A DNA stretch of 64,000 nucleotides from Streptomyces sp. NBC_01298 (GTDB lineage Bacteria; Actinomycetota; Actinomycetes; Streptomycetales; Streptomycetaceae), in assembly GCF_035978755.1 (NCBI RefSeq), contig NZ_CP108414.1, positions 5,952,001 through 6,016,000 on the forward strand, given 5' to 3'. The notes beneath the pieces were generated by a model. The model had not been told where the DNA came from. It saw nothing but the letters and a program-made list of their open reading frames with translations, and did no database searches. A program made the translations under genes and the position numbers. Below, one piece after another: positions 1 through 64,000 of the stretch; position 1 is the first letter of the stretch; the number at the start of each line of letters is the position of its first letter.

Positions 1-521
1 CCCGCCCCGGGTGAGGGGGTGCCGTCGGTCCAGGCGTAGACCTCCTTGCCGCGCACGGTGACCTGGTACTGGTAGGCGCCGCGGCACTCGGGCCGCTCCT
101 CGGCCCGGGTGCCCGCCGGCCACCACTTGGCCTCCAGAGCCGTCCCCGCGTGCTTGCTCGGCGTGCCCGCCGAGCACTGCGGGCCGTCCAGCGGGGTCGC
201 GCCCAGCGTGAAGCGGAGCAGCCGCGCCTGTCCGTCGGTGCGCGCCATTATTCGCACGTCGGTCGCGTCCTTCGGCACCCAGCGCGGCAGCACCCACCTG
301 GCCTCCCCGCGGGCCGTCTCCCCGCGCGCTGCCTGCCCGCGCGTGCCTTCCCCCTGCGTCGGAGCGTCGGCGGCCGTCGCGAAGCGCATGCCCCTCTCCT
401 TGAACACCCGGTCGTTGATCGTGTCGGTCAGGGGGTTGCGCGGAAGGTTGGGCAGGGCGATGGCAGCGGTGGCGAGGACTCCGACGGTGGCGGCGACGAT
501 GACGAGAGGGCGGCGGTTCAT
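1..521 (-). CDS. Exported hypothetical protein, C-terminus off the left edge
   Basis: An ATG at 521 opens a frame that stays open to the left edge, so only about 173 residues are visible. The protein starts MNRRPLVIVAATVGVLA, a positively charged start followed by one hydrophobic helix of about 20 residues, as in a signal peptide or membrane anchor. The rest is polar, with two cysteines near residues 115 and 145 that could form an extracytoplasmic disulfide. I recognise no family. The function is unknown. Confidence 0.6.
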   Translation of the reverse strand, partial: MNRRPLVIVAATVGVLATAAIALPNLPRNPLTDTINDRVFKERGMRFATAADAPTQGEGTRGQAARGETARGEARWVLPRWVPKDATDVRIMARTDGQARLLRFTLGATPLDGPQCSAGTPSKHAGTALEAKWWPAGTRAEERPECRGAYQYQVTVRGKEVYAWTDGTPSPGA

Positions 522-721
522 GTCCCTGAGTATTCGCGGTGGCCGCCGTAGTCCGCGTCCCTCCCGAGGCTGAACCGAATCTCTGCCGGAAGAGTGACAT
601 CGGCTCATACCTGAGTACCGGTCCTGATCACGCGCGGAGATCCGGATCCCTCGCGGGGCGGGAGCCGGGCGGCCGCGCGTGCGCCCCGACACCCGTGACG
701 GCGGCCCTCGTTAGAGCATGC

Positions 722-1270
722 GTGCCCCGCCGCCCCGCCCCAGCCCCAGCCCCCACCCTTGCGCCAGCCGTCCCGGCTCCGCCCCCGCCCCCGGCACCCG
801 CCCGGACCGGAGTCCGGGCGTCCGCTCTCGCCGTGGGCGCCGTGGCCGCCGTACTGGCCTTCGCGTCACCGGCGTCCGCCGCCCGGCAGCAGACCCCGCT
901 GGTTCCGCAGGACAAGCCGCTGGTACTGAGCGGCTGGACGCAGCCCGGCGCGGCCAGCCAGGCCGCCTGGGCCGCCGCGCGCGAGAACCGGGCCGAGTGG
1001 GAGCCGTACGGCTTCGACTGGTCCACGGACTACTGCACCACGTCCCCGGACAACCCCTTCGGCTTCCCCTTCCGGACGGCCTGCGCCCGGCACGACTTCG
1101 GGTACCGCAACTACAAGGCGGCGGGCGGGTTCCCGGCGGCCAAGCCCCGGCTGGACGAGATGTTCCACTCCGACCTCAAGCGCGTCTGCGCGCGCTACTC
1201 CGGCGCCCGCAAGGCCTCCTGCGACGGCACCGCGTGGACCTACTACCAGGCCGTCAAGGCCTTCGAGTAG
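722..1270 (+). CDS. Secreted prokaryotic phospholipase A2
   Basis: The C-terminal 120 residues match the Streptomyces phospholipase A2 fold: a Cys-rich segment (CTTSPDN, then FRTACARHDFGYRN) carries the catalytic His-Asp pair, with further cysteines in KRVCARY and KASCDG for disulfides. Such enzymes hydrolyse the sn-2 ester of phospholipids outside the cell with calcium. The N-terminus is Pro/Ala-rich, then a hydrophobic stretch (ALAVGAVAAVLAFA) ends in ASPASAA, a plausible signal peptidase site. The start is uncertain: GTG at 722 gives the most compact signal peptide, but the frame is open back to 539 and a GTG at 695 is also possible. Confidence 0.8.
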   Translation: MPRRPAPAPAPTLAPAVPAPPPPPAPARTGVRASALAVGAVAAVLAFASPASAARQQTPLVPQDKPLVLSGWTQPGAASQAAWAAARENRAEWEPYGFDWSTDYCTTSPDNPFGFPFRTACARHDFGYRNYKAAGGFPAAKPRLDEMFHSDLKRVCARYSGARKASCDGTAWTYYQAVKAFE

Positions 1271-1304
1271 CCCGGAGCAGCCCCGCCCCGCCCCGCCCCG
1301 CGGG

Positions 1305-1993
1305 CTACCCGCCCCGCGGGGAGCGCAGTTCCAGCAGGGTGATGTCCGCCGGGGCGCCGACCCGGACCGGCGGGCCGAAGAAGCCCGCCCCGTTGGTCAC
1401 GTACACCTTGGTGCCGTCCACCCTGCCGAGCCCGGAGCCGACCGGATTGACCAGCTCGGTGATCGCGGTCAGCGGGAGCATCTGCCCGCCGTGCGTGTGT
1501 CCGGACAGCTGGAGGTCCACCCCGTGCCGCGCGGCCTCGTCGGCGAACACCGCCTGGTGGGCGAGGAGTACGACGGGACGCGACAGGTCCCGCCCGCCCA
1601 GGGCCTTCCCGAGGTCGGGCCCCCGGCCGTACTCCTTCCCGGCGAGGTCCTCGACCCCGGCCAGGTCCAGGTGGGCCCCGTTGCGCAGGATCTCCACGCG
1701 CTCGTTCACCGGCGGTCGGACGCCGACGTCGCACATGTCGTCCAGCCAGTCCCCGACCCCGGCGTAGAGATACTCGTGGTTGCCGGTGACGAAGAAGCTG
1801 CCGTAGCGCGATTCGAGCCCCTCCAGCGGCCGGCCGCGGGCCCCAGCTCGGCCGCCGTTCCGTCCGCGAGGTCGCGGACGATCGTCACCAGGTCGGCCCG
1901 CGGCCCGTTGCCCATGCGGACGATCCGCTCGGTGTGGGCGCGCCCGAGGAGCGGCCCCAGGTGGATGTCGCTGACGGCGACATGGAGACGGTG
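1305..1993 (-). pseudogene. Metallophosphoesterase remnant (5'-truncated and frameshifted)
   Basis: Read leftwards, a calcineurin-type phosphoesterase is recognisable in two frames. The first piece carries VSDIHLG and LADG, metal-binding motifs I and II. After about position 1838 the match continues in another frame with FFVTGNHEYLY, LLAHQ and LSGHTHGG, motifs III to V, and ends at 1305. The shift lies in a GC-rich run near the PAAG codons. No start codon fits in front of VSDIHLG, and the usual N-terminal membrane segment is missing because the sequence runs straight into the mshB stop codon. Both defects suggest a dead gene. A sequencing error could explain the frameshift but not the missing 5' end. 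Confidence 0.75.
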
Positions 1994-2899
1994 CTAGCCG
2001 GTGTGGCCGAGCCCCGAGAAGAGGTTGTGGACCGGCGGCGTGCCGGGCGGGGACGGGTCGGCCCGGCGGTAGTACTCGTGGTCGAGGACCGGCTGGCCGA
2101 GTTGGTTGGACAGGGCGAAGAACCGGCCCGACACGGTGATCTGCGTGGCGTGTGCCCGCATGGCGTCGATCTTCCGGTCGAGGTGCGAACCGCCCGGGAA
2201 GGCCACGGCCACCTGATCCTCCTCCACCACCCCGGAAACATCGGCGAGGTCGGCGACCGCACCGAAACAGGTCCGCTCCGGTGCCCCGTGCAGCATGGAG
2301 AGGCTGGCCGCCACCACGGGGCGGGGCACGCAGTTCCAGTAGACCTCGGCGATCTCCCACGGCTGCCCGAGGTCGGGGCGGAACCCCGGGTCCGCGGCGA
2401 GCACGTGTGCGCGCATCGTGACCCGGTGGGCCTGGATGTGGTCCGGGTGTCCGTACCCGCCGGTCGGGTCGTAGGTGACGACGATCTGCGGACGGACCTC
2501 CCGGACGATCGCCACGAGGTGGGCCGCCGCCTCGTCGACGTCGGCGCGCCAGAAGCTGTTCGTCCGCCTGCCGGCGGCCGAGCCCGTCATGCCCGAGTCG
2601 CGGTAGCGCCCGGCGCCGCCCAGCATCCGGTGGTCGCTCACCCCCAGTTCCCGCATCGCCGCCGCCAGTTCCGCGGCACGGTGGGCGCCCAGGGTGTCGT
2701 CCCGGTCGGCGGCCAGATGGGCCAGTTCCGGTGGTATGACCTCACCCTCCTCGCCCAGAGTGCAGGTCACGAGAGTGACGTGGTCGCCGGCGTCCGCGTG
2801 CGCGGACATCGTCGCGCCATTGGCGATCGACTCGTCATCGGGGTGGGCGTGTACGAAAAGCAGCCGGCGCTCGGGCCATGGGGACCCTGGACGCGTCAT
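1994..2899 (-). CDS. mshB: MshB-like mycothiol deacetylase (PIG-L family)
   Basis: This is a 301-residue LmbE/PIG-L deacetylase, the normal length for MshB. It removes the acetyl group from GlcNAc-inositol in mycothiol synthesis, in the cytoplasm, using zinc. The N-terminus has the HAHPDDES zinc-binding motif (His, Asp, Asp) and the middle has GHPDHIQAH, supplying the third ligand. The start is an ATG at 2899 shortly before the divergent methyltransferase gene. PIG-L paralogues with other substrates exist in Streptomyces, so the exact substrate is inferred from length and motif context. Confidence 0.8.
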
Positions 2900-2958
2900 C
2901 GAGCACTCCTCTGCGGTGGCGAACCGAGCGCGTGATCGCGTCGGAGTAGATTTCCAGC

Positions 2959-3591
2959 ATGTCTGACTATCTCTCGCGTACCCTCGCCGCCTACGGACAC
3001 AGCGTCCACAAGTACGAATCCGCCACGAAGGACATGGTCCCGGACGCCGAACTCGACATCTTCACCTCGCTGTTGCCCGATCCGGCGGGTCCGGTACTGG
3101 ACGCCGGCTGCGCCTTCGGCCGCGATACGTCCCTCCTCGCGGCCAGGGGTCTGGCGGTGACCGGCATCGACCTGAGCGAGCCCTTCCTCGGCCGGGCCCG
3201 GGAGCTGCACCCCGCCCTCGACTTCCGCAGCATGGACGTGTGCGCGCTGGACTTCGCGGACGGCAGCTTCGCGGGCGTCTGGTGCCAGGCCACGCTGCTG
3301 CACCTCAAGGACGAGCACGTACGGACCGCCCTCGGCGAGTTCCACCGGGTGCTGCGCCCCGGCGGGGCGCTGTTCGTCAGCTTCAAGGAGGGGCAGGGCG
3401 AAGAGGAGATCGTCGAGTCGTTCAGCGCCGACGCGGCCCGCTTCTTCCGCTACCAGACCGCGGACCGCGTTCGCGACATGCTTGAAGCGGCCGGGTTCGC
3501 CGACCCGGACGTACGCGTCGTCAACGAGCTGGAGCGCTACGGGCCGGGGCACCGTGACCTCAACTGGTTGTCGGCGTACGCCCGTTCCTGA
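2959..3591 (+). CDS. Class I SAM-dependent methyltransferase
   Basis: A 210-residue Rossmann-fold methyltransferase. Motif I is visible as [11 protein letters not shown] near residue 47, the acidic motif as GIDLSE, and the post-motif segment as [17 protein letters not shown]. The C-terminal part has the usual DMLEAAGF helix. It is divergent from mshB and convergent with the biosynthetic operon that ends at 3610. The substrate is not evident. It may be the last core gene before the accessory region or its left edge. Confidence 0.75.
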
Positions 3592-3609
3592 CTCGGCTTC
3601 GCCCGGGGT

Positions 3610-4608
3610 CTACCGTACGGGCATCAGTGCTCCGGCGGTGCGGGCCGCCAGCAGGGCCACCCGGTCCGCGGCCCGCACGGCCCCGGCCGCGTCGACGCCC
3701 GTGAACGCCAGCCGCACCGAACCTGCTTGCCCGTCGAACGCCGAACCGGGGCCCACTCTGAGCTCCTGCTCGGCGAACTCGGCCATGACGCGGTCCTCCT
3801 CGGCGCCGTGCCAGGACAGCGACAGCGACATGCCGCCTCCGGCGAACTCCCAGCCCAGCAGCTCACCGAGCCGGTCCGTGAAGGCACCCCGCGCCTCCAG
3901 CGTCGGCTCGATGCAGGACCGGTGCAGCGACGCGAGAGCGGGCCGGTCCAGGAAGCCCGCCCAGGCCCGCTGCCAGGTGGTGGCGGGACCGCTGCCGCGC
4001 AGCGCCGGCAGTACGGTGACCCCGTCCGGCACGGTGGCCCAGCCGAGCCGGCTGCCGCCGCCGCACAGTTTCGCCAGCGAGGTCACGCTCCAGCAGCCGG
4101 GCGGCGGCTCCACCGAGGGCGCGTACCACCGGTAGACCTGATTGACGACCACCTGGTGACCCGCGCGGGCGAGTTCCGCCAGGGCGGCGCGCCCGGCGGT
4201 GTCGAGCGAGTGCCCGTCGGGGTTGCGGTACGGGCTGGTCACCCAGACCGTGACCGGCTCCGGGCAGCTTTGTGCGGCGCCGGGCAGTTCCTCCCAGGGC
4301 AGGGCGCTCACGGCGGCCGTCCCCGCCAGGACCAGCCCGATGTCGGCGAAGCCCGGCCGTTCCACCAGCGCCGTGCGGGTGAGCCCCGCCCAGCTTCCGG
4401 CGAACTGGCGCACCCCGCCGGTGACCACCGTCCGCCCCGGTGGCGCGCCGAACAGGTCGGCCAGCCGTTCCAGCAGCTCCGGGTCGCCCTCGGCCGGCGG
4501 AGTGGCCCAGCAGTCCGCCCGGTCCAGCGCCCGGTCGTGCGCCGCGCCGAAGCGGCGCACGAGGGCGTGCGGCCAGGGCCGCGGCGGGCCGGTGAGATCC
4601 AGCGTCAT
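3610..4608 (-). CDS. PLP-dependent aminotransferase-fold protein
   Basis: A 332-residue protein of the class I/II aminotransferase fold. SVTSLAKLCGGGSRLGWA around residue 180 matches the signature that holds the PLP lysine and the following Arg/Gly motif. TSPYRNPDG matches the conserved NP region before the PLP aspartate. It is shorter than typical class I enzymes (about 390) and lacks part of the N-terminal arm. It is the last gene of the leftward operon, its ATG overlapping the upstream TGA. It probably supplies or consumes an amino group, or acts as a lyase or decarboxylase. The reaction cannot be told from sequence. Confidence 0.7.
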   Translation of the reverse strand: MTLDLTGPPRPWPHALVRRFGAAHDRALDRADCWATPPAEGDPELLERLADLFGAPPGRTVVTGGVRQFAGSWAGLTRTALVERPGFADIGLVLAGTAAVSALPWEELPGAAQSCPEPVTVWVTSPYRNPDGHSLDTAGRAALAELARAGHQVVVNQVYRWYAPSVEPPPGCWSVTSLAKLCGGGSRLGWATVPDGVTVLPALRGSGPATTWQRAWAGFLDRPALASLHRSCIEPTLEARGAFTDRLGELLGWEFAGGGMSLSLSWHGAEEDRVMAEFAEQELRVGPGSAFDGQAGSVRLAFTGVDAAGAVRAADRVALLAARTAGALMPVR

Positions 4609-5975
4609 CCCCGGGCCGCGGCGACCGCGCGGGCACCGGCGATCAGCTCGGGAGCCAGCAGGTAGTCGACCGTGGCCAGGAAGGTCTCGTCCTCGATCCG
4701 GACGTACTGCCCGGACGGGGTGTCGAGCCGCTGGATGCCCCGGTCCGCCCTGAGCGCCTTGGGACGGCCGGGCGTGGCGGGGTGCATCGGGACCGGCTCG
4801 CCCACGAGCAGGTCCTCGGCGATGTCCACCGGCACCAGCCGTACGCAGGTCCAGGAGTTCAGTTCGAACGGCTCGGCGGCCTCCTGGCCGGTCCGCGGGG
4901 CCACGGCCAGCGACAGCCTGTCGCGGTAGTAGCCGTACGCGTCGGCCGCCACCCGCACCGCGGGGACGAGTCCGCCGCGCCGCCACCCGGCCTCGAACGC
5001 GTGGACCGTGGTGCCCAGGCAACGCCGCTGCCAGTGCGGCTCGCGCGGGTCCGGCGCCGGCTCCAGGGTGCGTACGCGGGGCAGGGCGCGCAGCCGTTCC
5101 TCCTGCGCCGCGGTGAGCGCGGTGCCGGCCCGCAGCTCGTCCACGATGAAGCTGAGGAAGCCCTCCAGGCCGGCCTGCCGCAGGCGCGCCGTGAAGCGCG
5201 GACCATCGAATTCCGGCAGCGAGAGCGCCATCAGCAGGTCGTTGGTGTCCTTGGCCGTCACGAAGTAGTCGCCCGCGGCGTTGTTGACGACGCAGCCGAG
5301 GTTCTCCTCGGGCGCCAGCACGTGAACTCCGGGGGCGCCGGCGGGCAGCTGCGCGGTGAGCCCGAGCCTGCTGCTGTGCCGCACCGAGTAGTCGCCGAAG
5401 TGGATGTCCACATTCAGCAGGTGATCGGCGCCGTCCGGCACGACCAGCGGGAACTGCCCGTACACCAGGCCCTCGCTCGGGTCGTACTTGATCCAGGGCA
5501 GTTCGCCCTTCAGGTACTGGTAGCCGAACCCGGTGCGCAGTGCCCGTACCAGGACGCTCGCCTCGGCCCGGGTCCGTACGAAGATGTCCAGGTCGCTGAA
5601 GTCGCGGATGCCGGGATCCTGGTAGGTCGCGCGGGCGCCGAGTCCCTTGATGGCGAAGAACTGCAGCCCCGCCTCGCGGGCGATCCCGTCCAGCATCTCC
5701 AGGTTGGCGTCGAGCACCTTGTGCATCCGCTGGAGGCTGTCGGTCTTGGGACGCATCGCCTCCATGCACTGCCGCACGGAGGGCCGGTCCTCGTGCGCGG
5801 CGAGCCGGGACATCACCAGCGTGCGCATCCGCAGGGTCTCCAGGAACCGGGCCGCTTCCCGGGAGCCGAGCGAGGCGATGGCGGTCAGCGACCGCTCGAT
5901 GGTGAACAGCGGCTGGATGCTGGAGAGGCTGCGCAGCGCGGCCAGGTCGTCAAGGATCAGGGATTCAGTGGCCAT
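4605..5975 (-). CDS. Nucleotidyltransferase-family protein (NTP_transf_5 type)
   Basis: A 456-residue protein whose N-terminal half resembles the NTP_transf_5 family: FFAIKGLGARATYQDPG followed by RDFSDLDIFV near residues 110-130 is the family's KG...DxD pattern, where the DxD aspartates would bind metal-nucleotide. Proteins of this family occur in natural-product and capsule loci, but few have known reactions. The C-terminal half (about 300-456) has no motif I recognise. It overlaps the CYTH gene upstream by 11 bases and the aminotransferase gene downstream by 4, so the three are translationally coupled. Confidence 0.65.
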   Translation of the reverse strand: MATESLILDDLAALRSLSSIQPLFTIERSLTAIASLGSREAARFLETLRMRTLVMSRLAAHEDRPSVRQCMEAMRPKTDSLQRMHKVLDANLEMLDGIAREAGLQFFAIKGLGARATYQDPGIRDFSDLDIFVRTRAEASVLVRALRTGFGYQYLKGELPWIKYDPSEGLVYGQFPLVVPDGADHLLNVDIHFGDYSVRHSSRLGLTAQLPAGAPGVHVLAPEENLGCVVNNAAGDYFVTAKDTNDLLMALSLPEFDGPRFTARLRQAGLEGFLSFIVDELRAGTALTAAQEERLRALPRVRTLEPAPDPREPHWQRRCLGTTVHAFEAGWRRGGLVPAVRVAADAYGYYRDRLSLAVAPRTGQEAAEPFELNSWTCVRLVPVDIAEDLLVGEPVPMHPATPGRPKALRADRGIQRLDTPSGQYVRIEDETFLATVDYLLAPELIAGARAVAAARG

Positions 5976-6465
5976 GGTGGTCTTTCCTCGTGCTCTCTTG
6001 CCGTGCGGGGATTCCGTGCGTTGCCAGCGACTGGTTGAGATAGCCGACCAGGCCGGTGGCCTCCTCGCCGACCCAGGCGGGAGGGGTGTACTGCCGCGCC
6101 TCCTCGGCGGAGGCGAACTCGACCTCGGCGGTGCACAGCCCGTGCAGGGCGCCGTGGTAGACGTCGACGACGAGGGTGTGCGGTCCGTCGGCCATCCGGT
6201 AACGGTCCTTCTCGACCCGCGCCGCCACCGTCGTGGGCCACAGCGCGTCGAAGTCCGCCGCCTCGATCTCGCGTTCCACTTCCACCCGGGTCAGACCGAG
6301 ACCGCTCTTGACGGTCAGGGTGTGGCGGCCGTCGGCCCGGCGCACGCGGACCTCCGTGCCTTCCCCGGTGATCGCGACGTATCCCTGCCGGACGTTTTGC
6401 GCCCTCGCGCCGGCGGGTGGGACGAAGCCGTGGACGAGGAACTTGCGCTCGATCTCATAGGTCAT
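5965..6465 (-). CDS. CYTH-domain triphosphate-tunnel protein
   Basis: A 166-residue single-domain CYTH protein. The EIERKFLV signature at residues 4-11 is diagnostic. Alternating charged residues follow in strands (RQGYVAI, EVRVRRADG, LTVKSG, EVEREI, EKDRYRM) that line the tunnel. Family members hydrolyse or bind triphosphorylated substrates (inorganic triphosphate, ThTP, ATP to cAMP). In this operon, beside a nucleotidyltransferase, a HAD phosphatase and two NDK-fold proteins, it more likely works on a nucleotide-linked intermediate or on released pyro- or triphosphate. Start ATG overlaps the HAD stop (ATGA). Confidence 0.85.
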   Translation of the reverse strand: MTYEIERKFLVHGFVPPAGARAQNVRQGYVAITGEGTEVRVRRADGRHTLTVKSGLGLTRVEVEREIEAADFDALWPTTVAARVEKDRYRMADGPHTLVVDVYHGALHGLCTAEVEFASAEEARQYTPPAWVGEEATGLVGYLNQSLATHGIPARQESTRKDHHGH

Positions 6466-7187
6466 CGGTTTCCTCCCGAAGCGACCGCGGGTACGGCGAG
6501 AGCCGCCTCGGCCAGCAGCCGGGGCAGCTCGCGCATGTCCTCGAACACCACCGTGGCGGGCCCGGCCAGCCGTTCACCCGGCGTCACGCCCCCCGCGTAT
6601 CCGAAGCAGCGCATGGCGGCGGCCCGCGCCGCCTGCGCGCCGAAGCCGCTGTCCTCCACCACGACGCACGACTCGGGCGCGACGCCCATACGGGCCGCCG
6701 CGTGCAGGAACAGGTCCGGGGCGGGCTTGCCGTGAGCGACCTCGGTGGCGCTGAAGACCCGGCCCGAGAAGCGTTCGTAGAGCCCCACGAGCCCCAGAGA
6801 GTGGCGCAGCTTGGGGTGAGTCCCGCTGGAGGCCACGCAGGTGGGCAGGCCGATGGCGTCGAGCGCCTCCACGATGCCGTCCACCGGGCGCAGCCGCGTC
6901 TCGAAGGCGTCCCGCAGGCGCCGGTGGAACTCCTCGTCCCACCGGACGGAGGCGGTGGTCCCCACCCGGGCGGCGATGATCTCCCGGATGGAGGCGCCGG
7001 ACTTGCCCACGAAGAGTTCGACCACCTGCGCCGCGCTCAGGGACCAGCCGAACTCCACACCGAGCCGGGTGTGGACCTCCACCGCGATGCGCTCGCTGTC
7101 GACGAGTACGCCGTCGCAGTCGAAGATGACGAGTTCGACGGGCGCGCTTGCCGGCGCGGAACATCCGTCCCGTCCGTCCGCGTTCAG
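6462..7187 (-). CDS. HAD-superfamily phosphatase (beta-phosphoglucomutase-like)
   Basis: A HAD subfamily IA hydrolase of about 241 residues. Motif I is IFDCDGVLVDS, motif II is VASSGT, motif III is the KPAPD lysine, and motif IV is VVEDSGFG with the metal-binding aspartate. An alpha-helical cap lies between motifs I and II. No ATG or GTG sits at the expected start. The best candidate is a CTG at 7187 overlapping the upstream TGA (CTGA) with AGGGGG seven bases before it. It likely removes phosphate from a pathway intermediate or performs a phosphomutase step. The substrate is unknown. Confidence 0.8.
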   Translation of the reverse strand: MNADGRDGCSAPASAPVELVIFDCDGVLVDSERIAVEVHTRLGVEFGWSLSAAQVVELFVGKSGASIREIIAARVGTTASVRWDEEFHRRLRDAFETRLRPVDGIVEALDAIGLPTCVASSGTHPKLRHSLGLVGLYERFSGRVFSATEVAHGKPAPDLFLHAAARMGVAPESCVVVEDSGFGAQAARAAAMRCFGYAGGVTPGERLAGPATVVFEDMRELPRLLAEAALAVPAVASGGNR

Positions 7188-7846
7188 TGGAGGACCCCCT
7201 GGCGTACGAGCAGGTCGCGGATACCGGTGACCTTCTCCGCGCCCAGGCGGCGCTTGGCGATCTCCGCCTCGTTCTCGACCGAGTGCCCGTACTGCCACCA
7301 GGCCTCGCCGGTCTCGTTGTTCATGACGACGAATCGGTCCTTGGCGGCCGGGCCGCGGACGATCAGGGAGGTGGTGTCGGGAACCGCCGCGACCGAATGG
7401 ACCAGCGTGTGACGGATCACGTAGCCCGTGCCGGCGGTCTCGTCCCGCACCAGGCAGGGCGCGCCGATCTTGGTGTCGGTGGTCAGCTCCTCGTAGTCGC
7501 CGTACAGGTAGTGGCGGTAGCTGCCCGCGAGCACCCGGTTGCCGAAGGTCCAGCGGTGGTTGTGCGGCCGGTCGAACTCCCGGTCGCGGAAGACGTGCAG
7601 CCGGACGCGCACGCCGCTCGCGGCGTCGTTGACCAGGACCACCCGGTCCAGTTCCTGGAGGCGCTCGCTCTGCACCAGCAGCTCCGGCGTGGCCAGCACG
7701 TGGTCGAAGGCCGCGGTCAGCCATTCGGACGTGCTCAGTTCCTCCAGCAGCTCACCGAGCTGGTCGTGGAGGACCGGCAGGTCCTCCCACGCGAGCTTGG
7801 CCAGCCGGGCCGGGTCGATCAGTGTGCTGTCCCCGATGATGCTCAT
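7184..7846 (-). CDS. Cupin-fold, possibly metal-dependent oxygenase-like protein
   Basis: A 220-residue protein with a central beta-rich part resembling a cupin. DRPHNHRWTFGNRVLAGS near residue 92 supplies a His-x-His pair and HTLVHSVAA near residue 145 supplies another histidine, the usual pattern of metal ligands. Flanking helices are not informative. Candidate activities are oxygenation, isomerisation or epimerisation of a small substrate. It sits between the MOSC and HAD genes with 4-base overlaps at both ends. Assignment to the cupin superfamily is from the His-x-His spacing only. Confidence 0.55.
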   Translation of the reverse strand: MSIIGDSTLIDPARLAKLAWEDLPVLHDQLGELLEELSTSEWLTAAFDHVLATPELLVQSERLQELDRVVLVNDAASGVRVRLHVFRDREFDRPHNHRWTFGNRVLAGSYRHYLYGDYEELTTDTKIGAPCLVRDETAGTGYVIRHTLVHSVAAVPDTTSLIVRGPAAKDRFVVMNNETGEAWWQYGHSVENEAEIAKRRLGAEKVTGIRDLLVRQGVLH

Positions 7847-8544
7847 GCCTGTCCCTGTCCCTTCCCTGCGCCCACCACGTGATGGCGCTCCAGGTCTTCA
7901 AGTCGCTGTTCCTGCGCGGCGATCCATTTCCGCGCCTTCCCCTGGATCTTGGGGATCATTTCCGGTGCCTCCAGCAACCGCGGCAGCAGCTCCGGCTCCG
8001 TGCTCAGCGCGCGCAGCATCAGATTCACCGTGATGCCGTGGCCCGGCCGCTTGACCACCTCTATGGGGTCGCCCGGCGACACCTCGCCCTCGGTGAGGAC
8101 CCGGAGGTAGGCGCCGGGGGCACCGTTCGCGGTGAACCGTTCGACCAGGTCCGGGACGTCCCAGAAGCCCGCGAAGACCCGGCAGGGCTTGCGGGGGCGG
8201 ATCACCTCGAAGACCGCTCCGCCGATGCGCCAGCGCTCACCGATCTCGGCATGGGTGACGTCGATGCCGACGGTGGAGAAGTTCTCGCCGAAGTTGCCGG
8301 GCGCCACGGTGCGGCCGAGCTCCCGCTCCCAGAAGGCGGCGTCCTCGCGCGCGAACGCGTACACGGCCTTGTCCGGGCCGCCGTGCGCCTTCGTGTTGAC
8401 GATCAGATCACCCTCGAGCCCGGTGAACCGCGCGGTGACCGGGCCGGGTACGGGCCGTTTGTCGATCCCGCTGCGCCCGTTGGAGGTCCACGGCCCAGTG
8501 CGTTCGACACCGAGGTTCACCGTAAGCAGCTGGGCCGCCGTCAC
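7843..8544 (-). CDS. MOSC-domain protein
   Basis: A 233-residue MOSC protein with a core of about 170 residues. NFGENFSTVGID and the RPRKPCRVFAGFW segment match the family, whose conserved cysteine binds a sulfur or molybdenum-cofactor ligand. Known members act in molybdenum-cofactor sulfuration or N-hydroxylated compound reduction (mARC, YiiM). An N-reductive role would complement the AurF-type N-oxygenase encoded at the head of this operon, but that is inference. Start GTG at 8544 overlaps the upstream TGA (GTGA). A C-terminal helix extends beyond the usual domain. Confidence 0.75.
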   Translation of the reverse strand: MTAAQLLTVNLGVERTGPWTSNGRSGIDKRPVPGPVTARFTGLEGDLIVNTKAHGGPDKAVYAFAREDAAFWERELGRTVAPGNFGENFSTVGIDVTHAEIGERWRIGGAVFEVIRPRKPCRVFAGFWDVPDLVERFTANGAPGAYLRVLTEGEVSPGDPIEVVKRPGHGITVNLMLRALSTEPELLPRLLEAPEMIPKIQGKARKWIAAQEQRLEDLERHHVVGAGKGQGQA

Positions 8545-9488
8545 CGCGGGCCACCCCAGTCGGCGGTGACGTTCGGGACGCTGGTGCTCACGCCGGGGAG
8601 GTTCATGTCCTCCAGCAGGTGGGTGATCACCGTCAGCAGGTCCCAGCGGTTGGGGTGCTCGTACGAGAGCTCGCGGGTGGCCGCCATGACCTCCGCCAGC
8701 GCGATCTCCTCGCCCGCGGCCCGGCGTGCGGCGAGCTCGCCGGGGGCGCCCGGCACGTCGAGGAGCCGCTTCCAGCTGAGCCCGAAGTCGAAGTCGTGTA
8801 CCGGGTGCGTGCGTTCGAGCGTGTCGAATGCGGCGAGCACTTCGGGGAGGGCGTCGTGGTCGCCGAGGATGCGCTCGCGCATCAGCGCACGGCGGTCGTC
8901 GTCGCACAGGACGGCGATCTCCCGGAAGACATCGATGGTCTCGTCCGAGCAGTGCATGAAGTTGAACAGGCCGTTGACCACGCCCAGCTGGTGGCGCAGG
9001 TGCTCGGGATGGCGCTGGTCAGGGTCCGCCGGGCCCTTGAGTGAGTTGAGGCGGATGGCGGCGGGCATCCGGCCGGGCTGCCACTCGGTGTCCCTCAGGA
9101 CCAGGCAGACCGTGTCGGCGGTGGGCAGGATCAGGTCCATCGCCTCGACCCGGTCACGGGTGGCGATGTTGAAGTGGTGACGCCAGACCTCCCGGATGGT
9201 CTGCCGGCCGTGCCGGAAGACCACCACGTCGACCGGCCGGAATCCGGCGCCGGCCAGGGCCTGGACCGCGGGGCGCAGCCGGCGGCCCGCGGTGGCTTCG
9301 GCCTTGAGCATGCACAGCGTGATGCCGAGCATCCGCGGCAGGTCCCCGCCGAAGGTCCAGCAGCTCTCCCGGAAGTACTGCTCCAGGGAGTAGATCCGCG
9401 CCTTCTCCGGAGACCAGGTGACCTGGCCGAGGATCTCCTGGTCGACTTCGCTGAGCCGTTCCTGGTCTGGCATTGCATCGGACAGCAC
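8541..9488 (-). CDS. Nucleoside-diphosphate-kinase-fold protein 1
   Basis: A 315-residue protein (GTG start at 9488; a later ATG at 9473 is possible) containing an NDK-like core. CMLKAEA matches the NDK strand that ends in the nucleotide-binding lysine. Further on, LRHQLGVVNGLFNFMHCSDETIDVFREIAV aligns with the NDK region RGDF...GRNxxHGSDS...EISLF, with the phosphate-accepting histidine and its Asn retained. About 90 residues before and 100 after the core are extra and are shared with the paralogue at 10540. This is twice the length of a normal NDK (about 140). It probably transfers a phosphoryl group, perhaps onto a pathway substrate. Confidence 0.65.
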   Translation of the reverse strand: MLSDAMPDQERLSEVDQEILGQVTWSPEKARIYSLEQYFRESCWTFGGDLPRMLGITLCMLKAEATAGRRLRPAVQALAGAGFRPVDVVVFRHGRQTIREVWRHHFNIATRDRVEAMDLILPTADTVCLVLRDTEWQPGRMPAAIRLNSLKGPADPDQRHPEHLRHQLGVVNGLFNFMHCSDETIDVFREIAVLCDDDRRALMRERILGDHDALPEVLAAFDTLERTHPVHDFDFGLSWKRLLDVPGAPGELAARRAAGEEIALAEVMAATRELSYEHPNRWDLLTVITHLLEDMNLPGVSTSVPNVTADWGGPR

Positions 9489-9505
9489 GTGTGCTTTCCC
9501 TCTCT

Positions 9506-10543
9506 TCAGGACACCGGTGCCGCGCTGGACGGCAATCCGTGGGCAGCGGGCCGGCCATCGAGGGCCTCGGCGAGGAAGTCGACTTCCGCCCGGCGCTGGT
9601 AGCCGTTGGGCTCGGCGTGCCCGGCGAACGGCCATACACCGATCTGTTTCGGTCCGGCGTAGTGGTGGTAGGTCGTGGCGACGGAGGATGGGGAACAGAC
9701 CTGGTCCCGCAGCGCGAGGGAGAACAGCGCCGGGCAGCTGGCGCGTTCGGCCAGGGGGATCCCGTCGAAGTAGGCCAGCGTCTCCAGGGCCCGTCCGGCG
9801 TGCTGCGGATGGAACTGGCAGAACCGCAGCAACTCACGGTAGGGCTGACGGTCCGGGAGCCGGTCGGGGCCGGTCACATCGCACAGGAACGGGGACTCCA
9901 CCAGGGCCGCGGCCACCTCTTCGTGCAGGGCCGCCGCGGCCAGGGCCAGCAGGCCGCCCTGGCTGCATCCGGACACGGCGACGCGGCGCGGATCCACCGC
10001 AGGGTGCGCGAGGGCGGTGTCCACCGCGCGCACGGCGTCGACGTAGGCGTCCCGGTAGTAGTACTGGGCAGGGTCCAGCAGGCCGCGGGTGACGAAGCCG
10101 GGTATGTGGGGGTGAGTCTGGCCCACCGGATCGGGGGTGTCCCCCGGACGCAGGTTGGCGCCGCCCTGGCCACGAGTGTCGACGACCAGGGTGGCCCGGC
10201 CGACCGCGGGCCACAGCAGCCAGTCCAACGGCGCTCCGCGTCCCTCGCCGTAGCCGAGGAACTGCACCACGCACGAGACGGGCGGCTGATCGGCGGCCGC
10301 GGCGCCGGCGGTGGCCGCCGGATGCCCGGGCACGATCAGCCAGGCCGCGATGCGGTGGCCGCGTGAGCCCGCGAAGGACACGTCGTGCACGGTCGCGGCC
10401 GTCAGCGCGGTGGGCACCGGCGTGAACACCGGGTCCAGCGGGTGCACCGCCTCGGCCAGGGTGTCCTGCCAGAAGGCGTCGAAATCGGCGGGGGTCCGGT
10501 GCGAGGACCGGAGTCCGGCGAGTGCGGTGGGAAGCCCGTTCAC
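9506..10543 (-). CDS. Acetyl-xylan-esterase-family alpha/beta hydrolase
   Basis: A 345-residue alpha/beta hydrolase of the AXE1 / cephalosporin-C deacetylase family. The nucleophile elbow is VSGCSQGG near residue 190, the acid lies in the SLALRDQVCSP segment, and the catalytic histidine is in PFAGHAEPNG. An early QFLGYGEGRG motif forms the oxyanion region. Family members remove acetyl or other small acyl groups, so a deacylation of a protected intermediate is plausible. It lies between two NDK-fold paralogues and its GTG start overlaps the stop of the upstream one. No signal peptide is seen, so it acts in the cytoplasm. Confidence 0.75.
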   Translation of the reverse strand: MNGLPTALAGLRSSHRTPADFDAFWQDTLAEAVHPLDPVFTPVPTALTAATVHDVSFAGSRGHRIAAWLIVPGHPAATAGAAAADQPPVSCVVQFLGYGEGRGAPLDWLLWPAVGRATLVVDTRGQGGANLRPGDTPDPVGQTHPHIPGFVTRGLLDPAQYYYRDAYVDAVRAVDTALAHPAVDPRRVAVSGCSQGGLLALAAAALHEEVAAALVESPFLCDVTGPDRLPDRQPYRELLRFCQFHPQHAGRALETLAYFDGIPLAERASCPALFSLALRDQVCSPSSVATTYHHYAGPKQIGVWPFAGHAEPNGYQRRAEVDFLAEALDGRPAAHGLPSSAAPVS

Positions 10544-11508
10544 GCAGTGACCGCCGGGGCGTTCTGCCAGGAGGCGAGCAGCACGTTGGGGAAGATGCGG
10601 CCGATGCCCGGTTCGTTGAAGCGCAGGGTGTTCGTCAGCAGGCTGAGCAGGTCCCAGTGCGCACCGGGGCCGTCCGCGCCCGCGCGGATCGCCGCGGCGA
10701 TCAGGTGTACGGGGATGGGCCGGCCCGCGGCGGCCCGTACCATCTCGCCCGCGGGTCCCGGGGAAGCGGCCAGCCGTCGCAGGCTGTTGTCCAGGTCGAG
10801 GTCGTGCGCGGGAACCTCGGCCTCCAGGGCCTCGAAGGCCGCGAGGGCCTCGGGCACCGCGTCGAACGCGGCCCGGACCCTCGTCCGCAGCAGCTGGCGG
10901 CGCTCCTCGTCGCAGACGATGGCGATCTCTCGCATCACGTCGATCGGCTCGTCGGAGGTGTGGGTGAAGTTGAACAGGCCGTTGACGGCGCCCAGTCGGC
11001 TGCGCAGGTGTCCGGGAAGGCGCTGCGCCGGGTCGGACGGGCCCTTGAGCGCGGTCAGCCGGACGGAGGCGGGGACGCTGTCCGGGGTCCACCGTTCGTC
11101 GCGCAGGACCAGCATCACGGAATCGCAGGTGCCGAGGACCAGGTCCATCGCGTCGATCCGCTCGCGGCTGGCGAAGTTCAGCTGGAAGCGCCAGGTCTCG
11201 CGGACGGTGAGCCGGTCGTGCCGGAACCGGACCACGTCGACGGGACGAAAGCCGTTGTCGCTCAGGGCCTCCAGGGCCTGGTGGTAGCGCCGGCCGGCCG
11301 CGGCCTCGGGCTTGAGCACGCACAGGGTGGTGCGCAGGACGTCGTCGAGGTCGTTGCCGAAGAGCCAACTGCTCTCGCGGAAGTAGTTGTCCACCGCGTA
11401 CAGCCGCTCCTTGGCCGCCGAGCGCGTCACCGTCCGCACCAGGGCGGGTGGGATGTCGTGGAGGATTTCAGAGGTGGCTGCCGTACCGAGGCTGCTGTCT
11501 GTGGTCAC
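10540..11508 (-). CDS. Nucleoside-diphosphate-kinase-fold protein 2
   Basis: A 322-residue paralogue of the protein at 8541, alignable along its whole length. LCVLKPEAA keeps the nucleotide-binding lysine strand and is closer to the classical VKPDG. LRSRLGAVNGLFNFTHTSDEPIDVMREIAI keeps the active-site Asn and His. The N-terminal extension (ERLYAVDNYFRESSWLFG) and C-terminal extension (HDLDLDNSLRRL and onward) match the paralogue. The two may form a hetero-oligomer or act on successive phosphates. Start GTG at 11508, 35 bases after the diiron oxygenase gene. Confidence 0.65.
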   Translation of the reverse strand: MTTDSSLGTAATSEILHDIPPALVRTVTRSAAKERLYAVDNYFRESSWLFGNDLDDVLRTTLCVLKPEAAAGRRYHQALEALSDNGFRPVDVVRFRHDRLTVRETWRFQLNFASRERIDAMDLVLGTCDSVMLVLRDERWTPDSVPASVRLTALKGPSDPAQRLPGHLRSRLGAVNGLFNFTHTSDEPIDVMREIAIVCDEERRQLLRTRVRAAFDAVPEALAAFEALEAEVPAHDLDLDNSLRRLAASPGPAGEMVRAAAGRPIPVHLIAAAIRAGADGPGAHWDLLSLLTNTLRFNEPGIGRIFPNVLLASWQNAPAVTA

Positions 11509-11543
11509 CGCGGTGCGGTCCTTCCGGTTCGTTCGTTCGGGAC

Positions 11544-12524
11544 TCACAGGGGGAGCCCGTTGGTCAGTCCTGCCGCGTGGAACGCGTCGAGGGTCCCCGG
11601 GTCGTCCAGGGCGCCGATCTCGGCGAAGTAGCGGACGGTGGTGCGGCCGGCTTCGGCGATGGAGGCCCGGACGGCCAGGGGCGGGTACGACTCCGCCAGC
11701 ACGGCTTCCGTCTGCGAGGTGCTGAGGCCGGCCGCGAGCAGGGAGCGGGCCACTGCCGGGTAGTCCGGCTCGAGGAAGATCGTGACCAGCTCGGGCAGCC
11801 AGGGCCCGAGCAGCCGCCGCTGCCGCGGGCTCAGGGAGTGCCAGAAGTACTTGAGCACGCTGCGGAAGTAGGCGTGGTGCTTGCCCTCGTCCTCCGCGTG
11901 GTCGCGGACCAGGTCGCGTACGGCCGCCGGCAGTCTGCGGTCCTGCGGGAGATCGGCGAGGATCGCCGAGATCAGCGTCTCGCTGACGATGCAGAAGGCG
12001 AGGGACTGAGCACCGCGCAGCTCGGGTTCCATGAGCGCGCGCAGCTCCTCCAGCCTCCGCAGGAACGTGGGTTCCACCGTGCGGAGGGGGATTCCGGTTT
12101 CCGCCGCGACCTGGGTCATCAGGTCGTGGGAGAACTGTGCGTGCCACGCCTCGTCCGTCGAGATCTTGAAGGCGTCCTCGCGCATGGCGGGGCTCAGGTT
12201 CAGATCGTCCCGGCCCCGGCTGAGGTCCACGGTCACGGGAAGTACCGCGACGGATTCGAGTTCGGTCGTGAAGTGCAGGTAGTGGAAGAGACGTTCCACG
12301 AGCACGCGGTGCACAGTACCGGGCGCGGCCTCGCGCACGATCGGGTGGGACACCGCGGGAACCAGCTCGGGCGGAAAGTACACCTCGTATTCGGCCGACT
12401 GCGAAAGCATTCGGCGCGGCTTGATGCGCACACTCGCACGCTGGTCCCAATTGCCGAATTTGCTCTGGTATTCGTCAGCTACCACAGACTCCGGGCGCGC
12501 AAAGATTGACCGTTTTGCGGACAT
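11544..12524 (-). CDS. AurF-type non-haem diiron N-oxygenase
   Basis: A 326-residue protein of the AurF / p-aminobenzoate N-oxygenase family. All metal-ligand segments are visible: a Glu in HFTTELES, ExxH in TDEAWHAQF, a Glu in IVSETLISA, and HxxxExxH in RDHAEDEGKHHAYF. Such enzymes oxidise an amine to hydroxylamine, nitroso or nitro, or perform related oxygenations. It is the first gene of the leftward operon. I chose the ATG at 12524, preceded by AGGG and by a good promoter at 12533-12561. A TTG at 12557 would overlap that promoter. The Bfd-like protein encoded across the divergent promoter could feed it electrons (inference). Confidence 0.8.
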   Translation of the reverse strand: MSAKRSIFARPESVVADEYQSKFGNWDQRASVRIKPRRMLSQSAEYEVYFPPELVPAVSHPIVREAAPGTVHRVLVERLFHYLHFTTELESVAVLPVTVDLSRGRDDLNLSPAMREDAFKISTDEAWHAQFSHDLMTQVAAETGIPLRTVEPTFLRRLEELRALMEPELRGAQSLAFCIVSETLISAILADLPQDRRLPAAVRDLVRDHAEDEGKHHAYFRSVLKYFWHSLSPRQRRLLGPWLPELVTIFLEPDYPAVARSLLAAGLSTSQTEAVLAESYPPLAVRASIAEAGRTTVRYFAEIGALDDPGTLDAFHAAGLTNGLPL

Positions 12525-12532
12525 GACATCCG

Positions 12533-12561
12533 ACCCTAGATCAAGTGCCACCGACAAGCAA
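12533..12561 (-). promoter_or_regulatory. Candidate promoter of the diiron-oxygenase operon
   Basis: On the minus strand TTGCTT (12561-12556) and TAGGGT (12538-12533) are separated by 17 bases, a good match to streptomycete vegetative promoters. The -10 ends eight bases before the ATG at 12524, so the mRNA would have almost no leader. Confidence 0.5.
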
Positions 12562-12715
12562 AGCCAAAAGTTGCGGTGGTTTGCCGCAGAAAAGGGAGCC
12601 CCGGGCCCCTTCCTGTTTCAATGGGGTGTACACGACTTCCCGCGAAAAACTGGACAGAGCGGACGGATCGATCCGTTGATATTCGGCCACCGGTTTCCGC
12701 CATGGCCGAAAATTT

Positions 12716-12760
12716 CTTTGTATCTGCGGTTGACCTGCGCGTTGTTTGCGGGATACAAAG
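12716..12760. promoter_or_regulatory. Inverted repeat in the divergent intergenic region
   Basis: CTTTGTATC (12716-12724) and GATACAAAG (12752-12760) are perfect 9-base inverted arms with a 27-base spacer. The right arm overlaps the candidate -10 of the peptide operon. This looks like a regulator site controlling one or both divergent operons. The AT-rich 12525-12969 gap holds no gene on either strand that I can support. Confidence 0.4.
12730..12759 (+). promoter_or_regulatory. Candidate promoter of the peptide operon
   Basis: TTGACC (12730-12735) and TACAAA (12754-12759) are 18 bases apart. This is the best -35/-10 pair upstream of the 22-aa peptide gene and would give a leader of about 200 bases. 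The leader contains two near-identical 11-base direct repeats, GGTTTGCGCTG (12845-12855) and GGTTTACGCTG (12882-12892), 37 bases apart. A closer promoter between them and the gene cannot be excluded. Confidence 0.35.
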
Positions 12761-12951
12761 TTGATCAAGCGGGTTCGGAGCTAGAGCCGAACTCACTGGT
12801 ACGGGGGTACCCAGCGTCGCACCACTGCTCTTACAGGCGGTGCGGGTTTGCGCTGACGAACATATTCCGTTAAGCCGCGGCGGTTTACGCTGTGGTGCGA
12901 TGCGGTTGCAGTCAGTGCACCCACGCGGAATTGGCCCCTCCGAATCTTGCC

Positions 12952-12964
12952 AAGGAGGAGGTGA
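12952..12964 (+). promoter_or_regulatory. Very strong ribosome binding site of the peptide gene
   Basis: AAGGAGGAGGTGA contains two overlapping full Shine-Dalgarno matches, five bases before the ATG at 12970. It is the best ribosome binding site seen in the biosynthetic region. It fixes the start of the 22-codon gene and predicts high expression. Confidence 0.8.
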
Positions 12965-12969
12965 AAGTC

Positions 12970-13038
12970 ATGAAGAAGTACATCAAGCCGTCCGCCAAGA
13001 AGGTGGGCACGGGCACCATCCTTTCGAACGGCGTCTGA
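12970..13038 (+). CDS. 22-residue lasso-leader-like precursor or carrier peptide
   Basis: This 22-codon gene has a near-perfect ribosome binding site and is followed ten bases later by a strong hairpin. The peptide is basic (KK at 2-3, KK at 10-11). Tyr4, Pro7, Ala9, Gly13 and Ser19 fall at offsets 0, 3, 5, 9 and 15, exactly the spacing of the lasso-leader motif YxxPxLxxxGxxxxxT recognised by PqqD-like proteins, with Ala for Leu and Ser for Thr. In a lasso precursor the core begins two residues after that last position. Here that is Gly21, and only Val22 follows before the stop. The gene heads an operon encoding an Asn-synthetase-like enzyme and a PqqD-like protein. I infer a leader acting as carrier or scaffold. 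No homologue is known to me. Confidence 0.75.
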   Translation: MKKYIKPSAKKVGTGTILSNGV

Positions 13039-13047
13039 TGAGCCGTT

Positions 13048-13080
13048 GTGCGTCACGCCCGGGATCCGGGCGTGACGCAC
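13048..13080 (+). terminator. Hairpin between peptide gene and Asn-synthetase gene
   Basis: A perfect 15-base stem (13048-13062 with 13066-13080) closes a 3-base loop, ten bases after the peptide stop codon. No U-tract follows, but such stems terminate or stabilise transcripts in Streptomyces. It would make the peptide mRNA more abundant than the enzyme mRNA, as is common for ribosomal-peptide precursors. Confidence 0.7.
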
Positions 13081-13164
13081 ATTTCGGTACTCAATTCAGT
13101 TCATTCGGGACTCCTTATGGGGAGCCCATGTTTGTGTTTTTTCTGTGATTACGGGGTGTGGAAA

Positions 13165-15381
13165 ATGTGCGGCATCGCTGGTGTGGCCCGGATTGACGGG
13201 AACGCCCTGCCCGAGGAAGCCGGCGGCCTTCTGGAGGCATTCGCCCGCACACTCGCCCACCGAGGCCCCGACGACCGCCGGCTGCTGTGCGACGGGCCCG
13301 TGGGGATGGCCTTCAACAGGCTCTCGCTGGTGAACCCCGAGAACGGCGCCCAGCCCCTGGTCAGCGCCGACGGCAACGTCGTCCTGATCGCCAACGGCGA
13401 GGTCTACAACCACCGGGAGCTCGCCGCGGGACTGCCCTCCGGCACCCGCCTGAGCACCGGCTCCGACTGCGAAGTCCTGCTCTACCTCTACCAGCGCGAC
13501 GGGCTGCGCTTCCTCGACCGGGTGAACGGCATGTTCGCCTTCGTCCTGTGGGACCGCGCACGCAACATCCTGCTGATGGCCCGGGACCGCTTCGGGATCA
13601 AGCCGCTCTACTACCACCGGGACAACGAGCGCATCGTCTTCGGCTCGGAGATCAAGGCGCTGTTCGCGGACGGCGCCACCCCGCGTCGCATCGACTGGAC
13701 CCGCGCGCTCAGCGAGTACGACATGAACGCCACGCCGGCGTTCGTCCACGGCCGCGTCACCACCTGGTTCGAAGACATCCAGCTCGTCGCGCCCGGCACG
13801 ATCCTGCAGATCCGGCTCCAGGACGGCGCGACGACCGAGCACCGCTACTGGGAACTGCCCGGTCCCGACGGCGATTCCGACATGACGGACGAGGACTACG
13901 TCGAGACCTTCCGCGACCTGCTCGCCGCCTCCGTCGCCGACTGCGCCACCGCCGATACCGACCTCGGCCTCTTCCTCAGCGGCGGCATCGACTCGGCCGC
14001 CGTCGCGGCACTGGCCCCGGGCAACGGCTTGCAGACCTTCACCGCGCTGACGCCCGGCACGGTCCTCAACGGTGACGCGCACGGCGGTCACCGGACCGCC
14101 GAACTGCTCGGCCTGCGCAACCACCAGGTGCTCATCGGCTCCGACCGCGTGCCCAGCCCGCAGGAATGGCGCGACCTGGTGTGGCTGGCGGAGACGCCGA
14201 TGACCGGCCCCGAGGTCTTCTACAAGTTCGAGATGCACCGCTTCGCCCGGCAGAACTTCCCCGAGATCAAGGGCATGCTGCTCGGCGCCGCCGCCGACGA
14301 GATCAATGGCGGCTACATACCCAACTTCGCCGGTGAGGGCGGAGACTGGACCGACTTCGAGTCCAACCTCCGTGATCTGCACCGGCGCCAGGCGCTGGAG
14401 CGCAACCCGAAACTCGGCCACTGGTGGGAGCACGAGGGCGTTCCGCTGCTCAATGACGCGGCGATCGACCCCGCGTCCCCGTACGCGGGCGACCACTACG
14501 CCGGATACTTCGCCTGGCAGTACCGCACCCTCGAGCAGTACAACGTCTGGCACGAGGACCGAACTGCCGCGGGCAACGGGGTCGAGGCCCGAGTGCCGTT
14601 CCTCGACCACCGCCTCGTCGAGCTCGTCGCCCGGATTCCCGCCCACCGCCGCTCCGCACTGCTGTGGGACAAGCGGATCGTGCGCGACGCGATGAAGGGC
14701 ATCCTCCCCGAGGAGATCCGCACCCGCCCCAAGGGCTACTTCTTCTATGGCGAGGGCGCCCGCCACACCAACCGCGCCCTCACCACCATGCTCGCGCAGG
14801 ACGGTGCCGCCCTGCTGGAGCAAGCGCTCTCCAGCGACAACGCCCGCCGCTACCTCAACGCCGACGGCCTGCGCACCGCGCTCGACCGGCTCACCCACAG
14901 TCCGAGCACCGGAAGCATCGAACTGCTCCTGCGGATCGTCAACCTCGGCCTGCTGGAAGGCATGACGGCGGAGCTGCCGTCACCCCCGTCGCAGGCGGCC
15001 GCTCGCCCCAAGCCGGTGGAACTGATCGTCGACGACTGGGAGCGCAGCGCCCCGCAGATCATCGCCCAGGTGGTCGCGGAGCCGGATCTCGACCAGGAGA
15101 CGGTGTACACCCTCGCCGACGGCGTACTGCTCGCCACGGTGCCGGCCGAGCCGGACAGCTGGTTCCTCGTCGTCGACGGCAGCTTCGAATACGAGATCTC
15201 GGCAGTCGACGACGCGGGTTGGCTCGCTCTCCTGCGGACCCTCGACGGAACCCTGACCCTGGCCCAGGTGCTGGAAAAGACGGACGGCCGCCTCGACGAC
15301 GTCGCCGAACTGTTCCAAGAGGCCATGGCCGTCGGCGTGATCACCGCGAAGCCCGGGACCGAGGAGCCGGTGCAGCGATGA
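13165..15381 (+). CDS. Glutamine-dependent Asn-synthetase-like amidotransferase with extra C-terminal domain
   Basis: A 738-residue AsnB-family protein. Residues 1-210 are a glutaminase domain with the nucleophile Cys2 (MCGIAG), AFNRLSL and NGEVYNH. Residues 240-600 are the synthetase domain with the pyrophosphate loop FLSGGIDSAA near 268-277 and the ARVPFLD segment. A family member would adenylate a carboxylate and amidate it with glutamine-derived ammonia. About 125 further residues (612-738) end in a segment resembling a small winged helix (LLRTLDGTLTLAQVLEKT...FQEAMAVGVI), perhaps a peptide-binding domain. Lasso cyclases share the synthetase fold but do not act by glutamine-dependent amidation. 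The likely substrate is the 22-aa peptide, its C-terminal carboxylate or a product carboxylate. Start: ATG at 13165, because Cys2 must be N-terminal. Confidence 0.85.
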   Translation: MCGIAGVARIDGNALPEEAGGLLEAFARTLAHRGPDDRRLLCDGPVGMAFNRLSLVNPENGAQPLVSADGNVVLIANGEVYNHRELAAGLPSGTRLSTGSDCEVLLYLYQRDGLRFLDRVNGMFAFVLWDRARNILLMARDRFGIKPLYYHRDNERIVFGSEIKALFADGATPRRIDWTRALSEYDMNATPAFVHGRVTTWFEDIQLVAPGTILQIRLQDGATTEHRYWELPGPDGDSDMTDEDYVETFRDLLAASVADCATADTDLGLFLSGGIDSAAVAALAPGNGLQTFTALTPGTVLNGDAHGGHRTAELLGLRNHQVLIGSDRVPSPQEWRDLVWLAETPMTGPEVFYKFEMHRFARQNFPEIKGMLLGAAADEINGGYIPNFAGEGGDWTDFESNLRDLHRRQALERNPKLGHWWEHEGVPLLNDAAIDPASPYAGDHYAGYFAWQYRTLEQYNVWHEDRTAAGNGVEARVPFLDHRLVELVARIPAHRRSALLWDKRIVRDAMKGILPEEIRTRPKGYFFYGEGARHTNRALTTMLAQDGAALLEQALSSDNARRYLNADGLRTALDRLTHSPSTGSIELLLRIVNLGLLEGMTAELPSPPSQAAARPKPVELIVDDWERSAPQIIAQVVAEPDLDQETVYTLADGVLLATVPAEPDSWFLVVDGSFEYEISAVDDAGWLALLRTLDGTLTLAQVLEKTDGRLDDVAELFQEAMAVGVITAKPGTEEPVQR

Positions 15382-16169
15382 GTACGGCGCCCCCGGCCTC
15401 CGCGGAGGCCGGCCGCACGGGTTTCCTGGCCCGCGCCTTCGACCGTACGGCCTGGCCTCCGCGAGGCGTCCGGCTGCTGTCGGCGGCCGTGATGGCGGTC
15501 TTCTCCGCGGCCCTCTGGTGGCAGGGCGGTTCCTGGCGCGCGGCCGCCGTGCTGGTCGGCGTGGACGCGCTGGCCGGACTGCTGCCCTGGCGGATGCCCC
15601 GGACCCTGCGCACCGGAGCGGCCTACTGGAGCGAGAACGCGATCGCCCTCGCCGTGCCGATCGCCTTCATCGCGTACTCCGCGGGCACCGGGGCGGACTG
15701 GCTCACGCAGGGCACCTCCTGGTGGTGGTACGCGGTGGCGCTCGCCTTGGACGCGGGGCTGCTGCTGGCCGGAGGCATGGACTTCCGCCTGCTGTTCTCC
15801 GGGGACCTGGCCTTCCTGATGGGGCCGAGCACACCGCTCCAGGCCAGGACCAGAGCGACCACGGGGACCCTGGCGCCCTTCGGAGAGGAGGCGCTGTACC
15901 GGTCGGTGGCCGTCACCGTGGCGGGGCCCGCCGGCCTCGTGACCTCGCTGCTGGGCGCCGCCGCCTTCATCGCCCGCCATCACGTCGGGGACAGCCGGTG
16001 GCGCAAGGCCCCGCGCGTCCTGGCGGTGGAGCTGCTGGCCGCGCTGTCCCTGCTGGGCCTGGTGGCCCTGTCGGGCTCCGTCTATCCGGCGCTGTTGGCG
16101 CACTTGGTCAACAACGCACCGTCCGTACTGCTCGAGCTTCAGCGCTCAGAGAAGGAGAGCCATGGCTGA
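15378..16169 (+). CDS. CPBP (CAAX/Abi-type) membrane protease
   Basis: A 263-residue membrane protein with about six hydrophobic segments. The CPBP motifs are in order: EEALYR near 170-175 (EExxxR), FIARHHV near 197 (FxxxH) and HLVNN near 241 (HxxxN). These intramembrane metalloproteases process peptides or give bacteriocin immunity. In this operon it is the only evident protease, so it could release or trim the 22-aa peptide conjugate in place of the missing lasso leader protease. Its ATG overlaps the stop of the upstream gene (ATGA) and its end overlaps the next gene by 8 bases. Confidence 0.75.
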   Translation: MSTAPPASAEAGRTGFLARAFDRTAWPPRGVRLLSAAVMAVFSAALWWQGGSWRAAAVLVGVDALAGLLPWRMPRTLRTGAAYWSENAIALAVPIAFIAYSAGTGADWLTQGTSWWWYAVALALDAGLLLAGGMDFRLLFSGDLAFLMGPSTPLQARTRATTGTLAPFGEEALYRSVAVTVAGPAGLVTSLLGAAAFIARHHVGDSRWRKAPRVLAVELLAALSLLGLVALSGSVYPALLAHLVNNAPSVLLELQRSEKESHG

Positions 16170-16938
16170 CAACTCGTCGTCCTGCCTGCCGGAGTTGCGC
16201 GTCCAGGGCCTTCTCCCGGACGCGCCGCTCTGCATCTTTCAGGCGGGTTCCATCGTGCGCGGCTGGGGCAACCCCACCAGCGACATCGATCTCTTCGTCA
16301 TCACGGACGGGGTGTGGGGCGGGAGCCTGACCGGCGCCCCCATTCCGCTGGGCGCGGATGTCTTCCGGTCTTTCGAGACCTATGCGCAAGGAACTCGATG
16401 CGATGTCCGGTTCCTGACGGACGCCCAGGTCGACACCGTTTTGGCGAAGGTGTCGCACGAGGCGTTCGACAGTGCCGTGGGCGAGGGAATTCAGCTCGAC
16501 CGCCAGGAGACGGTCCTGCTGGAATGGCTGCGTCATGGTCAGGCCCTCGAATCCGAGGAGTGGCTGAACCGGCGCGCGGACGAACTCAAGGCGTCGGCCT
16601 TCGGTTCCATGCTGGTCCAGCGCGGCCTCAACTACGCGGATTCCCGTGTCGAGGACGCCGTGGGGCAGATGTCGATCGGCGACCTGGAGAGCGCGGTGCT
16701 TTCGGCCCGGGTGGCCCTGGAATACGCCGTGGACGCGCTGCTCGCCTCGTACAACGAGTACGGGCAGAACGCCAAGTGGCGGGCCAGGCGGTTCCGTGCC
16801 GTGGAGCAGTCGGTGCTCTCGTTCGATGAGTACTGGGCGCTGGAGACCATGCGGACCTTCGATCCGGCCGACCCTGCGGCGTGGGTCAACGAAGTCCTCC
16901 CCGTGTGCCGAAAGATTTCGATGGAAGTGATTCTCTGA
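16162..16938 (+). CDS. MNT-type nucleotidyltransferase with helical C-terminus
   Basis: A 258-residue protein. Gly29-Ser30 followed by Asp41-x-Asp43 (SDIDLFV) is the nucleotidyltransferase-beta signature of minimal nucleotidyltransferases. The C-terminal 130 residues are helical (ESAVLSARVALEYAVDALLASYNEYG) and resemble a HEPN or substrate-binding bundle, as in kanamycin nucleotidyltransferase-type enzymes. It would transfer a nucleotide to a small-molecule hydroxyl, an amine or a peptide. Nucleotidyltransferases are known tailoring partners in some lasso clusters. Role here: activation or self-protection, by inference. It overlaps the PqqD gene by one base. Confidence 0.7.
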   Translation: MADNSSSCLPELRVQGLLPDAPLCIFQAGSIVRGWGNPTSDIDLFVITDGVWGGSLTGAPIPLGADVFRSFETYAQGTRCDVRFLTDAQVDTVLAKVSHEAFDSAVGEGIQLDRQETVLLEWLRHGQALESEEWLNRRADELKASAFGSMLVQRGLNYADSRVEDAVGQMSIGDLESAVLSARVALEYAVDALLASYNEYGQNAKWRARRFRAVEQSVLSFDEYWALETMRTFDPADPAAWVNEVLPVCRKISMEVIL

Positions 16939-17219
16939 TGGCAGAGCAGCCGGTCCTCGCCCTCGACCAAGTCCCCTCGTACCGGCCCGATGTCCGGGTC
17001 CGCAATGTACGAGGCGGCTACCTGGTCGCAGTGGCCAACAATGCGTTCGAACTGTCCGAAACTGCGAGCTTCATCTGGAAGCAGATCAACGGGCAAAATT
17101 CGATCGCCGATATCGGACGGCTACTGGCCACCGAATACGACATCGATACGGATACCGCAACCGCGGACACCAAGGAAATTCTTGAATATCTCGCGACGAC
17201 CGGTTCCGTCGTCTTCTGA
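16938..17219 (+). CDS. Stand-alone PqqD-like RiPP recognition protein
   Basis: A 93-residue PqqD-family protein: three strands then a winged helix. RNVRGGYLVAVANNAFELSETASFIWKQINGQNSIADI and the C-terminal TKEILEYLATTGSVVF are typical. Such RiPP recognition elements bind the leader of a precursor peptide and present it to enzymes. In lasso systems the same domain (B1) binds the YxxP motif that the 22-aa peptide carries. Its presence beside that peptide and the Asn-synthetase-like enzyme is the main support for a peptide-guided pathway. Confidence 0.85.
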   Translation: MAEQPVLALDQVPSYRPDVRVRNVRGGYLVAVANNAFELSETASFIWKQINGQNSIADIGRLLATEYDIDTDTATADTKEILEYLATTGSVVF

Positions 17220-17234
17220 CGTGATGGGAAAGAG

Positions 17235-18503
17235 ATGAACACATCCATGCTCACAGCGAACTCGTGGCTGACGCCCGAGGGTACGCGATCCGCCTCCGTG
17301 AAGTGGAGCGAAGGCGCCCTGTCCATTTCCGATCCGCTGGGAGGCGGCATCTCGGCCCCCGGCGGCTATTTCGCGCCGAGCCTGCCGGTCGAGGTCCACT
17401 GTCACGGGCTGGGTGACGTCGACTTCTCCGACTTCAGCCGCATGGATCTGAAGGAACTCAACGAGGCCGCGCGGACGGAGGGGATCATCTGTATTCCCAC
17501 GCTGTACCTCCGCCAGGAGCGCCTCGACGACTTCGTCGGATTCATGGGTGAATTCTCCCGGATGCGCGCGGACGGGGAACTCCCGTACGTCGGAGCGATG
17601 GCCCTGGAGGGCCCGCTGGTCGCCAGCTTCGGCGGTACCCCGGCCAGCTCCGTATGGGCTCCGTCGCGCGGGGAGTGGGAGAAGCTGGCGTCCTGCGGGC
17701 CGCTCGGACTCGTCTACCTCATGGTCTCGCCCGACGCGCTGACGGCCGGCTCGTACCTGGCCCCGGCGCTGCCGATCGGCTACCCCGACCTGGAATGGAT
17801 CGTCACCACCCTGGTGGAGCGCGGCGTCCGTCCGGCCCTCGGCCACTTCACCCGCGAGGACCCCCAGCTGGGAGCCGACTGCGTGGAGGCCGCGATCAGC
17901 GCGGCCGAGGCGGCGGACTTCCCCGGAAGGGGCGTCCGGGTGATCACGGACCACCTCTTCAACGAGATGCCGCTGCTGATCAAGCACGCGTTCCGCACCA
18001 CGCGGGCCAAGGCCGAGCGCGAACGGATCATCGCCTCCTACGACCTCCCGTCCTGGAACCTGGCGGACCTGCACGAGCAGGCCGGTCCCGTACCGGCGGC
18101 GATCATCCGCGCCGCGCACGCCGGCCGCATCACCGCCTGCCTCAACTTCGACGGTGAGCACGTGGACTTCGCCATCGCACAGCGCGCGGTGGAGCTGGCC
18201 GGGCCCTCGAACATGATGCTGATGACGGACCGCAGCGACACCCCTGACCTCGGGGGCCAGCACCTGCACCGCGACTCCGAGAACTCCCTGTGGTACCAGG
18301 GCGACGGCGTCGTGGCGGCCGGCACGCAGCCGATCGACAAGCAGATCGCCAACGTGCGAGGCCTCGGCGTGCCGGAATCCGACATCTGGCACCTCATCTC
18401 CTTCACCGCCTACCGCACCTTCTTCCCGGAGGTCGACCTGCTCGGCCGCCGGCCGGAGCGCGGCTGCTTCGTGGTCGACGGCAAGCGGATCGCCGTCGGC
18501 TGA
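17235..18503 (+). CDS. NagA-like amidohydrolase
   Basis: A 422-residue amidohydrolase-superfamily protein closest in motif order to N-acetylglucosamine-6-phosphate deacetylase: HCHG at 55-58, LEGP near 124, GHF near 202, TDHLFNEM near 237-244, DGEH, MLMTDRSD and a late FPEVDLLGRRPERGCFVV corresponding to the NP.. turn. NagA cuts an amide bond using one or two metal ions. The first metal motif (HxH) and the family Asp are present. In this operon it may hydrolyse an amide in a peptide-bound or sugar-containing intermediate. A role in aminosugar catabolism is unlikely here because no sugar-phosphate genes are nearby. Confidence 0.7.
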   Translation: MNTSMLTANSWLTPEGTRSASVKWSEGALSISDPLGGGISAPGGYFAPSLPVEVHCHGLGDVDFSDFSRMDLKELNEAARTEGIICIPTLYLRQERLDDFVGFMGEFSRMRADGELPYVGAMALEGPLVASFGGTPASSVWAPSRGEWEKLASCGPLGLVYLMVSPDALTAGSYLAPALPIGYPDLEWIVTTLVERGVRPALGHFTREDPQLGADCVEAAISAAEAADFPGRGVRVITDHLFNEMPLLIKHAFRTTRAKAERERIIASYDLPSWNLADLHEQAGPVPAAIIRAAHAGRITACLNFDGEHVDFAIAQRAVELAGPSNMMLMTDRSDTPDLGGQHLHRDSENSLWYQGDGVVAAGTQPIDKQIANVRGLGVPESDIWHLISFTAYRTFFPEVDLLGRRPERGCFVVDGKRIAVG

Positions 18504-18529
18504 TCCGACGGCTCGAGGGGGGAGCGCCC

Positions 18530-18718
18530 GTGGTCATGTTCGAACCCGATCCCGACTGTGTCGTGTGCGTGTGCCACGACGTGTCCGAGGCGGAGATCGT
18601 CGCCGTGATCCGGACAGGGGCGGGCTCGCCACAGGCCGTCGGCGACGGCTGCCTGGCGGGCACGGGCTGCGGGAGCTGCGTCGAGGCGCTCCACGAGTTG
18701 ATCGAGGACTTCGGATGA
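18530..18718 (+). CDS. Bfd-like [2Fe-2S] ferredoxin
   Basis: A 62-residue protein with Cys13, Cys15, Cys47 and Cys50 in the CxC-x31-CxxC spacing of bacterioferritin-associated ferredoxin and the nitrite-reductase [2Fe-2S] module. GTG at 18530 is preceded by GAGGGGGGAG. An ATG at 18536 is an alternative. No bacterioferritin gene is nearby, so it is better seen as an electron donor for a pathway enzyme such as the AurF-type oxygenase or the P450. That link is inferred from position only. Confidence 0.8.
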   Translation: MVMFEPDPDCVVCVCHDVSEAEIVAVIRTGAGSPQAVGDGCLAGTGCGSCVEALHELIEDFG

Positions 18719-18734
18719 ACAGAGGGAACCCCGG

Positions 18735-19271
18735 ATGAACCAAGGCGCATGGATGGACACACCCACGGGTGAGGCGGACCTCAGGGCGTTCATGAGCATG
18801 CTGCCCCCCGAGCCCCGCATGCGTGTGGTCGAGTTCACCCAAGGGCGTGCGGAACTCGACAGCGGCCGGGTCGAGGGTGCGGAGACCATCTACGAACGGG
18901 TCACCGGCCTGCGCCCGTCCATCTCCCTGCATCACGCCGGGCCGGACGCCACGGCCTTCGCCGGCCAGGAGCTCAGCGGCATCTGGTGCGGGGGGCCGGG
19001 CACGTTCCCCACTCCGCAGGACACGCGGGCGGCGCTGGGCGGCTTCCACCGGGCGCTCACGCGGCACGGTGCGCTGCACCTGGACGTGGACCGCCCGTCG
19101 TGGGAGCGCGCCGAGACGGCCGAGGAGCTTGTCGACCTCCTCGCCACGACCGGCTTCCGTCCCGAGCGGGTCGACTGCGAGCCCACCCGCATCCGCATTC
19201 TCGCCATGAAGACTTGGCGCTGCTGTGCCGACGGTCCCCGCCAGTTCCACGACACCCACGCCGTCTGGTAG
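18735..19271 (+). CDS. Degenerate methyltransferase-like protein
   Basis: A 178-residue protein. Its C-terminal half (LGGFHRALTRHGALHLDVDRPSW...LLATTGFRPERVD) resembles the second half of class I methyltransferases, for example the one at 2959. The SAM-binding motif I is not recognisable: the N-terminus has VVEFTQGRAELDSG where a glycine-rich loop is expected. It may be a non-catalytic or binding-only relative. The extreme C-terminus has a CC pair. It sits between the Bfd-like and MFS genes with short spacing. Confidence 0.5.
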   Translation: MNQGAWMDTPTGEADLRAFMSMLPPEPRMRVVEFTQGRAELDSGRVEGAETIYERVTGLRPSISLHHAGPDATAFAGQELSGIWCGGPGTFPTPQDTRAALGGFHRALTRHGALHLDVDRPSWERAETAEELVDLLATTGFRPERVDCEPTRIRILAMKTWRCCADGPRQFHDTHAVW

Positions 19272-19277
19272 GAGCCC

Positions 19278-20549
19278 ATGATGATGTCCTCGCCGCAACC
19301 CGCCCCGCACGACCGATCGGTTTTCTGGCGGCTGTGGACGGCCCACAGCACCAGCGCCTTCGGTACGGCCGTCACGACCGTCGCGATGCCGCTCGTGGCC
19401 GTCCTCGAACTGGACGCCACCACCTTCGAGACCAGCGTGGTGGCGGCGGCGACCATGTGCGCGTGGCTGCTGTTCGGGCTGCCGTCCGGGGTGATCGTGG
19501 ACCGCCTGCCGCTGCGTCCGGTGCTGGTCGTCGCCGACCTGGTCCGGGCCGCCGCGCTGGTTTCCGTACCGGTGGCCGTCTACCTGGACTCGCTCACCCT
19601 GGCCCAGCTGGTGATCGTCTCCTTCGTCATCAGCGTGGCGAGCGTGATCTTCGAAGTCGGATACTCGACATACCTGCCCGCTGTGGTCACCAAGGACCGG
19701 CTGACCGCCAGCAACAGCCTGCTGCAGGGCAGCGAGTCGGTCTCCCAGGTGGCGGGCCCGGCGCTGGGCGGCGGCCTGGTGCAGGCCCTCGGTGCCGCGT
19801 ACAGCCTGATCGCGGACGTGGTGAGCTACCTCGTCTCGGCGGCCCTGCTGATGACCGTGCCCCCGCCGCGCAGCGGGACGCCGAAGAAGCCCAAGCGCAA
19901 CATGGCCGCCGAGATCCGCGAGGGCGTCCAGTTCGTCCGGCACCATCCGGTGATCCGGCCGCTCGTCTTCGCCGGCACCGGCTTCAACTTCGCCACCGGG
20001 GCCATCGAAGCGCTCACCGCCGTCTTCCTGGTCCGCACGGTCGAGGTCGACTCCTACGCCATCGGCTTCCTGATCGCCGGCCTGGGCCTCGGCGGAGTCA
20101 TCGGCGCGGCGATCACGACCCCCCTGGTCAAGCGACTGGGCACCACCCGGGCCGCGCTCCTCACTCTGGTCATCGCCCCGATCTCCGCCCTGATGATGCC
20201 GCTGACCTTCCCCGGCGTGGGGCTCGCCCTCTTCTTGCTGGGGAACATGGGCTGGGGCGCCTGCACGGTCACCTTCGCGATCATCGGCCGCACCTACCGT
20301 CAGACGGCCGTCTCCCCGGACCTCATCCCGCGCGTGATGGCGACCGTCCGGTTCGTCTCCTGGGGTGTCATGCCCGTCGGCGCCCTCCTCGCGGGAGCCC
20401 TCGGCGTAGCGTTCGGCAACCGCACCTCCCTGCTGATCCTCTGCCTGTGCACCCTCCTGATCCCGGTCCCGGTGTTCCTTTCGCCATTGCGCAAGACCCG
20501 TGAACTGCTCGAGGTGGACGTCGCCCCCTCCGTCCAAGCCCCGCGGTGA
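19278..20549 (+). CDS. MFS exporter (EntS/MFS_3 type)
   Basis: A 423-residue major-facilitator protein with about 12 hydrophobic segments, the loop GLPSGVIVDRLPLRPV matching motif A between TM2 and TM3, and a long cytoplasmic loop near residue 200 (PKKPKRNMAAEIREG). The subfamily exports siderophores and antibiotics. It lies six bases after the methyltransferase-like gene and four before an ATP-grasp gene. It probably exports the product or gives self-resistance. A second, related MFS gene lies at 23731. Confidence 0.8.
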   Translation: MMMSSPQPAPHDRSVFWRLWTAHSTSAFGTAVTTVAMPLVAVLELDATTFETSVVAAATMCAWLLFGLPSGVIVDRLPLRPVLVVADLVRAAALVSVPVAVYLDSLTLAQLVIVSFVISVASVIFEVGYSTYLPAVVTKDRLTASNSLLQGSESVSQVAGPALGGGLVQALGAAYSLIADVVSYLVSAALLMTVPPPRSGTPKKPKRNMAAEIREGVQFVRHHPVIRPLVFAGTGFNFATGAIEALTAVFLVRTVEVDSYAIGFLIAGLGLGGVIGAAITTPLVKRLGTTRAALLTLVIAPISALMMPLTFPGVGLALFLLGNMGWGACTVTFAIIGRTYRQTAVSPDLIPRVMATVRFVSWGVMPVGALLAGALGVAFGNRTSLLILCLCTLLIPVPVFLSPLRKTRELLEVDVAPSVQAPR

Positions 20550-20552
20550 TCG

Positions 20553-21740
20553 ATGAAGATCCTCGTCGTTCACCAGCTTCCCTACCGCAAGGCCGACTAC
20601 CGTCAGGCACTCGATCACCGGCGCCATGACGTCACCTACGCAGGACACCCGGACCGGATGGCGGACCTGCCGCCGGATCTGCCGTGCCGGCGTGTCGAGA
20701 TCCCGGCGCACGAGGACCTCGTAGAGGGCGTGATCAGCCGCACCCGCCCCGACGAGGGCTACGAACAGGTCCTGTCGCTCTCGGAGTTCGGTGTCATCGC
20801 GGCCTGGTCGGTCCGTCGGCACCTCGGGCTCGCAGGACCTTCCCTGCGGCAGATCGAGCGCAGCCACGACAAGGTCAGCATGAAGGAGGCCCTGACCGGG
20901 TCGGGACTGCGCTTTCCGCGCTTCGCCCGCCCCGCACACCGCTACGGCCTGCTGCCCTGGACGGGCGCGAGCGTCCTCAAGCCCCGCCGCGGCACGTGCA
21001 GCCAGGACGTCACGGTGCACGCGTCCGCCAGAAAGGCCCTCGAGGCCTACTGGGCCCTGGAGAACCCGGCCGACTACGAGCTGGAGGAGTACGTCGACGG
21101 CGACATCCTGCACGCGGACGGTGTGGTCCGGGACGGCGAACTGCGCCACCTGGTGGTCAGCCGGTACGTCAACAAGCCGATCGACTTCGCCGGGGGAGTC
21201 CCGCTGGGCTCCGTCCAGTTGCCGTTGAGCCCCCGTCACCAGAGCTTCGCCGACACCGCGGTCGCGGCGCTCGGCATCGAATCCGGCTGCGTCCACCTGG
21301 AGTTCTTCGAGACGCCCCGGGGCGAGCTGGTCTTCCTGGAGATCGCCAACCGGATGGGAGGCGCCGGAGTCGTCCAGGCTCATGGACGGCACACCGGTGT
21401 CCACCTGCCCTCCCACGACATCGCCGCCCGCCTGGGACTCGAAGAGCCGCCCGCCGGCCCGGCCAGCGGCCGCTTCCACGGCTGGCTCGTCTTCCCCGGA
21501 CACCATCTGGGACGGAACGCCGGCAGGGTGGTCACGGTGCCCCCCGCACTGCGCCGCCACCCCTGCGTGGACACCCTCCACATCCTGCCGCCGCACCACC
21601 CGCTGCCCGATCACATCACCTACCAGGAGTGGCTGGTCCCGGTGGCCGTCGAAGCCTCACACTCCGATCCGCGGGTGCTCGCCGAGTTCCTGGCGGAATG
21701 CGCCACGAAGATCACCATCCGAACCGAGAGCGCGGCGTGA
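20553..21740 (+). CDS. ATP-grasp ligase 1
   Basis: A 395-residue ATP-grasp enzyme of the carnosine-synthase / L-amino-acid-ligase type. ASVLKPRRGTCSQDV near 139-153 has the nucleotide-binding lysine and loop, DYELEEYVDGD carries the hinge acidic residues, and FLEIANRMGGAG near 262-272 supplies the metal-binding Glu and Asn. Such enzymes form an acyl phosphate and couple it to an amine to make an amide. It is the only ligase in the peptide operon, so coupling an amino acid to the carrier peptide or to its Gly-Val end is a testable role. Confidence 0.8.
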   Translation: MKILVVHQLPYRKADYRQALDHRRHDVTYAGHPDRMADLPPDLPCRRVEIPAHEDLVEGVISRTRPDEGYEQVLSLSEFGVIAAWSVRRHLGLAGPSLRQIERSHDKVSMKEALTGSGLRFPRFARPAHRYGLLPWTGASVLKPRRGTCSQDVTVHASARKALEAYWALENPADYELEEYVDGDILHADGVVRDGELRHLVVSRYVNKPIDFAGGVPLGSVQLPLSPRHQSFADTAVAALGIESGCVHLEFFETPRGELVFLEIANRMGGAGVVQAHGRHTGVHLPSHDIAARLGLEEPPAGPASGRFHGWLVFPGHHLGRNAGRVVTVPPALRRHPCVDTLHILPPHHPLPDHITYQEWLVPVAVEASHSDPRVLAEFLAECATKITIRTESAA

Positions 21741-23734
21741 GCATGAGGTACTACCCGACCGACCTGCTGCTGGCGGTCGAGGCCGCCGAACGCCGCCTGC
21801 GCGAACAGCCGGACGCGGGGCTCGCCCTGCTCTTCCGGGAGGCGGGACTGTCCCGTCCGAGTGCCCTGCTGAACACCAGGGAACTCGCGGAAGGCCTCGA
21901 CGAACTCCTCGGGGGCCTGAGCCAGTACCCCTGGCAGCCCCTCACCGACAGCAATGACGTCTGCCTGCTTTCCCCCGTGGGCACGGTGGTCATCACGGAC
22001 CGGCGGGCCGGCAACACCCTGCGTGGGCTGCTCTTGGCATGGGCGACCGGAAACCACGTGGTCGTGCGTACCGCCCGCCCCCGGTTCTGGCAGGACCTGA
22101 CCGCGCGGCTACGGCTGCCGGGGCACCCGCTGCCCGACTGCCGGACGATCACCACGCAGCCGGCGCAGTCCGCGCGGTCCGGGGAATCCCCGGAAGCCGC
22201 GGACCTCACATCCACCGGCGTCAGCCTCGACGTGCCCGACATCGTCCTCCTTCCGGCGGACGGCACCCCGGCACCGCCCGACGGAGAGCTCTACGCCCCA
22301 CCGGGCAGCCCGGCCCGGCCCGCGCTCGAGATCCACCTCGATCCGAACCGTGCGGTCGCGTCGCAGGACCTGGCCGGCTCCATCCTTCGGATGGACTGCC
22401 GCGCCGAGTGGGCCCAGCGCCTGTTCCGCCGCCGCTACCTCAAGGGCACCACGCTCGCCGCCGCGCGCAGCCGTGACACCGCGCAAGCCGACGACCGCCT
22501 GGGCGCCAAGCTGCGCTACCTCACCGGCCGGGCGCGCCGGACCCCTTACTACCGCGGGCTCCCGGACGCCCGTAGCCTGGCGGACCTCGCCCACCTGCCC
22601 ATCCTCGACAAAGCGGCGCTCCAGGCCCACTCGCTCCCCGCCGGCCGCGACCTGTGCTCCGGAGACTCTCCCAGTGGGGAGGTCCTGCGCAGCGGCGCCA
22701 CCACCGGAGCCCCGCGCTACATCGTCTACTCACGCACCGACTGGAACAACATGGTGCGCGAGGCCATCCCGCTCTTCTACGGCATGGGCCTCGAACCGGG
22801 GGACCGGCTGATCAACACCCTCTTCGGGGGCGACCTCTACGGCGGCTTGACCACCACCCTGACGGAATTCACCCGCATGCCCCTGGAGTGCTACACCACG
22901 GCCCAGGCCGTCACGGTGGACTCGCTCCTGATGCTCGTCGACAGCTTCGCCGCCAACGCCCTCATCGGAGTGCCGACCCTGCTGCTCCCCCTGCTGCGGG
23001 AAGCGGTCCAGCGGGATCCCGGCCTGCGCATCGAGAAGGTCCTCTACCTGGGGACCGCGATGAGCGACAGTGACCAGACCTGGCTCCGCGACAACCTCGG
23101 CACCCGGATCATCTCCAGTGTCCTGGCAGCCAACGACGGTGCCCAACTCGGCTATCAGTGCCCTTATATGAGCGGCCGGCTCCATCACCTCAACGACGAC
23201 TACAACCTCGTCGAAGTGATCGACGACGACGGCCGCCCGCTCCCGGCGGGCACCACGGGCCAGCTCCTCACCACCAGCCTGCAGAAGTTCGAGGGCCCCC
23301 TCATCCGCTACCGGGTCGGCGACCGGGGACGCATAGTCGAGCACGACTGCCCCTGCGGAATCCGGGGCCGCGTGCTGGAGTACCACGGCCGGGCGGACGG
23401 GGCCATCCGGGTGAAGGGCGAAGTGCTGCAGCACCAGGAGCTCCTGTCCGAACTCTCGGTCTTCCAGGTCTCCGAACTCCAGGCGCACATCACCTCCCGG
23501 GACGGCAGGGAGATCCTCACGCTGCGCGTCGAGTCTCCCGTACCGCTCGAGGCCGACCACCTGCGCGAGCACCTGCGCACCGCGTTCAAGGTGCTCGGCA
23601 ACGGCCACATGTTCGACGACGGCCTGGACGTCTTCTCGTTCGGCATCGAGACGTACCTCCCCGGCCTGCTGCCCCGCAACGAGAGCAGCGGGAAGATAAG
23701 ACCCGTCATCGACGATCGCCTGGCCCGGACATGA
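21737..23734 (+). CDS. LuxC-like / PaaK-like acyl-activating fusion protein
   Basis: A 665-residue protein with two parts. Residues 1-190 resemble the N-terminal (NAD-binding) part of acyl-CoA reductase or aldehyde dehydrogenase: SPVGTVVITDRRAGNTLRG and WATGNHVVVRT. The catalytic Cys domain is absent. Residues about 260-665 are an AMP-forming phenylacetate-CoA-ligase / LuxE-like domain with SGATTGAPR near 318 and RYRVGDRGRI near 520. LuxE passes acyl groups to LuxC for reduction, so this fusion may activate an acyl or aminoacyl group for transfer or reduction. GTG at 21737 overlaps the upstream TGA; an ATG at 21743 is the alternative start. Confidence 0.6.
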   Translation: MSMRYYPTDLLLAVEAAERRLREQPDAGLALLFREAGLSRPSALLNTRELAEGLDELLGGLSQYPWQPLTDSNDVCLLSPVGTVVITDRRAGNTLRGLLLAWATGNHVVVRTARPRFWQDLTARLRLPGHPLPDCRTITTQPAQSARSGESPEAADLTSTGVSLDVPDIVLLPADGTPAPPDGELYAPPGSPARPALEIHLDPNRAVASQDLAGSILRMDCRAEWAQRLFRRRYLKGTTLAAARSRDTAQADDRLGAKLRYLTGRARRTPYYRGLPDARSLADLAHLPILDKAALQAHSLPAGRDLCSGDSPSGEVLRSGATTGAPRYIVYSRTDWNNMVREAIPLFYGMGLEPGDRLINTLFGGDLYGGLTTTLTEFTRMPLECYTTAQAVTVDSLLMLVDSFAANALIGVPTLLLPLLREAVQRDPGLRIEKVLYLGTAMSDSDQTWLRDNLGTRIISSVLAANDGAQLGYQCPYMSGRLHHLNDDYNLVEVIDDDGRPLPAGTTGQLLTTSLQKFEGPLIRYRVGDRGRIVEHDCPCGIRGRVLEYHGRADGAIRVKGEVLQHQELLSELSVFQVSELQAHITSRDGREILTLRVESPVPLEADHLREHLRTAFKVLGNGHMFDDGLDVFSFGIETYLPGLLPRNESSGKIRPVIDDRLART

Positions 23735-24966
23735 TCTGGCGGGACACCAATGTGCGCATCGTGCTGTCGGCCATCAGCCTGGCCGGCATCGGCATGGGCA
23801 TCAACATCCTGGCGCTCGGGCAGATCCTCTTCCATCTCACCGGCAGCCCCCGGCAGTTCGCCCTGGTCCTGGCCCTCCAGGCGATCGGCGCCCTGTGTAC
23901 CCTGCCGTTCTCGGGCCCCCTCGTCGACGCCCTCAGCTCCCGGCACGTCCACCTCGCCTGCAGTCTGGTGCGCGCCGTACTGGTCCTCGCCATGGGGCTG
24001 GCCGCGCTGACCCGGCCGCCGCACACCGTCGCCCTGCTCGGCGTCGGCGCCGTGCTCCTGGCCGGCTGCGACAACATCCAGCGCAGCGCGCTGTTCAAAT
24101 TCACCGCCTGGCACATCGCGCCCGCCCATCAGGCGCGGCTCAACGGTCTGCTCAACGCGGCGGTCCAGGTCGGCGCCCTCCTCGGGATGGCGGTCCTGGC
24201 GCTCTTCGTGAGCTTCGGGCCCCCCGCCGTCGGACTCTTCGTGGACGCGGCCGCCTGTCTGCTCGCCGCCCTGCTCATGGCGCGTGCCCGTACCGGCCGT
24301 CCCGAAGTCCGCGACCGGACCGCCGGTGCCTTCCGCGGCGCGGGCGCGGCGGTCTGGAACGACTGGCGCCTGATGTACCGGCGCTACCGCGGCAAACCGA
24401 TCGTGCTCGTCGTCCTGGTCCTGTGCGCCGGAGACTTCGTCTTCCAGTCGGGCGTCAGCACACTGGTCGTGCCGCTGGTCGGCGAGCACTACGGCGGCCA
24501 GGGGACGTACGTTTCGGCACTGGAAGCCGTCTTCGCCGCGGGCATGATCACCGCTTCGTTCTTCAGCCGGTACACCCTGAGCCCGCGACTGCTTCCCCTC
24601 TGGGCGGTCCTGCAGGCCGCAGCGGCCCTGGCCCTGGCCTATGCCCCCTCGGCGCCGGCGCATTTCGCCACGCTCTTCGTCGCCGGCTTCGCCAATCTCA
24701 CGAGCATCACCTGGCTGCTCACCACCGTCCAGCAGCAGGCGGGCTACGAGGAGAAGGCCAAGATGGCCTCCCTGCGCATGCTGACGATCGGGGCGGCCAC
24801 CGCGGGGCTCCTTCCGGCCATCGGGTACGCCGCCCAGGGCTCGCTCGCCGCAGGGTTCCTCTCCGTCACCGCCGTCATGCTGCTGTTCGGGCTCGTAGCC
24901 CTGCCGGTGGCCGTGCGCTACCGCCCCCGGCCGGCCGAGCCGAAACCGGTCGGAGCCCTCACGTGA
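23731..24966 (+). CDS. MFS transporter 2
   Basis: A 411-residue major-facilitator protein with 10-12 hydrophobic segments, of the same broad exporter type as the protein at 19278 but clearly diverged. LPFSGPLVDALSSRHV fits motif A loosely. It overlaps the upstream fusion gene (ATGA) and the regulator gene downstream (GTGA), so it is co-translated with both. Two exporters in one operon may serve product and intermediate or conjugate, or product and resistance. Confidence 0.75.
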   Translation: MIWRDTNVRIVLSAISLAGIGMGINILALGQILFHLTGSPRQFALVLALQAIGALCTLPFSGPLVDALSSRHVHLACSLVRAVLVLAMGLAALTRPPHTVALLGVGAVLLAGCDNIQRSALFKFTAWHIAPAHQARLNGLLNAAVQVGALLGMAVLALFVSFGPPAVGLFVDAAACLLAALLMARARTGRPEVRDRTAGAFRGAGAAVWNDWRLMYRRYRGKPIVLVVLVLCAGDFVFQSGVSTLVVPLVGEHYGGQGTYVSALEAVFAAGMITASFFSRYTLSPRLLPLWAVLQAAAALALAYAPSAPAHFATLFVAGFANLTSITWLLTTVQQQAGYEEKAKMASLRMLTIGAATAGLLPAIGYAAQGSLAAGFLSVTAVMLLFGLVALPVAVRYRPRPAEPKPVGALT

Positions 24967-27900
24967 ACGCCGAGGAGATCGAGGGCGCGGCATCCGACCA
25001 GGTGAGCTTCGCCGTGCTGGGACCCCTGGAGGCCACCGCCGGCACGAGACGGCTGCGGCTGGGCGGCCCCGTACCGACGCGGGTCCTCACCACCCTGCTG
25101 CTCAACCCCGGCCAGATGGTGCCGGTATCCCGGCTGGTGGAGGCGGCCTGGGACGCGGAGCCGCCCGCGACGGCGGCGCATCAGGTCCGCAAGGCGATCG
25201 CGGACCTACGCCAGCGCATCCCCCGCGGCGGGTCCGTGATCGTCACGGACGGACCGGGCTACCGGGCCGACATCGACCCGGAGCGGCTCGACCTGTGCCT
25301 CTTCTCCTCCCGCTTGCAGCAGGCGAGGCAGGCGGTCGACGGAGGACGGACCCGCGAGGCGGCCCACCTGCTGCGCAGCGCCCTCGCCCTGTGGCGCGGT
25401 CCCGCCATGGCCGGAGCCAGCAGCGCGGTCATCGCCGCCGCCTCCGCCGTCCTGGAGGAACGCAGGCTGGCAGCCGTCGGACAACTCGTCGATCTCCGCC
25501 TGGCGTTGGGCGGCGACAAGGATCTGATCGGAGATCTGCGCGGGCTCAGCGCCGAACACCCCCTGAGGGAGAGCCTGCGTGGACAGCTGATGCTCGCGCT
25601 CTACCGTTCCGGCCGCCAGGCCGAGGCGCTCACGGAGTACACCAGGATCCGGGAACTCCTCGTGGAGGAACTGGGCATCGACCCGGGGCAGCACCTGGGC
25701 GACCTCTACGCGGCCATCCTGCGCGGCAGCCCCGAACTGGACCCTCCCGCAGCGGAGTTCACCTCGCTCCGCGGTCCCGGCGCGGTCCCGGCGCGGTGCA
25801 CCCTGCCCCCGGACCTGAATGATTTCGTCGGTCGCCGGCAGGAGCTGTCGCACCTGCTCGCCGGGACCCCGCACCGGGACGACCGGACGTCCCGGATCGT
25901 CGCGATCGACGGGATGGCCGGCAGCGGCAAGACCTCGCTCGCGGTCCGGGCCGCGCGTCGCCTCATCGGCGCCTACCCCGACGGACAGCTCTACACCGAT
26001 CTGCGCGGGTGCACCGCCGACGAGCAGCCCCGCCACCCCGGCGCGGTGATCGGTACGCTCCTGCGCCTCCTCGGAGTTCCCGATGAGGAGATCCCCGACG
26101 ACCTGGAAGGGCGCAGCGCCGTCTGGCGGGCCACCCTCGCCGGTCGGCGGGTCCTCCTCCTGCTGGACAACGCCTCGGACCCCTCGCAGATCCGCCCCCT
26201 GCTGCCGGCGTCGCCGGGCAGCCTGGTCCTCATCACCAGCCGCAACCGGATGGTCGGGCTCGACACGGCGGAGCCCCTCTCACTGGGCGTGCTTCCGCCC
26301 GAGGACTCCTTCACGCTCATGGCGGCGGCGCTCGGCGAGGAACGGACCCGCGAGGAACCCGACGCCGTACGGGCCCTGACCGATCTCTGCGGCCACCTGC
26401 CGCTGGCGCTGCGGATCGCCGCCGCTCGGCTGCGTAGTCGGCAGCACTGGACGGTGCGGTACCTGGTCGGCCGGTTCGAGGACCCGTCACGGCTGTTGGA
26501 CGAACTGCGTTCGGGCGACCGCGGGGTGGAGGCCGCACTGCGGCCCTCCTACCTGTCGATGACCGGCGCGCAGCGTGCCGCGTTCCGGTTCCTCGGGCTG
26601 CACCCGCACGCCGAGATCGACGTCCGCGCGGCGGCCGCCCTGTTCGGCACCGGGCCGCACGAAGCGGAGGACGTCCTCGAACAGTTCGTGGACATGCGAC
26701 TGCTGGAGCAGCAGGAGATCGGCCGGTACACGATGCACGACCTGGTACGCCGCTTCGCGCAGCGCCTCGCCCCGCCCGGGGCCGGATCCGGCGCGTCAGA
26801 GGCCGCCGGATGCGCGAACGCCACGGTCCCCGTGCGGCGCGGCCGGGGTCAGGTGCAGCGGCAGGCTTCGCAGCCCGTTGACGACGATCGAGTCGAGATG
26901 CTCCGGGGCTCCGTCCAGCTCCACGTCGCTCAGCTGCGCGAAGAGCTCCCGCAGTACGGCCCGCATCTCCAGCTTGGCCAGCTGCGCGCCGACGCAGTAG
27001 TGGGGCCCGGCCCCCAGGGCCAGGTGCCGGTTCGGGGTGCGGCGGAGGTCGAAGACATCGGGGTCGGGGAAGTGCTCCGCATCCCGATTGGCCGAGGGGA
27101 GCCAGCACACCACCAGCTCGCCGGCGGCGATCGGCCGCCCGCCGAGCACCACGTCCCGGGTGGCCCGCCGCACGATGTGCGTGGCGCTGGAGGTCCATCG
27201 CAGCATCTCGTCCGTCGCGGTGTCCACGACGGCGTCGAAGTCACGCTGGAGCAGGGCCCGTTGCTCCGGGTGCTGCAGCAGTGCGAGCATGGCGCCCGAC
27301 AGGGCCAGGCGTACGTTCTCCGTCCCGCCGACCAGCAGGTTGTCGCAGTTGAGCACCACCTCCTCCAGGGAGAGCAACTCGCCCTCGTGGCGCACCGCGG
27401 CGAGTACGCTCACCAGGTCGTCGCCGGGGTCGGCACGGCGCCGCTCGGCGAGGTCGCTGAAATAGTCCAGGATCTGCAGGTGGGCGATGCTGCGCTCGGC
27501 CGCGGTGCCCGCGCAGAAGGCGTCCGTCGACCATTCCACGATGGCCGGCCGGTCCGCGTCGGGAATGCCGAGGAACGTGCAGACCACCTCGATCGGCAGC
27601 TTCGCCGCCACATCGGCGACGAAGTCGATCCGCCCCGCGGCCACGGCCTTCCGGACGATCTCGTGTGCACGGGCGGCGAGGGATTCGGAGAGCAGCCGCA
27701 GCCTGCGCGGCGCGAACCAGCCCGCGACGGCATCGCGGAGCAGGGTGTGGCGCGGCGCGTCGGAGAGGGCCAGGGTCCGGTCGCTCCCCGGGTCCTCGCC
27801 CTGGGCCAGCGGCCGCAGCAGGATGCCGGACGAGGAACTGAACGTCCCCGCGTCCCGCAGCACCTCCTTGATCTCCTCGTACCGGGTCAGCGACCAGAAC

Positions 27901-28055
27901 CCGGGGAAGACCCCGGGCTCGTGCCACAACACCGGCTCGTTCTCGCGCATCCACTGCCACACCGCGAAAGGATTGCCGTCGCGGTAGGCGCCGCCGTCGA
28001 CGAGGCAGGTGACGTCGGGGCGTTCGTCGAAGGTGCTCGTTCCGGATGTCTCTGA
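24963..28055 (+). CDS. SARP-family regulator with NB-ARC ATPase domain; ORF runs antisense over the P450 gene
   Basis: An AfsR/SARP-type pathway activator. Residues 15-100 form an OmpR-like winged helix (FAVLGPLEATAG...VTDGPGYRADI), 105-255 a bacterial transcriptional activation domain ending RELLVEELGIDPG, and 290-610 an NB-ARC ATPase with the P-loop DGMAGSGKTS near 315-323, LLLLDNA and GHLPLALRIAA. Domain similarity ends near 26790 (HDLVRRFAQ). No stop occurs in frame until 28053-28055, so the ORF reads about 420 more codons antisense to the P450 gene. The tail has no recognisable domain and reads like antisense translation. Either the tail is real or a base error hides the true stop. SARPs activate their own cluster. 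Confidence 0.75.
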   Translation: MNAEEIEGAASDQVSFAVLGPLEATAGTRRLRLGGPVPTRVLTTLLLNPGQMVPVSRLVEAAWDAEPPATAAHQVRKAIADLRQRIPRGGSVIVTDGPGYRADIDPERLDLCLFSSRLQQARQAVDGGRTREAAHLLRSALALWRGPAMAGASSAVIAAASAVLEERRLAAVGQLVDLRLALGGDKDLIGDLRGLSAEHPLRESLRGQLMLALYRSGRQAEALTEYTRIRELLVEELGIDPGQHLGDLYAAILRGSPELDPPAAEFTSLRGPGAVPARCTLPPDLNDFVGRRQELSHLLAGTPHRDDRTSRIVAIDGMAGSGKTSLAVRAARRLIGAYPDGQLYTDLRGCTADEQPRHPGAVIGTLLRLLGVPDEEIPDDLEGRSAVWRATLAGRRVLLLLDNASDPSQIRPLLPASPGSLVLITSRNRMVGLDTAEPLSLGVLPPEDSFTLMAAALGEERTREEPDAVRALTDLCGHLPLALRIAAARLRSRQHWTVRYLVGRFEDPSRLLDELRSGDRGVEAALRPSYLSMTGAQRAAFRFLGLHPHAEIDVRAAAALFGTGPHEAEDVLEQFVDMRLLEQQEIGRYTMHDLVRRFAQRLAPPGAGSGASEAAGCANATVPVRRGRGQVQRQASQPVDDDRVEMLRGSVQLHVAQLREELPQYGPHLQLGQLRADAVVGPGPQGQVPVRGAAEVEDIGVGEVLRIPIGRGEPAHHQLAGGDRPPAEHHVPGGPPHDVRGAGGPSQHLVRRGVHDGVEVTLEQGPLLRVLQQCEHGARQGQAYVLRPADQQVVAVEHHLLQGEQLALVAHRGEYAHQVVAGVGTAPLGEVAEIVQDLQVGDAALGRGARAEGVRRPFHDGRPVRVGNAEERADHLDRQLRRHIGDEVDPPRGHGLPDDLVCTGGEGFGEQPQPARREPARDGIAEQGVARRVGEGQGPVAPRVLALGQRPQQDAGRGTERPRVPQHLLDLLVPGQRPEPGEDPGLVPQHRLVLAHPLPHRERIAVAVGAAVDEAGDVGAFVEGARSGCL

Positions 28056-28082
28056 CACCTCGTAGGTCGTCGCGGTCTCCAT
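26796..28082 (-). CDS. Cytochrome P450, probable amino-acid beta-hydroxylase
   Basis: A 428-residue class I bacterial P450. The haem loop ALGAGPHYCVGAQLA has its cysteine near residue 361, EMLRW is the ExxR helix K, and the I-helix segment LLVGGTENVRLALS carries Glu-Asn where most P450s have Asp/Glu-Thr. It overlaps the thioesterase gene (TGATG) and lies in a cassette with a free-standing A-PCP protein. In nikkomycin and novobiocin pathways such P450s (NikQ, NovI) beta-hydroxylate an aminoacyl-PCP. The same role is inferred here. No dedicated ferredoxin gene is adjacent. The Bfd-like protein at 18530 is the nearest candidate. Confidence 0.85.
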   Translation of the reverse strand: METATTYEVSETSGTSTFDERPDVTCLVDGGAYRDGNPFAVWQWMRENEPVLWHEPGVFPGFWSLTRYEEIKEVLRDAGTFSSSSGILLRPLAQGEDPGSDRTLALSDAPRHTLLRDAVAGWFAPRRLRLLSESLAARAHEIVRKAVAAGRIDFVADVAAKLPIEVVCTFLGIPDADRPAIVEWSTDAFCAGTAAERSIAHLQILDYFSDLAERRRADPGDDLVSVLAAVRHEGELLSLEEVVLNCDNLLVGGTENVRLALSGAMLALLQHPEQRALLQRDFDAVVDTATDEMLRWTSSATHIVRRATRDVVLGGRPIAAGELVVCWLPSANRDAEHFPDPDVFDLRRTPNRHLALGAGPHYCVGAQLAKLEMRAVLRELFAQLSDVELDGAPEHLDSIVVNGLRSLPLHLTPAAPHGDRGVRASGGL

Positions 28083-28831
28083 CAGACGAGCCCGCCGCTC
28101 TGCACGAGGGACCGGCCGAGTTCCGCCCGGATCAGGGCGAGCGGCGGATCGGTGCGCAGGTAGAAGTGACCGCCCGCCGTGACCACGGGCGTGAACGCGC
28201 CGTCCGTGTGGTCCTGCCAGGAGGCGAATCCGTTCCGCATGTCCGGGGTGTCGTCCTCTCCCACCACGGCCGTCAGGCGTGACCCGATCCGCTTTCCCGG
28301 GTACTGCGCGTACTGGGCGACGAGCCGCAGGTCCTGCGCCGCGTAGCCGAGGATCAGGTCGAGTAGCCCCTCGTCCTGACGGATCTCCTCGCTCAACGGC
28401 TCGTTCCGTTCGAGGTGGGCCAGTACCTCCCCGGCGTCCTCGAAGGGCACCGGCGAGCGCAGCCCCGGCGCGGCGGCCGAGGAGACGATGAGCGAAGGGA
28501 CGTGCACTCCGGCGGACCGCAGCCGGTGGGCGACCTCGAAGGCCACGTACGCGCCCATGCTGTGGCCGAACAGGACGGAGTAGCGCTGCTCCCCGCGGAG
28601 GATCTCCCCGGCCACCGACTCCGCGAGCGCGGCCAGGCCGGACGGCGCGGCGTCTGCGATCCGGTCCTCGCGGCCGGGGTACTGCACGGCGTGGACCCGG
28701 GCATCGGGCAGCAGGTCCCGCCAGGGGCGGAAGAAGGAGGCGCAGCCCGCCGCGTGCGGGAAGCACAGCACGGCAGGTCCGGTGACGGAGTCGGACGAGA
28801 GCCTTCTGAGGGACGTGGTCGAGGAAGACAT
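28082..28831 (-). CDS. Type II thioesterase
   Basis: A 249-residue alpha/beta hydrolase of the GrsT/RifR type. FPHAAGCASFF is the oxyanion motif, GHSMGA near 90-95 holds the nucleophile serine, VVGEDDTPD holds the acid, and GGHFYL the histidine. In a cassette with only one adenylation-carrier protein it may release the hydroxylated amino acid, as NikP2 does in nikkomycin biosynthesis, instead of proof-reading an assembly line. It lies between the A-PCP gene (upstream) and the P450 gene (downstream) on the minus strand. Confidence 0.85.
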   Translation of the reverse strand: MSSSTTSLRRLSSDSVTGPAVLCFPHAAGCASFFRPWRDLLPDARVHAVQYPGREDRIADAAPSGLAALAESVAGEILRGEQRYSVLFGHSMGAYVAFEVAHRLRSAGVHVPSLIVSSAAAPGLRSPVPFEDAGEVLAHLERNEPLSEEIRQDEGLLDLILGYAAQDLRLVAQYAQYPGKRIGSRLTAVVGEDDTPDMRNGFASWQDHTDGAFTPVVTAGGHFYLRTDPPLALIRAELGRSLVQSGGLV

Positions 28832-28886
28832 GGCGAACCCATCTCTACGGGTTTGGGCGGGCGTGGGGGACCGGGGCGGATCGGGC

Positions 28887-30671
28887 TCAGGGCCGGGACA
28901 GGAGCTCCACTTGCCGCTCGACGGTGGCGCAGTGGTACACGTCCTTCACCCCGATCGGCCTGTCGGCGATCTTGCCGAGCGCACGGGTCAGCCGGAGCAC
29001 CGAAAGGGAGTTCCCCCCGAGGGTGAAGAAGTCGCCTCCGCCGATCGCGTCCGCGCCGATGCCGAGGATCTCGGACCAGGCCCGCGCGATCCGTGCGGCG
29101 AGGTCGTCGGTGGCGAGGCCGTCGGTGGTGGGGCCGGCCGCGGGCCGGGCCGCCCGGGCGCTCTCCAGCAGCGCTGCCCGGTCGGTCTTGTCGTGCGCCG
29201 TCCGGGGGAGCGAGTCGACGAAGCGGAAGCGGTCCGGGGCGACCTCGCCGCCGAGCGCTTCGGCCACCCGGCCGCGCAGCGAGGCGGTGTCGGCCGCGCC
29301 CTCGGTCCGCAGGACGACGAAGGCGGTGCAGAGCGAGGCCTCGGTGTCGTGGACGACCGCGGCCGCCCGCACGCCGGGGTCCTGGGTGATCGCCTGCTCC
29401 ATCGCCTCGATCGTGACGCGCACCCCGCGGATCTTCACCTCGTTGTCGAGGCGGCCCGCGAACTCGATGCCGTCCCGGTCCGACCAGCGGCCGAGGTCGC
29501 CGGTGAGGTAGGCCCGCGCGTCCGTACCGTCCGCGTTCCGCAGGGTGACGAACTTCGCGTGCGTCTGCTGCGGATCACCGACGTACCCGGCCGCGACACC
29601 CGGCCCGGAGAGCGCGATCTGCCCCACCTCGCCGGCCGGAACGGGACGCAGCCGGTCGTCGAGCAGGCGCACCGCGGTCCCGGGGATCGGGAACCCGATG
29701 GTCGAGCGGCCGGGCCGGTCGTACATCCGGTACGTGGACCAGACGGTGCACTCGGTGGGACCGTACTCGTTGGCGAGCGCGACGCCCGGCAGCATCGCGA
29801 AGTGGCGGTCGATGACGCTCTGGGCGAGCGCTTCACCGGCGCAGATCGCCACCCGCAGCGAGGCGGCCCCGGCGCGGTCGGCGTCGATCTGGCCGAGCGC
29901 GTGCAGGAGCTCCGCGTAGAAGGTCGGCACGGTCAGCAGATGCGTGACGCCGTGCCTGGCGATGAGGGCCAGCAGGGCCTGGGGATCGCGCCGCTCGCCC
30001 TCGCGGGCCACGACCAGCGTGCCGCCCGCCGCGAGGGTGCCCCACACCCCGGCCACGGAGGAGTCGAAGCGGAAGGGGGAGAGCAGCAGGAAGACCGGGG
30101 TGCCGAAGGGTTCGTACACCGCGAGGCGCGCGGCGGTCGAGCTCGCCAGATTGCGCTGGGAGACCGACACCCCCTTCGGAAGGCCGCTGCTGCCCGAGGT
30201 GTAGAGCACGTACGCCTCGTCGTCGAGCGACGGCCCCCCGGGCGCGGACCGCGCGGTGGGGCCGGCCGCCCTGCTCCTGTGCGCGGTCCCGGTGCGCGGG
30301 TCGACGACGAGGGCGACCCCCGCCGATGACCGGACGTGCTCCAGGGCACGCTCGGGCGCCTGCGCGTCGACGAAGACGAAGGAGCGCCCGCTGAGGGCGA
30401 TGCCGAGGGCGTGGACGACGGTGTCCGCCGTGCGATGGGCGCGGATGCCGATCCGGGGGGAACCGCCGGGCCCCTCGTCACCGTCCAGGGCGTGCGCGAC
30501 GGCGCGGGCCCGGTCCGTCAACTGCCGGTAGGTGACGGTGTCGTCGCCGCATACGACGGCCGCGCTGTCCGGGTGCAGGTCCGCCAGTTCCCGGACCAGA
30601 TCGCATACGCGTGCCACTGGCGCGGGCAGCGGCGGCCCGGCCGAAACCTCGCCGAACTGAAGAATCGTCAT
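28887..30671 (-). CDS. Stand-alone NRPS adenylation-carrier (A-PCP) protein
   Basis: A 594-residue protein with one adenylation domain (1-500) and one peptidyl carrier (520-594). A3 is YTSGSSGLPKGV, A5 NEYGPTE, A7 AYLTGDLGRW, A8 GRLDNEVKIRG, and the carrier motif is GGDFFTLGGNSLS with the phosphopantetheine serine near 555. There is no condensation domain. Aligned by eye with GrsA, the specificity residues read D-S-A-L-I-A-E-V-W-K, similar to codes reported for histidine, so His loading followed by P450 beta-hydroxylation is possible, as with NikP1 and NikQ. Substrate assignment is tentative. ATG at 30671 was chosen; the frame is open to 30821 but upstream runs through the operator. Confidence 0.85.
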   Translation of the reverse strand: MTILQFGEVSAGPPLPAPVARVCDLVRELADLHPDSAAVVCGDDTVTYRQLTDRARAVAHALDGDEGPGGSPRIGIRAHRTADTVVHALGIALSGRSFVFVDAQAPERALEHVRSSAGVALVVDPRTGTAHRSRAAGPTARSAPGGPSLDDEAYVLYTSGSSGLPKGVSVSQRNLASSTAARLAVYEPFGTPVFLLLSPFRFDSSVAGVWGTLAAGGTLVVAREGERRDPQALLALIARHGVTHLLTVPTFYAELLHALGQIDADRAGAASLRVAICAGEALAQSVIDRHFAMLPGVALANEYGPTECTVWSTYRMYDRPGRSTIGFPIPGTAVRLLDDRLRPVPAGEVGQIALSGPGVAAGYVGDPQQTHAKFVTLRNADGTDARAYLTGDLGRWSDRDGIEFAGRLDNEVKIRGVRVTIEAMEQAITQDPGVRAAAVVHDTEASLCTAFVVLRTEGAADTASLRGRVAEALGGEVAPDRFRFVDSLPRTAHDKTDRAALLESARAARPAAGPTTDGLATDDLAARIARAWSEILGIGADAIGGGDFFTLGGNSLSVLRLTRALGKIADRPIGVKDVYHCATVERQVELLSRP

Positions 30672-30696
30672 GGGGCGACACCCTTCGTACCGGGAG

Positions 30697-30736
30697 TCCC
30701 GATCCGTTCCCGAAACGTTCCGGGAACGAATCGGGA
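30697..30736. promoter_or_regulatory. 40-base near-perfect palindrome between divergent operons
   Basis: Positions 30697-30716 pair with 30717-30736 with 18 of 20 pairs matching. The arms carry GATCCGTTCCCG and CGGGAACGAATC around a central AACGTT. It lies 25 bases upstream of the A-PCP start and 72 upstream of the PLP-enzyme start, so one dimeric or tetrameric regulator could control both operons. No regulator gene is adjacent. Confidence 0.6.
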
Positions 30737-30808
30737 AGCGCACGGTAGGTCCGTCCCCTAGAACTCGGGTGTCAGAGGCAGACGCTGGACCCATGGGAAG
30801 GCAACGAG

Positions 30809-31849
30809 GTGTACAAGTCATTCGCCGAGCGACTGTCCGAGCCCGATCTCATCGACTTGGGGGACGGAGTCTACGTTCTGAGGTTCGAGGTGATGAAGGT
30901 GACCTCGGTGTACGCGGCGGTCAAGCAGCTGCTCGACACCGGAGTGATCAGTCCCGGCCAGACCTTGGTCGACAGCTCCAGCGGGATCTACGGCCATGCC
31001 CTGGCACTGGTCTGCCGTGCCCTCGGGCTCAAGGCCCATGTCTTCGCCTCGGTGGCGGTCGACGCGGCGATCCGAACGCAGCTCAAGTACCTCGGGGCCA
31101 CCTACACGCAGGTCCCCTCCTCCGACGACCCCGGCCTCCAGCATGATCAGGAGACCCGGGTCCGGCTGGTCCATGAGTACATGAAGGCGCATCCGGACGC
31201 CTACTGGATGCAGCAGTACCACGACGACGTCCACTACGTCGGGTACGAGAGCGTCGCCGGTACCTTGGTCAAGGAACTCGGCTCGGCCGGGATCACCGTG
31301 GTCGGCGGGGTCGGCACGGGTGCCTCGACCAGCGCGATGAGCCGCTACCTGCGGGCCGCGTCCCCGGACGTGCGCATCGTCGGCATCCAGCCGTTCGGCA
31401 GCCGGTCCTTCGGCTCGGACAAGATCCCCCTCGACGGGTTCATCGTCGCGGGCATAGGCAGCGGCATCCGCTTCGGCAACATCGACTACAGCGCGTACGA
31501 CGAGATCCACTGGATCAACTTCGACGTCTCCGCGGCCGGCTGCCGCCACCTTCTGGCCACCACCGGCGTCTTCGCCGGACTGTCCTCCGGCGCGGGCTGG
31601 CAGATCGCCCGCCACCTCCGGGCCAACGACCCCGACGGCGGGCCGATCGTCTTCCTGTCCGCCGACCCGGGCCACCGCTACGTCGAGCGCGTCTTCCCGC
31701 CCGACGGCCCGGTGGAGACGGACCCGGAGTACGCCCCGCGGCTCATCGACGACTTGGCGGACATGACCGGTCCCTGGAGCGCCATGCACTGGGACAGGCG
31801 CCCCTACGGCGTCGAGGACGACCTGCCGGCGTACGTGCCGGCGTCCTGA
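30809..31849 (+). CDS. Cysteine-synthase-fold PLP enzyme
   Basis: A 346-residue fold-type II PLP protein. Aligning from the following PG turn, Lys30 (FEVMKVTSVYAA) takes the place of the PLP lysine, while the usual NPxGSxKDR loop before it is replaced. SSSGIYGHALALVCRALG matches the substrate loop, VVGGVGTGASTSAMSRYL the phosphate-binding loop, and GVFAGLSSGAGWQIA the C-terminal PLP contact. Relatives make cysteine, cystathionine, 2,3-diaminopropionate (SbnA) or O-ureidoserine (DcsD). It could make a non-proteinogenic amino acid for the ligases that follow. GTG at 30809 is the start. Confidence 0.75.
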   Translation: MYKSFAERLSEPDLIDLGDGVYVLRFEVMKVTSVYAAVKQLLDTGVISPGQTLVDSSSGIYGHALALVCRALGLKAHVFASVAVDAAIRTQLKYLGATYTQVPSSDDPGLQHDQETRVRLVHEYMKAHPDAYWMQQYHDDVHYVGYESVAGTLVKELGSAGITVVGGVGTGASTSAMSRYLRAASPDVRIVGIQPFGSRSFGSDKIPLDGFIVAGIGSGIRFGNIDYSAYDEIHWINFDVSAAGCRHLLATTGVFAGLSSGAGWQIARHLRANDPDGGPIVFLSADPGHRYVERVFPPDGPVETDPEYAPRLIDDLADMTGPWSAMHWDRRPYGVEDDLPAYVPAS

Positions 31850-31907
31850 CCTTCCCTCGCGCGCCACCCCCCCCAGACAGCCTGTTCGAATAATGTGAGG
31901 CCGATCC

Positions 31908-33089
31908 ATGCCCCATGTCGCCGTCATCAACTACGGCCCCAAGAGCGACTACGCCGCCATCCTCGCGGAACTGACCGGCACCCTGCACGTGTACAGCCAC
32001 AACGAGCTGAAGAACACCGAGGGATTCGCCCGGTACGAATTCGTCAAGGACTGCGAGTTCGTCCCGTATGCGGAACTGATGATCCGCGGGTCCGCCCGCG
32101 ACCAGCCGTTCACGCACCTCATCACCGACAACGAGTACGACCTCGAAAGGGTCGCCCGGATACGGGAGGACCTCGGCATCCCCGGCCAGTCGCTGGCCAG
32201 CGCGGTGTCCTTCCGCGACAAGGCGGTGATGAAGGAGGTCGCCGGCCGCACCGTCGCCACCGCCCGGTTCGCCCGGCTGACGACGATCGTCGACCTGACC
32301 GACTTCATCGCGCAGACCGGCTACCCGGTCGTCGTCAAGCCCGTCAAGCAGGGCGGCTCGCGCGACATCTCGGTGCTGCGCGACGAGGAAGAGCTGATCG
32401 AGTTCAGCCGGCGGCACTGGCGCGAGGACCTGATGGCCGAGGAGTTCATCGAGGGTCCGATGTACCACGTGGACGCCGTGCTGGCCCCGGGCTACCGGTT
32501 CGTGGCCTCCTCCCGCTACCTGCGCAGCTGCCTCGGCGTCTTCTCCGGGCAGAACAACGGCTCCGTGCAGCTCCACCCGGAGGACAAGTTCGCCGCCCGG
32601 CTGGAGGAGTTCTTCGACCGCGTGCTCGAGGCGTTCGATGTGCCGGAGGTCAGCGCGTACCACCTCGAGGTCTTCCACACGCCCGACGACCGGCTGGTGC
32701 TCTGCGAGATCGCCTCCCGGGTCGGCGGCGACCGCATCCCGGCGCTCACCCGTGCCACCTACGGTGTCGACCTGCACGCCAGCTGGCTGCGCCAGTCGTG
32801 CGCGCTGCCCGTAGACCAGCCGCCGGCCGGACCCCCGGCCCTGGTCCACGGCTCCGTCTCCATCCTGCCGCAGGGCCGCCCGGTGAAGGCGCCCGGTCGC
32901 CCGCCGTTCGAGTGGGTGCACCATTACGAGGTCAACGAGCAGCTGGCACCCGGCGCGGTGACCCAGAACAGCACCTCGCACCTGTGCTTCGTGATCGTGA
33001 GCGGCGCGGACGCCGCCGAGGTGGAACAGCGGCTGCTGGAGACCGAGGCCTGGCTGATGGCGAACCTGGAAGAAGTGCCGGGCGCATGA
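31908..33089 (+). CDS. ATP-grasp ligase 2
   Basis: A 393-residue ATP-grasp amide ligase. GYPVVVKPVKQGGSRDI near 138-152 binds the nucleotide, LMAEEFIEGPMYHVD is the hinge and acidic segment, and LCEIASRVGGDRIPA near 264-278 supplies metal-binding Glu and Arg. It is similar in layout to ATP-grasp enzymes that make dipeptides or acylate amino acids (BacD, DdaF type). It is followed with a 4-base overlap by an MFS gene, a pairing seen for dipeptide-forming ligases and exporters. Confidence 0.8.
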   Translation: MPHVAVINYGPKSDYAAILAELTGTLHVYSHNELKNTEGFARYEFVKDCEFVPYAELMIRGSARDQPFTHLITDNEYDLERVARIREDLGIPGQSLASAVSFRDKAVMKEVAGRTVATARFARLTTIVDLTDFIAQTGYPVVVKPVKQGGSRDISVLRDEEELIEFSRRHWREDLMAEEFIEGPMYHVDAVLAPGYRFVASSRYLRSCLGVFSGQNNGSVQLHPEDKFAARLEEFFDRVLEAFDVPEVSAYHLEVFHTPDDRLVLCEIASRVGGDRIPALTRATYGVDLHASWLRQSCALPVDQPPAGPPALVHGSVSILPQGRPVKAPGRPPFEWVHHYEVNEQLAPGAVTQNSTSHLCFVIVSGADAAEVEQRLLETEAWLMANLEEVPGA

Positions 33090-34345
33090 ACGCGTGGCGC
33101 CAAACGTCCCCGGTGGGACGTGCCTTGCTCCTCGCGGTGCTTCTCACCGGCCTGACGACCTTCATGTTCCTGCCGCTGCTGGCCGTCCAGCTGACCGCGC
33201 AGGGACTGAAGGCCGACCGGGTCGGGATCCTCGTCGGCCTGCTCGCCTTCTGCGGTCAAGGGTTCTCGCTGGTGAGCGGGCTGATCGTGGACCGGTTCGG
33301 TACCAAGGCCGTCCTGACGAGCGGCTTCGCCCTGCGCATCGCGGGGTATCTCCTGCTCGGGCTGGGCTTCACGGGTGAAAGCCCCCTGGCACCCCTGGTG
33401 GCCGGGATCGTGGCCATCGGCATCGGAGGATCCCTGCTCGGCCTCTCCATCAAGACCCTCCTGGTACGTCAGGACAGCGTGTCCCCGCGCGAGATGCTGG
33501 CGCTGCGCTCCACCTTCGTGAACCTGGGCGTGGTGGTCGGTCCGGCCCTGGGGGCGGTGGTCTACCCGATCGGTTTCCGCTACATTCTCGGCGCCTGCGT
33601 GGCCTCCCACCTGTCGCTGGGCCTGTGGCTGGCGCTGCGGCTGCCTCGCCAGGTGCAAGTGCAGGTACAGGTGCAGGTGCCCGTGGCGATGCCGGCACCG
33701 GTAGCCGGCGGGCCGAAGCCGGCCCCGGCGGGAGACGACGACGAGGCCCCCGGCGCCCCGGAGCCCGGGCCGACGCCGTGGGCGCGGTGGCAGTGGGTGC
33801 CACTGTTCGGGATCGGTGTGGCGTTCTGGGCGATCTACAGTCAGCTCAACGTCGTACTGCCCATCGCCGCCACGGAGTTGACCGGCAGCGCCGCGGCCAT
33901 TTCCGTGGTCTTCACGCTCAACGGCGCACTGGTCGTCCTGTTCCAGTACACGCTGCTCCGGCACGTGTTCCGCAGCGCCGCCACCCGCAGCCTGCTGGTG
34001 ATCGGCTTCCTGGCCTTCGCCTTCGGTTACGCGCTGCTGGTCGCCTTCGGCGGCTGGACCGCCCTGCTGGCCTTCGTCCTGCCCATCACCCTCGCCGAGA
34101 TGCTCATCGCGCCGAGCCTCGACGAGCAGGCCATCGAGGCGGCCTCCCCGCAGCGCACCGGGCTGGCGCTCGGCACGATGAGCGCCGCCGGTGCCCTGGG
34201 CAGCCTGCTCGGCTCCGGGATGGGCGGGTACCTCATGCAGTCCTTCCGCGGCGACGGCACCCTCTGGGTGGTCATCAGCTGCCTGTCCGCCGTCGCCGCA
34301 GCCTCCTGTTACCTCCTGCCGAAAGGCCGTACGCAGCATGCGTGA
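33086..34345 (+). CDS. MFS transporter 3
   Basis: A 419-residue major-facilitator protein with about 12 hydrophobic segments, motif A as GLIVDRFGTKAVL. The central cytoplasmic loop is unusual: five Gln-Val repeats (encoded by the CAGGTG-type hexamer at 33650-33679) followed by a Pro/Ala/Glu/Asp-rich stretch to about residue 230. It lies between two ATP-grasp genes, overlapping both (by 4 and 8 bases). It probably exports the ligase product. Confidence 0.8.
   Translation: MNAWRQTSPVGRALLLAVLLTGLTTFMFLPLLAVQLTAQGLKADRVGILVGLLAFCGQGFSLVSGLIVDRFGTKAVLTSGFALRIAGYLLLGLGFTGESPLAPLVAGIVAIGIGGSLLGLSIKTLLVRQDSVSPREMLALRSTFVNLGVVVGPALGAVVYPIGFRYILGACVASHLSLGLWLALRLPRQVQVQVQVQVPVAMPAPVAGGPKPAPAGDDDEAPGAPEPGPTPWARWQWVPLFGIGVAFWAIYSQLNVVLPIAATELTGSAAAISVVFTLNGALVVLFQYTLLRHVFRSAATRSLLVIGFLAFAFGYALLVAFGGWTALLAFVLPITLAEMLIAPSLDEQAIEAASPQRTGLALGTMSAAGALGSLLGSGMGGYLMQSFRGDGTLWVVISCLSAVAAASCYLLPKGRTQHA
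33650..33679 (+). repeat. Five-copy hexamer repeat in MFS gene
   Basis: Five consecutive copies of CARGTR (mostly CAGGTG) encode a Gln-Val run in the central loop of the MFS protein. The copy number may vary by slippage. Confidence 0.8.
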
Positions 34346-35516
34346 AGCACAGCCCACCGCGGTCCTGCTCAATCCCCGTGACACCGTCGTATCAGCGGCG
34401 CACGACCTGGGGCTGGCCGTGATCGTCGTAGCCGACCCGAGCCAGCCGAAACCTCCGGCCGTCAACGCCGCGGTGCTGGAGAGCAGTTGGACCGCCTCCA
34501 GCGCCGATCTCGTGCGGCAGCTGCGCGAACTCGCCCTGCCCGGCCCGGTCAGCTGCTTCGGCTTCGGCGAGATCGGCTGCTCGGTCGCCGCGGTGGTCAA
34601 CCAGGAGCTGGGCTGGCCCGGCAACCCGCCGCAGGCCCTGGCCGCGTTCACCAACAAGGCGGAGCTGCGCGCCCTGGTGGGCGAACAGGCCGGCAAGCCG
34701 GTCGCGCACGTCACCTGCTTCGCCGAGGGAACGCTCCTGAGCGCGATCGAGACGATCGGGTTCCCCTGCGTGGTCAAGCCCATCGACGGAACCGGAAGTT
34801 CCGGTGTGCGGTTCCTGGCCGGCCGGCCCGAGGCCGAACGCTATGCGCAGGAAACCGAGTTCTCCGGTCCCCTGCTCGTCGAGGAGTTCCTGGCGGGCGC
34901 CGAGTACAGCGTCGAGGCGATGAGCGACGGCGAAGGCCACCGGATCCTCGCCATCACCGAGAAGATGACCACGGGCGCTCCCCACTTCGTGGAAACCGGC
35001 CACACGCTCCCGGTCGGGCTCACCGCGGCGGACGAGGCAGCCGTGACCGACCTCGTCACCGCGATGCTCGATGCGGTGGGCTACCGGTACGGCCCTTCCC
35101 ACACCGAGATCATGATCACGACCGACGGGCCCCGGCTCATCGAGTCGCACGGCCGCCCCGGCGGCGACCGGATCAGCGACATGCTGGTCCTGGCCCTGGG
35201 GGAGGACGTGTTCGCCCAGACCATGGCCGCCGTATTCGGGATGCCCGTGCCCGCCGAGCCCGCCCACCGGCGCGTCGCGGGCATCCGGTACGTCACCTTC
35301 GACGGGGCGGTCCCGATGCTCGAACTGAGCACCGCGCTGGTCGCCTCGCTGCCCGGCGTCGAGGAGGTCCACATCGCCGTACCGGCCGGTCAGCTCCCGC
35401 CGAGGATCAGCGAGTCGGGCGACCGCCACGCCTTCGTGGTGGCCGTCGCCGACAGCCGCGCCGAGCTCGAGACCCGCCTCGACTGCGCGCTGCGCACGCT
35501 GACCGCACACGGCTGA
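34338..35516 (+). CDS. ATP-grasp ligase 3
   Basis: A 392-residue ATP-grasp enzyme. GFPCVVKPIDGTGSSGVR near 141-158 is the nucleotide loop, LLVEEFLAGAEYSVE the hinge and acidic site, and LIESHGRPGGDRISD near 264-278 the metal-binding region. The Glu-Ser-His-Gly-Arg sequence replaces the usual Glu-x-Asn-x-Arg. It is distinct from ligases 1 and 2, which implies a different substrate pair. The ATG at 34338 overlaps the end of the MFS gene by 8 bases. Confidence 0.8.
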   Translation: MREAQPTAVLLNPRDTVVSAAHDLGLAVIVVADPSQPKPPAVNAAVLESSWTASSADLVRQLRELALPGPVSCFGFGEIGCSVAAVVNQELGWPGNPPQALAAFTNKAELRALVGEQAGKPVAHVTCFAEGTLLSAIETIGFPCVVKPIDGTGSSGVRFLAGRPEAERYAQETEFSGPLLVEEFLAGAEYSVEAMSDGEGHRILAITEKMTTGAPHFVETGHTLPVGLTAADEAAVTDLVTAMLDAVGYRYGPSHTEIMITTDGPRLIESHGRPGGDRISDMLVLALGEDVFAQTMAAVFGMPVPAEPAHRRVAGIRYVTFDGAVPMLELSTALVASLPGVEEVHIAVPAGQLPPRISESGDRHAFVVAVADSRAELETRLDCALRTLTAHG

Positions 35517-35576
35517 GGCCGCGTTCCCGCTCCTTGCGCCCCTGCTTCCCTCCGTCCTTCCCTAAGAGGTCTCCCC

Positions 35577-36584
35577 TTGTCGTACAAAATTCTGGTCCTG
35601 GTGTCCGAGGCGTCCAAGTTCGAGCTGGACAATCACTCGATCATTCCCAGTGCCCTCTACCGCGAAGGCCACGAGGTGCACATCGGTGACATAGACACCC
35701 TGTGCGTGCACGAGTCGGTCGTGGTGTGCGACCGGATCAAGCTGTCCGACGAGTTCGTCAGCGGAGGGGACTTCCCCTCGCTCAGCGAGTCGTACGCCCC
35801 GGCCGAGGACTTCGACCTCGTGTGGGTCCTGGCCGGCACCCACCCGGAGTCCGGCACCGACTCGTTCCAGCTGCTTTGGCTGCTGAACCAGCGCGTGCCG
35901 TTCGTCAACGACGCGACCGCGCTCTTCTACCTCAACACCAAGATCAACTTGGGTGCCATCGTGCCGCCCGAGAACCTGCCCGTCTCGTATGTCTCGAACG
36001 ACTTCGACTTCCTGAACGACCTGGTCGAATCCGACGGCGAACGGTCCTGGGTGGTCAAGCCCACCAACGACGGCTGCGGCGCGGACGTGTATGTCGTCAA
36101 CAAGAGCGACCGCAACCGCTCCGCGCTCCTCGGCTCCGCGACCGGCAACGCCATGTCCCGCCAGGGCAGGTACGGGCGCGACATCATCGGCATGGCCAAG
36201 CGCCACACCGCGGTCCAGGAGTACATCCCCAACATCCGCACCAACGAGAAGCGGGTGATCATCGCGGGCGACGAGCCGGTGTCCGGCTTCCTGCGCTTTC
36301 ACCCGGAGAACGACAACCGCTCGAACGCCACCCTGGGCGCCCGCTTCGAGGCACTGGAACTGACCGCTGAGGAGCGCGAGTTCATCCGGGTGCTCGGCAA
36401 GCGGATGATGGACCTCGGCATCTTCTACTCGGGCATCGACCTGGCCTTCCCCTACGTCGTCGAGGTGAACATGGTCAACCCGGGCGGGCTGAGCTACCAC
36501 CAGCTCGCCACCGGCGAGGACAAGTCCTCCGACGCGGTGAACACCGTGCTCGCCGCCCTGCGCGCCGCCGGGAAGCTGTCATGA
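35577..36584 (+). CDS. ATP-grasp ligase 4, glutathione-synthetase-like
   Basis: A 335-residue protein resembling bacterial glutathione synthetase (GshB) in order of motifs: FVNDATALFYLNTKINLG near 104-121 (GshB has NDPxxLRxxNEKL), WVVKPTNDGCGADVYV near 157-172, IPNIRTNEKRVIIAGDE for the acidic lid, and YVVEVNMVNPGGLSY near 293-307 for the metal site. GshB joins glycine to gamma-Glu-Cys. Here a C-terminal Gly-like or other acceptor is possible. Streptomyces uses mycothiol, not glutathione, so a pathway role is likely. TTG at 35577 is the start, with AAGAGG upstream. Confidence 0.75.
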   Translation: MSYKILVLVSEASKFELDNHSIIPSALYREGHEVHIGDIDTLCVHESVVVCDRIKLSDEFVSGGDFPSLSESYAPAEDFDLVWVLAGTHPESGTDSFQLLWLLNQRVPFVNDATALFYLNTKINLGAIVPPENLPVSYVSNDFDFLNDLVESDGERSWVVKPTNDGCGADVYVVNKSDRNRSALLGSATGNAMSRQGRYGRDIIGMAKRHTAVQEYIPNIRTNEKRVIIAGDEPVSGFLRFHPENDNRSNATLGARFEALELTAEEREFIRVLGKRMMDLGIFYSGIDLAFPYVVEVNMVNPGGLSYHQLATGEDKSSDAVNTVLAALRAAGKLS

Positions 36585-37909
36585 GCGTGTGGCCGTGGCT
36601 GGACCCGCGCGCCGTGACCGCGTGGTCCGACTTCGAGGCCACCGGCGAGGCGGAGGCGGACCGCAAGGAATTCGCCGAGGCCGTCCACCGCCCGGACTGG
36701 AACCACGTGTACCCGCCGCACATCCTCTCCGTGACGGCCGCCGACGAGGTCGAGACGGCCGGCGTGCGGCTCTCCGGGCTGATCTCGGCCTTCCCGCGCC
36801 GGGTCTTCGGAGACGACCTCGACGCGTGGACCGCCTACCTCGGCATACCGGAAGGCGACGCCCGGCTCATGTGCGAGGCGATGCGCAGCCCCCGGCTGAG
36901 CCGGGTGGCCACCGCCTTCATGCGCCCCGACCTCGTGGTGACCGACGAGGGGTGCCGGCTCGTCGAACTCAACGTGGCCGCGTCGCTCGGCGGTCTCAGT
37001 ACCTGTGCGCCGTACACCAAAGCCACCCTCCGGTCCGCCTACGCCCGGTTCCTCGACGCCCGCGGCCTCAGCGTGCGCGGAGTCGACACCTCGCAGGTAT
37101 GGCTCGACGTGCTCGCCGGCCTCGTCGAGCGGCACGGGGACGGGCCCCTGCACGTCTTCGAGGCGACCGCGGACCCGGCGGACCTCGACTCCGGACGCCG
37201 GTTCTTCGTCGACATGGTCCGATCGGCCGGGCACGCCGTCAGCTGCGGACTGGTCCACGACCTGGAACTGACCGATGAGGGTGCGTACTTCGCGGGTGAG
37301 CGCGTGGACGCCGTGTTCACGGCGTACACCTGGCACGAGACCAAGCAGTTCGTCCCGCCCTCCCTCACCCGCAGGCTGATGGAGCTCGACACCGCGCGGA
37401 AGGTCGACTTCATCGGTTCACCCGCGGCGGCCCTGTACGACGACAAGGTGAACCTCACCCTGCTCTTCGACGCCGAGTTCGCCGCTCTGCTGACCGACGA
37501 GGAGCGGGCCCTGGTCCAGCGGTACGTACCGGAAACCTTCCGGCTGACCGCGCGGAACCTTGAGCGGGCGTTCGCCCTGCGAGAGGAGCTGATCTGCAAG
37601 CCCGCCGACGCCTTCGGCGGCAAGGGCCTGGTGTTCGGCGCCCTGTTGGACGAGGCCGCCTGGCGGGACGTGCTGGCCGAGCGGCTCCAGAACCCCGCCG
37701 AGCGGTACATCCTTCAGCGCCGGCTGAGCCCGGCGGTCGTCGAACTCCCCGGACCGCCGTCCTCCCGGCGGGAGGTCGTTCTGGCCCCGCTCGTGTTCGG
37801 CGGCCGCTACGCCGGCACGTTCGTCCGGCAGGCCGCCCCGACGGCGGGATCGGCGATCAACGCGTCCAGTGGCGCGGAAGTGGCCGGGGTGCTGACGTTC
37901 CGGGACTGA
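36581..37909 (+). CDS. Glutathionylspermidine-synthetase-like (ATP-grasp fold) ligase
   Basis: A 442-residue protein. The C-terminal part has LICKPADAFGGKGLVFG near 336-352, the nucleotide-binding motif of the glutathionylspermidine-synthetase / circularly permuted ATP-grasp group, and LVELNVAASLGGLS near 126-139 resembles a metal or substrate-binding segment. Such enzymes make amide bonds to polyamines or amino groups. It overlaps the GshB-like gene (ATGA), and the two probably act in succession. It is the last gene of the biosynthetic region. Confidence 0.65.
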   Translation: MSVWPWLDPRAVTAWSDFEATGEAEADRKEFAEAVHRPDWNHVYPPHILSVTAADEVETAGVRLSGLISAFPRRVFGDDLDAWTAYLGIPEGDARLMCEAMRSPRLSRVATAFMRPDLVVTDEGCRLVELNVAASLGGLSTCAPYTKATLRSAYARFLDARGLSVRGVDTSQVWLDVLAGLVERHGDGPLHVFEATADPADLDSGRRFFVDMVRSAGHAVSCGLVHDLELTDEGAYFAGERVDAVFTAYTWHETKQFVPPSLTRRLMELDTARKVDFIGSPAAALYDDKVNLTLLFDAEFAALLTDEERALVQRYVPETFRLTARNLERAFALREELICKPADAFGGKGLVFGALLDEAAWRDVLAERLQNPAERYILQRRLSPAVVELPGPPSSRREVVLAPLVFGGRYAGTFVRQAAPTAGSAINASSGAEVAGVLTFRD

Positions 37910-38296
37910 GCACCGACAACGCACAGCCGCCTTACGGCGATCCCGGTGGCGGTGGCGGTGGCGGTGGCGAAGGGCGGGCCGGTGGCCGCACGCCATGAGG
38001 CGGACCCCGCTCCGATGGTGGAGCTAGGCAGACACGGCCACCGGTAAGACCCCGAGCTTGTCAGCACCCGAAGTACGCGCAGCCTCGCCACCTTCCCCGT
38101 GCACGTCAAAGGAGATTCCGGCCGGCTCCCCTTCGGGAACGACGGGGTGCCGCCGGCCGGTGACAGCCGGACAGCCCCGGACTCGGGATGGGGAGCCTCC
38201 GGCGCTTATGGCGGCGCTACGCCGGCCACGCTAAAGTGCCCTGACCTGCACGAAAGCCCTCCACGGGGGAGGGCTTCGGGGTGGGACGGGAAGAAG
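37910..38296. other. Intergenic stretch with simple repeat and hairpins
   Basis: No gene is supported here. It contains four GGTGGC units (37945-37968), a 9-base inverted repeat (38118-38126 with 38152-38160, CCGGCCGGC and its complement) that may end the ligase operon, and the tRNA terminator described separately. Confidence 0.5.
38254..38276 (-). terminator. Terminator of the tRNA-Arg gene
   Basis: AAGCCCTCC and GGAGGGCTT pair perfectly around a 5-base loop, 20 bases beyond the 3' end of the leftward tRNA gene. Confidence 0.6.
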
Positions 38297-38369
38297 TGCC
38301 CCCGGCAGGACTCGAACCTGCGGCCAAGTGCTTAGAAGGCACCTGCTCTATCCACTGAGCTACGGGGGC
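38297..38369 (-). tRNA. tRNA-Arg (anticodon UCU)
   Basis: A full cloverleaf is readable on the minus strand: acceptor stem GCCCCCG pairing with CGGGGGC plus discriminator A, D-loop AGCTCAGTGGATAGAGC, anticodon loop CTTCTAA with TCT reading AGA, and T-arm GGTTCGAGTCC. CCA is not encoded. The 3' end faces the biosynthetic region, the side on which tRNA-targeting elements insert. Confidence 0.95.
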
Positions 38370-38692
38370 CGGAAGGTGGCCGTGGTGGCCTGGAGCCCCT
38401 GGGTGGGGGTGGGGCTGTGGTCCGTGCCGGGTCAAGGATAGGGCTCCGGTTGCCTTGTCCCGGTTGCTTCACTCGCGTGCCACGATGTGGAGGTTCGGTG
38501 AAGCGGTCCCGATAATCGCAGGCAGGTGCGATTCTCGCACCGCTTTTGCGCCGTGGCGCCCTGGGTGTTGTGCACTCGTTATGCCTGCGCCCCACTCGTC
38601 CGCTGTGTCCGGGATGTGCCGCTGGAGTAGCGCTCGGCGCGCAGAGGACGTATAAGCTTCAAAAATGCTCCTAAATTGGGCATTCTTCGCAT
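38370..38692. other. Intergenic region upstream of dynA
   Basis: No gene is supported. It presumably holds the tRNA and dynA promoters. TATAAG at 38651-38656 could be a -10 for dynA, but I see no convincing -35. Confidence 0.4.
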
Positions 38693-40330
38693 GTGGTGAC
38701 CTTGGATGTTCGGCCTCAGCTGCTCGATGCCCTGTCCGCCCTGCGCGACCGGGTCGCGTCCGTGCGTCTGCCGCTGCCCCTGCCCGGCGCCCCCCGCGCC
38801 CGCCAGACCAGAGCGGAGCTGCTCGCGCAGCTCGACGACTACCTCGTACCCCGGCTGAAGGCGCCGGAGGCGCCGCTGCTCGCCGTCGTCGGCGGGTCCA
38901 CCGGGGCCGGTAAGTCCACCCTCGTCAACTCCCTCGTGGGGCGCCAGGTGAGTGAAGCCGGGGTACTCCGGCCCACGACGCGCACCCCCGTCCTCGTCTG
39001 CCATCCGGATGACCACCACTGGTTCGCCGGAGTGCGGGTGCTGCCCGATCTGATGCGGGTCTGGGCCCCCCAGGACGACGAGGACACCCCCGCGTCCGCC
39101 CGGCGGACCCCCCGCCGGCCGGGTGACAAACACGGGCACGGGTACCCGGCCACGACCCGCGAGGTCCGGATCGAGACCGTCTCGACCCTGCCCCGCGGCC
39201 TCGCCATCCTCGACGCCCCCGACATCGACTCCCTCGTCGTCGACAACCGGACGCTCGCCGCGCAGCTCATCTGCGCCGCGGACGTCTGGGTCATGGTCAC
39301 CACCGCCTCGCGGTACGCCGACGCCGTTCCCTGGCACCTCCTGCGCACCGCGAAGCAGTACAAGGCCACCCTCGTCACCGTTCTCGACCGGGTCCCGCAC
39401 CAGGTGCTCGCCGAGGTCTCCCGGCAGTACGGGGCCCTGCTCACACGGGCCGGGCTGGGCGAGGTGCCCCGCTTCACGGTGCCCGAGCTGCCCGAGTCGG
39501 CGGGCGGGGGCGGGCTGCTGCCCGCCAGCGCCGTGGCACCGCTGTTCGCCTGGCTGGCGCACCACGCGCAGGACCCGGCCGCCCGCCAGTACGCCGTCGG
39601 GCGCACCGCCCTCGGCGCGCTCGATTCCCTCGGGCGCCGGATGCCGGAGCTCGCCTCGGCCGTCGCGGCCCAGCACGCCGCCGCCGTACGGCTGACCTTC
39701 GCCGTCGAGGACGCCTACAAGAGGGAGGGCAAGCGGGTCCGGGGCCGCCTGGACCGGGGCGCCGTACTCGCCGGGGACGCGCTGACCCGCTGGCGCGGTT
39801 ACCCACTCGACACCAGCGCCGACGAACTGCTCGACTCCCTCGCGGAATCCCTCGCGGCGCTGCTCCAGTGCGCCGTCGCCGCCGCCGACGAACGCATCGC
39901 GGAGGCCTGGCGCCGCGAGCCCGCGGCCGGCGCGGTGTCCCTGCCCGCCCCCGACCGCGAAGCGGCGGAACGTATCGGCGTGGCCGTACGCCGCTGGCGG
40001 CGCGTGCTGGAGGAACTCGCCGAGGAAGAGGTCGCGCGGCTCGACAAGCAGCCCGCGCCCGACCCCGACGGGGTCGCTGCCCTGGTCGTCGCGGCCCTCC
40101 TCGGCGGCAAGCGGGCCCGGCCGGCCGGGGAGAAGCTCGCCGAACGGATCGGAGTACAGGCCGCCGTACGCCTGCGCGACCGGGGCGGCGAGCTCGTCGC
40201 CGAACACCTCGACCAGGTGCTGCGCGCCGAACGCGACCGCCGCCTCGCCCCGATCGAAGCGCTCGAAGTCAGTCCCGAACCCCAGGCCGAGCTGATCGCC
40301 GCGCTGTCCGTACTGCAGAAGGAGAGGTGA
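38693..40330 (+). CDS. dynA: Dynamin-like GTPase DynA
   Basis: A 545-residue large GTPase. The P-loop [18 protein letters not shown] lies near 64-81, switch II region [11 protein letters not shown] near 173, and VTVLDRV near 226 is the base-specificity region. No transmembrane segment is seen. In Streptomyces two adjacent dynamin-like proteins, DynA and DynB, stabilise FtsZ ladders in sporulation septation. The pair here, followed by an SSB gene, fits that locus. GTG at 38693 (or 38696) is the start. Confidence 0.75.
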
Positions 40331-40334
40331 CGCG

Positions 40335-42161
40335 GTGACCGCCCTGACCGACCGCACCGACGACCGCTGGGACGACGGACTGATCGCCCGTTCACGCCCC
40401 CGGACCAGCGAGGACGACTGGCCCGTCGGCGGTGACGAGGAGGGCGACGAAGCACTCGTACGAGCGGTTTCCGGAGCCGGAAGCGACGGAGGCAAGGCCC
40501 CCGCGCCCCCGCTCAGCCCCGAGGCGCAGGCCCTGCGCGTCCGCCTCGACGCGCTGCGCCAGCTCATCGGGCTGTCCCGGACCAGGATCCTCGACGGAAA
40601 GACCCTCGCCGAAGCCGGACGGGTCCTGGACGAGGCGGCCGCGCGCCGCGGGCTGTCGGCGCAGCACACCGTCGTGGCCATCGCCGGGGCCACCGGAAGC
40701 GGCAAGTCCACGCTCTTCAACTCACTCGCCGGAGTGCAGATCTCCGAGACCGGGCTGCGCAGGCCGACGACCGCCGCACCCATCGCGTGCAGCTGGTCCG
40801 ACGGCGCCGCCGGACTGCTGGACCGCCTGGAGATCCCCGGGCGGCTGCGCCGCCGCCCCCGGGAGACCTCGGAGGCCGAGGCGCTGCGCGGCATGGTCCT
40901 CGTCGACCTGCCCGACCTGGACTCGGCCGTCGGGGCCCACCGCGACCACGTGGACCGGGTACTGGCGCTGGTCGACGCGGTGGTGTGGGTGGTGGATCCC
41001 GAGAAGTACGCGGACGCCGTCCTGCACGAGCGCTACCTGCGCCCGCTGGCCGGGCACGCCGAGGTGACCTTCGTCGTGCTGAACCAGGTGGACCGGCTGC
41101 CCGGGGAATCGGCCGATCTCGTCCTGGACGACCTGCGCAGGCTCCTCGACGACGACGGGATCGCGCTCGGCGAACACGGCGAGCCCGGAGCCACCGTCAT
41201 CGGACTTTCCGCCCTTACGGGTGAAGGCGTCGGGGAACTGCGCGAGATGCTCGGACAGTTCACCCAGGAGAAGGGCGCCGCGACCCGCCGCATCTCCGCC
41301 GACGTGGACAAGGCCGCGGCCCGCCTGCGGCCGCTCTACGTGGCCGACGGCCACGCCGGGCCGGAGATCGGGGAGACCGCGCGCGCCGAGTTCGAGGACC
41401 GCCTCGCCGAGGCGGTCGGGGCGTACGCGGCCGGGCTCGCCGCCGAGCGCGCCTGGCGGCGCAACGCGGGCAAGGCCTGCGGCACCCCGTGGCTGCGCCT
41501 GTGGCGGTGGTACGAGAGCCGGCGCGCCCCGCGCTCGCTCGGCGGCCTCGCCGCGCTGGCGGCCATGGGGCGTTCCGCGGCGGCCCCCGAGCTGCCGGTC
41601 GAGGAAGAGGTGACGGCCCGCCAGCGGGTGGAACAGGCCGTACGGACCGTCGCCGACGAGGCGGTCATCGGCCTGCCCGACCCCTGGGCCCAGGCCGTAC
41701 GGGAGACCGCGGTCCGAGGCGCCGAAGGGCTCCCGCAGGCGCTGGACGAGATCGCGGTGACCCTCGGGCCGGTGGTCGCCATGCCCAGCGCGCGCCCGCC
41801 GCGGCCCTCGTGGTGGCCGGCGGCGGTGCTCGCGCAGGCGGCCATGACCCTGCTCCAGATCTACGGCGGGCTGTGGCTGGTCGGGCAGATCGCCGGGGTC
41901 CTGGCACCGAACCTGATGCCGCCGGTCCTGCTGATGGTGGCCGGCATCATCGGCGGACCGCTCGTGGAGTGGGCCTGTTCGATCGGGGCCCGGGGCCCCG
42001 CGCGGCGCTACGGCCAGGACGCGGAGCGCCGGCTGCGCCAGGCGGCGGCCGGCTGCGGGCGGGCCCGGGTGCTGGAGCCGGTGGCGGCGGAACTGCTGCG
42101 CTACCGGGAGGTGCGCGAGCAGTACGCGACGGTGGCGAAGTTGTCCACAAGCCGTCAGTAG
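40335..42161 (+). CDS. dynB: Dynamin-like GTPase DynB with membrane segments
   Basis: A 608-residue GTPase. The P-loop IAGATGSGKSTLFNSLAG lies near 114-131, LVDLPDLDS near 185 is the G3 region, and VVLNQVDRLPG near 245 the G4 (NxxD) motif. Two hydrophobic helices near 495-545 (AQAAMTLLQIYGGLWLVG; MPPVLLMVAGIIGG) anchor it in the membrane, as expected for DynB. It begins five bases after dynA ends. By family knowledge it recruits DynA to sporulation septa. Confidence 0.75.
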   Translation: MTALTDRTDDRWDDGLIARSRPRTSEDDWPVGGDEEGDEALVRAVSGAGSDGGKAPAPPLSPEAQALRVRLDALRQLIGLSRTRILDGKTLAEAGRVLDEAAARRGLSAQHTVVAIAGATGSGKSTLFNSLAGVQISETGLRRPTTAAPIACSWSDGAAGLLDRLEIPGRLRRRPRETSEAEALRGMVLVDLPDLDSAVGAHRDHVDRVLALVDAVVWVVDPEKYADAVLHERYLRPLAGHAEVTFVVLNQVDRLPGESADLVLDDLRRLLDDDGIALGEHGEPGATVIGLSALTGEGVGELREMLGQFTQEKGAATRRISADVDKAAARLRPLYVADGHAGPEIGETARAEFEDRLAEAVGAYAAGLAAERAWRRNAGKACGTPWLRLWRWYESRRAPRSLGGLAALAAMGRSAAAPELPVEEEVTARQRVEQAVRTVADEAVIGLPDPWAQAVRETAVRGAEGLPQALDEIAVTLGPVVAMPSARPPRPSWWPAAVLAQAAMTLLQIYGGLWLVGQIAGVLAPNLMPPVLLMVAGIIGGPLVEWACSIGARGPARRYGQDAERRLRQAAAGCGRARVLEPVAAELLRYREVREQYATVAKLSTSRQ

Positions 42162-42297
42162 TCCACAGCCGCCGACGGGTTCCGGCCGTCCGGGCCAGCA
42201 TGGTCCTACGCCGTGCGGATGGTCCGGACGGGTAGGGAACGCGGGTCGGGGCGGAGCGCGGTCGAGCGCACCGCCGGACCCCGGAAGGGCGGCCGGG

Positions 42298-42705
42298 ATG
42301 AACGACACCCAGGTGACGCTGGTGGGTTACGTGGCCACGCAGATCGACTACAAGGACACCGCGAGCGGTCCGGCGGCCCGGTTCCGCTTCGCGGTCACCC
42401 CGAGGTACTACGACCGGAAGAAGGAGACCTGGGCGGACGCGCCCACCAGCTTCTACACGGTGTGGGCCCGGCGCGGCCTCGCCGTGAACCTCGCCGGTTC
42501 CGTGTCCGTCGGCGAACCGCTGGTGGTCCACGGAAGGCTCCGGGTGCGGGAGGACCCGCCCGACGGGGAGGGCAACCGGTGGTTCTCGGCCAACATCGAC
42601 GCGACAGCCATCGGGCACGACCTGAACCGCGGCACGGCGGCCTTCCGGCGGGTCGTCAGGACGGACGTGCCGCTGATGGCCACTCAGAAGGCGGCGGTGG
42701 TCTGA
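42298..42705 (+). CDS. ssbB: Short single-stranded DNA-binding protein
   Basis: A 135-residue OB-fold SSB: VTLVGYVATQIDYKD, RFRFAVTPRYYD and the FYTVWARRGLAVNLAGSVSVGEPLVVHGRLRVRE core. It lacks the long Gly-rich tail and acidic C-terminal tip (DDDIPF) of replicative SSB, as in the paralogue SsbB of Streptomyces, which is linked to chromosome segregation in spores. Its place after dynAB fits that assignment. Confidence 0.8.
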   Translation: MNDTQVTLVGYVATQIDYKDTASGPAARFRFAVTPRYYDRKKETWADAPTSFYTVWARRGLAVNLAGSVSVGEPLVVHGRLRVREDPPDGEGNRWFSANIDATAIGHDLNRGTAAFRRVVRTDVPLMATQKAAVV

Positions 42706-42773
42706 GTGTTCGAGGAGGCTAGGATTCCCCGGTACTCACGGGCACCTGGGCCTTCGGCCCGAAGGGGAAGACT

Positions 42774-44132
42774 GTGTCGATTGCCGTTCCCGCTCCCTCC
42801 ACTCCTGCCGCCGCCGCCGGCGTCGCTCCTGGCCGCCCTCCGGGCGGTGTTCCGGTTCCGGTTGCCGCGCGGGCCGGCGGCGCACCGGCGACGCGCACCA
42901 CGGTCGTCGCGGCCATACGGGGCTCCGTACGGCGGCCGATCGCGATGGCCCTGCTCGCCGCCGCGCTGGCCGGCGCCCCGGGCGCGGTGGCGGTCGCCGA
43001 CACCGGTCCGGCCACACCCCGGACACCGGAGGGAGCGAGCGCCGTCCTCGACGGGCTGAAGACCTACGGACAGGCCGTCCTGCGCGGCCCGGACGGAACG
43101 GTGCGCCGGATCCCGGCCGGGCTGTACGAGATGCGGGTCGACGGTGGCGGCATGCTCCAGACGTACGGAGTCGGTGTCGCGGGCGCCGCGCAGCCCCAGG
43201 CCCGGTTCACGGAGATCGGATGGGGCGGCACGCCGCTCGCCGGGAACGGCGAGGCGGGCCGGATCCGCTGGGTACTGGAGCACTCCTACCCCCAGCTGAA
43301 CGATCTCGCCGGTCTCGCCAAGGCCGCCGGAGCCGCGGCGCTCACCGCGGAGAGCGCCGCGGCCGGGACCCAGGTGGCCATCTGGCGCCTCGCCGAGGGA
43401 GTGGCGGTGGAGGCCGTCGACCCGGCGGCGGAGAAGCTGGCCGACTACCTCCAGCGGGCGGCGCGCAGGCTGCCCGAACCGCCGGCGTCGCTCGCGGTGG
43501 ATCCCGGCGAGGTGTCGGGCCCGCTGGGTACCCGGATCGGCCCGGTCACCGTCCGTACGGGTGCGCGGAGCGTGAGCGTGACCCCGGACCCGGCGGCCCT
43601 GGCCATGGGAGTGCGGGTGGTCGACGCCCGGGGCCTGCCGGTCACCTCCGCGGTCAACGGAGCGAAGCTGTACTTCGAGGTGCCGGAGGGGACGGCGGAC
43701 GGCAGCGCCGAGGTCACCCTCCGCGGGAACACGCGCGTGCCCGTCGGCAGGGTCTTCACCAGCGGGGTCCCGACGCAGGTCCAGATCGTGGCCGGCTCCA
43801 GCGAGTCCGCCGCGGTGGCCACGGCGACGGCCACGTGGCCGCAGCTTCCCGTCGCCCGGTCCGCGGACGAGGCGGCGTCGGGCGGGGCCTCGGCCGGGGC
43901 GTCCGACGGGGCGATGACGGCGCTGGGCGCGCTGTCGGCCTCCGCCGCCCCGGCACCGGAGCCGGAGACCTCCGGGGAACGGCTGGCCGCCAGCGGCAGC
44001 TCGGCGGCCACCCCGGTGATCGCCTCCCTGGCGGTGGGCCTGGTCGTCCTGGGCGGCCTGGTCGTCCTCCTCCTGCGCAAGCGCCCCCTGGAGGACGGCC
44101 CCGGCCCGGAGCGGGCGACGGCCCCGGAGTAG
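42774..44132 (+). CDS. TQXA-type surface protein lacking the thioester cysteine
   Basis: A 452-residue exported, wall or membrane-anchored protein. A long N-terminal region ends in a hydrophobic signal (MALLAAALAGAPGAVAVA). The thioester (TQXA) domain follows: GMLQTYGVGV, HSYPQLNDLAGLAKAAGA and AAGTQVAIWRLAEG. The glutamine is present, but the position that is Cys in active domains (TYCID) is Gly here (TYGVG), so no internal thioester can form. The C-terminus has LAASG, a degenerate class E sortase motif, a 20-residue hydrophobic helix and RKR. Start GTG at 42774. Confidence 0.75.
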   Translation: MSIAVPAPSTPAAAAGVAPGRPPGGVPVPVAARAGGAPATRTTVVAAIRGSVRRPIAMALLAAALAGAPGAVAVADTGPATPRTPEGASAVLDGLKTYGQAVLRGPDGTVRRIPAGLYEMRVDGGGMLQTYGVGVAGAAQPQARFTEIGWGGTPLAGNGEAGRIRWVLEHSYPQLNDLAGLAKAAGAAALTAESAAAGTQVAIWRLAEGVAVEAVDPAAEKLADYLQRAARRLPEPPASLAVDPGEVSGPLGTRIGPVTVRTGARSVSVTPDPAALAMGVRVVDARGLPVTSAVNGAKLYFEVPEGTADGSAEVTLRGNTRVPVGRVFTSGVPTQVQIVAGSSESAAVATATATWPQLPVARSADEAASGGASAGASDGAMTALGALSASAAPAPEPETSGERLAASGSSAATPVIASLAVGLVVLGGLVVLLLRKRPLEDGPGPERATAPE

Positions 44133-44149
44133 GGCCCGGAGCGGGACCC

Positions 44150-44252
44150 GGGCCCGGAGCAGGAGCAGGACCGGAGCGGGACCCGGGCCCGGAGCGGGAC
44201 CCGGAGCGGGGACACGGGCCCGGAGCAGGAGCAGGACCGGAGCGGGACCCGG
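44150..44252 (+). repeat. Imperfect 66-base direct repeat after the TQXA gene
   Basis: A 37-base unit occurs identically at 44150-44186 and 44216-44252. The surrounding 44130-44290 is low-complexity CCGGAGC/GGGACC sequence. It is intergenic. If the TAG at 44130 were read through it would encode a Pro/Glu/Arg-rich tail. Confidence 0.7.
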
Positions 44253-44357
44253 ACGCGGACCCGGAGCCGGAGCAGGACATGGACCGGCGCGCCCGGGATC
44301 GGGGGTGGGCGGGTGCGGTGGCTGGTTGGGATCCGGGGGTTCGGGTAGAGGCAGGAG

Positions 44358-45848
44358 ATGGCTGATCAAGAACTGACCTGGCGGGGCGCGGTCGCGCGAG
44401 GGGACCGGTGGCTCTTCGACGTCGTGGCCGGGCGGCACTGGCCCGGGGCCGACCGGGTGCTGCCGCGGCTCGGCCGGGCCGCGAACCACGGGCTGCTGTG
44501 GGGCGGGGCCGCCGCGGGGATCGCCGTCCTCGGCTCGGCCGGGGCCCGCAAGGCGGCCGTGCGCGGGGTCGCCTCCCTCGCGTTGGCCTCCGCGACGATC
44601 AACACCGTCGGCAAATGGTCCGTACGCCGGCCGCGCCCGGTGCTGGACGGGGTACCAGCCGCGCGACAGCTCACCACGCAGCCGCGGACCACCTCCTTCC
44701 CCTCGGGGCACTCCGCGTCCGCGTTCGCCTTCACCGCCGGAGTGGCGCTGGAGTCCCCGCTCTGGGGCGCCGCGCTGGCCCCGGTCGCCGCCTCCGTCGC
44801 CTTCTCCCGCGTGTACACCGGCGTGCACTACCCCTCGGACGTGCTCGCGGGCGCCGCGCTGGGCGTGGCGGCCGGAGTCGTCGTGCGCCGCCTCACCCGG
44901 GACGCCCAGGAGGCCCGCATCGTGCCCGGCGACGAGCGCGCCGCCGCGGCACCCGCGCTGCCCGACGGGGCCGGTCTCACGGTGGTGGTGAACACCGGGT
45001 CGGGCACGGCCGCCACGACGGGGCTCGACGTACTGCTGCGCGAGCGGCTGCCGAAGGCCGAGCTCGTCGAGTGCGAGGGACAGGACCTCGCCGCGGAACT
45101 GGCATCGGCGGCCGAGCGGGCCGCCGTCCTCGGCGTGTGCGGCGGCGACGGCACCATAAACGCCGCCGCCACCGCCGCGCTGCGCGCCGGGATCCCGCTG
45201 GCGGTGTTCCCCGGCGGCACGCTCAACCACTTCGCGCTCGACCTCGGCCTCGCCGGGATCGAGGACACCTGCCGGGCCGTGGCGGACGGCCACGCCGTCC
45301 ACATCGGCGTCGGCCGCTTCACCCCGGGCCCCGGCCCGGACCCGCAGGACACCAGGGCCGGGTACTTCCTGAACAACTTCAGCATCGGGGCCTACCCGGA
45401 GCTGCTCGGCACCCGGCTCCGCTGGGCCCCCCGGATCGGCGGCGGCCCCGCCGCCCTCCTGGCGGCGTACCGGGTGCTGCGCGCCGAGCGCCCGGTACGG
45501 CTCAAGCTCGCCGGGAAGCCGCGCAGCGTCTGGCTGCTCTTCGCGGGCAACGGCACCTACCAGGGCACGGGCCCGGCGCCCCGCTACCGCAAGAGCCTGG
45601 GCGAGGGTCTCCTCGACATCCGGCTCGTCCACGGCGGCGGCCGCCCCGGCCCCCGCCTGCTCGCGGCCGCCTTCGCGGGCCCGCTGACCCGCTCCCCGGT
45701 CCACGTCGCCACCCGGCTGCGCAGCCTGCGCGTGAGCGACATCCCCGCCGGCACCCCGCTCGCCTACGACGGCGAGTACGCCCAGGCCCCCACGGCCCTG
45801 GTCCTGGACGACCTCCCGGACGCCCTCACGGTCTACCGCCCCCGCTGA
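44358..45848 (+). CDS. PAP2 phosphatase fused to diacylglycerol-kinase-like domain
   Basis: A 496-residue two-domain protein. Residues 1-190 are a PAP2 lipid phosphatase with KWSVRRPRP near 92, FPSGHSAS near 114 and SRVYTGVHYPSD near 151 among hydrophobic segments. Residues 200-496 are a DAGK/LCB5 lipid-kinase domain with VCGGDGTINAA near 259 and FPGGTLNHFA. The two activities, dephosphorylating a lipid phosphate and phosphorylating a diacylglycerol or similar lipid, suggest phosphatidate turnover or phosphatidylinositol-type head-group chemistry at the membrane. Confidence 0.85.
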   Translation: MADQELTWRGAVARGDRWLFDVVAGRHWPGADRVLPRLGRAANHGLLWGGAAAGIAVLGSAGARKAAVRGVASLALASATINTVGKWSVRRPRPVLDGVPAARQLTTQPRTTSFPSGHSASAFAFTAGVALESPLWGAALAPVAASVAFSRVYTGVHYPSDVLAGAALGVAAGVVVRRLTRDAQEARIVPGDERAAAAPALPDGAGLTVVVNTGSGTAATTGLDVLLRERLPKAELVECEGQDLAAELASAAERAAVLGVCGGDGTINAAATAALRAGIPLAVFPGGTLNHFALDLGLAGIEDTCRAVADGHAVHIGVGRFTPGPGPDPQDTRAGYFLNNFSIGAYPELLGTRLRWAPRIGGGPAALLAAYRVLRAERPVRLKLAGKPRSVWLLFAGNGTYQGTGPAPRYRKSLGEGLLDIRLVHGGGRPGPRLLAAAFAGPLTRSPVHVATRLRSLRVSDIPAGTPLAYDGEYAQAPTALVLDDLPDALTVYRPR

Positions 45849-45911
45849 GCCCGGCCCCGGCCCCGGCCGCGGCCCTGGGCGCCGCCGGAGGCCGGGGGCG
45901 CAGGCCCGCGC

Positions 45912-46487
45912 TCACACCATGCCGAGATCGGCCCGCATGGTGCTCCGCATGACGTTCGAGCATTCCGACAGTCTGAGCAGCTCGGCATGGATCTCCTCGA
46001 AGGAGCAGTCCGGCCCGGGAGCGCCCTCGGCCAGCCGCATCGTGCGGGCGTAGGCCCCCGCCATGCCCCGGGTCATCGAGTCCAGTTCCAGAAGGACGGC
46101 GGCGGAGGCGATCATCTGCGCCTGCGCGAAGGCGGCGTGATGGCTGCCCCGGGCTTCCTCCAGCGCCGCCCGCGCGGGCGCGGGCCGCTCCGCCGGATCC
46201 GCCGGCGCGTTCGGATCCGCCGACGCGTTGTGGACGGCCCAGAGGAAGGACATCAGCGCGATGCGGTAGCGCCGGTACGCGGCGTTCGTCGCCGCGTAGC
46301 ACTCCCGCTTGCGATCGCGCTCCGCCAGCTGCTGCTCCCGGGCCCACCCCACCTGCGCGACCCGCTGCTCCCGCTCGAACTGCGCCGCCTGCACCCGCGC
46401 CACCATCCGCTGCGAAAGCACCGTCGCGAGCAAAGTTCCGGCCACGCCGACCACGGCCGCGCCGAGCGCGATCAGTCCGCTGTCCAT
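45912..46487 (-). CDS. Small membrane-anchored coiled-coil protein, unknown function
   Basis: A 191-residue protein. MDSGLIALGAAVVGVAGTLLATVLSQRM is one N-terminal transmembrane helix. Then come a charged helix (QAAQFEREQRVAQVGWAREQQLAERDRKRE) likely to form a coiled coil, and helical C-terminal residues. The layout is common in Streptomyces with no assigned function. ATG at 46487 was chosen because it places the helix at the N-terminus. It faces away from ettA and is convergent with the PAP2-DAGK gene. Confidence 0.65.
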   Translation of the reverse strand: MDSGLIALGAAVVGVAGTLLATVLSQRMVARVQAAQFEREQRVAQVGWAREQQLAERDRKRECYAATNAAYRRYRIALMSFLWAVHNASADPNAPADPAERPAPARAALEEARGSHHAAFAQAQMIASAAVLLELDSMTRGMAGAYARTMRLAEGAPGPDCSFEEIHAELLRLSECSNVMRSTMRADLGMV

Positions 46488-46689
46488 GCGTCCCCCACGT
46501 CCCCCACCTCGGCCGCAGCCCCCCGCCACGCCCTCGTCGGCATCATCCTGCCGTGCGGCACAAGGCCTCGGGACCGTTTGGCGGACCCCGTCGCGGTGGT
46601 CGCGGGGCCGAACGGGTTTCCCCCCAGGGGTGGACCTCAGGCAAGATGGGGTGTATCTGCCCACCCATCGATCTGCCGGACGGTTTCTC

Positions 46690-48354
<1,665 letters not shown>

Positions 48355-48372
48355 GGGCCGAGGAAACGGGCC

Positions 48373-48825
48373 ATGGCCAGACACCACTACCGATGCCCCC
48401 TCCGCTGGGCGGACATGGATGCCTTCGGGCACGTCAACAACGTCGTCTTCCTCCGCTATCTGGAGGAGGCGCGGATCGACTTCATGTTCCGCCTCGCGCC
48501 GGGGGAGGGCAGTGAGTCCTTCACGGGCGGTTCCGTCGTGGCCCGTCACGAGATCGACTACAAGCTGCCCCTCGTGCACCGCCACGAGCCGGTCCTCATC
48601 GAGTCCTGGGTGACCCGGATAGGCGCCGCGTCCCTGACCATCCGCTACGAGGTCAAGGACGAGGCGACCGAGGACGCGCCGGAGACGGTGTACGTGCGCG
48701 CCGAGACCGTGGTCGTGCCCTACAACCTCGCCGAGGGGCGGCCCCGCCGCATCACGGCCGAGGAGAAGCTCTTCCTCCAGGAGTACCTGGACGAGCCGAA
48801 GAAGACACAGGGCATCGCGGCATGA
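48373..48825 (+). CDS. 4HBT-family acyl-CoA thioesterase
   Basis: A 150-residue hot-dog-fold thioesterase. LRWADMDAFGHVNNVVFLRYLEEAR carries the catalytic Asp and the HVNN motif. Such proteins hydrolyse acyl-CoA. It starts 18 bases after ettA and overlaps the next gene by four bases, an arrangement I have no functional explanation for. Confidence 0.85.
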   Translation: MARHHYRCPLRWADMDAFGHVNNVVFLRYLEEARIDFMFRLAPGEGSESFTGGSVVARHEIDYKLPLVHRHEPVLIESWVTRIGAASLTIRYEVKDEATEDAPETVYVRAETVVVPYNLAEGRPRRITAEEKLFLQEYLDEPKKTQGIAA

Positions 48826-49535
48826 ACGAGCAGCTGCACTTCGCCGACTCCGGGGAGGCGGCGGACCTCGCCGCCTTCCTGGGCCGGCTGGTGCACTACG
48901 ACCGCGCCGCCGCCGTCCGCCTGCAGGCGCAGGCCGGCGGTGGCGCGCTCGCCGTTTTCGGGCGGCCGCCGTCCTTCGACGTCCTGGCCGTCCGCACGGT
49001 GCGGCTCTCCGCTCCGCTCTCCGCTCCGCTCGACCTGACCGTTTCGGCCGGGGAGCTGCTGGAGTCGGTCGACGAGGGCGAGCGGGCCGGAGCCGTCGTC
49101 CCGGCGGCCGTCACCGGACCGCCCTGGGCGGGCGTGCTGCCGCCCCGCGGCGGCTGGACCCCGGTGGCCGGGCTGCCCGGCCCCGAGGCGATGGCGAAGG
49201 CCGTGGCGGGCGCCGTCGCCGAGTTCCGGGCCCGCGACGAGGCCCTGCCCCCGCAGCACCGGACCCGCTCCGAGCGCGACCGCATCGGCCGCGAGATCTG
49301 GTCCCGCACGCTGGGGGACACCGAACTTCCGCTGCGCGCCGTGCACGCCGCGCAGTCCCTGGGCTTCCTGCGGCCGGTACGGTCCACCGTGCCCGCCGCC
49401 CCCACCGCGGCCGGAGCCCCCGAGCTCGTGGCCCTGTTCGCCTCCGGCGGCTGGCTGCGGCTGCGCACCCCGTACGGGTCCGTGGCCACGCGCCGCCCCG
49501 GCGGCCTCGGCACCCTGCTCGTCCGGCCGGTCTAG
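48822..49535 (+). CDS. Conserved hypothetical protein
   Basis: A 237-residue soluble protein rich in Ala, Leu, Pro and Gly, with no signal peptide, membrane helix or motif I recognise. It overlaps the thioesterase gene (ATGA), so the two are co-translated and probably conserved together in streptomycetes. Function unknown. Confidence 0.6.
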   Translation: MNEQLHFADSGEAADLAAFLGRLVHYDRAAAVRLQAQAGGGALAVFGRPPSFDVLAVRTVRLSAPLSAPLDLTVSAGELLESVDEGERAGAVVPAAVTGPPWAGVLPPRGGWTPVAGLPGPEAMAKAVAGAVAEFRARDEALPPQHRTRSERDRIGREIWSRTLGDTELPLRAVHAAQSLGFLRPVRSTVPAAPTAAGAPELVALFASGGWLRLRTPYGSVATRRPGGLGTLLVRPV

Positions 49536-49561
49536 CCGGCCACGCCCTACGGGATCCCGTA
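49525..49561. terminator. Hairpins between convergent genes
   Basis: GGCCGG-TCTAG-CCGGCC (49525-49541, over the stop codon) and the palindrome TACGGGATCCCGTA (49548-49561) lie between the hypothetical gene and the convergent globin gene. Together they could act as a bidirectional terminator. Confidence 0.4.
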
Positions 49562-49565
49562 CGTC

Positions 49566-49970
49566 CTAGCCCGCGGTGTTGATCATCGACGCGGCGGCGT
49601 ACGTCAGGTACCGCCACAGCTGCGCCTCGTGCTCGGGCGCGAGGGCGAGCTCGTCCACCGCCACCCGCATGTGGGCCAGCCACGCGTCGTGCGCGGCGGC
49701 GTCCACCTGGAACGGCGCGTGCCGCATGCGCAGGCGCGGGTGGCCGCGGTTCTCGCTGTAGGTGTTCGGGCCGCCCCAGTACTGCATCAGGAACAGCGCG
49801 AACCGCTCCTCGGCCGGACCGAGATCCCCCTCCGGGTACATCGGGCGCAGCAGCGGGTCCTCGGCGACCCCCTGGTAGAAGCGGTGGACCAGGCGGCGGA
49901 AGGTGTCCTCGCCGCCCACCAGTTCGTAGAAGGTCTGCTCCTGGACCGTGCCCCGCGGAATCTCATTCAC
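49566..49970 (-). CDS. glbO: Group II truncated haemoglobin
   Basis: A 134-residue truncated globin of the TrHbO class. FYELVGGEDTFRRLVHRFYQGV is the A-B helix region, LFLMQYWGGPNTYSENRGHPRLRMRHAPF contains the distal Tyr-x2-x-Glu/Asn and proximal His (RMRHAPF), and helix H has WRYLTYAAASM. It binds O2 and other small ligands in the cytoplasm, with roles in oxidative or nitrosative stress. ATG at 49970. Confidence 0.9.
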   Translation of the reverse strand: MNEIPRGTVQEQTFYELVGGEDTFRRLVHRFYQGVAEDPLLRPMYPEGDLGPAEERFALFLMQYWGGPNTYSENRGHPRLRMRHAPFQVDAAAHDAWLAHMRVAVDELALAPEHEAQLWRYLTYAAASMINTAG

Positions 49971-50095
49971 CCGACCATCGTCTCAGACGCCCGGACGGAG
50001 GACTCCGGCCCTAGGACCCCGGAGTTCGGCCGGGTTCGGCTCCTGACGGCCGCGGCGCGGTCGCACCCGGGCGGTGTCCGCAGGACAGTGGAGGC

Positions 50096-51085
50096 ATGGG
50101 CGCACACGCCGAGGTACGCGACGTGCGGGAGACCGCGCACGCCGCTCAGGTACGGGAGCTGACCGCAGCCGGGGCGCTGGAGGATCCGCGCTGGCGGGCG
50201 GCCTTCGCCGCCGTGCCCCGGCACGTGTTCGTCCCGTACTACTACACGGGCCGCGGCGCCGGTCACGAGCGGCTCTGGGCCGAGGACCCCGACCCCGAAC
50301 AGCGGGCCCGCTGGCTGCGCGGGGTCTACACCGACGCCCCGCTCGCCACCCGGCTGCGCGACGGCGAACTGGTCTCCTCCAGCAGCCAGCCCTCGCTGAT
50401 GGCGAAGATGCTGGAGGCCCTGGACGTCCGCGACGGGGACAGCGTGCTGGAGATCGGCGCCGGCAGCGGCTACAACGCGGCCCTGCTGTGCCACCGGCTC
50501 GGCGACGGGCTGGTCACCACCGTCGACCTGGACGAGGAGATCACCGAGTCGGCGCGCGCGCACCTGGACCGGCTCGGCTACCACCCGGCCGTCGTCACCG
50601 GCGACGGGGCGCGCGGCTGCCCCGCCCGCGCTCCCTTCGACCGGATCCTGGTGACCTGCACGATCCCGCTGATCCCGCCCGCCTGGCTGGGGCAGTGCCG
50701 GCCCGGGGCCCGGATCCTGGGCCCCTTGTCGACCGGGCTGATCGCGCTCACGGTGCGGGACACCGAGTTCGCCGAGGGCCGCTTCCTGCACACCTCGGCC
50801 TACTTCGTGCCCCTGCGCGGGGCCACGGCCGCGCCGCCGGGCACGTACGGGATGCCGCGGGGGATCCCGTACGAGCTGGTGGAGAACGAGCGCTTCCAGT
50901 TCATGCTCGTGCTCACCTCGGGAGCCCTGCATCCGAGGGAGGCGCTGGACCTGTGGCGGCGCGAGGACCGGCCGTCGCGCGAGCGCTTCGGGGTGACGGT
51001 GGGCGCCGCGGGGCAGTGGTGCTGGCTCGACGATCCCCAGGGGCCCTACGTGTGGCCCCTGGGGGAGGCCGTGGGGGAGTCGTAG
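50096..51085 (+). CDS. Protein-L-isoaspartate methyltransferase-like protein
   Basis: A 329-residue class I methyltransferase of the PCMT type. SSSQPSLMAKMLEALDVRDGDSVLEIGAGSGYNAALL around 95-135 is the family-specific entry into motif I, and ILVTCTIPLIPPAWLGQCRPGARILGPL the later core. The C-terminal 120 residues are an extension found in actinobacterial relatives (often linked with lanthipeptide or FxLD systems, though no such genes are nearby). It may repair isoaspartate or modify an unknown protein. Confidence 0.75.
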   Translation: MGAHAEVRDVRETAHAAQVRELTAAGALEDPRWRAAFAAVPRHVFVPYYYTGRGAGHERLWAEDPDPEQRARWLRGVYTDAPLATRLRDGELVSSSSQPSLMAKMLEALDVRDGDSVLEIGAGSGYNAALLCHRLGDGLVTTVDLDEEITESARAHLDRLGYHPAVVTGDGARGCPARAPFDRILVTCTIPLIPPAWLGQCRPGARILGPLSTGLIALTVRDTEFAEGRFLHTSAYFVPLRGATAAPPGTYGMPRGIPYELVENERFQFMLVLTSGALHPREALDLWRREDRPSRERFGVTVGAAGQWCWLDDPQGPYVWPLGEAVGES

Positions 51086-51146
51086 GTCGGGTGCGTCGGG
51101 CGGGGGCATCGGTCGGAGTCATAGGCCGGGAGTCATAGGTCGTCTA

Positions 51147-51175
51147 TCGACATATGTCGGTGGCCGAGCTATGTT
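51147..51175 (+). promoter_or_regulatory. PadR-gene promoter with overlapping operator, probably leaderless
   Basis: TCGACA (51147-51152) and TATGTT (51170-51175) are 17 bases apart. The perfect 12-base palindrome CGACATATGTCG (51148-51159) covers the -35, a likely autorepressor site. The -10 ends six bases before the GTG at 51182, so the transcript would start at or next to the start codon. Confidence 0.6.
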
Positions 51176-51181
51176 CAGGGT

Positions 51182-51565
51182 GTGACTGATCAAGCTCTCC
51201 GCGAGCCGACCCTGCTGATCCTCACGGCGATCGCCGATGCCCCACGGCACGGATACGCGATCGCCCAGGAGGTCGAGAAGATTTCGGAAGGCCGCACCAA
51301 AATGCGCACCGGAACGCTCTACGGGGCCCTGGAGCGGCTCCTGGAACAAGAACTCATCGCCGTCCACGAGGAAGAGGTGGTCGACGGCCGCAGGCGGCGC
51401 AGCTACGCCCTCGCCCCGCGCGGCCGGGAGATCCTGACCGCCGAGGCGGCCCGGCTCGCGCGCACCGCGCAGGAGGCCACCCGGCGGCTGGGGCTCGGCG
51501 GGTCCGCCGCCTCCCTCGGGACCGCCCTCCGTACGGGACTCGGCCGCACGGCGGTGGGCACGTGA
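51182..51565 (+). CDS. PadR-family transcriptional regulator
   Basis: A 127-residue PadR-s1 regulator: a winged helix (LREPTLLILTAIADAPRHGYAIAQEVEKIS...RTGTLYGALERLLEQELI) with the wing (RRRRSYALAPRGREIL) and a short dimerisation helix. It likely represses its own promoter, which carries a 12-base palindrome, and controls the membrane protein gene that overlaps its end by four bases. Confidence 0.9.
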   Translation: MTDQALREPTLLILTAIADAPRHGYAIAQEVEKISEGRTKMRTGTLYGALERLLEQELIAVHEEEVVDGRRRRSYALAPRGREILTAEAARLARTAQEATRRLGLGGSAASLGTALRTGLGRTAVGT

Positions 51566-52437
51566 GCGCGCTGCTGAGGCTGTATCCCGCCGCCTACCGG
51601 CGGGAGTTCGGTGACGAGATCGCCTACGCGTACCAGGAGGCCACGAGCGGGGCGGGGGTGCCCGCCCGGGTGCGGGAAGGCGCCGACGTGGCCGGACACG
51701 CCCTGCGCATGCGGCTCGGCCTGGGCTCCGCGGGACGCCCCGGCCGGCTCCTGGCGGCGCTGGCGCCGTTCGCCCTGGTCGCCGTCGGGGCCGCCGCGTC
51801 GAGCTGGGCCGGAGTGACGGGCCGTGTCTTCACCATCGCGGGACTGGACGAGATCGGTCCGGGCTTCGCGGGGATGGTCGCGGCCTACCTCGCCATGGTG
51901 TTCGGGGCGTTCCTCGCGCTGGCCGGACGCTGGGCGGCGGGCAGCTGGATCGTGCTGGCGGGCACCGTCGTGGTGTTCGCGCTCGGTGCGGTCCGGATGG
52001 GCATCGCCTCCATCGGGTTCTCGGCGCTCATCGACGGACCGATGCTCGTGCTGGCCCTGGTGGCCGTGGCGTGCCCGCCGGACCTGAGGCCCGCTCCCCG
52101 TGTCCGCACGCGGGCCGGCGTGCTCGCGGTGATGGCGTGGACGCTGGTGCTGACGAGTGCGGTGATGCTGGTCCCGCTGGTGTACCCCTTCACCCAGCTG
52201 CGCTTCGCCGTCACGCTGGCCGCCGGACTGCTGCTGGCCGGACGCCGGGCGTTCGCCGGGCTGCGCACGGCGCCCGCCGTCCTGCTCGCGGGTCTGCCGG
52301 TCCTGTTCTTCGCCCTCCACCCCGGGGCGCTGCTCCCGCTCGCCCTGGCCGGTCTGCTCGTCCTGCTGCTGGTCGCCGCCGTGGTGGTCGGCGTGCGGGG
52401 CCGGCGCGGGGCCCGGGATCCGCTGGTCGGCGGCTGA
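51562..52437 (+). CDS. Multi-spanning membrane protein linked to PadR
   Basis: A 291-residue protein. A cytoplasmic N-terminus (LLRLYPAAYRREFGDEIAYAYQEA, a motif common in membrane partners of PadR regulators) is followed by about seven hydrophobic segments. No transporter motif is evident. It is co-translated with the PadR gene (ATGA-type overlap) and ends at a strong terminator. Probably an envelope-stress or permease-like protein under PadR control. Confidence 0.75.
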   Translation: MSALLRLYPAAYRREFGDEIAYAYQEATSGAGVPARVREGADVAGHALRMRLGLGSAGRPGRLLAALAPFALVAVGAAASSWAGVTGRVFTIAGLDEIGPGFAGMVAAYLAMVFGAFLALAGRWAAGSWIVLAGTVVVFALGAVRMGIASIGFSALIDGPMLVLALVAVACPPDLRPAPRVRTRAGVLAVMAWTLVLTSAVMLVPLVYPFTQLRFAVTLAAGLLLAGRRAFAGLRTAPAVLLAGLPVLFFALHPGALLPLALAGLLVLLLVAAVVVGVRGRRGARDPLVGG

Positions 52438-52442
52438 ACATC

Positions 52443-52495
52443 CCCGAACGCGGCGAAGCCCTCCGGTGATACCGGAGGGCTTCGCCGCGTTCGGG
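52443..52495. terminator. Strong bidirectional terminator
   Basis: A perfect 24-base stem (52443-52466 with 52472-52495) with loop TGATA lies between the convergent membrane-protein and FHA genes. It is the longest perfect hairpin I found in the window. Confidence 0.85.
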
Positions 52496-52513
52496 ATCCG
52501 TGGCCGCGCGAGG

Positions 52514-53644
52514 TCAGCCGCGCCGGACGGTGATCGTGGTCCAGGCACCGACGTGGACCCGGTCCCCGTCGGCGAGCGGAACCGGCACGTACGGCTGGAT
52601 CGACTCCTCGCCGCCGTTGATCGTGGTGCCGTTGGTGGAGTTCTGGTCCACCACGGCCCAGCTGCCGTCAGGCTGCTGGACGAGCACCGCGTGCTGGTGC
52701 GAGACGCCCGGGTCCTCCGGGGGCACCGACAGGTCGATGTCGGGGGACTCGCCCGTGGAGGCGCGGCGCCGGCCGATGGTGATCTGGCCACCGGACAGCG
52801 GGAGGTGCTGCTCGGGGGAGTACGCGGGCAGGTCGAGCCCGGAGGCCTCGGGGCCGCTGCGCTCCATCATCGCGATGAAGTACGAGCGGTCCGGACCGAT
52901 CGTCGCGCTCCAGGACCCGCCCGGCTGCTGGTAGGGCTGCTGCTGGTACTGCGGCTGCGGCGCCTGGTGCTGCTGCTGGTGGTGCTGCGGCGGCTGGTGC
53001 TGCTGCGGCTGCGGCGCCTGGTGCTGCTGCTGGTGGTGCTGCGGCGGCTGGTGCTGCTGCGGCTGGGGCGGCTGGTACTGCCCCGTCCGGGACGGCTGCT
53101 GCTGGTACTGCGGCGGAGCCTGCTGAGCCTGCGGCTGCTGGTGCGGCTGCTGCTGACGCGGCTGCTGCTGGTGCTGCTGCGGGGGCGGCGGCTGCTGCTG
53201 GTACGGGGGCTGCTGGAAGTCCTGGCGCGCCGGAGGCGGCAGCATCCAGTCGTCCTCGCGCTGCAGCGGCTCGGCCGGGCGGTTGACCCGGGAGGGCCGC
53301 GAGCCCTGGTAGTCGAAGTGGTCCTGGGAGTACGCCGGCGGGGCCCCGGGCGCGCCCGGAGACGGGGGCGGCGGCCCAGGCAGGTCCGGGGACAGCGGCG
53401 TGTACGAGGTCGCGGTACGGGTCAGGAAGTTGTACCGGCACTCCTCGCAGAACGGGGCCATGGCCTCGCGCGGGGTCCGGCACTGCGGGCAGAGCTCGGC
53501 CTGTGCGGTCGGCTCGCCGGTGGGAGGGTAGCCGTAGCCGTAGGAGGGCGCCCCGGGGGTGCCCGTAGGGGCAGCCATGCGGTGGCCGCAGACCTCGCAC
53601 CAGTCGTCGGAGGCGGACTGGTGCCCGTTCGGGCAGGTCGGCAT
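52514..53644 (-). CDS. FHA-domain protein with zinc ribbon and Gln/Pro-rich linker
   Basis: A 376-residue protein. Residues 1-30 are a zinc ribbon (PTCPNGH...WCEVCGHRM), and a second Cys pair (LCPQCRT, CEECRYN) follows. Residues 170-250 are Gln/His/Pro-rich low-complexity linker with an exact 18-residue repeat. Residues 280-376 are an FHA domain (ITIGRRRAS...VSHQHAVLV...NSTNGTTING). FHA domains bind phosphothreonine, so this is a likely substrate or partner of the PknG-like kinase encoded upstream in the same direction. ATG at 53644 with GGAGGAA upstream. Confidence 0.85.
   Translation of the reverse strand: MPTCPNGHQSASDDWCEVCGHRMAAPTGTPGAPSYGYGYPPTGEPTAQAELCPQCRTPREAMAPFCEECRYNFLTRTATSYTPLSPDLPGPPPPSPGAPGAPPAYSQDHFDYQGSRPSRVNRPAEPLQREDDWMLPPPARQDFQQPPYQQQPPPPQQHQQQPRQQQPHQQPQAQQAPPQYQQQPSRTGQYQPPQPQQHQPPQHHQQQHQAPQPQQHQPPQHHQQQHQAPQPQYQQQPYQQPGGSWSATIGPDRSYFIAMMERSGPEASGLDLPAYSPEQHLPLSGGQITIGRRRASTGESPDIDLSVPPEDPGVSHQHAVLVQQPDGSWAVVDQNSTNGTTINGGEESIQPYVPVPLADGDRVHVGAWTTITVRRG
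52951..53058 (-). repeat. Exact 54-base tandem duplication in the FHA gene
   Basis: 52951-53004 and 53005-53058 are identical. In frame they encode two copies of an 18-residue Gln/His/Pro unit in the linker. A perfect match at DNA level suggests a recent duplication or ongoing slippage. Confidence 0.85.
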
Positions 53645-53770
53645 CGCGGCGCTTCCTCCTTCTTCCTGCGTCAACGAGGCAGGGTCTTCTTCTGCTGCTT
53701 CTTCTTCGCGTCTGTTCGCATGCGGTCCGCATCTGATCAGAGCGTCACGATCAGAGCGTCAAGCCGTACG

Positions 53771-55096
53771 TCAAGATTTTCGCACTCGAACGGTTTGAGT
53801 GGAACGCGTTTCTAGTGTCATCTCGTCCGCGTCGGCGACCTTTGCCTTCAGTCGCACAGTACCCGCCGCCGCGTCGACGACATCCACCACCTTGGCCAGC
53901 AGCTTGGCGGTGTCGGCATTGCCCGAGGAGCTCGCCAGCTGCACGGCCCGGCCGAGCTTGGCCGTGGCACCGCCGACGTCCCCCAGTTTGCGGGCCTCCA
54001 GGCCCTGCTGGATGGCCTGTGCGAGCTCGGCCTGTCCGGTGTAGTGGGCCACCTGGGGGTTGATCGCGGTGGACGCGGCGAGATCGTCCGTCCAGACGGC
54101 GCGGACCAGGCCCTGGGCGAGTACGGCCGGCTGCTCGCCGGGGGCACCCGGCATGACCAGGGCGGCGCGGGCGGCCAGCATCTCCTGGCCGACGGCCGCG
54201 CCCGGGACCCGTACGCACACGTGGTACTCGCGGGACTCGTCGCCCCAGGAACCCGTCGGGTAGTCCCCGGCGCGCGGGGAGGCCTCCGTACGGCGGCCGG
54301 TCAGGTCCTGCACGGCGGGAGCGACCTGCTTGACGTACAGGACCTCCGCGCCCACCGGCGTCCACAGGCGCAGTGAGACGTCCGCCACTTCCTTGCCCAT
54401 GACGTTCTCCATCATCTGCGTGAAGTCGGCCGTCAAGCGGGCCGGGTCGGCCACGATGTCGGCCGTGCCGAGCAGCGCGCTCGCGATGCCGGTGACCTCC
54501 TTGACCTCCCAGTCGGTCCCCACGCCGCGGGCGTCACACGTGAAACGGCCCGCGCAGGCGTCGAGCGTGGCGCGGAGCACGGCCGGGTCCTCGTGCTCGT
54601 TGCGGCCGTCGGTGAGCAGGATCCCGTGCCGGATCGCGGCGGTGGACCCGCGGAGCAGGCCGTCGGCGAGGCGCAGCCAGGTGCCGATGGCGGTGCCGCC
54701 GCCGGAGGAGAGGCCGCGCAGGGCCTCCTTGGCCTGGGCACGGGTGGTCGCGTCGGCGATGGCGAGGTGGCCCCGGCGGGGGAACACCTCCTTGGCCACG
54801 TGGGTGCCGGCGATCACGGCGAAGGCCGTGCCGTCGCGGAGGGTGTCGACGGCGGCGGCCGTCGCCTCGCGGGCGCCGCGCATCTTGTCGGGCGGGTACT
54901 CCATGGAGCCGGAGCAGTCGACCATGATCACCACGGCGGCGCCGCCCGGGGCGACGGCCGTCCGGGTGGCCGTGGCTCCGCCGGTCGAGGTGACCGTGAC
55001 GATGGCGTGGACGTCGCGGGAGCCCTCGGCGAGGAACTCGTTCTGGTACACCTCCACGCTGAAGCGCGGGGCGCTCGGCTTGGCGAAGTTCGCCAC
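53771..55096 (-). CDS. von Willebrand factor A-domain protein
   Basis: A 441-residue protein. The vWA domain has the metal-ion site VVIMVDCSGSM (MIDAS, near 80), later T and D residues (GTAIGTW, LLTDGRNEHE). An all-beta flanking region and a C-terminal helical tail follow. It belongs to a signalling operon with PP2C, FHA and PknG-like proteins. Such vWA proteins often act as scaffolds or ligand-binding parts. GTG at 55096, with GGAGGAG upstream. Confidence 0.8.
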   Translation of the reverse strand: MANFAKPSAPRFSVEVYQNEFLAEGSRDVHAIVTVTSTGGATATRTAVAPGGAAVVIMVDCSGSMEYPPDKMRGAREATAAAVDTLRDGTAFAVIAGTHVAKEVFPRRGHLAIADATTRAQAKEALRGLSSGGGTAIGTWLRLADGLLRGSTAAIRHGILLTDGRNEHEDPAVLRATLDACAGRFTCDARGVGTDWEVKEVTGIASALLGTADIVADPARLTADFTQMMENVMGKEVADVSLRLWTPVGAEVLYVKQVAPAVQDLTGRRTEASPRAGDYPTGSWGDESREYHVCVRVPGAAVGQEMLAARAALVMPGAPGEQPAVLAQGLVRAVWTDDLAASTAINPQVAHYTGQAELAQAIQQGLEARKLGDVGGATAKLGRAVQLASSSGNADTAKLLAKVVDVVDAAAGTVRLKAKVADADEMTLETRSTQTVRVRKS

Positions 55097-55139
55097 TGGT
55101 CGCTCCTCCTCGGGGACGGGTACGGGGGTGGTACGGGGG

Positions 55140-57062
55140 TCAGGCCCGGGACTGCGGGGCGGCCGGGCCCGCGGCGCCCGCAGCGCCCGCGGGCGGGGTC
55201 TGCGGGTCCGGCGGGGTCGCCGCGAAGGGGACGATCGCCACGGTGACGTTGTCGTGCCCGCCGCCGTCGAGGGCGTGGCCCACCAGGACCTGCGCACTGT
55301 GCAGGGGCCGGACGGCGGCGTCGTGCGGGAGCACCTGCGCCATGTCGCGCGCGGACTCGGCGTAGTTCCACAGCCCGTCGGTGCAGACCACGACCACGCC
55401 GTCGTGGTCGGGCTTGAAGGTGGCGGTGTGCGGCTCCAGGTCGTAGGCGTCGGCCCCGAGCCAGCCGGTGATGGCGTGCGCGCGGACGTCGGCGTAGGCC
55501 TCGGCCTCGCCCATCAGGCCCGCCGCGACCATCTGGGCGGCCCAGGAGTCGTCCTCGGTGAGCCGGCGGGGCAGGGCGGCGCGGTCATCGGGGACCCAGT
55601 AGGCACGGCTGTCGCCGACCCAGCCGATGGTCAGCAGGCCGCGGCTGACCACGGCGCCGACCAAGGTGCAGGCGGGCGCGTTCTGGGCGCCGGGCACCTC
55701 GGGGGCCAGCGCGTTCACGGCGGTGGCGGCGGCCAGGATCGCCTCGTGCATGGCCTCCTGGGGGTGGGTGCCGCGGGGGAGGGCCTCGAGCAGCGCCTCG
55801 TTGGCGGCTCCGGCGGCCGCGGCGGAGGCCTCGTCGGGGCGGCTGGCGGAGGAGACGCCGTCGCAGACGATGGCCACGGTCGCGGCGGAGCCGTCGGGCA
55901 GCGCGGTGGCCGCCACGGCGAAGGAGTCCTCGTTGCGGTGGTGGCGCAGCCCGCGGTCGCTGACGGCGGCGACGCTTCCGAGCTCCTCCTCGAGGTGGTC
56001 CCGCTCCCGGGGCTGCGCGTGCCCGCAGTGCTCGCAGTACCCGTCGGTGTCCACCCGCCCGGCGCGGCAGGCCACACAGGTCTTCCCCCCGGAGTCCCCC
56101 TGCGGGGCGGGGGCCTGACCGGCGTGGGGGGCTTCGCCCCCGGTGGCGTGGCCCTGCTGGACCGGGTCGCCGTACGGGACTTCGCCGCCGGGGTGCTGCC
56201 CCTGCGGGGCGGTGGCGCCGTACGGGGGCTCGCCCGCGTGCTGCCCCTGCTGAGCGGGACTGCCGTACGGGGGCGTGCCCTCGGGGTGCTGCTCCTGGGG
56301 GGCCGAGCCGTACGGGGCTTCGCCGCCGGAGGCGTACCCCGGCGAGGAGGGGCCGCCGTACGGGGCTCCGTGCCCCGGGCCCGTGCCCTGCCGGTCGGGG
56401 TCGTGCCCGCCGGCCGGGTCGCCGTACCGGGCTTCGCCGCCGGGGTGCGGGCCCTGCGGGGCGGGGAGGTCGTAGGAGGTGGCGTGCTCTCCCGGGCCCG
56501 GGGTGCCGTACGCGTCGGAGCCGTCGTACACGGCCGCACCGGAGCTGTCGTACGCGGCCGCGCCCGCGCCGTGGGACGTGCTGTCGGCCGGGTGCCGGCC
56601 CTGAGCGGACGCGGCGTACGGGCCCTCGGGGACCTGGGGCGCGCCGTGGCCGGGGTCGGACCAGCCCTCGGGGCCCGACACCAGGGTGGGGGCGGCGGTG
56701 GAGACGCTGCCCCAGCCGGGCGCGGCCTCGCCCGCGTACCCGGGGGCAGCCGGTTCGGCGTGGCCGCCGGAGTGCCGGGAGGCGAAGTCCTCGCCGGGCG
56801 CGGGGAGTCCGCGGGCGGCCGGGATCCCACCCGCCGGGGAGCCCAGCGGGGAGCCCGGCGGGGCCGCGGGCGGGGCCGGCGGGGCCGCCGGAGCGGAACC
56901 CGCCGGAGAGGCCGGGGCCGCGTGGGCCGGTGCCCGTTCCGGGGCTCCGGCCTCCGCGGCGGCGGTGGTCGTCAGGGCGTAGCCGCAGAGGCCGCAGAAG
57001 CGGTCACCCTCCTCCAGCGGTTCCGCGCAGCTGGGGCAGCCCGACAGCCGATGCATCGACAT
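55140..57062 (-). CDS. PP2C-type protein phosphatase with zinc ribbons and Gly/Pro/Gln repeats
   Basis: A 640-residue protein. The N-terminus has a zinc ribbon (CPSCAEPL...CGLCGYAL), then about 270 residues of low-complexity Pro/Gly/Gln/Tyr repeats (units like APYG, QGQHPGGE), then a second ribbon (CVACRAGR...CEHCGH). The catalytic PP2C domain is near 370-620: RNEDSFAVA, VCDGVSSASRPDEAS, GWVGDSRAYW, VVCTDGLWNYAE. It would dephosphorylate Ser/Thr on targets of the PknG-like kinase encoded directly upstream. ATG at 57062, just behind the kinase stop. Confidence 0.85.
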   Translation of the reverse strand: MSMHRLSGCPSCAEPLEEGDRFCGLCGYALTTTAAAEAGAPERAPAHAAPASPAGSAPAAPPAPPAAPPGSPLGSPAGGIPAARGLPAPGEDFASRHSGGHAEPAAPGYAGEAAPGWGSVSTAAPTLVSGPEGWSDPGHGAPQVPEGPYAASAQGRHPADSTSHGAGAAAYDSSGAAVYDGSDAYGTPGPGEHATSYDLPAPQGPHPGGEARYGDPAGGHDPDRQGTGPGHGAPYGGPSSPGYASGGEAPYGSAPQEQHPEGTPPYGSPAQQGQHAGEPPYGATAPQGQHPGGEVPYGDPVQQGHATGGEAPHAGQAPAPQGDSGGKTCVACRAGRVDTDGYCEHCGHAQPRERDHLEEELGSVAAVSDRGLRHHRNEDSFAVAATALPDGSAATVAIVCDGVSSASRPDEASAAAAGAANEALLEALPRGTHPQEAMHEAILAAATAVNALAPEVPGAQNAPACTLVGAVVSRGLLTIGWVGDSRAYWVPDDRAALPRRLTEDDSWAAQMVAAGLMGEAEAYADVRAHAITGWLGADAYDLEPHTATFKPDHDGVVVVCTDGLWNYAESARDMAQVLPHDAAVRPLHSAQVLVGHALDGGGHDNVTVAIVPFAATPPDPQTPPAGAAGAAGPAAPQSRA

Positions 57063-57065
57063 CAA

Positions 57066-59807
57066 TCACACCCACGTCCGGGGACGGAAACGGTTTGCCC
57101 GCTCCACCAGTTCGATCCTCTCCTCGCCCCGCTGCGCCAGCCGTGCCAGCACGCGGAACGAGCGCTCCAGGCCGAAGCGCAGTCCCCGCTCGTCCAGTTG
57201 GCAGCCGAGCAGCGAGGTACGGCCGGGGTCGCAACCCCGGCTGCCCGACAGTACCCAGTCCAGCGCCGAGCCCAGAACTTCCGCCCTGAGCCGCTCGTGG
57301 CGCACCGAGTCCAGGCCGAACCGCCCCAGGGCCTCCACCTGCGCCGCGGCCGCCGTCAGATCGGCCAGCAGGGCTTCCTGGGGCGACCGGTCGCGCAGGC
57401 GTGCCCGTACGGCGGCCACCCGCGCGGCGGTGTGGTGGATCGACACCTCCGGTACGGATTCCAGCGTGCGCACGGCTCCGTCCCGGTCCCCGGTGGCCAG
57501 CTGCACCCGGGCCAGCCCGAACGCCGCGGCGACGAAGCCGGGGTCCGTGGCCCACACCAGCCGGTAGTACTCGGCGGCGTTGTCCAACTGCCCCAGCACC
57601 TCCGCGCACAGCCCCAGCGCCAGCTTCGGCGCCGGCTCGCCCGGGAAGGCGTCGTAGATGGCGTCGAAGGACAGGGCCGCCGTCTCGTCCTCCCCGACGG
57701 CCAGGGAGGCGATGCCCCGGGCCCACACCACGCGCCAGTCGTCGGGGTGCCGCGCCTCCAGCCGGGTCAGCGCGTCGGCGACGAGCGGCGCGTCGGCGCC
57801 GCCCAGTTCGAGCCGGGCCCGCAGCTCCCGCAGCCGCAGCTCCGCGGATTCGGCCGGCGCCGAGCCCAGCGCGGCCAGCAGGTCGGCCGGCGCGGAGGCC
57901 AGCAGGCCCGCCAGGAAGCCGGCGTTGGGGTCGGCGGCGTCGACCAGCGGCACGGGCAGCGCCAGCGCGGCCTCGCGGGTGTCCAGCGTGGACAGCTCCG
58001 GCCGCCGCGGGGCGGTGATCCCGACGGGAGGCAGCGGCTCGGCCGGCGGTGCCTGGCGCGGGGCCGGTACGCCCGGTCCGGTGGCCCGGTGCGTCGCGGT
58101 GGTGACCAGGCCGGTCGTGCCGTACCCCGTGATGGGCGCCGCTGCCGGAGCGGTCGGCGCCCCCGCGGGCAGGGCGGCGGTGGGAGCCGGAGCCCGCGCG
58201 GGCTCCGGGACGGCGGCCGGAGCCGGGACCCGGCCCGCCCGCCACCGCTTCACGGGCCGCTCGCCCAGCCGGGACACGTGCCCGCCGGTCCTGTCGTCGG
58301 TGAACAGCCGGTCGTCCGGTACCCGCAGTTCGGGCCCGAAGAGGGTGGAGACCTGCGGCCGCGGGCGGCCCGTCTGGAGCGCGACGACCTCGCGCAGCAC
58401 CCCCGTCAGCTGGTCCGCCATCTCCTGCGCGGACGCGAACCGCCGTCCCGGATCCGGGTCGGTGGCCCGTACCAGCAGCCGGTAGAAGGACTCGTACCGC
58501 CCGAACACCTCGATGTGCCGCGGGTCCGGCAGGGAGTCCACGAACACGTTCGTGTAGCCCTGGAAGTCGAAGGTCAGCACGGCCAGCGTGCGCGCCACCG
58601 TGTACAGGTCGGAGGCGACCGACGGGCCGAGCTCCGCCACCTCCGGCGCCTGGTAGCCCACGGTGCCGTAGATGGCCGACTCCTCGTCGTCCATCCGCCG
58701 GACCGCGCCCATGTCGATCAGCTTCAGCTGGTCGGCCTGCTGGATGGCGTTGTCGACCTTGAAGTCGCAGTACAGGAGGTTCCTGGAGTGCAGGTGGCCG
58801 AGCGCCTCCAGCGCCTCGATGCCGTAGGCGCACGCCTGCTCCACCGGCAGCGGATCGCGGCGGCCGTCGGGCCTGCGCCGCTCGTTGGCGATCTCCTTGA
58901 GCGATTTGCCGCCGACGTACTCCATGACGATGTACCCGTCCAGCGAACCGGTCCGCTGGTCCAGGTGCTCCACGAAGTTGTAGATCCGCACGATGTTGGA
59001 GTGCTCGATCTCCGCGAGGAAGCGCCGCTCCGAGATCGCGGCCTCCATCGCGTCCTGGTCCCCGGTGTCCAGCAGGCCCTTGAGCACCACCCACCGGTCC
59101 GACACGGCCCGGTCCACCGCGAGGTAGACCCAGCCCAGCCCGCCGTGCGCGAGGCAGCCCGCGACCTCGTACTGGCCGTGGACGAGGTCGCCCGAGCGCA
59201 GCTTGGGCACGAAGGAGTACGGGTGACCGCACTTGGTACAGAAACCTTCCGTCCGCCCCGGCCGCTCGCCGCGGGCGCGCCCTACGGGAGCCCCGCAGTC
59301 TGAGCGTGAGCAGAACCTCTTGCGCTCCGGGACCTCCGGGTTCTCCAGCACCGCCTCCGAAGGATCCGGACGGGGCACCTCCGGGACGTTGACCAGCCCG
59401 GCGCCCAGCCGGCCGCGGCCCGAAGCCGAGGCCGCCGAGCCCGAACTGCGCACCGACACCGACCGGGTGGACGCGGCTCCCGAGAGGGCGCGCGAGAGCC
59501 GGCCGGACACGGAGCGCCGAGACGAGGACGAACGCGACGAACGCGCGGAACGCGAAGCCCGCGAGGAGGAAGAGGAGGAGGACCGGCCGGACCCGTGCGA
59601 GCCCTGGGATCCGTGCGACCCCTGCGAGTCACCGTGGCGGGCCGCGCTCGTCATCGCCGTCGGCACCGACACCAGCTCCTCGGCGCCCGCGGCGACGGCG
59701 CCGGCCGGCGCCAGCCCGCAGGTGTCGCAGTAGAGCTCGCCGCCGCCCATGTCCTCGTACGTCCCCGGGCAGCCGGGGCGCATGCACACCGTTCCGATCA
59801 GACTCAC
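57066..59807 (-). CDS. pknG: PknG-type Ser/Thr protein kinase with TPR region
   Basis: A 913-residue kinase with PknG architecture. The N-terminus has a zinc ribbon (CMRPGCPGTYED...YCDTCG), a Ser/Arg-rich stretch and a second Cys cluster (FCSRSDCGAPVG...FCTKCGHPY), rubredoxin-like in position. The kinase domain (about 335-620) has CLAHGGLGWVYLAVD, VVLKGL, YCDFKVDN replacing HRDxKxxN (as in PknG), and LIDMGAVRR. The C-terminal 250 residues are TPR-like helices. In mycobacteria PknG phosphorylates the FHA protein GarA to control glutamate metabolism. GTG at 59807. Confidence 0.85.
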   Translation of the reverse strand: MSLIGTVCMRPGCPGTYEDMGGGELYCDTCGLAPAGAVAAGAEELVSVPTAMTSAARHGDSQGSHGSQGSHGSGRSSSSSSSRASRSARSSRSSSSRRSVSGRLSRALSGAASTRSVSVRSSGSAASASGRGRLGAGLVNVPEVPRPDPSEAVLENPEVPERKRFCSRSDCGAPVGRARGERPGRTEGFCTKCGHPYSFVPKLRSGDLVHGQYEVAGCLAHGGLGWVYLAVDRAVSDRWVVLKGLLDTGDQDAMEAAISERRFLAEIEHSNIVRIYNFVEHLDQRTGSLDGYIVMEYVGGKSLKEIANERRRPDGRRDPLPVEQACAYGIEALEALGHLHSRNLLYCDFKVDNAIQQADQLKLIDMGAVRRMDDEESAIYGTVGYQAPEVAELGPSVASDLYTVARTLAVLTFDFQGYTNVFVDSLPDPRHIEVFGRYESFYRLLVRATDPDPGRRFASAQEMADQLTGVLREVVALQTGRPRPQVSTLFGPELRVPDDRLFTDDRTGGHVSRLGERPVKRWRAGRVPAPAAVPEPARAPAPTAALPAGAPTAPAAAPITGYGTTGLVTTATHRATGPGVPAPRQAPPAEPLPPVGITAPRRPELSTLDTREAALALPVPLVDAADPNAGFLAGLLASAPADLLAALGSAPAESAELRLRELRARLELGGADAPLVADALTRLEARHPDDWRVVWARGIASLAVGEDETAALSFDAIYDAFPGEPAPKLALGLCAEVLGQLDNAAEYYRLVWATDPGFVAAAFGLARVQLATGDRDGAVRTLESVPEVSIHHTAARVAAVRARLRDRSPQEALLADLTAAAAQVEALGRFGLDSVRHERLRAEVLGSALDWVLSGSRGCDPGRTSLLGCQLDERGLRFGLERSFRVLARLAQRGEERIELVERANRFRPRTWV

Positions 59808-61213
59808 GCGTCCCCCTCCCTCGGCCCGTCGGGCCACTCGTGCACCGGTCGGTGCCCCTGCCGGTCCTGCTGATCCTGCTGATCCTGCCGGTCCTGCGGC
59901 GACGGCAGCGCTTCGGCCGTCGCCCACTGGTAGCGGAGCACCGCCTGCTCGGCGGCCCGCAGATCGCAGGGCGCGCTCCACAGCATCCGCCGGGCGGTGT
60001 CGTACCGCTCCATCAGCAGCGGATCCTCCGCCATGCCGAGCCGCGCCACCTTCGCCTTGTAGGCGTCGAGCCGTCCGCGCAGCTCCGCCCGCACGGCCAG
60101 GGGAGCCGTCACCGCGGTCAACGATTCGCGGGCCCGCAGCAGTTCCTCCTCGGCCCGCTCCTCCAAGGACTCCAGCAGCGGCGACAGCCGGTGCCACTGG
60201 GCCCGGCGCCGGTACTCGGCCGCCGCCGACAGCTGCTCCTGCAGCGCCGTCGGCGGGCCGCTCACCGCGGGCACCTCGGACGCCGCGATCTTCGCCAGCA
60301 CCTCGCCACGGGCCACCCGGGCCTCCGCCAGGGTCCGGTCGGCCCGCGAGAGCAGGTCCCGCAGCCCGATCAGCCGCTGCTCGGCGTCCTGCCGGACGTC
60401 CAGCACCGCCTCGACCTCCCGGCGTACGTCCTCCAGCGCGAGCGCGGCCCGGTCGTAGCGCCCGGTGTCCGGACGGCCGCCCCCCGGCGCGGAACTCCCG
60501 GCCACGGAGAACCAGAACGCCAGCGGGTCCTCGATCACCCGGGCCCGCAGGTCCGCCAGCTCGGCCGTGATGGCCTCCAGGTCGTCCCCCGAGGGGTGTT
60601 CCCCCGGCCGGACCCCCACCGAGTGGGCGAGGCCGCGGGTGCGGTGCAGTTCGGCGGAGAGCAGATCGATCCGGGCGGGCAGCGCCGACCAGACGGAGTC
60701 CGCGGCGACCACCACGTCCAGGGAGCTCGCGTACAGCTCGTTCATGCGGGACACCAGCTCGGCCAGGGAGAACCGCTCGGCGAGCGGGGCCCCCTCCACG
60801 GCGGCGCCGGAGATCAGCACCCCGGGCCCGCGCAGCCGGTCCGTCAGCTCGACCAGGTCCTCGCGGCTCGGCCAGCGGCGCCGCTCACGGATCTCCCGGG
60901 CGGCGCCCAGCGCCCCGCTGTAGGCGTCGAAGTAGCGCCACAGCCGGGTGATGGCCGCGTCGGCCTCGGCCCAGCGCTCCTTGGTGACCCCGGTCAGCCC
61001 GGCGCCCTCCAGGAGCCGTCGGCCGGAGTGGTCCTGGAGCGCGAGCAGCGAGGTCTCGACGGCCTCGTGCTCCGCGCCCAGCCGGGCCAGCGCACGGTCC
61101 ACGCCGTCCCGGTCCATCACCGCCGGCTGCGTCCCCAAAGGCTGCGTTCCCCAAGGATGGGACTCCACCGATTCCGCCTCCGGTCTCGTGACATCGGGCT
61201 CAGAATCCGACAC
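59804..61213 (-). CDS. Coiled-coil protein of the pknG operon, unknown function
   Basis: A 469-residue soluble, mostly helical protein with long heptad-like stretches (LRDLLSRADRTLAEARVARGEVLAKIA; LEERAEEELLRARESL). No enzyme motif or membrane helix is seen. It overlaps the kinase gene by four bases. Its role may be scaffolding between sensor and kinase. This is inference from operon position. Confidence 0.6.
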   Translation of the reverse strand: MSDSEPDVTRPEAESVESHPWGTQPLGTQPAVMDRDGVDRALARLGAEHEAVETSLLALQDHSGRRLLEGAGLTGVTKERWAEADAAITRLWRYFDAYSGALGAAREIRERRRWPSREDLVELTDRLRGPGVLISGAAVEGAPLAERFSLAELVSRMNELYASSLDVVVAADSVWSALPARIDLLSAELHRTRGLAHSVGVRPGEHPSGDDLEAITAELADLRARVIEDPLAFWFSVAGSSAPGGGRPDTGRYDRAALALEDVRREVEAVLDVRQDAEQRLIGLRDLLSRADRTLAEARVARGEVLAKIAASEVPAVSGPPTALQEQLSAAAEYRRRAQWHRLSPLLESLEERAEEELLRARESLTAVTAPLAVRAELRGRLDAYKAKVARLGMAEDPLLMERYDTARRMLWSAPCDLRAAEQAVLRYQWATAEALPSPQDRQDQQDQQDRQGHRPVHEWPDGPREGDA

Positions 61214-61218
61214 CGGCC

Positions 61219-62304
61219 TCAGTCCCGGTACTTGGGAGCGGGCGGACCGGCCACGCCGGGCAGCACGGGTTCCAGATGGTGCTTGTAGGCCGCCATCCAG
61301 GGGCTGGCGGCGCCGCCGGCGCGGTAGTCCTCCAGCACCTTGTTGACCCGGCGCACCAGGTCACCGGCGTCCTTGTTCATGGCCACCCCGTAGAACTCCT
61401 TGGTGAACGGGGAGCCGACCAGCCTGACCGACGGGTCCTGCGCGGCCTGTCCGGCGGCGAGGGCGTTGTCGGTGATGATGCCGTCCACCTCGCCCAACTG
61501 CAGCCGGACCAGGCAGTCGAGCTGGTTGGGCACGCTGACGGGGACGGCGCCGTAGGACTGGGCGGCCAGGGCCGCCTCCGCCGTGGAACCGGCCGCCGTG
61601 CAGATGCGGCGGCCCTTCAGCGAGGCGTCGTAGCCGGTGATCGTCGAGTCCTTGGGGGCCAGCACCTGCTGCCCGGCCTCGAAGTACGCCGTCGAGAAGG
61701 CGACTTCCTCCAGCCGCTTGCAGTTGACGGTCATCGTGCGCACGACGATGTCGACGGTGCCGTCCTTGAGCGCGGGGATGCGCTGGCTGGTGGGGATGGC
61801 CCGGTAGATGACCTTGCCGTCCGTGCCGAATATGTCCTTCGCTATGGCCTGGACCAGGGCGATGTCGAAGCCGTCGAGCTCCCCGGCCGGGTTGCGGTAG
61901 CCCCATTTGAAGCTGTTCTGGTCCACGCCCGCGACGAGGTGGCCCGTGGCGCGGATCCGCTCGATGGCCGAGCCGTCCAGCCCGTTGGGGCGCAGGCTCG
62001 CCTCGGGGTTCTCACAGGTGTCCGCGGGTGCCTGCGGAGCGACGGCCATCCTGGCCGGTTCGCGCACCAGTGAGGAGCCCCCCGGGCCGCCCGGGGCCGC
62101 CTGGGCCAGGGGCAGCAGCACGGCGGCGGCCGTCAGCGCGCAGGCCGCGGCCATCGCACCGACCCCGCCCCAGCCGCGCAGCCGGCGCGTCAGCCGCCGC
62201 AGGCCGCGTACGTCCGCGCCCTCGGCGGAGGCCTCCGCAGAGGCCTCCGCGGCGCCCTCGGAGCCCATGACCGCGTGCTTCACCCGTCCCGGCATCGCTC
62301 TCAC
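61219..62304 (-). CDS. glnH: GlnH-like extracytoplasmic amino-acid sensor
   Basis: A 361-residue solute-binding protein of the glutamine/aspartate family (SBP type 3): GHLVAGVDQNSFKWGYRNPAGELDGFDIALVQAIAKDIFG, IPALKDGTVDIVVRTMT and VDGIITDNALAAG. A 55-residue cytoplasmic N-terminus precedes one hydrophobic helix (MAAACALTAAAVLLPLAQAA). There is no lipobox cysteine, so it is probably a membrane-anchored protein instead of the lipoprotein form seen in mycobacteria. No ABC permease or ATPase is nearby. GTG at 62304 overlaps the upstream stop. Confidence 0.8.
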   Translation of the reverse strand: MRAMPGRVKHAVMGSEGAAEASAEASAEGADVRGLRRLTRRLRGWGGVGAMAAACALTAAAVLLPLAQAAPGGPGGSSLVREPARMAVAPQAPADTCENPEASLRPNGLDGSAIERIRATGHLVAGVDQNSFKWGYRNPAGELDGFDIALVQAIAKDIFGTDGKVIYRAIPTSQRIPALKDGTVDIVVRTMTVNCKRLEEVAFSTAYFEAGQQVLAPKDSTITGYDASLKGRRICTAAGSTAEAALAAQSYGAVPVSVPNQLDCLVRLQLGEVDGIITDNALAAGQAAQDPSVRLVGSPFTKEFYGVAMNKDAGDLVRRVNKVLEDYRAGGAASPWMAAYKHHLEPVLPGVAGPPAPKYRD

Positions 62305-63707
62305 CTGTACTCCGAAAGCCTGCGCCCGATGCCGAGCAGGGCGGCCACCGCGCCGACGACCGCCAGGGCCGCCGTACCTGTCACCAAACCGTCGAGCGCC
62401 CCGAGCCCGTCCCGCGCCGCCCGGGTGAACTCGTGCTGCTCGTGGACCACGGCCTCCTCCAGCGAGGCGTCCACCGTGTCGAAGGCGGTTCCCGTGGGCT
62501 TCGGATGGTCCTTGTCGCCGATGACCTGCCCGACGGCGCCCTGGTAGTCGCCCATCAAGTCGGTCGCCCGGGCCGCCGCGTGGAGTCCCTTCCACTGCCG
62601 TACGCCCTCCGCGGCGCGGGCCACCGGTTCGCGGCCGGCCGCGTCGTCGGCCAGCTTCGCCGCCAACGCCAGGCCCGCGTCCAGGTCCTTCATGTCGTTC
62701 GCGTAGTCCACGTCGTACTTGTCGGACTTCTTGTCCTCGGCCAGTACGGCGCCGCGCGAGACCAGGGTCAGGTTCTCGTTGGCCCGCGCCTGGAGCGAGG
62801 CGATCCGCGCGTCGTTGAGCACCTTGAGCGACTCCTGCCCGTCCGTGCGGGCCTCGCTCAGTCCCGACCGGGCGACCGTGTGCCCGGCGGCCAGCCACAG
62901 CAGCAGCACCAGCGAGGCGGTGGTCGCGGCGACGAGCCCGTGGTTGAAGACGCGGTTCGTGCGGCGGTAGTTGCGCCGCTGGACCACGACCAGGGCGGCG
63001 AGGGCGAGCAGACCCGCCCCGAGCGAGCCCAGGGGCAGTGCGCGGGCCTCGTCGTAGTCCGTGTAGAGCCGGCCGGTCTCCGCCTCGTAGAGCCGCTGCG
63101 CGGCGGGCAGCAACTGGGTGCTCATCTGCTCGTTCGCGTACCGGAGGTAGGCGCCGCCGAGCGGCAGGCCCTGCTTGTTGGTGGCCCGGGCCTGCTCGAT
63201 CAGCCCGGCGTAGCGGGGGAGCTGCTCGCTCAGCAGGGTGATCTGCTTGCGGGAGTCCTCGCCGGCCGTGGTGCTGGCGGCCGCGTTCACCAGCAGCCGG
63301 GACGCGTTGGCTATGTCCTTCTCGTACCGGCTGCGGACCTCGCGGGGCTCCTGGCCGAGCGCGAGGAAACCGCTGGAGGAGGCGGTGTCGGCGTCCGCGA
63401 GGGAGCGGTAGATGCTCGCCGCGTCGGCGCTCAGGGGCTGGCTGCGGCCCACGACGTCGTCGGCGGCGGCGACCCGGCCGGAGATCTCCCAGCCGGCCAC
63501 CGCGCCGAACAGCAGGACCAGTGCGGCCAGGGCCGCCCCGATGATCCGCAGCCGGCCGGGCTCGGTGGTGGCGGCCGCGCGCAGCCGCTCCACGCCCTCG
63601 GCCCAGGCGGTGCCCCGCCGGGGCAGCCCGTCGGGCGGCGGCGCCGGCGGCCCGGAGGACGCCGGGACGACGCCGCCGGGCGCGGGCGCGCGTGATGTGA
63701 TGGCCAC
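62301..63707 (-). CDS. glnX: GlnX-like four-helix membrane signal transducer
   Basis: A 468-residue membrane protein with hydrophobic helices near 54-75, 235-255, 270-292 and 440-462. Two helical extracytoplasmic regions lie between the first and second and between the third and fourth. This matches GlnX, which in mycobacteria links the binding protein GlnH to PknG so that extracellular aspartate and glutamate control GarA. First gene of the operon. GlnX identity is by topology and context only. Confidence 0.7.
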   Translation of the reverse strand: MAITSRAPAPGGVVPASSGPPAPPPDGLPRRGTAWAEGVERLRAAATTEPGRLRIIGAALAALVLLFGAVAGWEISGRVAAADDVVGRSQPLSADAASIYRSLADADTASSSGFLALGQEPREVRSRYEKDIANASRLLVNAAASTTAGEDSRKQITLLSEQLPRYAGLIEQARATNKQGLPLGGAYLRYANEQMSTQLLPAAQRLYEAETGRLYTDYDEARALPLGSLGAGLLALAALVVVQRRNYRRTNRVFNHGLVAATTASLVLLLWLAAGHTVARSGLSEARTDGQESLKVLNDARIASLQARANENLTLVSRGAVLAEDKKSDKYDVDYANDMKDLDAGLALAAKLADDAAGREPVARAAEGVRQWKGLHAAARATDLMGDYQGAVGQVIGDKDHPKPTGTAFDTVDASLEEAVVHEQHEFTRAARDGLGALDGLVTGTAALAVVGAVAALLGIGRRLSEYR

Positions 63708-63903
63708 CCTGACCTCCCCCTCGGTCCTTCGTGCTTCGCAGCAGTATGGCCTTAGTGGCGGTCCTCCACAGCACCCGGTCCGGGATCAGGCACGATCCGC
63801 CCCGATCCGTCCCCGGTCCTGCCCCGGCCGGTCCCCCCGTCCGCTCCGCCCCTTCACCGTCAGTACGCCCTGCGGCCCGTGATGGTTCCGGATCGGGCGC
63901 GGT

Positions 63904-64000
63904 TCATCCGAAATGGGCACGGAGCTTCCCGTAGGCCTCGGGTCCGGGGCCCAGGGCGTCCAGGCCCAGCAGGCCGGCGCCCAGTACCGGCGGGGCCGTC
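63904..64000 (-). CDS. C-terminal end of a probable N-acetylglucosamine kinase (BadF/BcrA type)
   Basis: The last 31 codons of a leftward gene enter from the right edge, ending at 63904. They read PPVLGAGLLGLDALGPGPEAYG and KLRAHFG, similar to the C-terminus of streptomycete N-acetylglucosamine / BadF-type kinases. The rest lies outside the window. Confidence 0.5.
   Translation of the reverse strand, partial: TAPPVLGAGLLGLDALGPGPEAYGKLRAHFG

Follow-up and report, generated by a model that had tools for sequence, protein, structure and literature searches.

The trichostatin hydroxamate is made by the AurF-like TsnB7 and the AsnB-like TsnB9, and the pairs ActI/ActJ and MatA/MatC are, by proposal, analogous to them (PMC5719088). 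SaHAT takes a free carboxylic acid, ATP, and glutamyl hydroxamate as substrates (PMC13418202), and deletion of the AurF-like LitN abolishes an N-hydroxylation that probably takes place on an amide (PMC10616846). The C-terminal carboxylate of ribosomal peptides is amidated or nitrilated by AS-like enzymes, namely PesC of the nitrilobacillins and the thiopeptide amidases TsrC and ScdTA, and about 300 uncharacterised AS-like candidates occur in RiPP contexts (PMC13060819). The pearlins, such as ammosamide and 3-thiaglutamate, likewise arise by chemistry on the C-terminal end of a short scaffold peptide made by the ribosome (PMC12424672).

Lasso systems combine a YxxP leader, a discrete PqqD-like RRE, and an enzyme of the AsnB superfamily. 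In microcin C, phosmidosine, and agrocin 84, a peptide or an aminoacyl amide is joined to a nucleotide, for which microcin C uses the ThiF-type enzyme MccB.

The window, a stretch of 64,000 nucleotides from a Streptomyces genome of 9.7 Mb, shares features with each of these systems (Table 1). Like the trichostatin, actinonin, and matlystatin modules (TsnB7/TsnB9, ActI/ActJ, and MatA/MatC), it encodes an AsnB-like ligase and an AurF-like di-iron oxygenase, a likeness judged from the gene pair and from the comparison with locus L103 given below. Whereas the hydroxamate modules act on polyketide or acyl-CoA-type acids, the window combines the pair with a ribosomal peptide, a PqqD protein, a nucleotidyltransferase, and a predicted RRE-like domain on the ligase. 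On balance, the peptide is probably the precursor in a previously unrecognised, RRE-guided RiPP-like pathway, in which the C-terminal carboxylate would be turned into an amide or hydroxamate and the product then nucleotidylated; the chemistry and its order are what we infer from the gene set.

Table 1. Features of the peptide locus within the window
Feature	Coordinates	Strand	Basis or remark
Second NDK-like protein	8541..9635	-	accessory; start uncertain, score just under Pfam cut-off
NDK-like (nucleoside diphosphate kinase family) protein	10540..11508	-	accessory
AurF-type di-iron N-oxygenase	11544..12524	-	AurF iron-ligand positions conserved
Ribosome-binding site of peptide gene, AAGGAGGAGGTGA	12952..12964	+	read from sequence, 5' of ATG
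Precursor or carrier peptide, 22 residues, MKKYIKPSAKKVGTGTILSNGV	12970..13038	+	YxxP (4-7) in a leader of about residues 1-18; tail 19-22 variable
Hairpin, 16 bp, directly 3' of peptide gene	13047..13081	+	folding computation
AsnB-type glutamine amidotransferase/ATP ligase, 738 aa	13165..15381	+	profile matches, alignment
AsnB C-terminal extension, predicted RRE-like fold (model residues 29-125)	14992..15378	+	structure model
CPBP-type membrane protease	15378..16169	+	accessory
Nucleotidyltransferase, ANT(4')/kanamycin-nucleotidyltransferase fold	16162..16938	+	predicted fold
Stand-alone PqqD (discrete RRE), PF05402, probable YxxP reader	16938..17219	+	profile
NagA-like amidohydrolase (weak match)	17235..18503	+	related genes in 8/40 loci; accessory
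MFS transporter	19278..20549	+	tblastn matches in 25/40 loci, some weak

The original prediction had placed a highly expressed gene of 22 codons here. The ORF translates as predicted, with Tyr4, Pro7, Ala9, Gly13, and Ser19 at the positions named, the ribosome-binding site is near-ideal, and the hairpin follows at once (-41.3 kcal/mol; z -6.7 relative to 200 dinucleotide-shuffled sequences). A strong hairpin (z < -2, mononucleotide shuffles) was found 3' of the peptide stop in 34 of 38 loci, a set that includes the window and excludes L029, L035, L038, L047, and L054. One scan with the window AsnB protein yielded 56 loci, of which 40 with near full-length alignments were kept and 16 partial, distant matches were left out. 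By motif search, a recognisable peptide homologue was present in 37 of the 40. A 22-residue homologue was also present in all three Streptomyces plasmids found via AsnB (L092-L094), and the gene was judged real, as this recurrence is beyond chance. Conservation in related clusters, which had been named as a point to be checked, was thus found, and longer conserved cores at homologous loci were looked for among 45 family copies and not seen. These copies came from 40 loci, namely the 37 motif loci, the window, and L072 and L076, both recruited via PqqD; 44 were exactly 22 residues long and one had 20. The family extends over Streptomyces, Actinoplanes, Micromonospora, Lentzea, Actinophytocola, and other genera. 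As had been expected of so short a gene, the peptide was absent from the gene tables of all three annotated plasmid copies, tables that are incomplete by their own description.

The remaining three of the 40 loci carry divergent short peptides, two of them (L054 and L047) picked by eye. The L029 peptide has 47 residues, with an extended N-terminus and unchanged C-terminal spacing; the L054 peptide, MPKRTKRPVKPVSQSSVLRHLG, has 22 residues and lies downstream on the opposite strand, near 14544; and the L047 peptide, MQPTKTEEVVDVEALFAVVA, has 20 residues. A PqqD search of 297 genomes of the family gave nine matches outside the window. The peptide was present in five of these regions (L070, L072, L074, L075, and L076), three of which are apparently L015, L026, and L013 and hence not new, and no peptide was found in the other four (L069, L071, L073, and L077). 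At L021:9646-9913 and at L043:9606-9895, AsnB is preceded by a tandem array of three almost identical peptide genes. Two copies occur at L038:8416-8609, in a metagenome bin, with C-terminal halves (AASSCRSHRA and SACSRSLHSA) off the family pattern; these copies are possibly frameshifted or divergent.

The pattern of constraint was determined from pN/pS, which was 0.36 for residues 2-12, 0.32 for residues 13-18, and 1.20 for residues 19-22, based on 36 non-independent peptide pairs, each at least 68% identical. Residues 2-18 accordingly look constrained and residues 19-22 unconstrained. Among 40 distinct 22-mers, Y4 and P7 were invariant, while K6 was found in 39 and V12 in 37. Position 9 was A, V, T, or K and never L, position 13 was G in only four, and position 19 was T in one and S in three. 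By this alignment, G13 and S19 of the window peptide are not family features, and the description of a complete lasso-type leader was abandoned, since YxxP alone is common to the family and positions 9, 13, and 19 fail the motif. The last residue was A in 11, V in 9, T in 6, R in 5, K in 3, S in 3, and H, I, and C in one each. The short core that had been predicted was retained, although its limit to Gly-Val was not, a variable four-residue tail describing it better. The locus thus encodes a precursor with a conserved leader and a variable C-terminal core, as RRE-guided RiPP systems do. This combination of constrained leader, freely varying tail, and constant length agrees with a peptide that has to bring its C-terminus into an active site. 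Because the length is fixed while the tail varies, C-terminal modification, as originally suggested, is strengthened as the best reading.

The AsnB protein, whose nearest relatives are in Streptomyces and Kitasatospora, has both glutaminase and synthetase motifs, as expected for an AsnB/AurF hydroxamate module. In 29 aligned sequences, C2, N77-G78-E79, and D101-C102-E103 were invariant. The C-terminal extension that had been noted is, according to its structure model, an RRE-like domain, so the RRE fold is represented at the locus by the PF05402 match of the PqqD protein and, in the model, by this extension. Among the 120 relatives listed of 419 (E <= 1e-150), the names given were of the plain asparagine-synthase kind, and many proteins were nameless. 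With a very short precursor that the three annotated gene tables lack and an AsnB filed as asparagine synthase, the family appears to have escaped notice; it may be among the approximately 300 AS-like candidates cited above.

PqqD was detected at 27 of the 40 loci by tblastn, and profile searches added L019, L025, L026, L032, L034, L036, L039, L044, L045, and L058, those of L019 and L039 also being reached via L079 and L083 of their genomes. None was found in the L054 genome or on the 3.5-kb contig of L035. All 37 loci with a normal PqqD have a Y..P peptide, and both loci without YxxP (L054 and L047) also lack a normal PqqD. In L054, a PqqD trace (E 0.009) lies in the N-terminal extension of the oxygenase; in L047, a divergent PqqD (E about 4e-8) forms part of a larger protein encoded there, with another weak match (E 6e-10) elsewhere in the genome. 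These two cases suggest that PqqD reads YxxP on behalf of the nucleotidyltransferase, with the AsnB domain reading the K-P-V...V-L part.

The AurF iron-ligand positions, in AurF numbering, were all conserved in the alignment of the window oxygenase. An AurF-type oxygenase was found at 35 of the 40 loci and in 38 of the 40 genomes once other genome matches were counted, the three additions being strong matches for L019, L049, and L018, the last on another contig (E 1e-75); the genome search gave a weak match at most for L044 and no match for L035. The nucleotidyltransferase was found at 36 loci and in 39 genomes, L019, L039, and L044 being added, with no match in the L054 genome. Relatives of both enzymes were found apart from the cassette too. 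As the oxygenase and the nucleotidyltransferase are present in nearly all of these genomes, simple C-terminal amidation is probably not the end point. The CPBP protease was considered accessory because, among the searched loci, it occurred only in the window, L016, and L072. Clustering over 41 loci placed a regulator in 13 (ArsR-type, one member scanned), thymidylate-kinase-like proteins in 11 (one member scanned), and proteins resembling NDK and NagA in some. Family-library scans, which covered a minority of the flanking genes, revealed no conserved leader protease.

Plasmid L092, whose compact cassette is that of Streptomyces scopuliridis, carries the peptide, AsnB, a 'diiron oxygenase', an MFS protein, a 'PqqD family protein', a 'nucleotidyltransferase domain-containing protein', and a helix-turn-helix protein, which may represent the minimal cassette. 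The plasmids L092-L094 are large, linear Streptomyces plasmids, and several transposase genes adjoin the cassette in L092; the cassette may therefore move as a unit. In the window, an NTP_transf_5 protein (PF14907) adjoins a CYTH-domain protein on the minus strand (4605-6465), and with the two NDK-like proteins, which lie nearer the oxygenase, they form an unusual gathering of nucleotide and phosphate enzymes.

The comparison with a known hydroxamate enzyme was made through L103, which was obtained by an oxygenase-profile search of the 297 genomes. The AsnB of L103 gave a full-length match of 1379 bits to 7YLZ, a 'hydroxyamidotransferase' of solved structure that is probably TsnB9 itself and of which the L103 protein is nearly an identical copy; an oxygenase gene lies less than 1 kb away from it. 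The oxygenases of L103 and the window share 39% identity. Between the window AsnB and the L103 hydroxyamidotransferase, identity is only 26%, so the case for a hydroxamate rests on the pair and not on the AsnB alone.

From these comparisons, a pathway can be proposed. A leader of about 18 residues, preceding a core of about four, would be bound both by the stand-alone PqqD, at YxxP, and by the RRE-like domain of the AsnB protein; the C-terminal carboxylate of the peptide would thereby come to lie in the synthetase site. AsnB would adenylate this carboxylate and move nitrogen over from glutamine, and together with the AurF-type oxygenase it would yield a C-terminal hydroxamate. This could arise through N-hydroxylation of the amide just formed, the route proposed for actinonin and matlystatin, or through NH2OH donated by glutamyl hydroxamate, the trichostatin route. 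Recruited by PqqD, the ANT-like nucleotidyltransferase, different in kind from MccB of microcin C, would then add a nucleotide for activation, final decoration, or self-protection, and the MFS protein would export the product. One specific product, tentatively suggested and rather improbable as it stands, is a four-residue-core peptide hydroxamate nucleotidylated at N-OH (peptidyl-CO-NH-O-NMP) or at the amide nitrogen (-CO-NH-NMP), a new ribosomal peptide-nucleotide. Such a compound could be an aminoacyl-adenylate mimic with its target set by the variable last residue or, alternatively, an activated species primed to undergo a biological Lossen rearrangement at its C-terminus.

The recurrence of the peptide with a small enzyme set, two members of which are related to makers of hydroxamic acids, suggests an unrecognised class of natural products modified at the last residue. 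The system would join leader-guided processing of a ribosomal peptide to the AsnB/AurF hydroxamate module; neither this pairing nor the system itself was found described in the open-access literature, most subscription papers lying outside the search. Hydroxamates are prized as inhibitors of metalloenzymes. A route to peptide hydroxamates that is encoded in genes and allows the last residue to vary would be of direct use, and the plasmid cassette is compact enough for easy testing.

Among other explanations, the peptide could be a permanent carrier as in the pearlins and never itself the product: hydroxylamine, an amino-acid hydroxamate, or another small unit would be assembled on its C-terminus and released by cleavage, and the scaffold would be reused. 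The unconstrained tail, the gene list of the compact plasmid cassette, which lacks a protease, and the known scaffold peptides cited above are in keeping with this. However, no PEARL-type protein, the LanB-like peptide-aminoacyl-tRNA ligase of the pearlins, was found among the window proteins scanned, and the restriction of the last residue to nine amino acids in 40 distinct peptides suggests that it matters; this explanation is considered unlikely.

Another, unlikely proposal is that AsnB merely amidates or nitrilates the C-terminus, with the oxygenase and the nucleotidyltransferase acting elsewhere on the molecule or on a separate substrate. PesC, TsrC, and ScdTA provide the precedent, and the score of the window AsnB lies above the cut-off of the general asparagine-synthase model. 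PesC, compared here by description and not by sequence, goes with MNIO and HExxH enzymes, unlike the window system, and the near-constant oxygenase, related to that of a hydroxyamidotransferase locus, argues against amidation alone. The chance is put as low.

That the ORF serves the AsnB operon as a regulatory leader peptide or attenuator, rather than as an enzyme substrate, is very improbable. Most loci place the start of the peptide about 135-195 bp ahead of AsnB and the strong hairpin in the gap, as might be expected for an attenuator, but the peptide lies 1.4-6.3 kb from AsnB in L022, L037, and L038, pN/pS is about 0.3 for residues 2-18, and the predicted RRE-like fold of AsnB is accompanied by PqqD.

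Of 20 genomes tested for the lasso B2 protease domain (PF13471), 11, with that of the window among them, had no match, and the other nine had one somewhere in the genome. Seven AsnB-like genes beside B2 hits (five carrier genomes), taken as lasso cyclases by position although one, L091, looks of another type, match the cassette AsnBs only locally (about 25-42%) and do not start with MCG, unlike the window enzyme with its intact glutaminase motifs. A decayed or truncated lasso precursor, which the shared YxxP and PqqD and the distant relation of AsnB to lasso cyclases might suggest, was rejected as extremely improbable, because the window genome has no B2 protease, the window AsnB scores 203 bits against the lasso cyclase model NF033535 (cut-off 525), the 22-residue length is fixed across genera, and the four variable residues of the 45 copies make too short a core to form a macrolactam ring with an Asp/Glu acceptor.

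Beyond the peptide family, a nucleotidyltransferase of like type adjoins PqqD in L069 and L071 (about 9.2-11.0 kb) without AsnB, oxygenase, or peptide; the neighbours, named by eye, look like an adenylosuccinate-lyase relative, an amidase, and a GNAT protein, and these loci possibly represent a sister pathway. In L101, a relative of the oxygenase lies beside SbnA/SbnB-type and carbamoyltransferase-looking genes, also named by eye.
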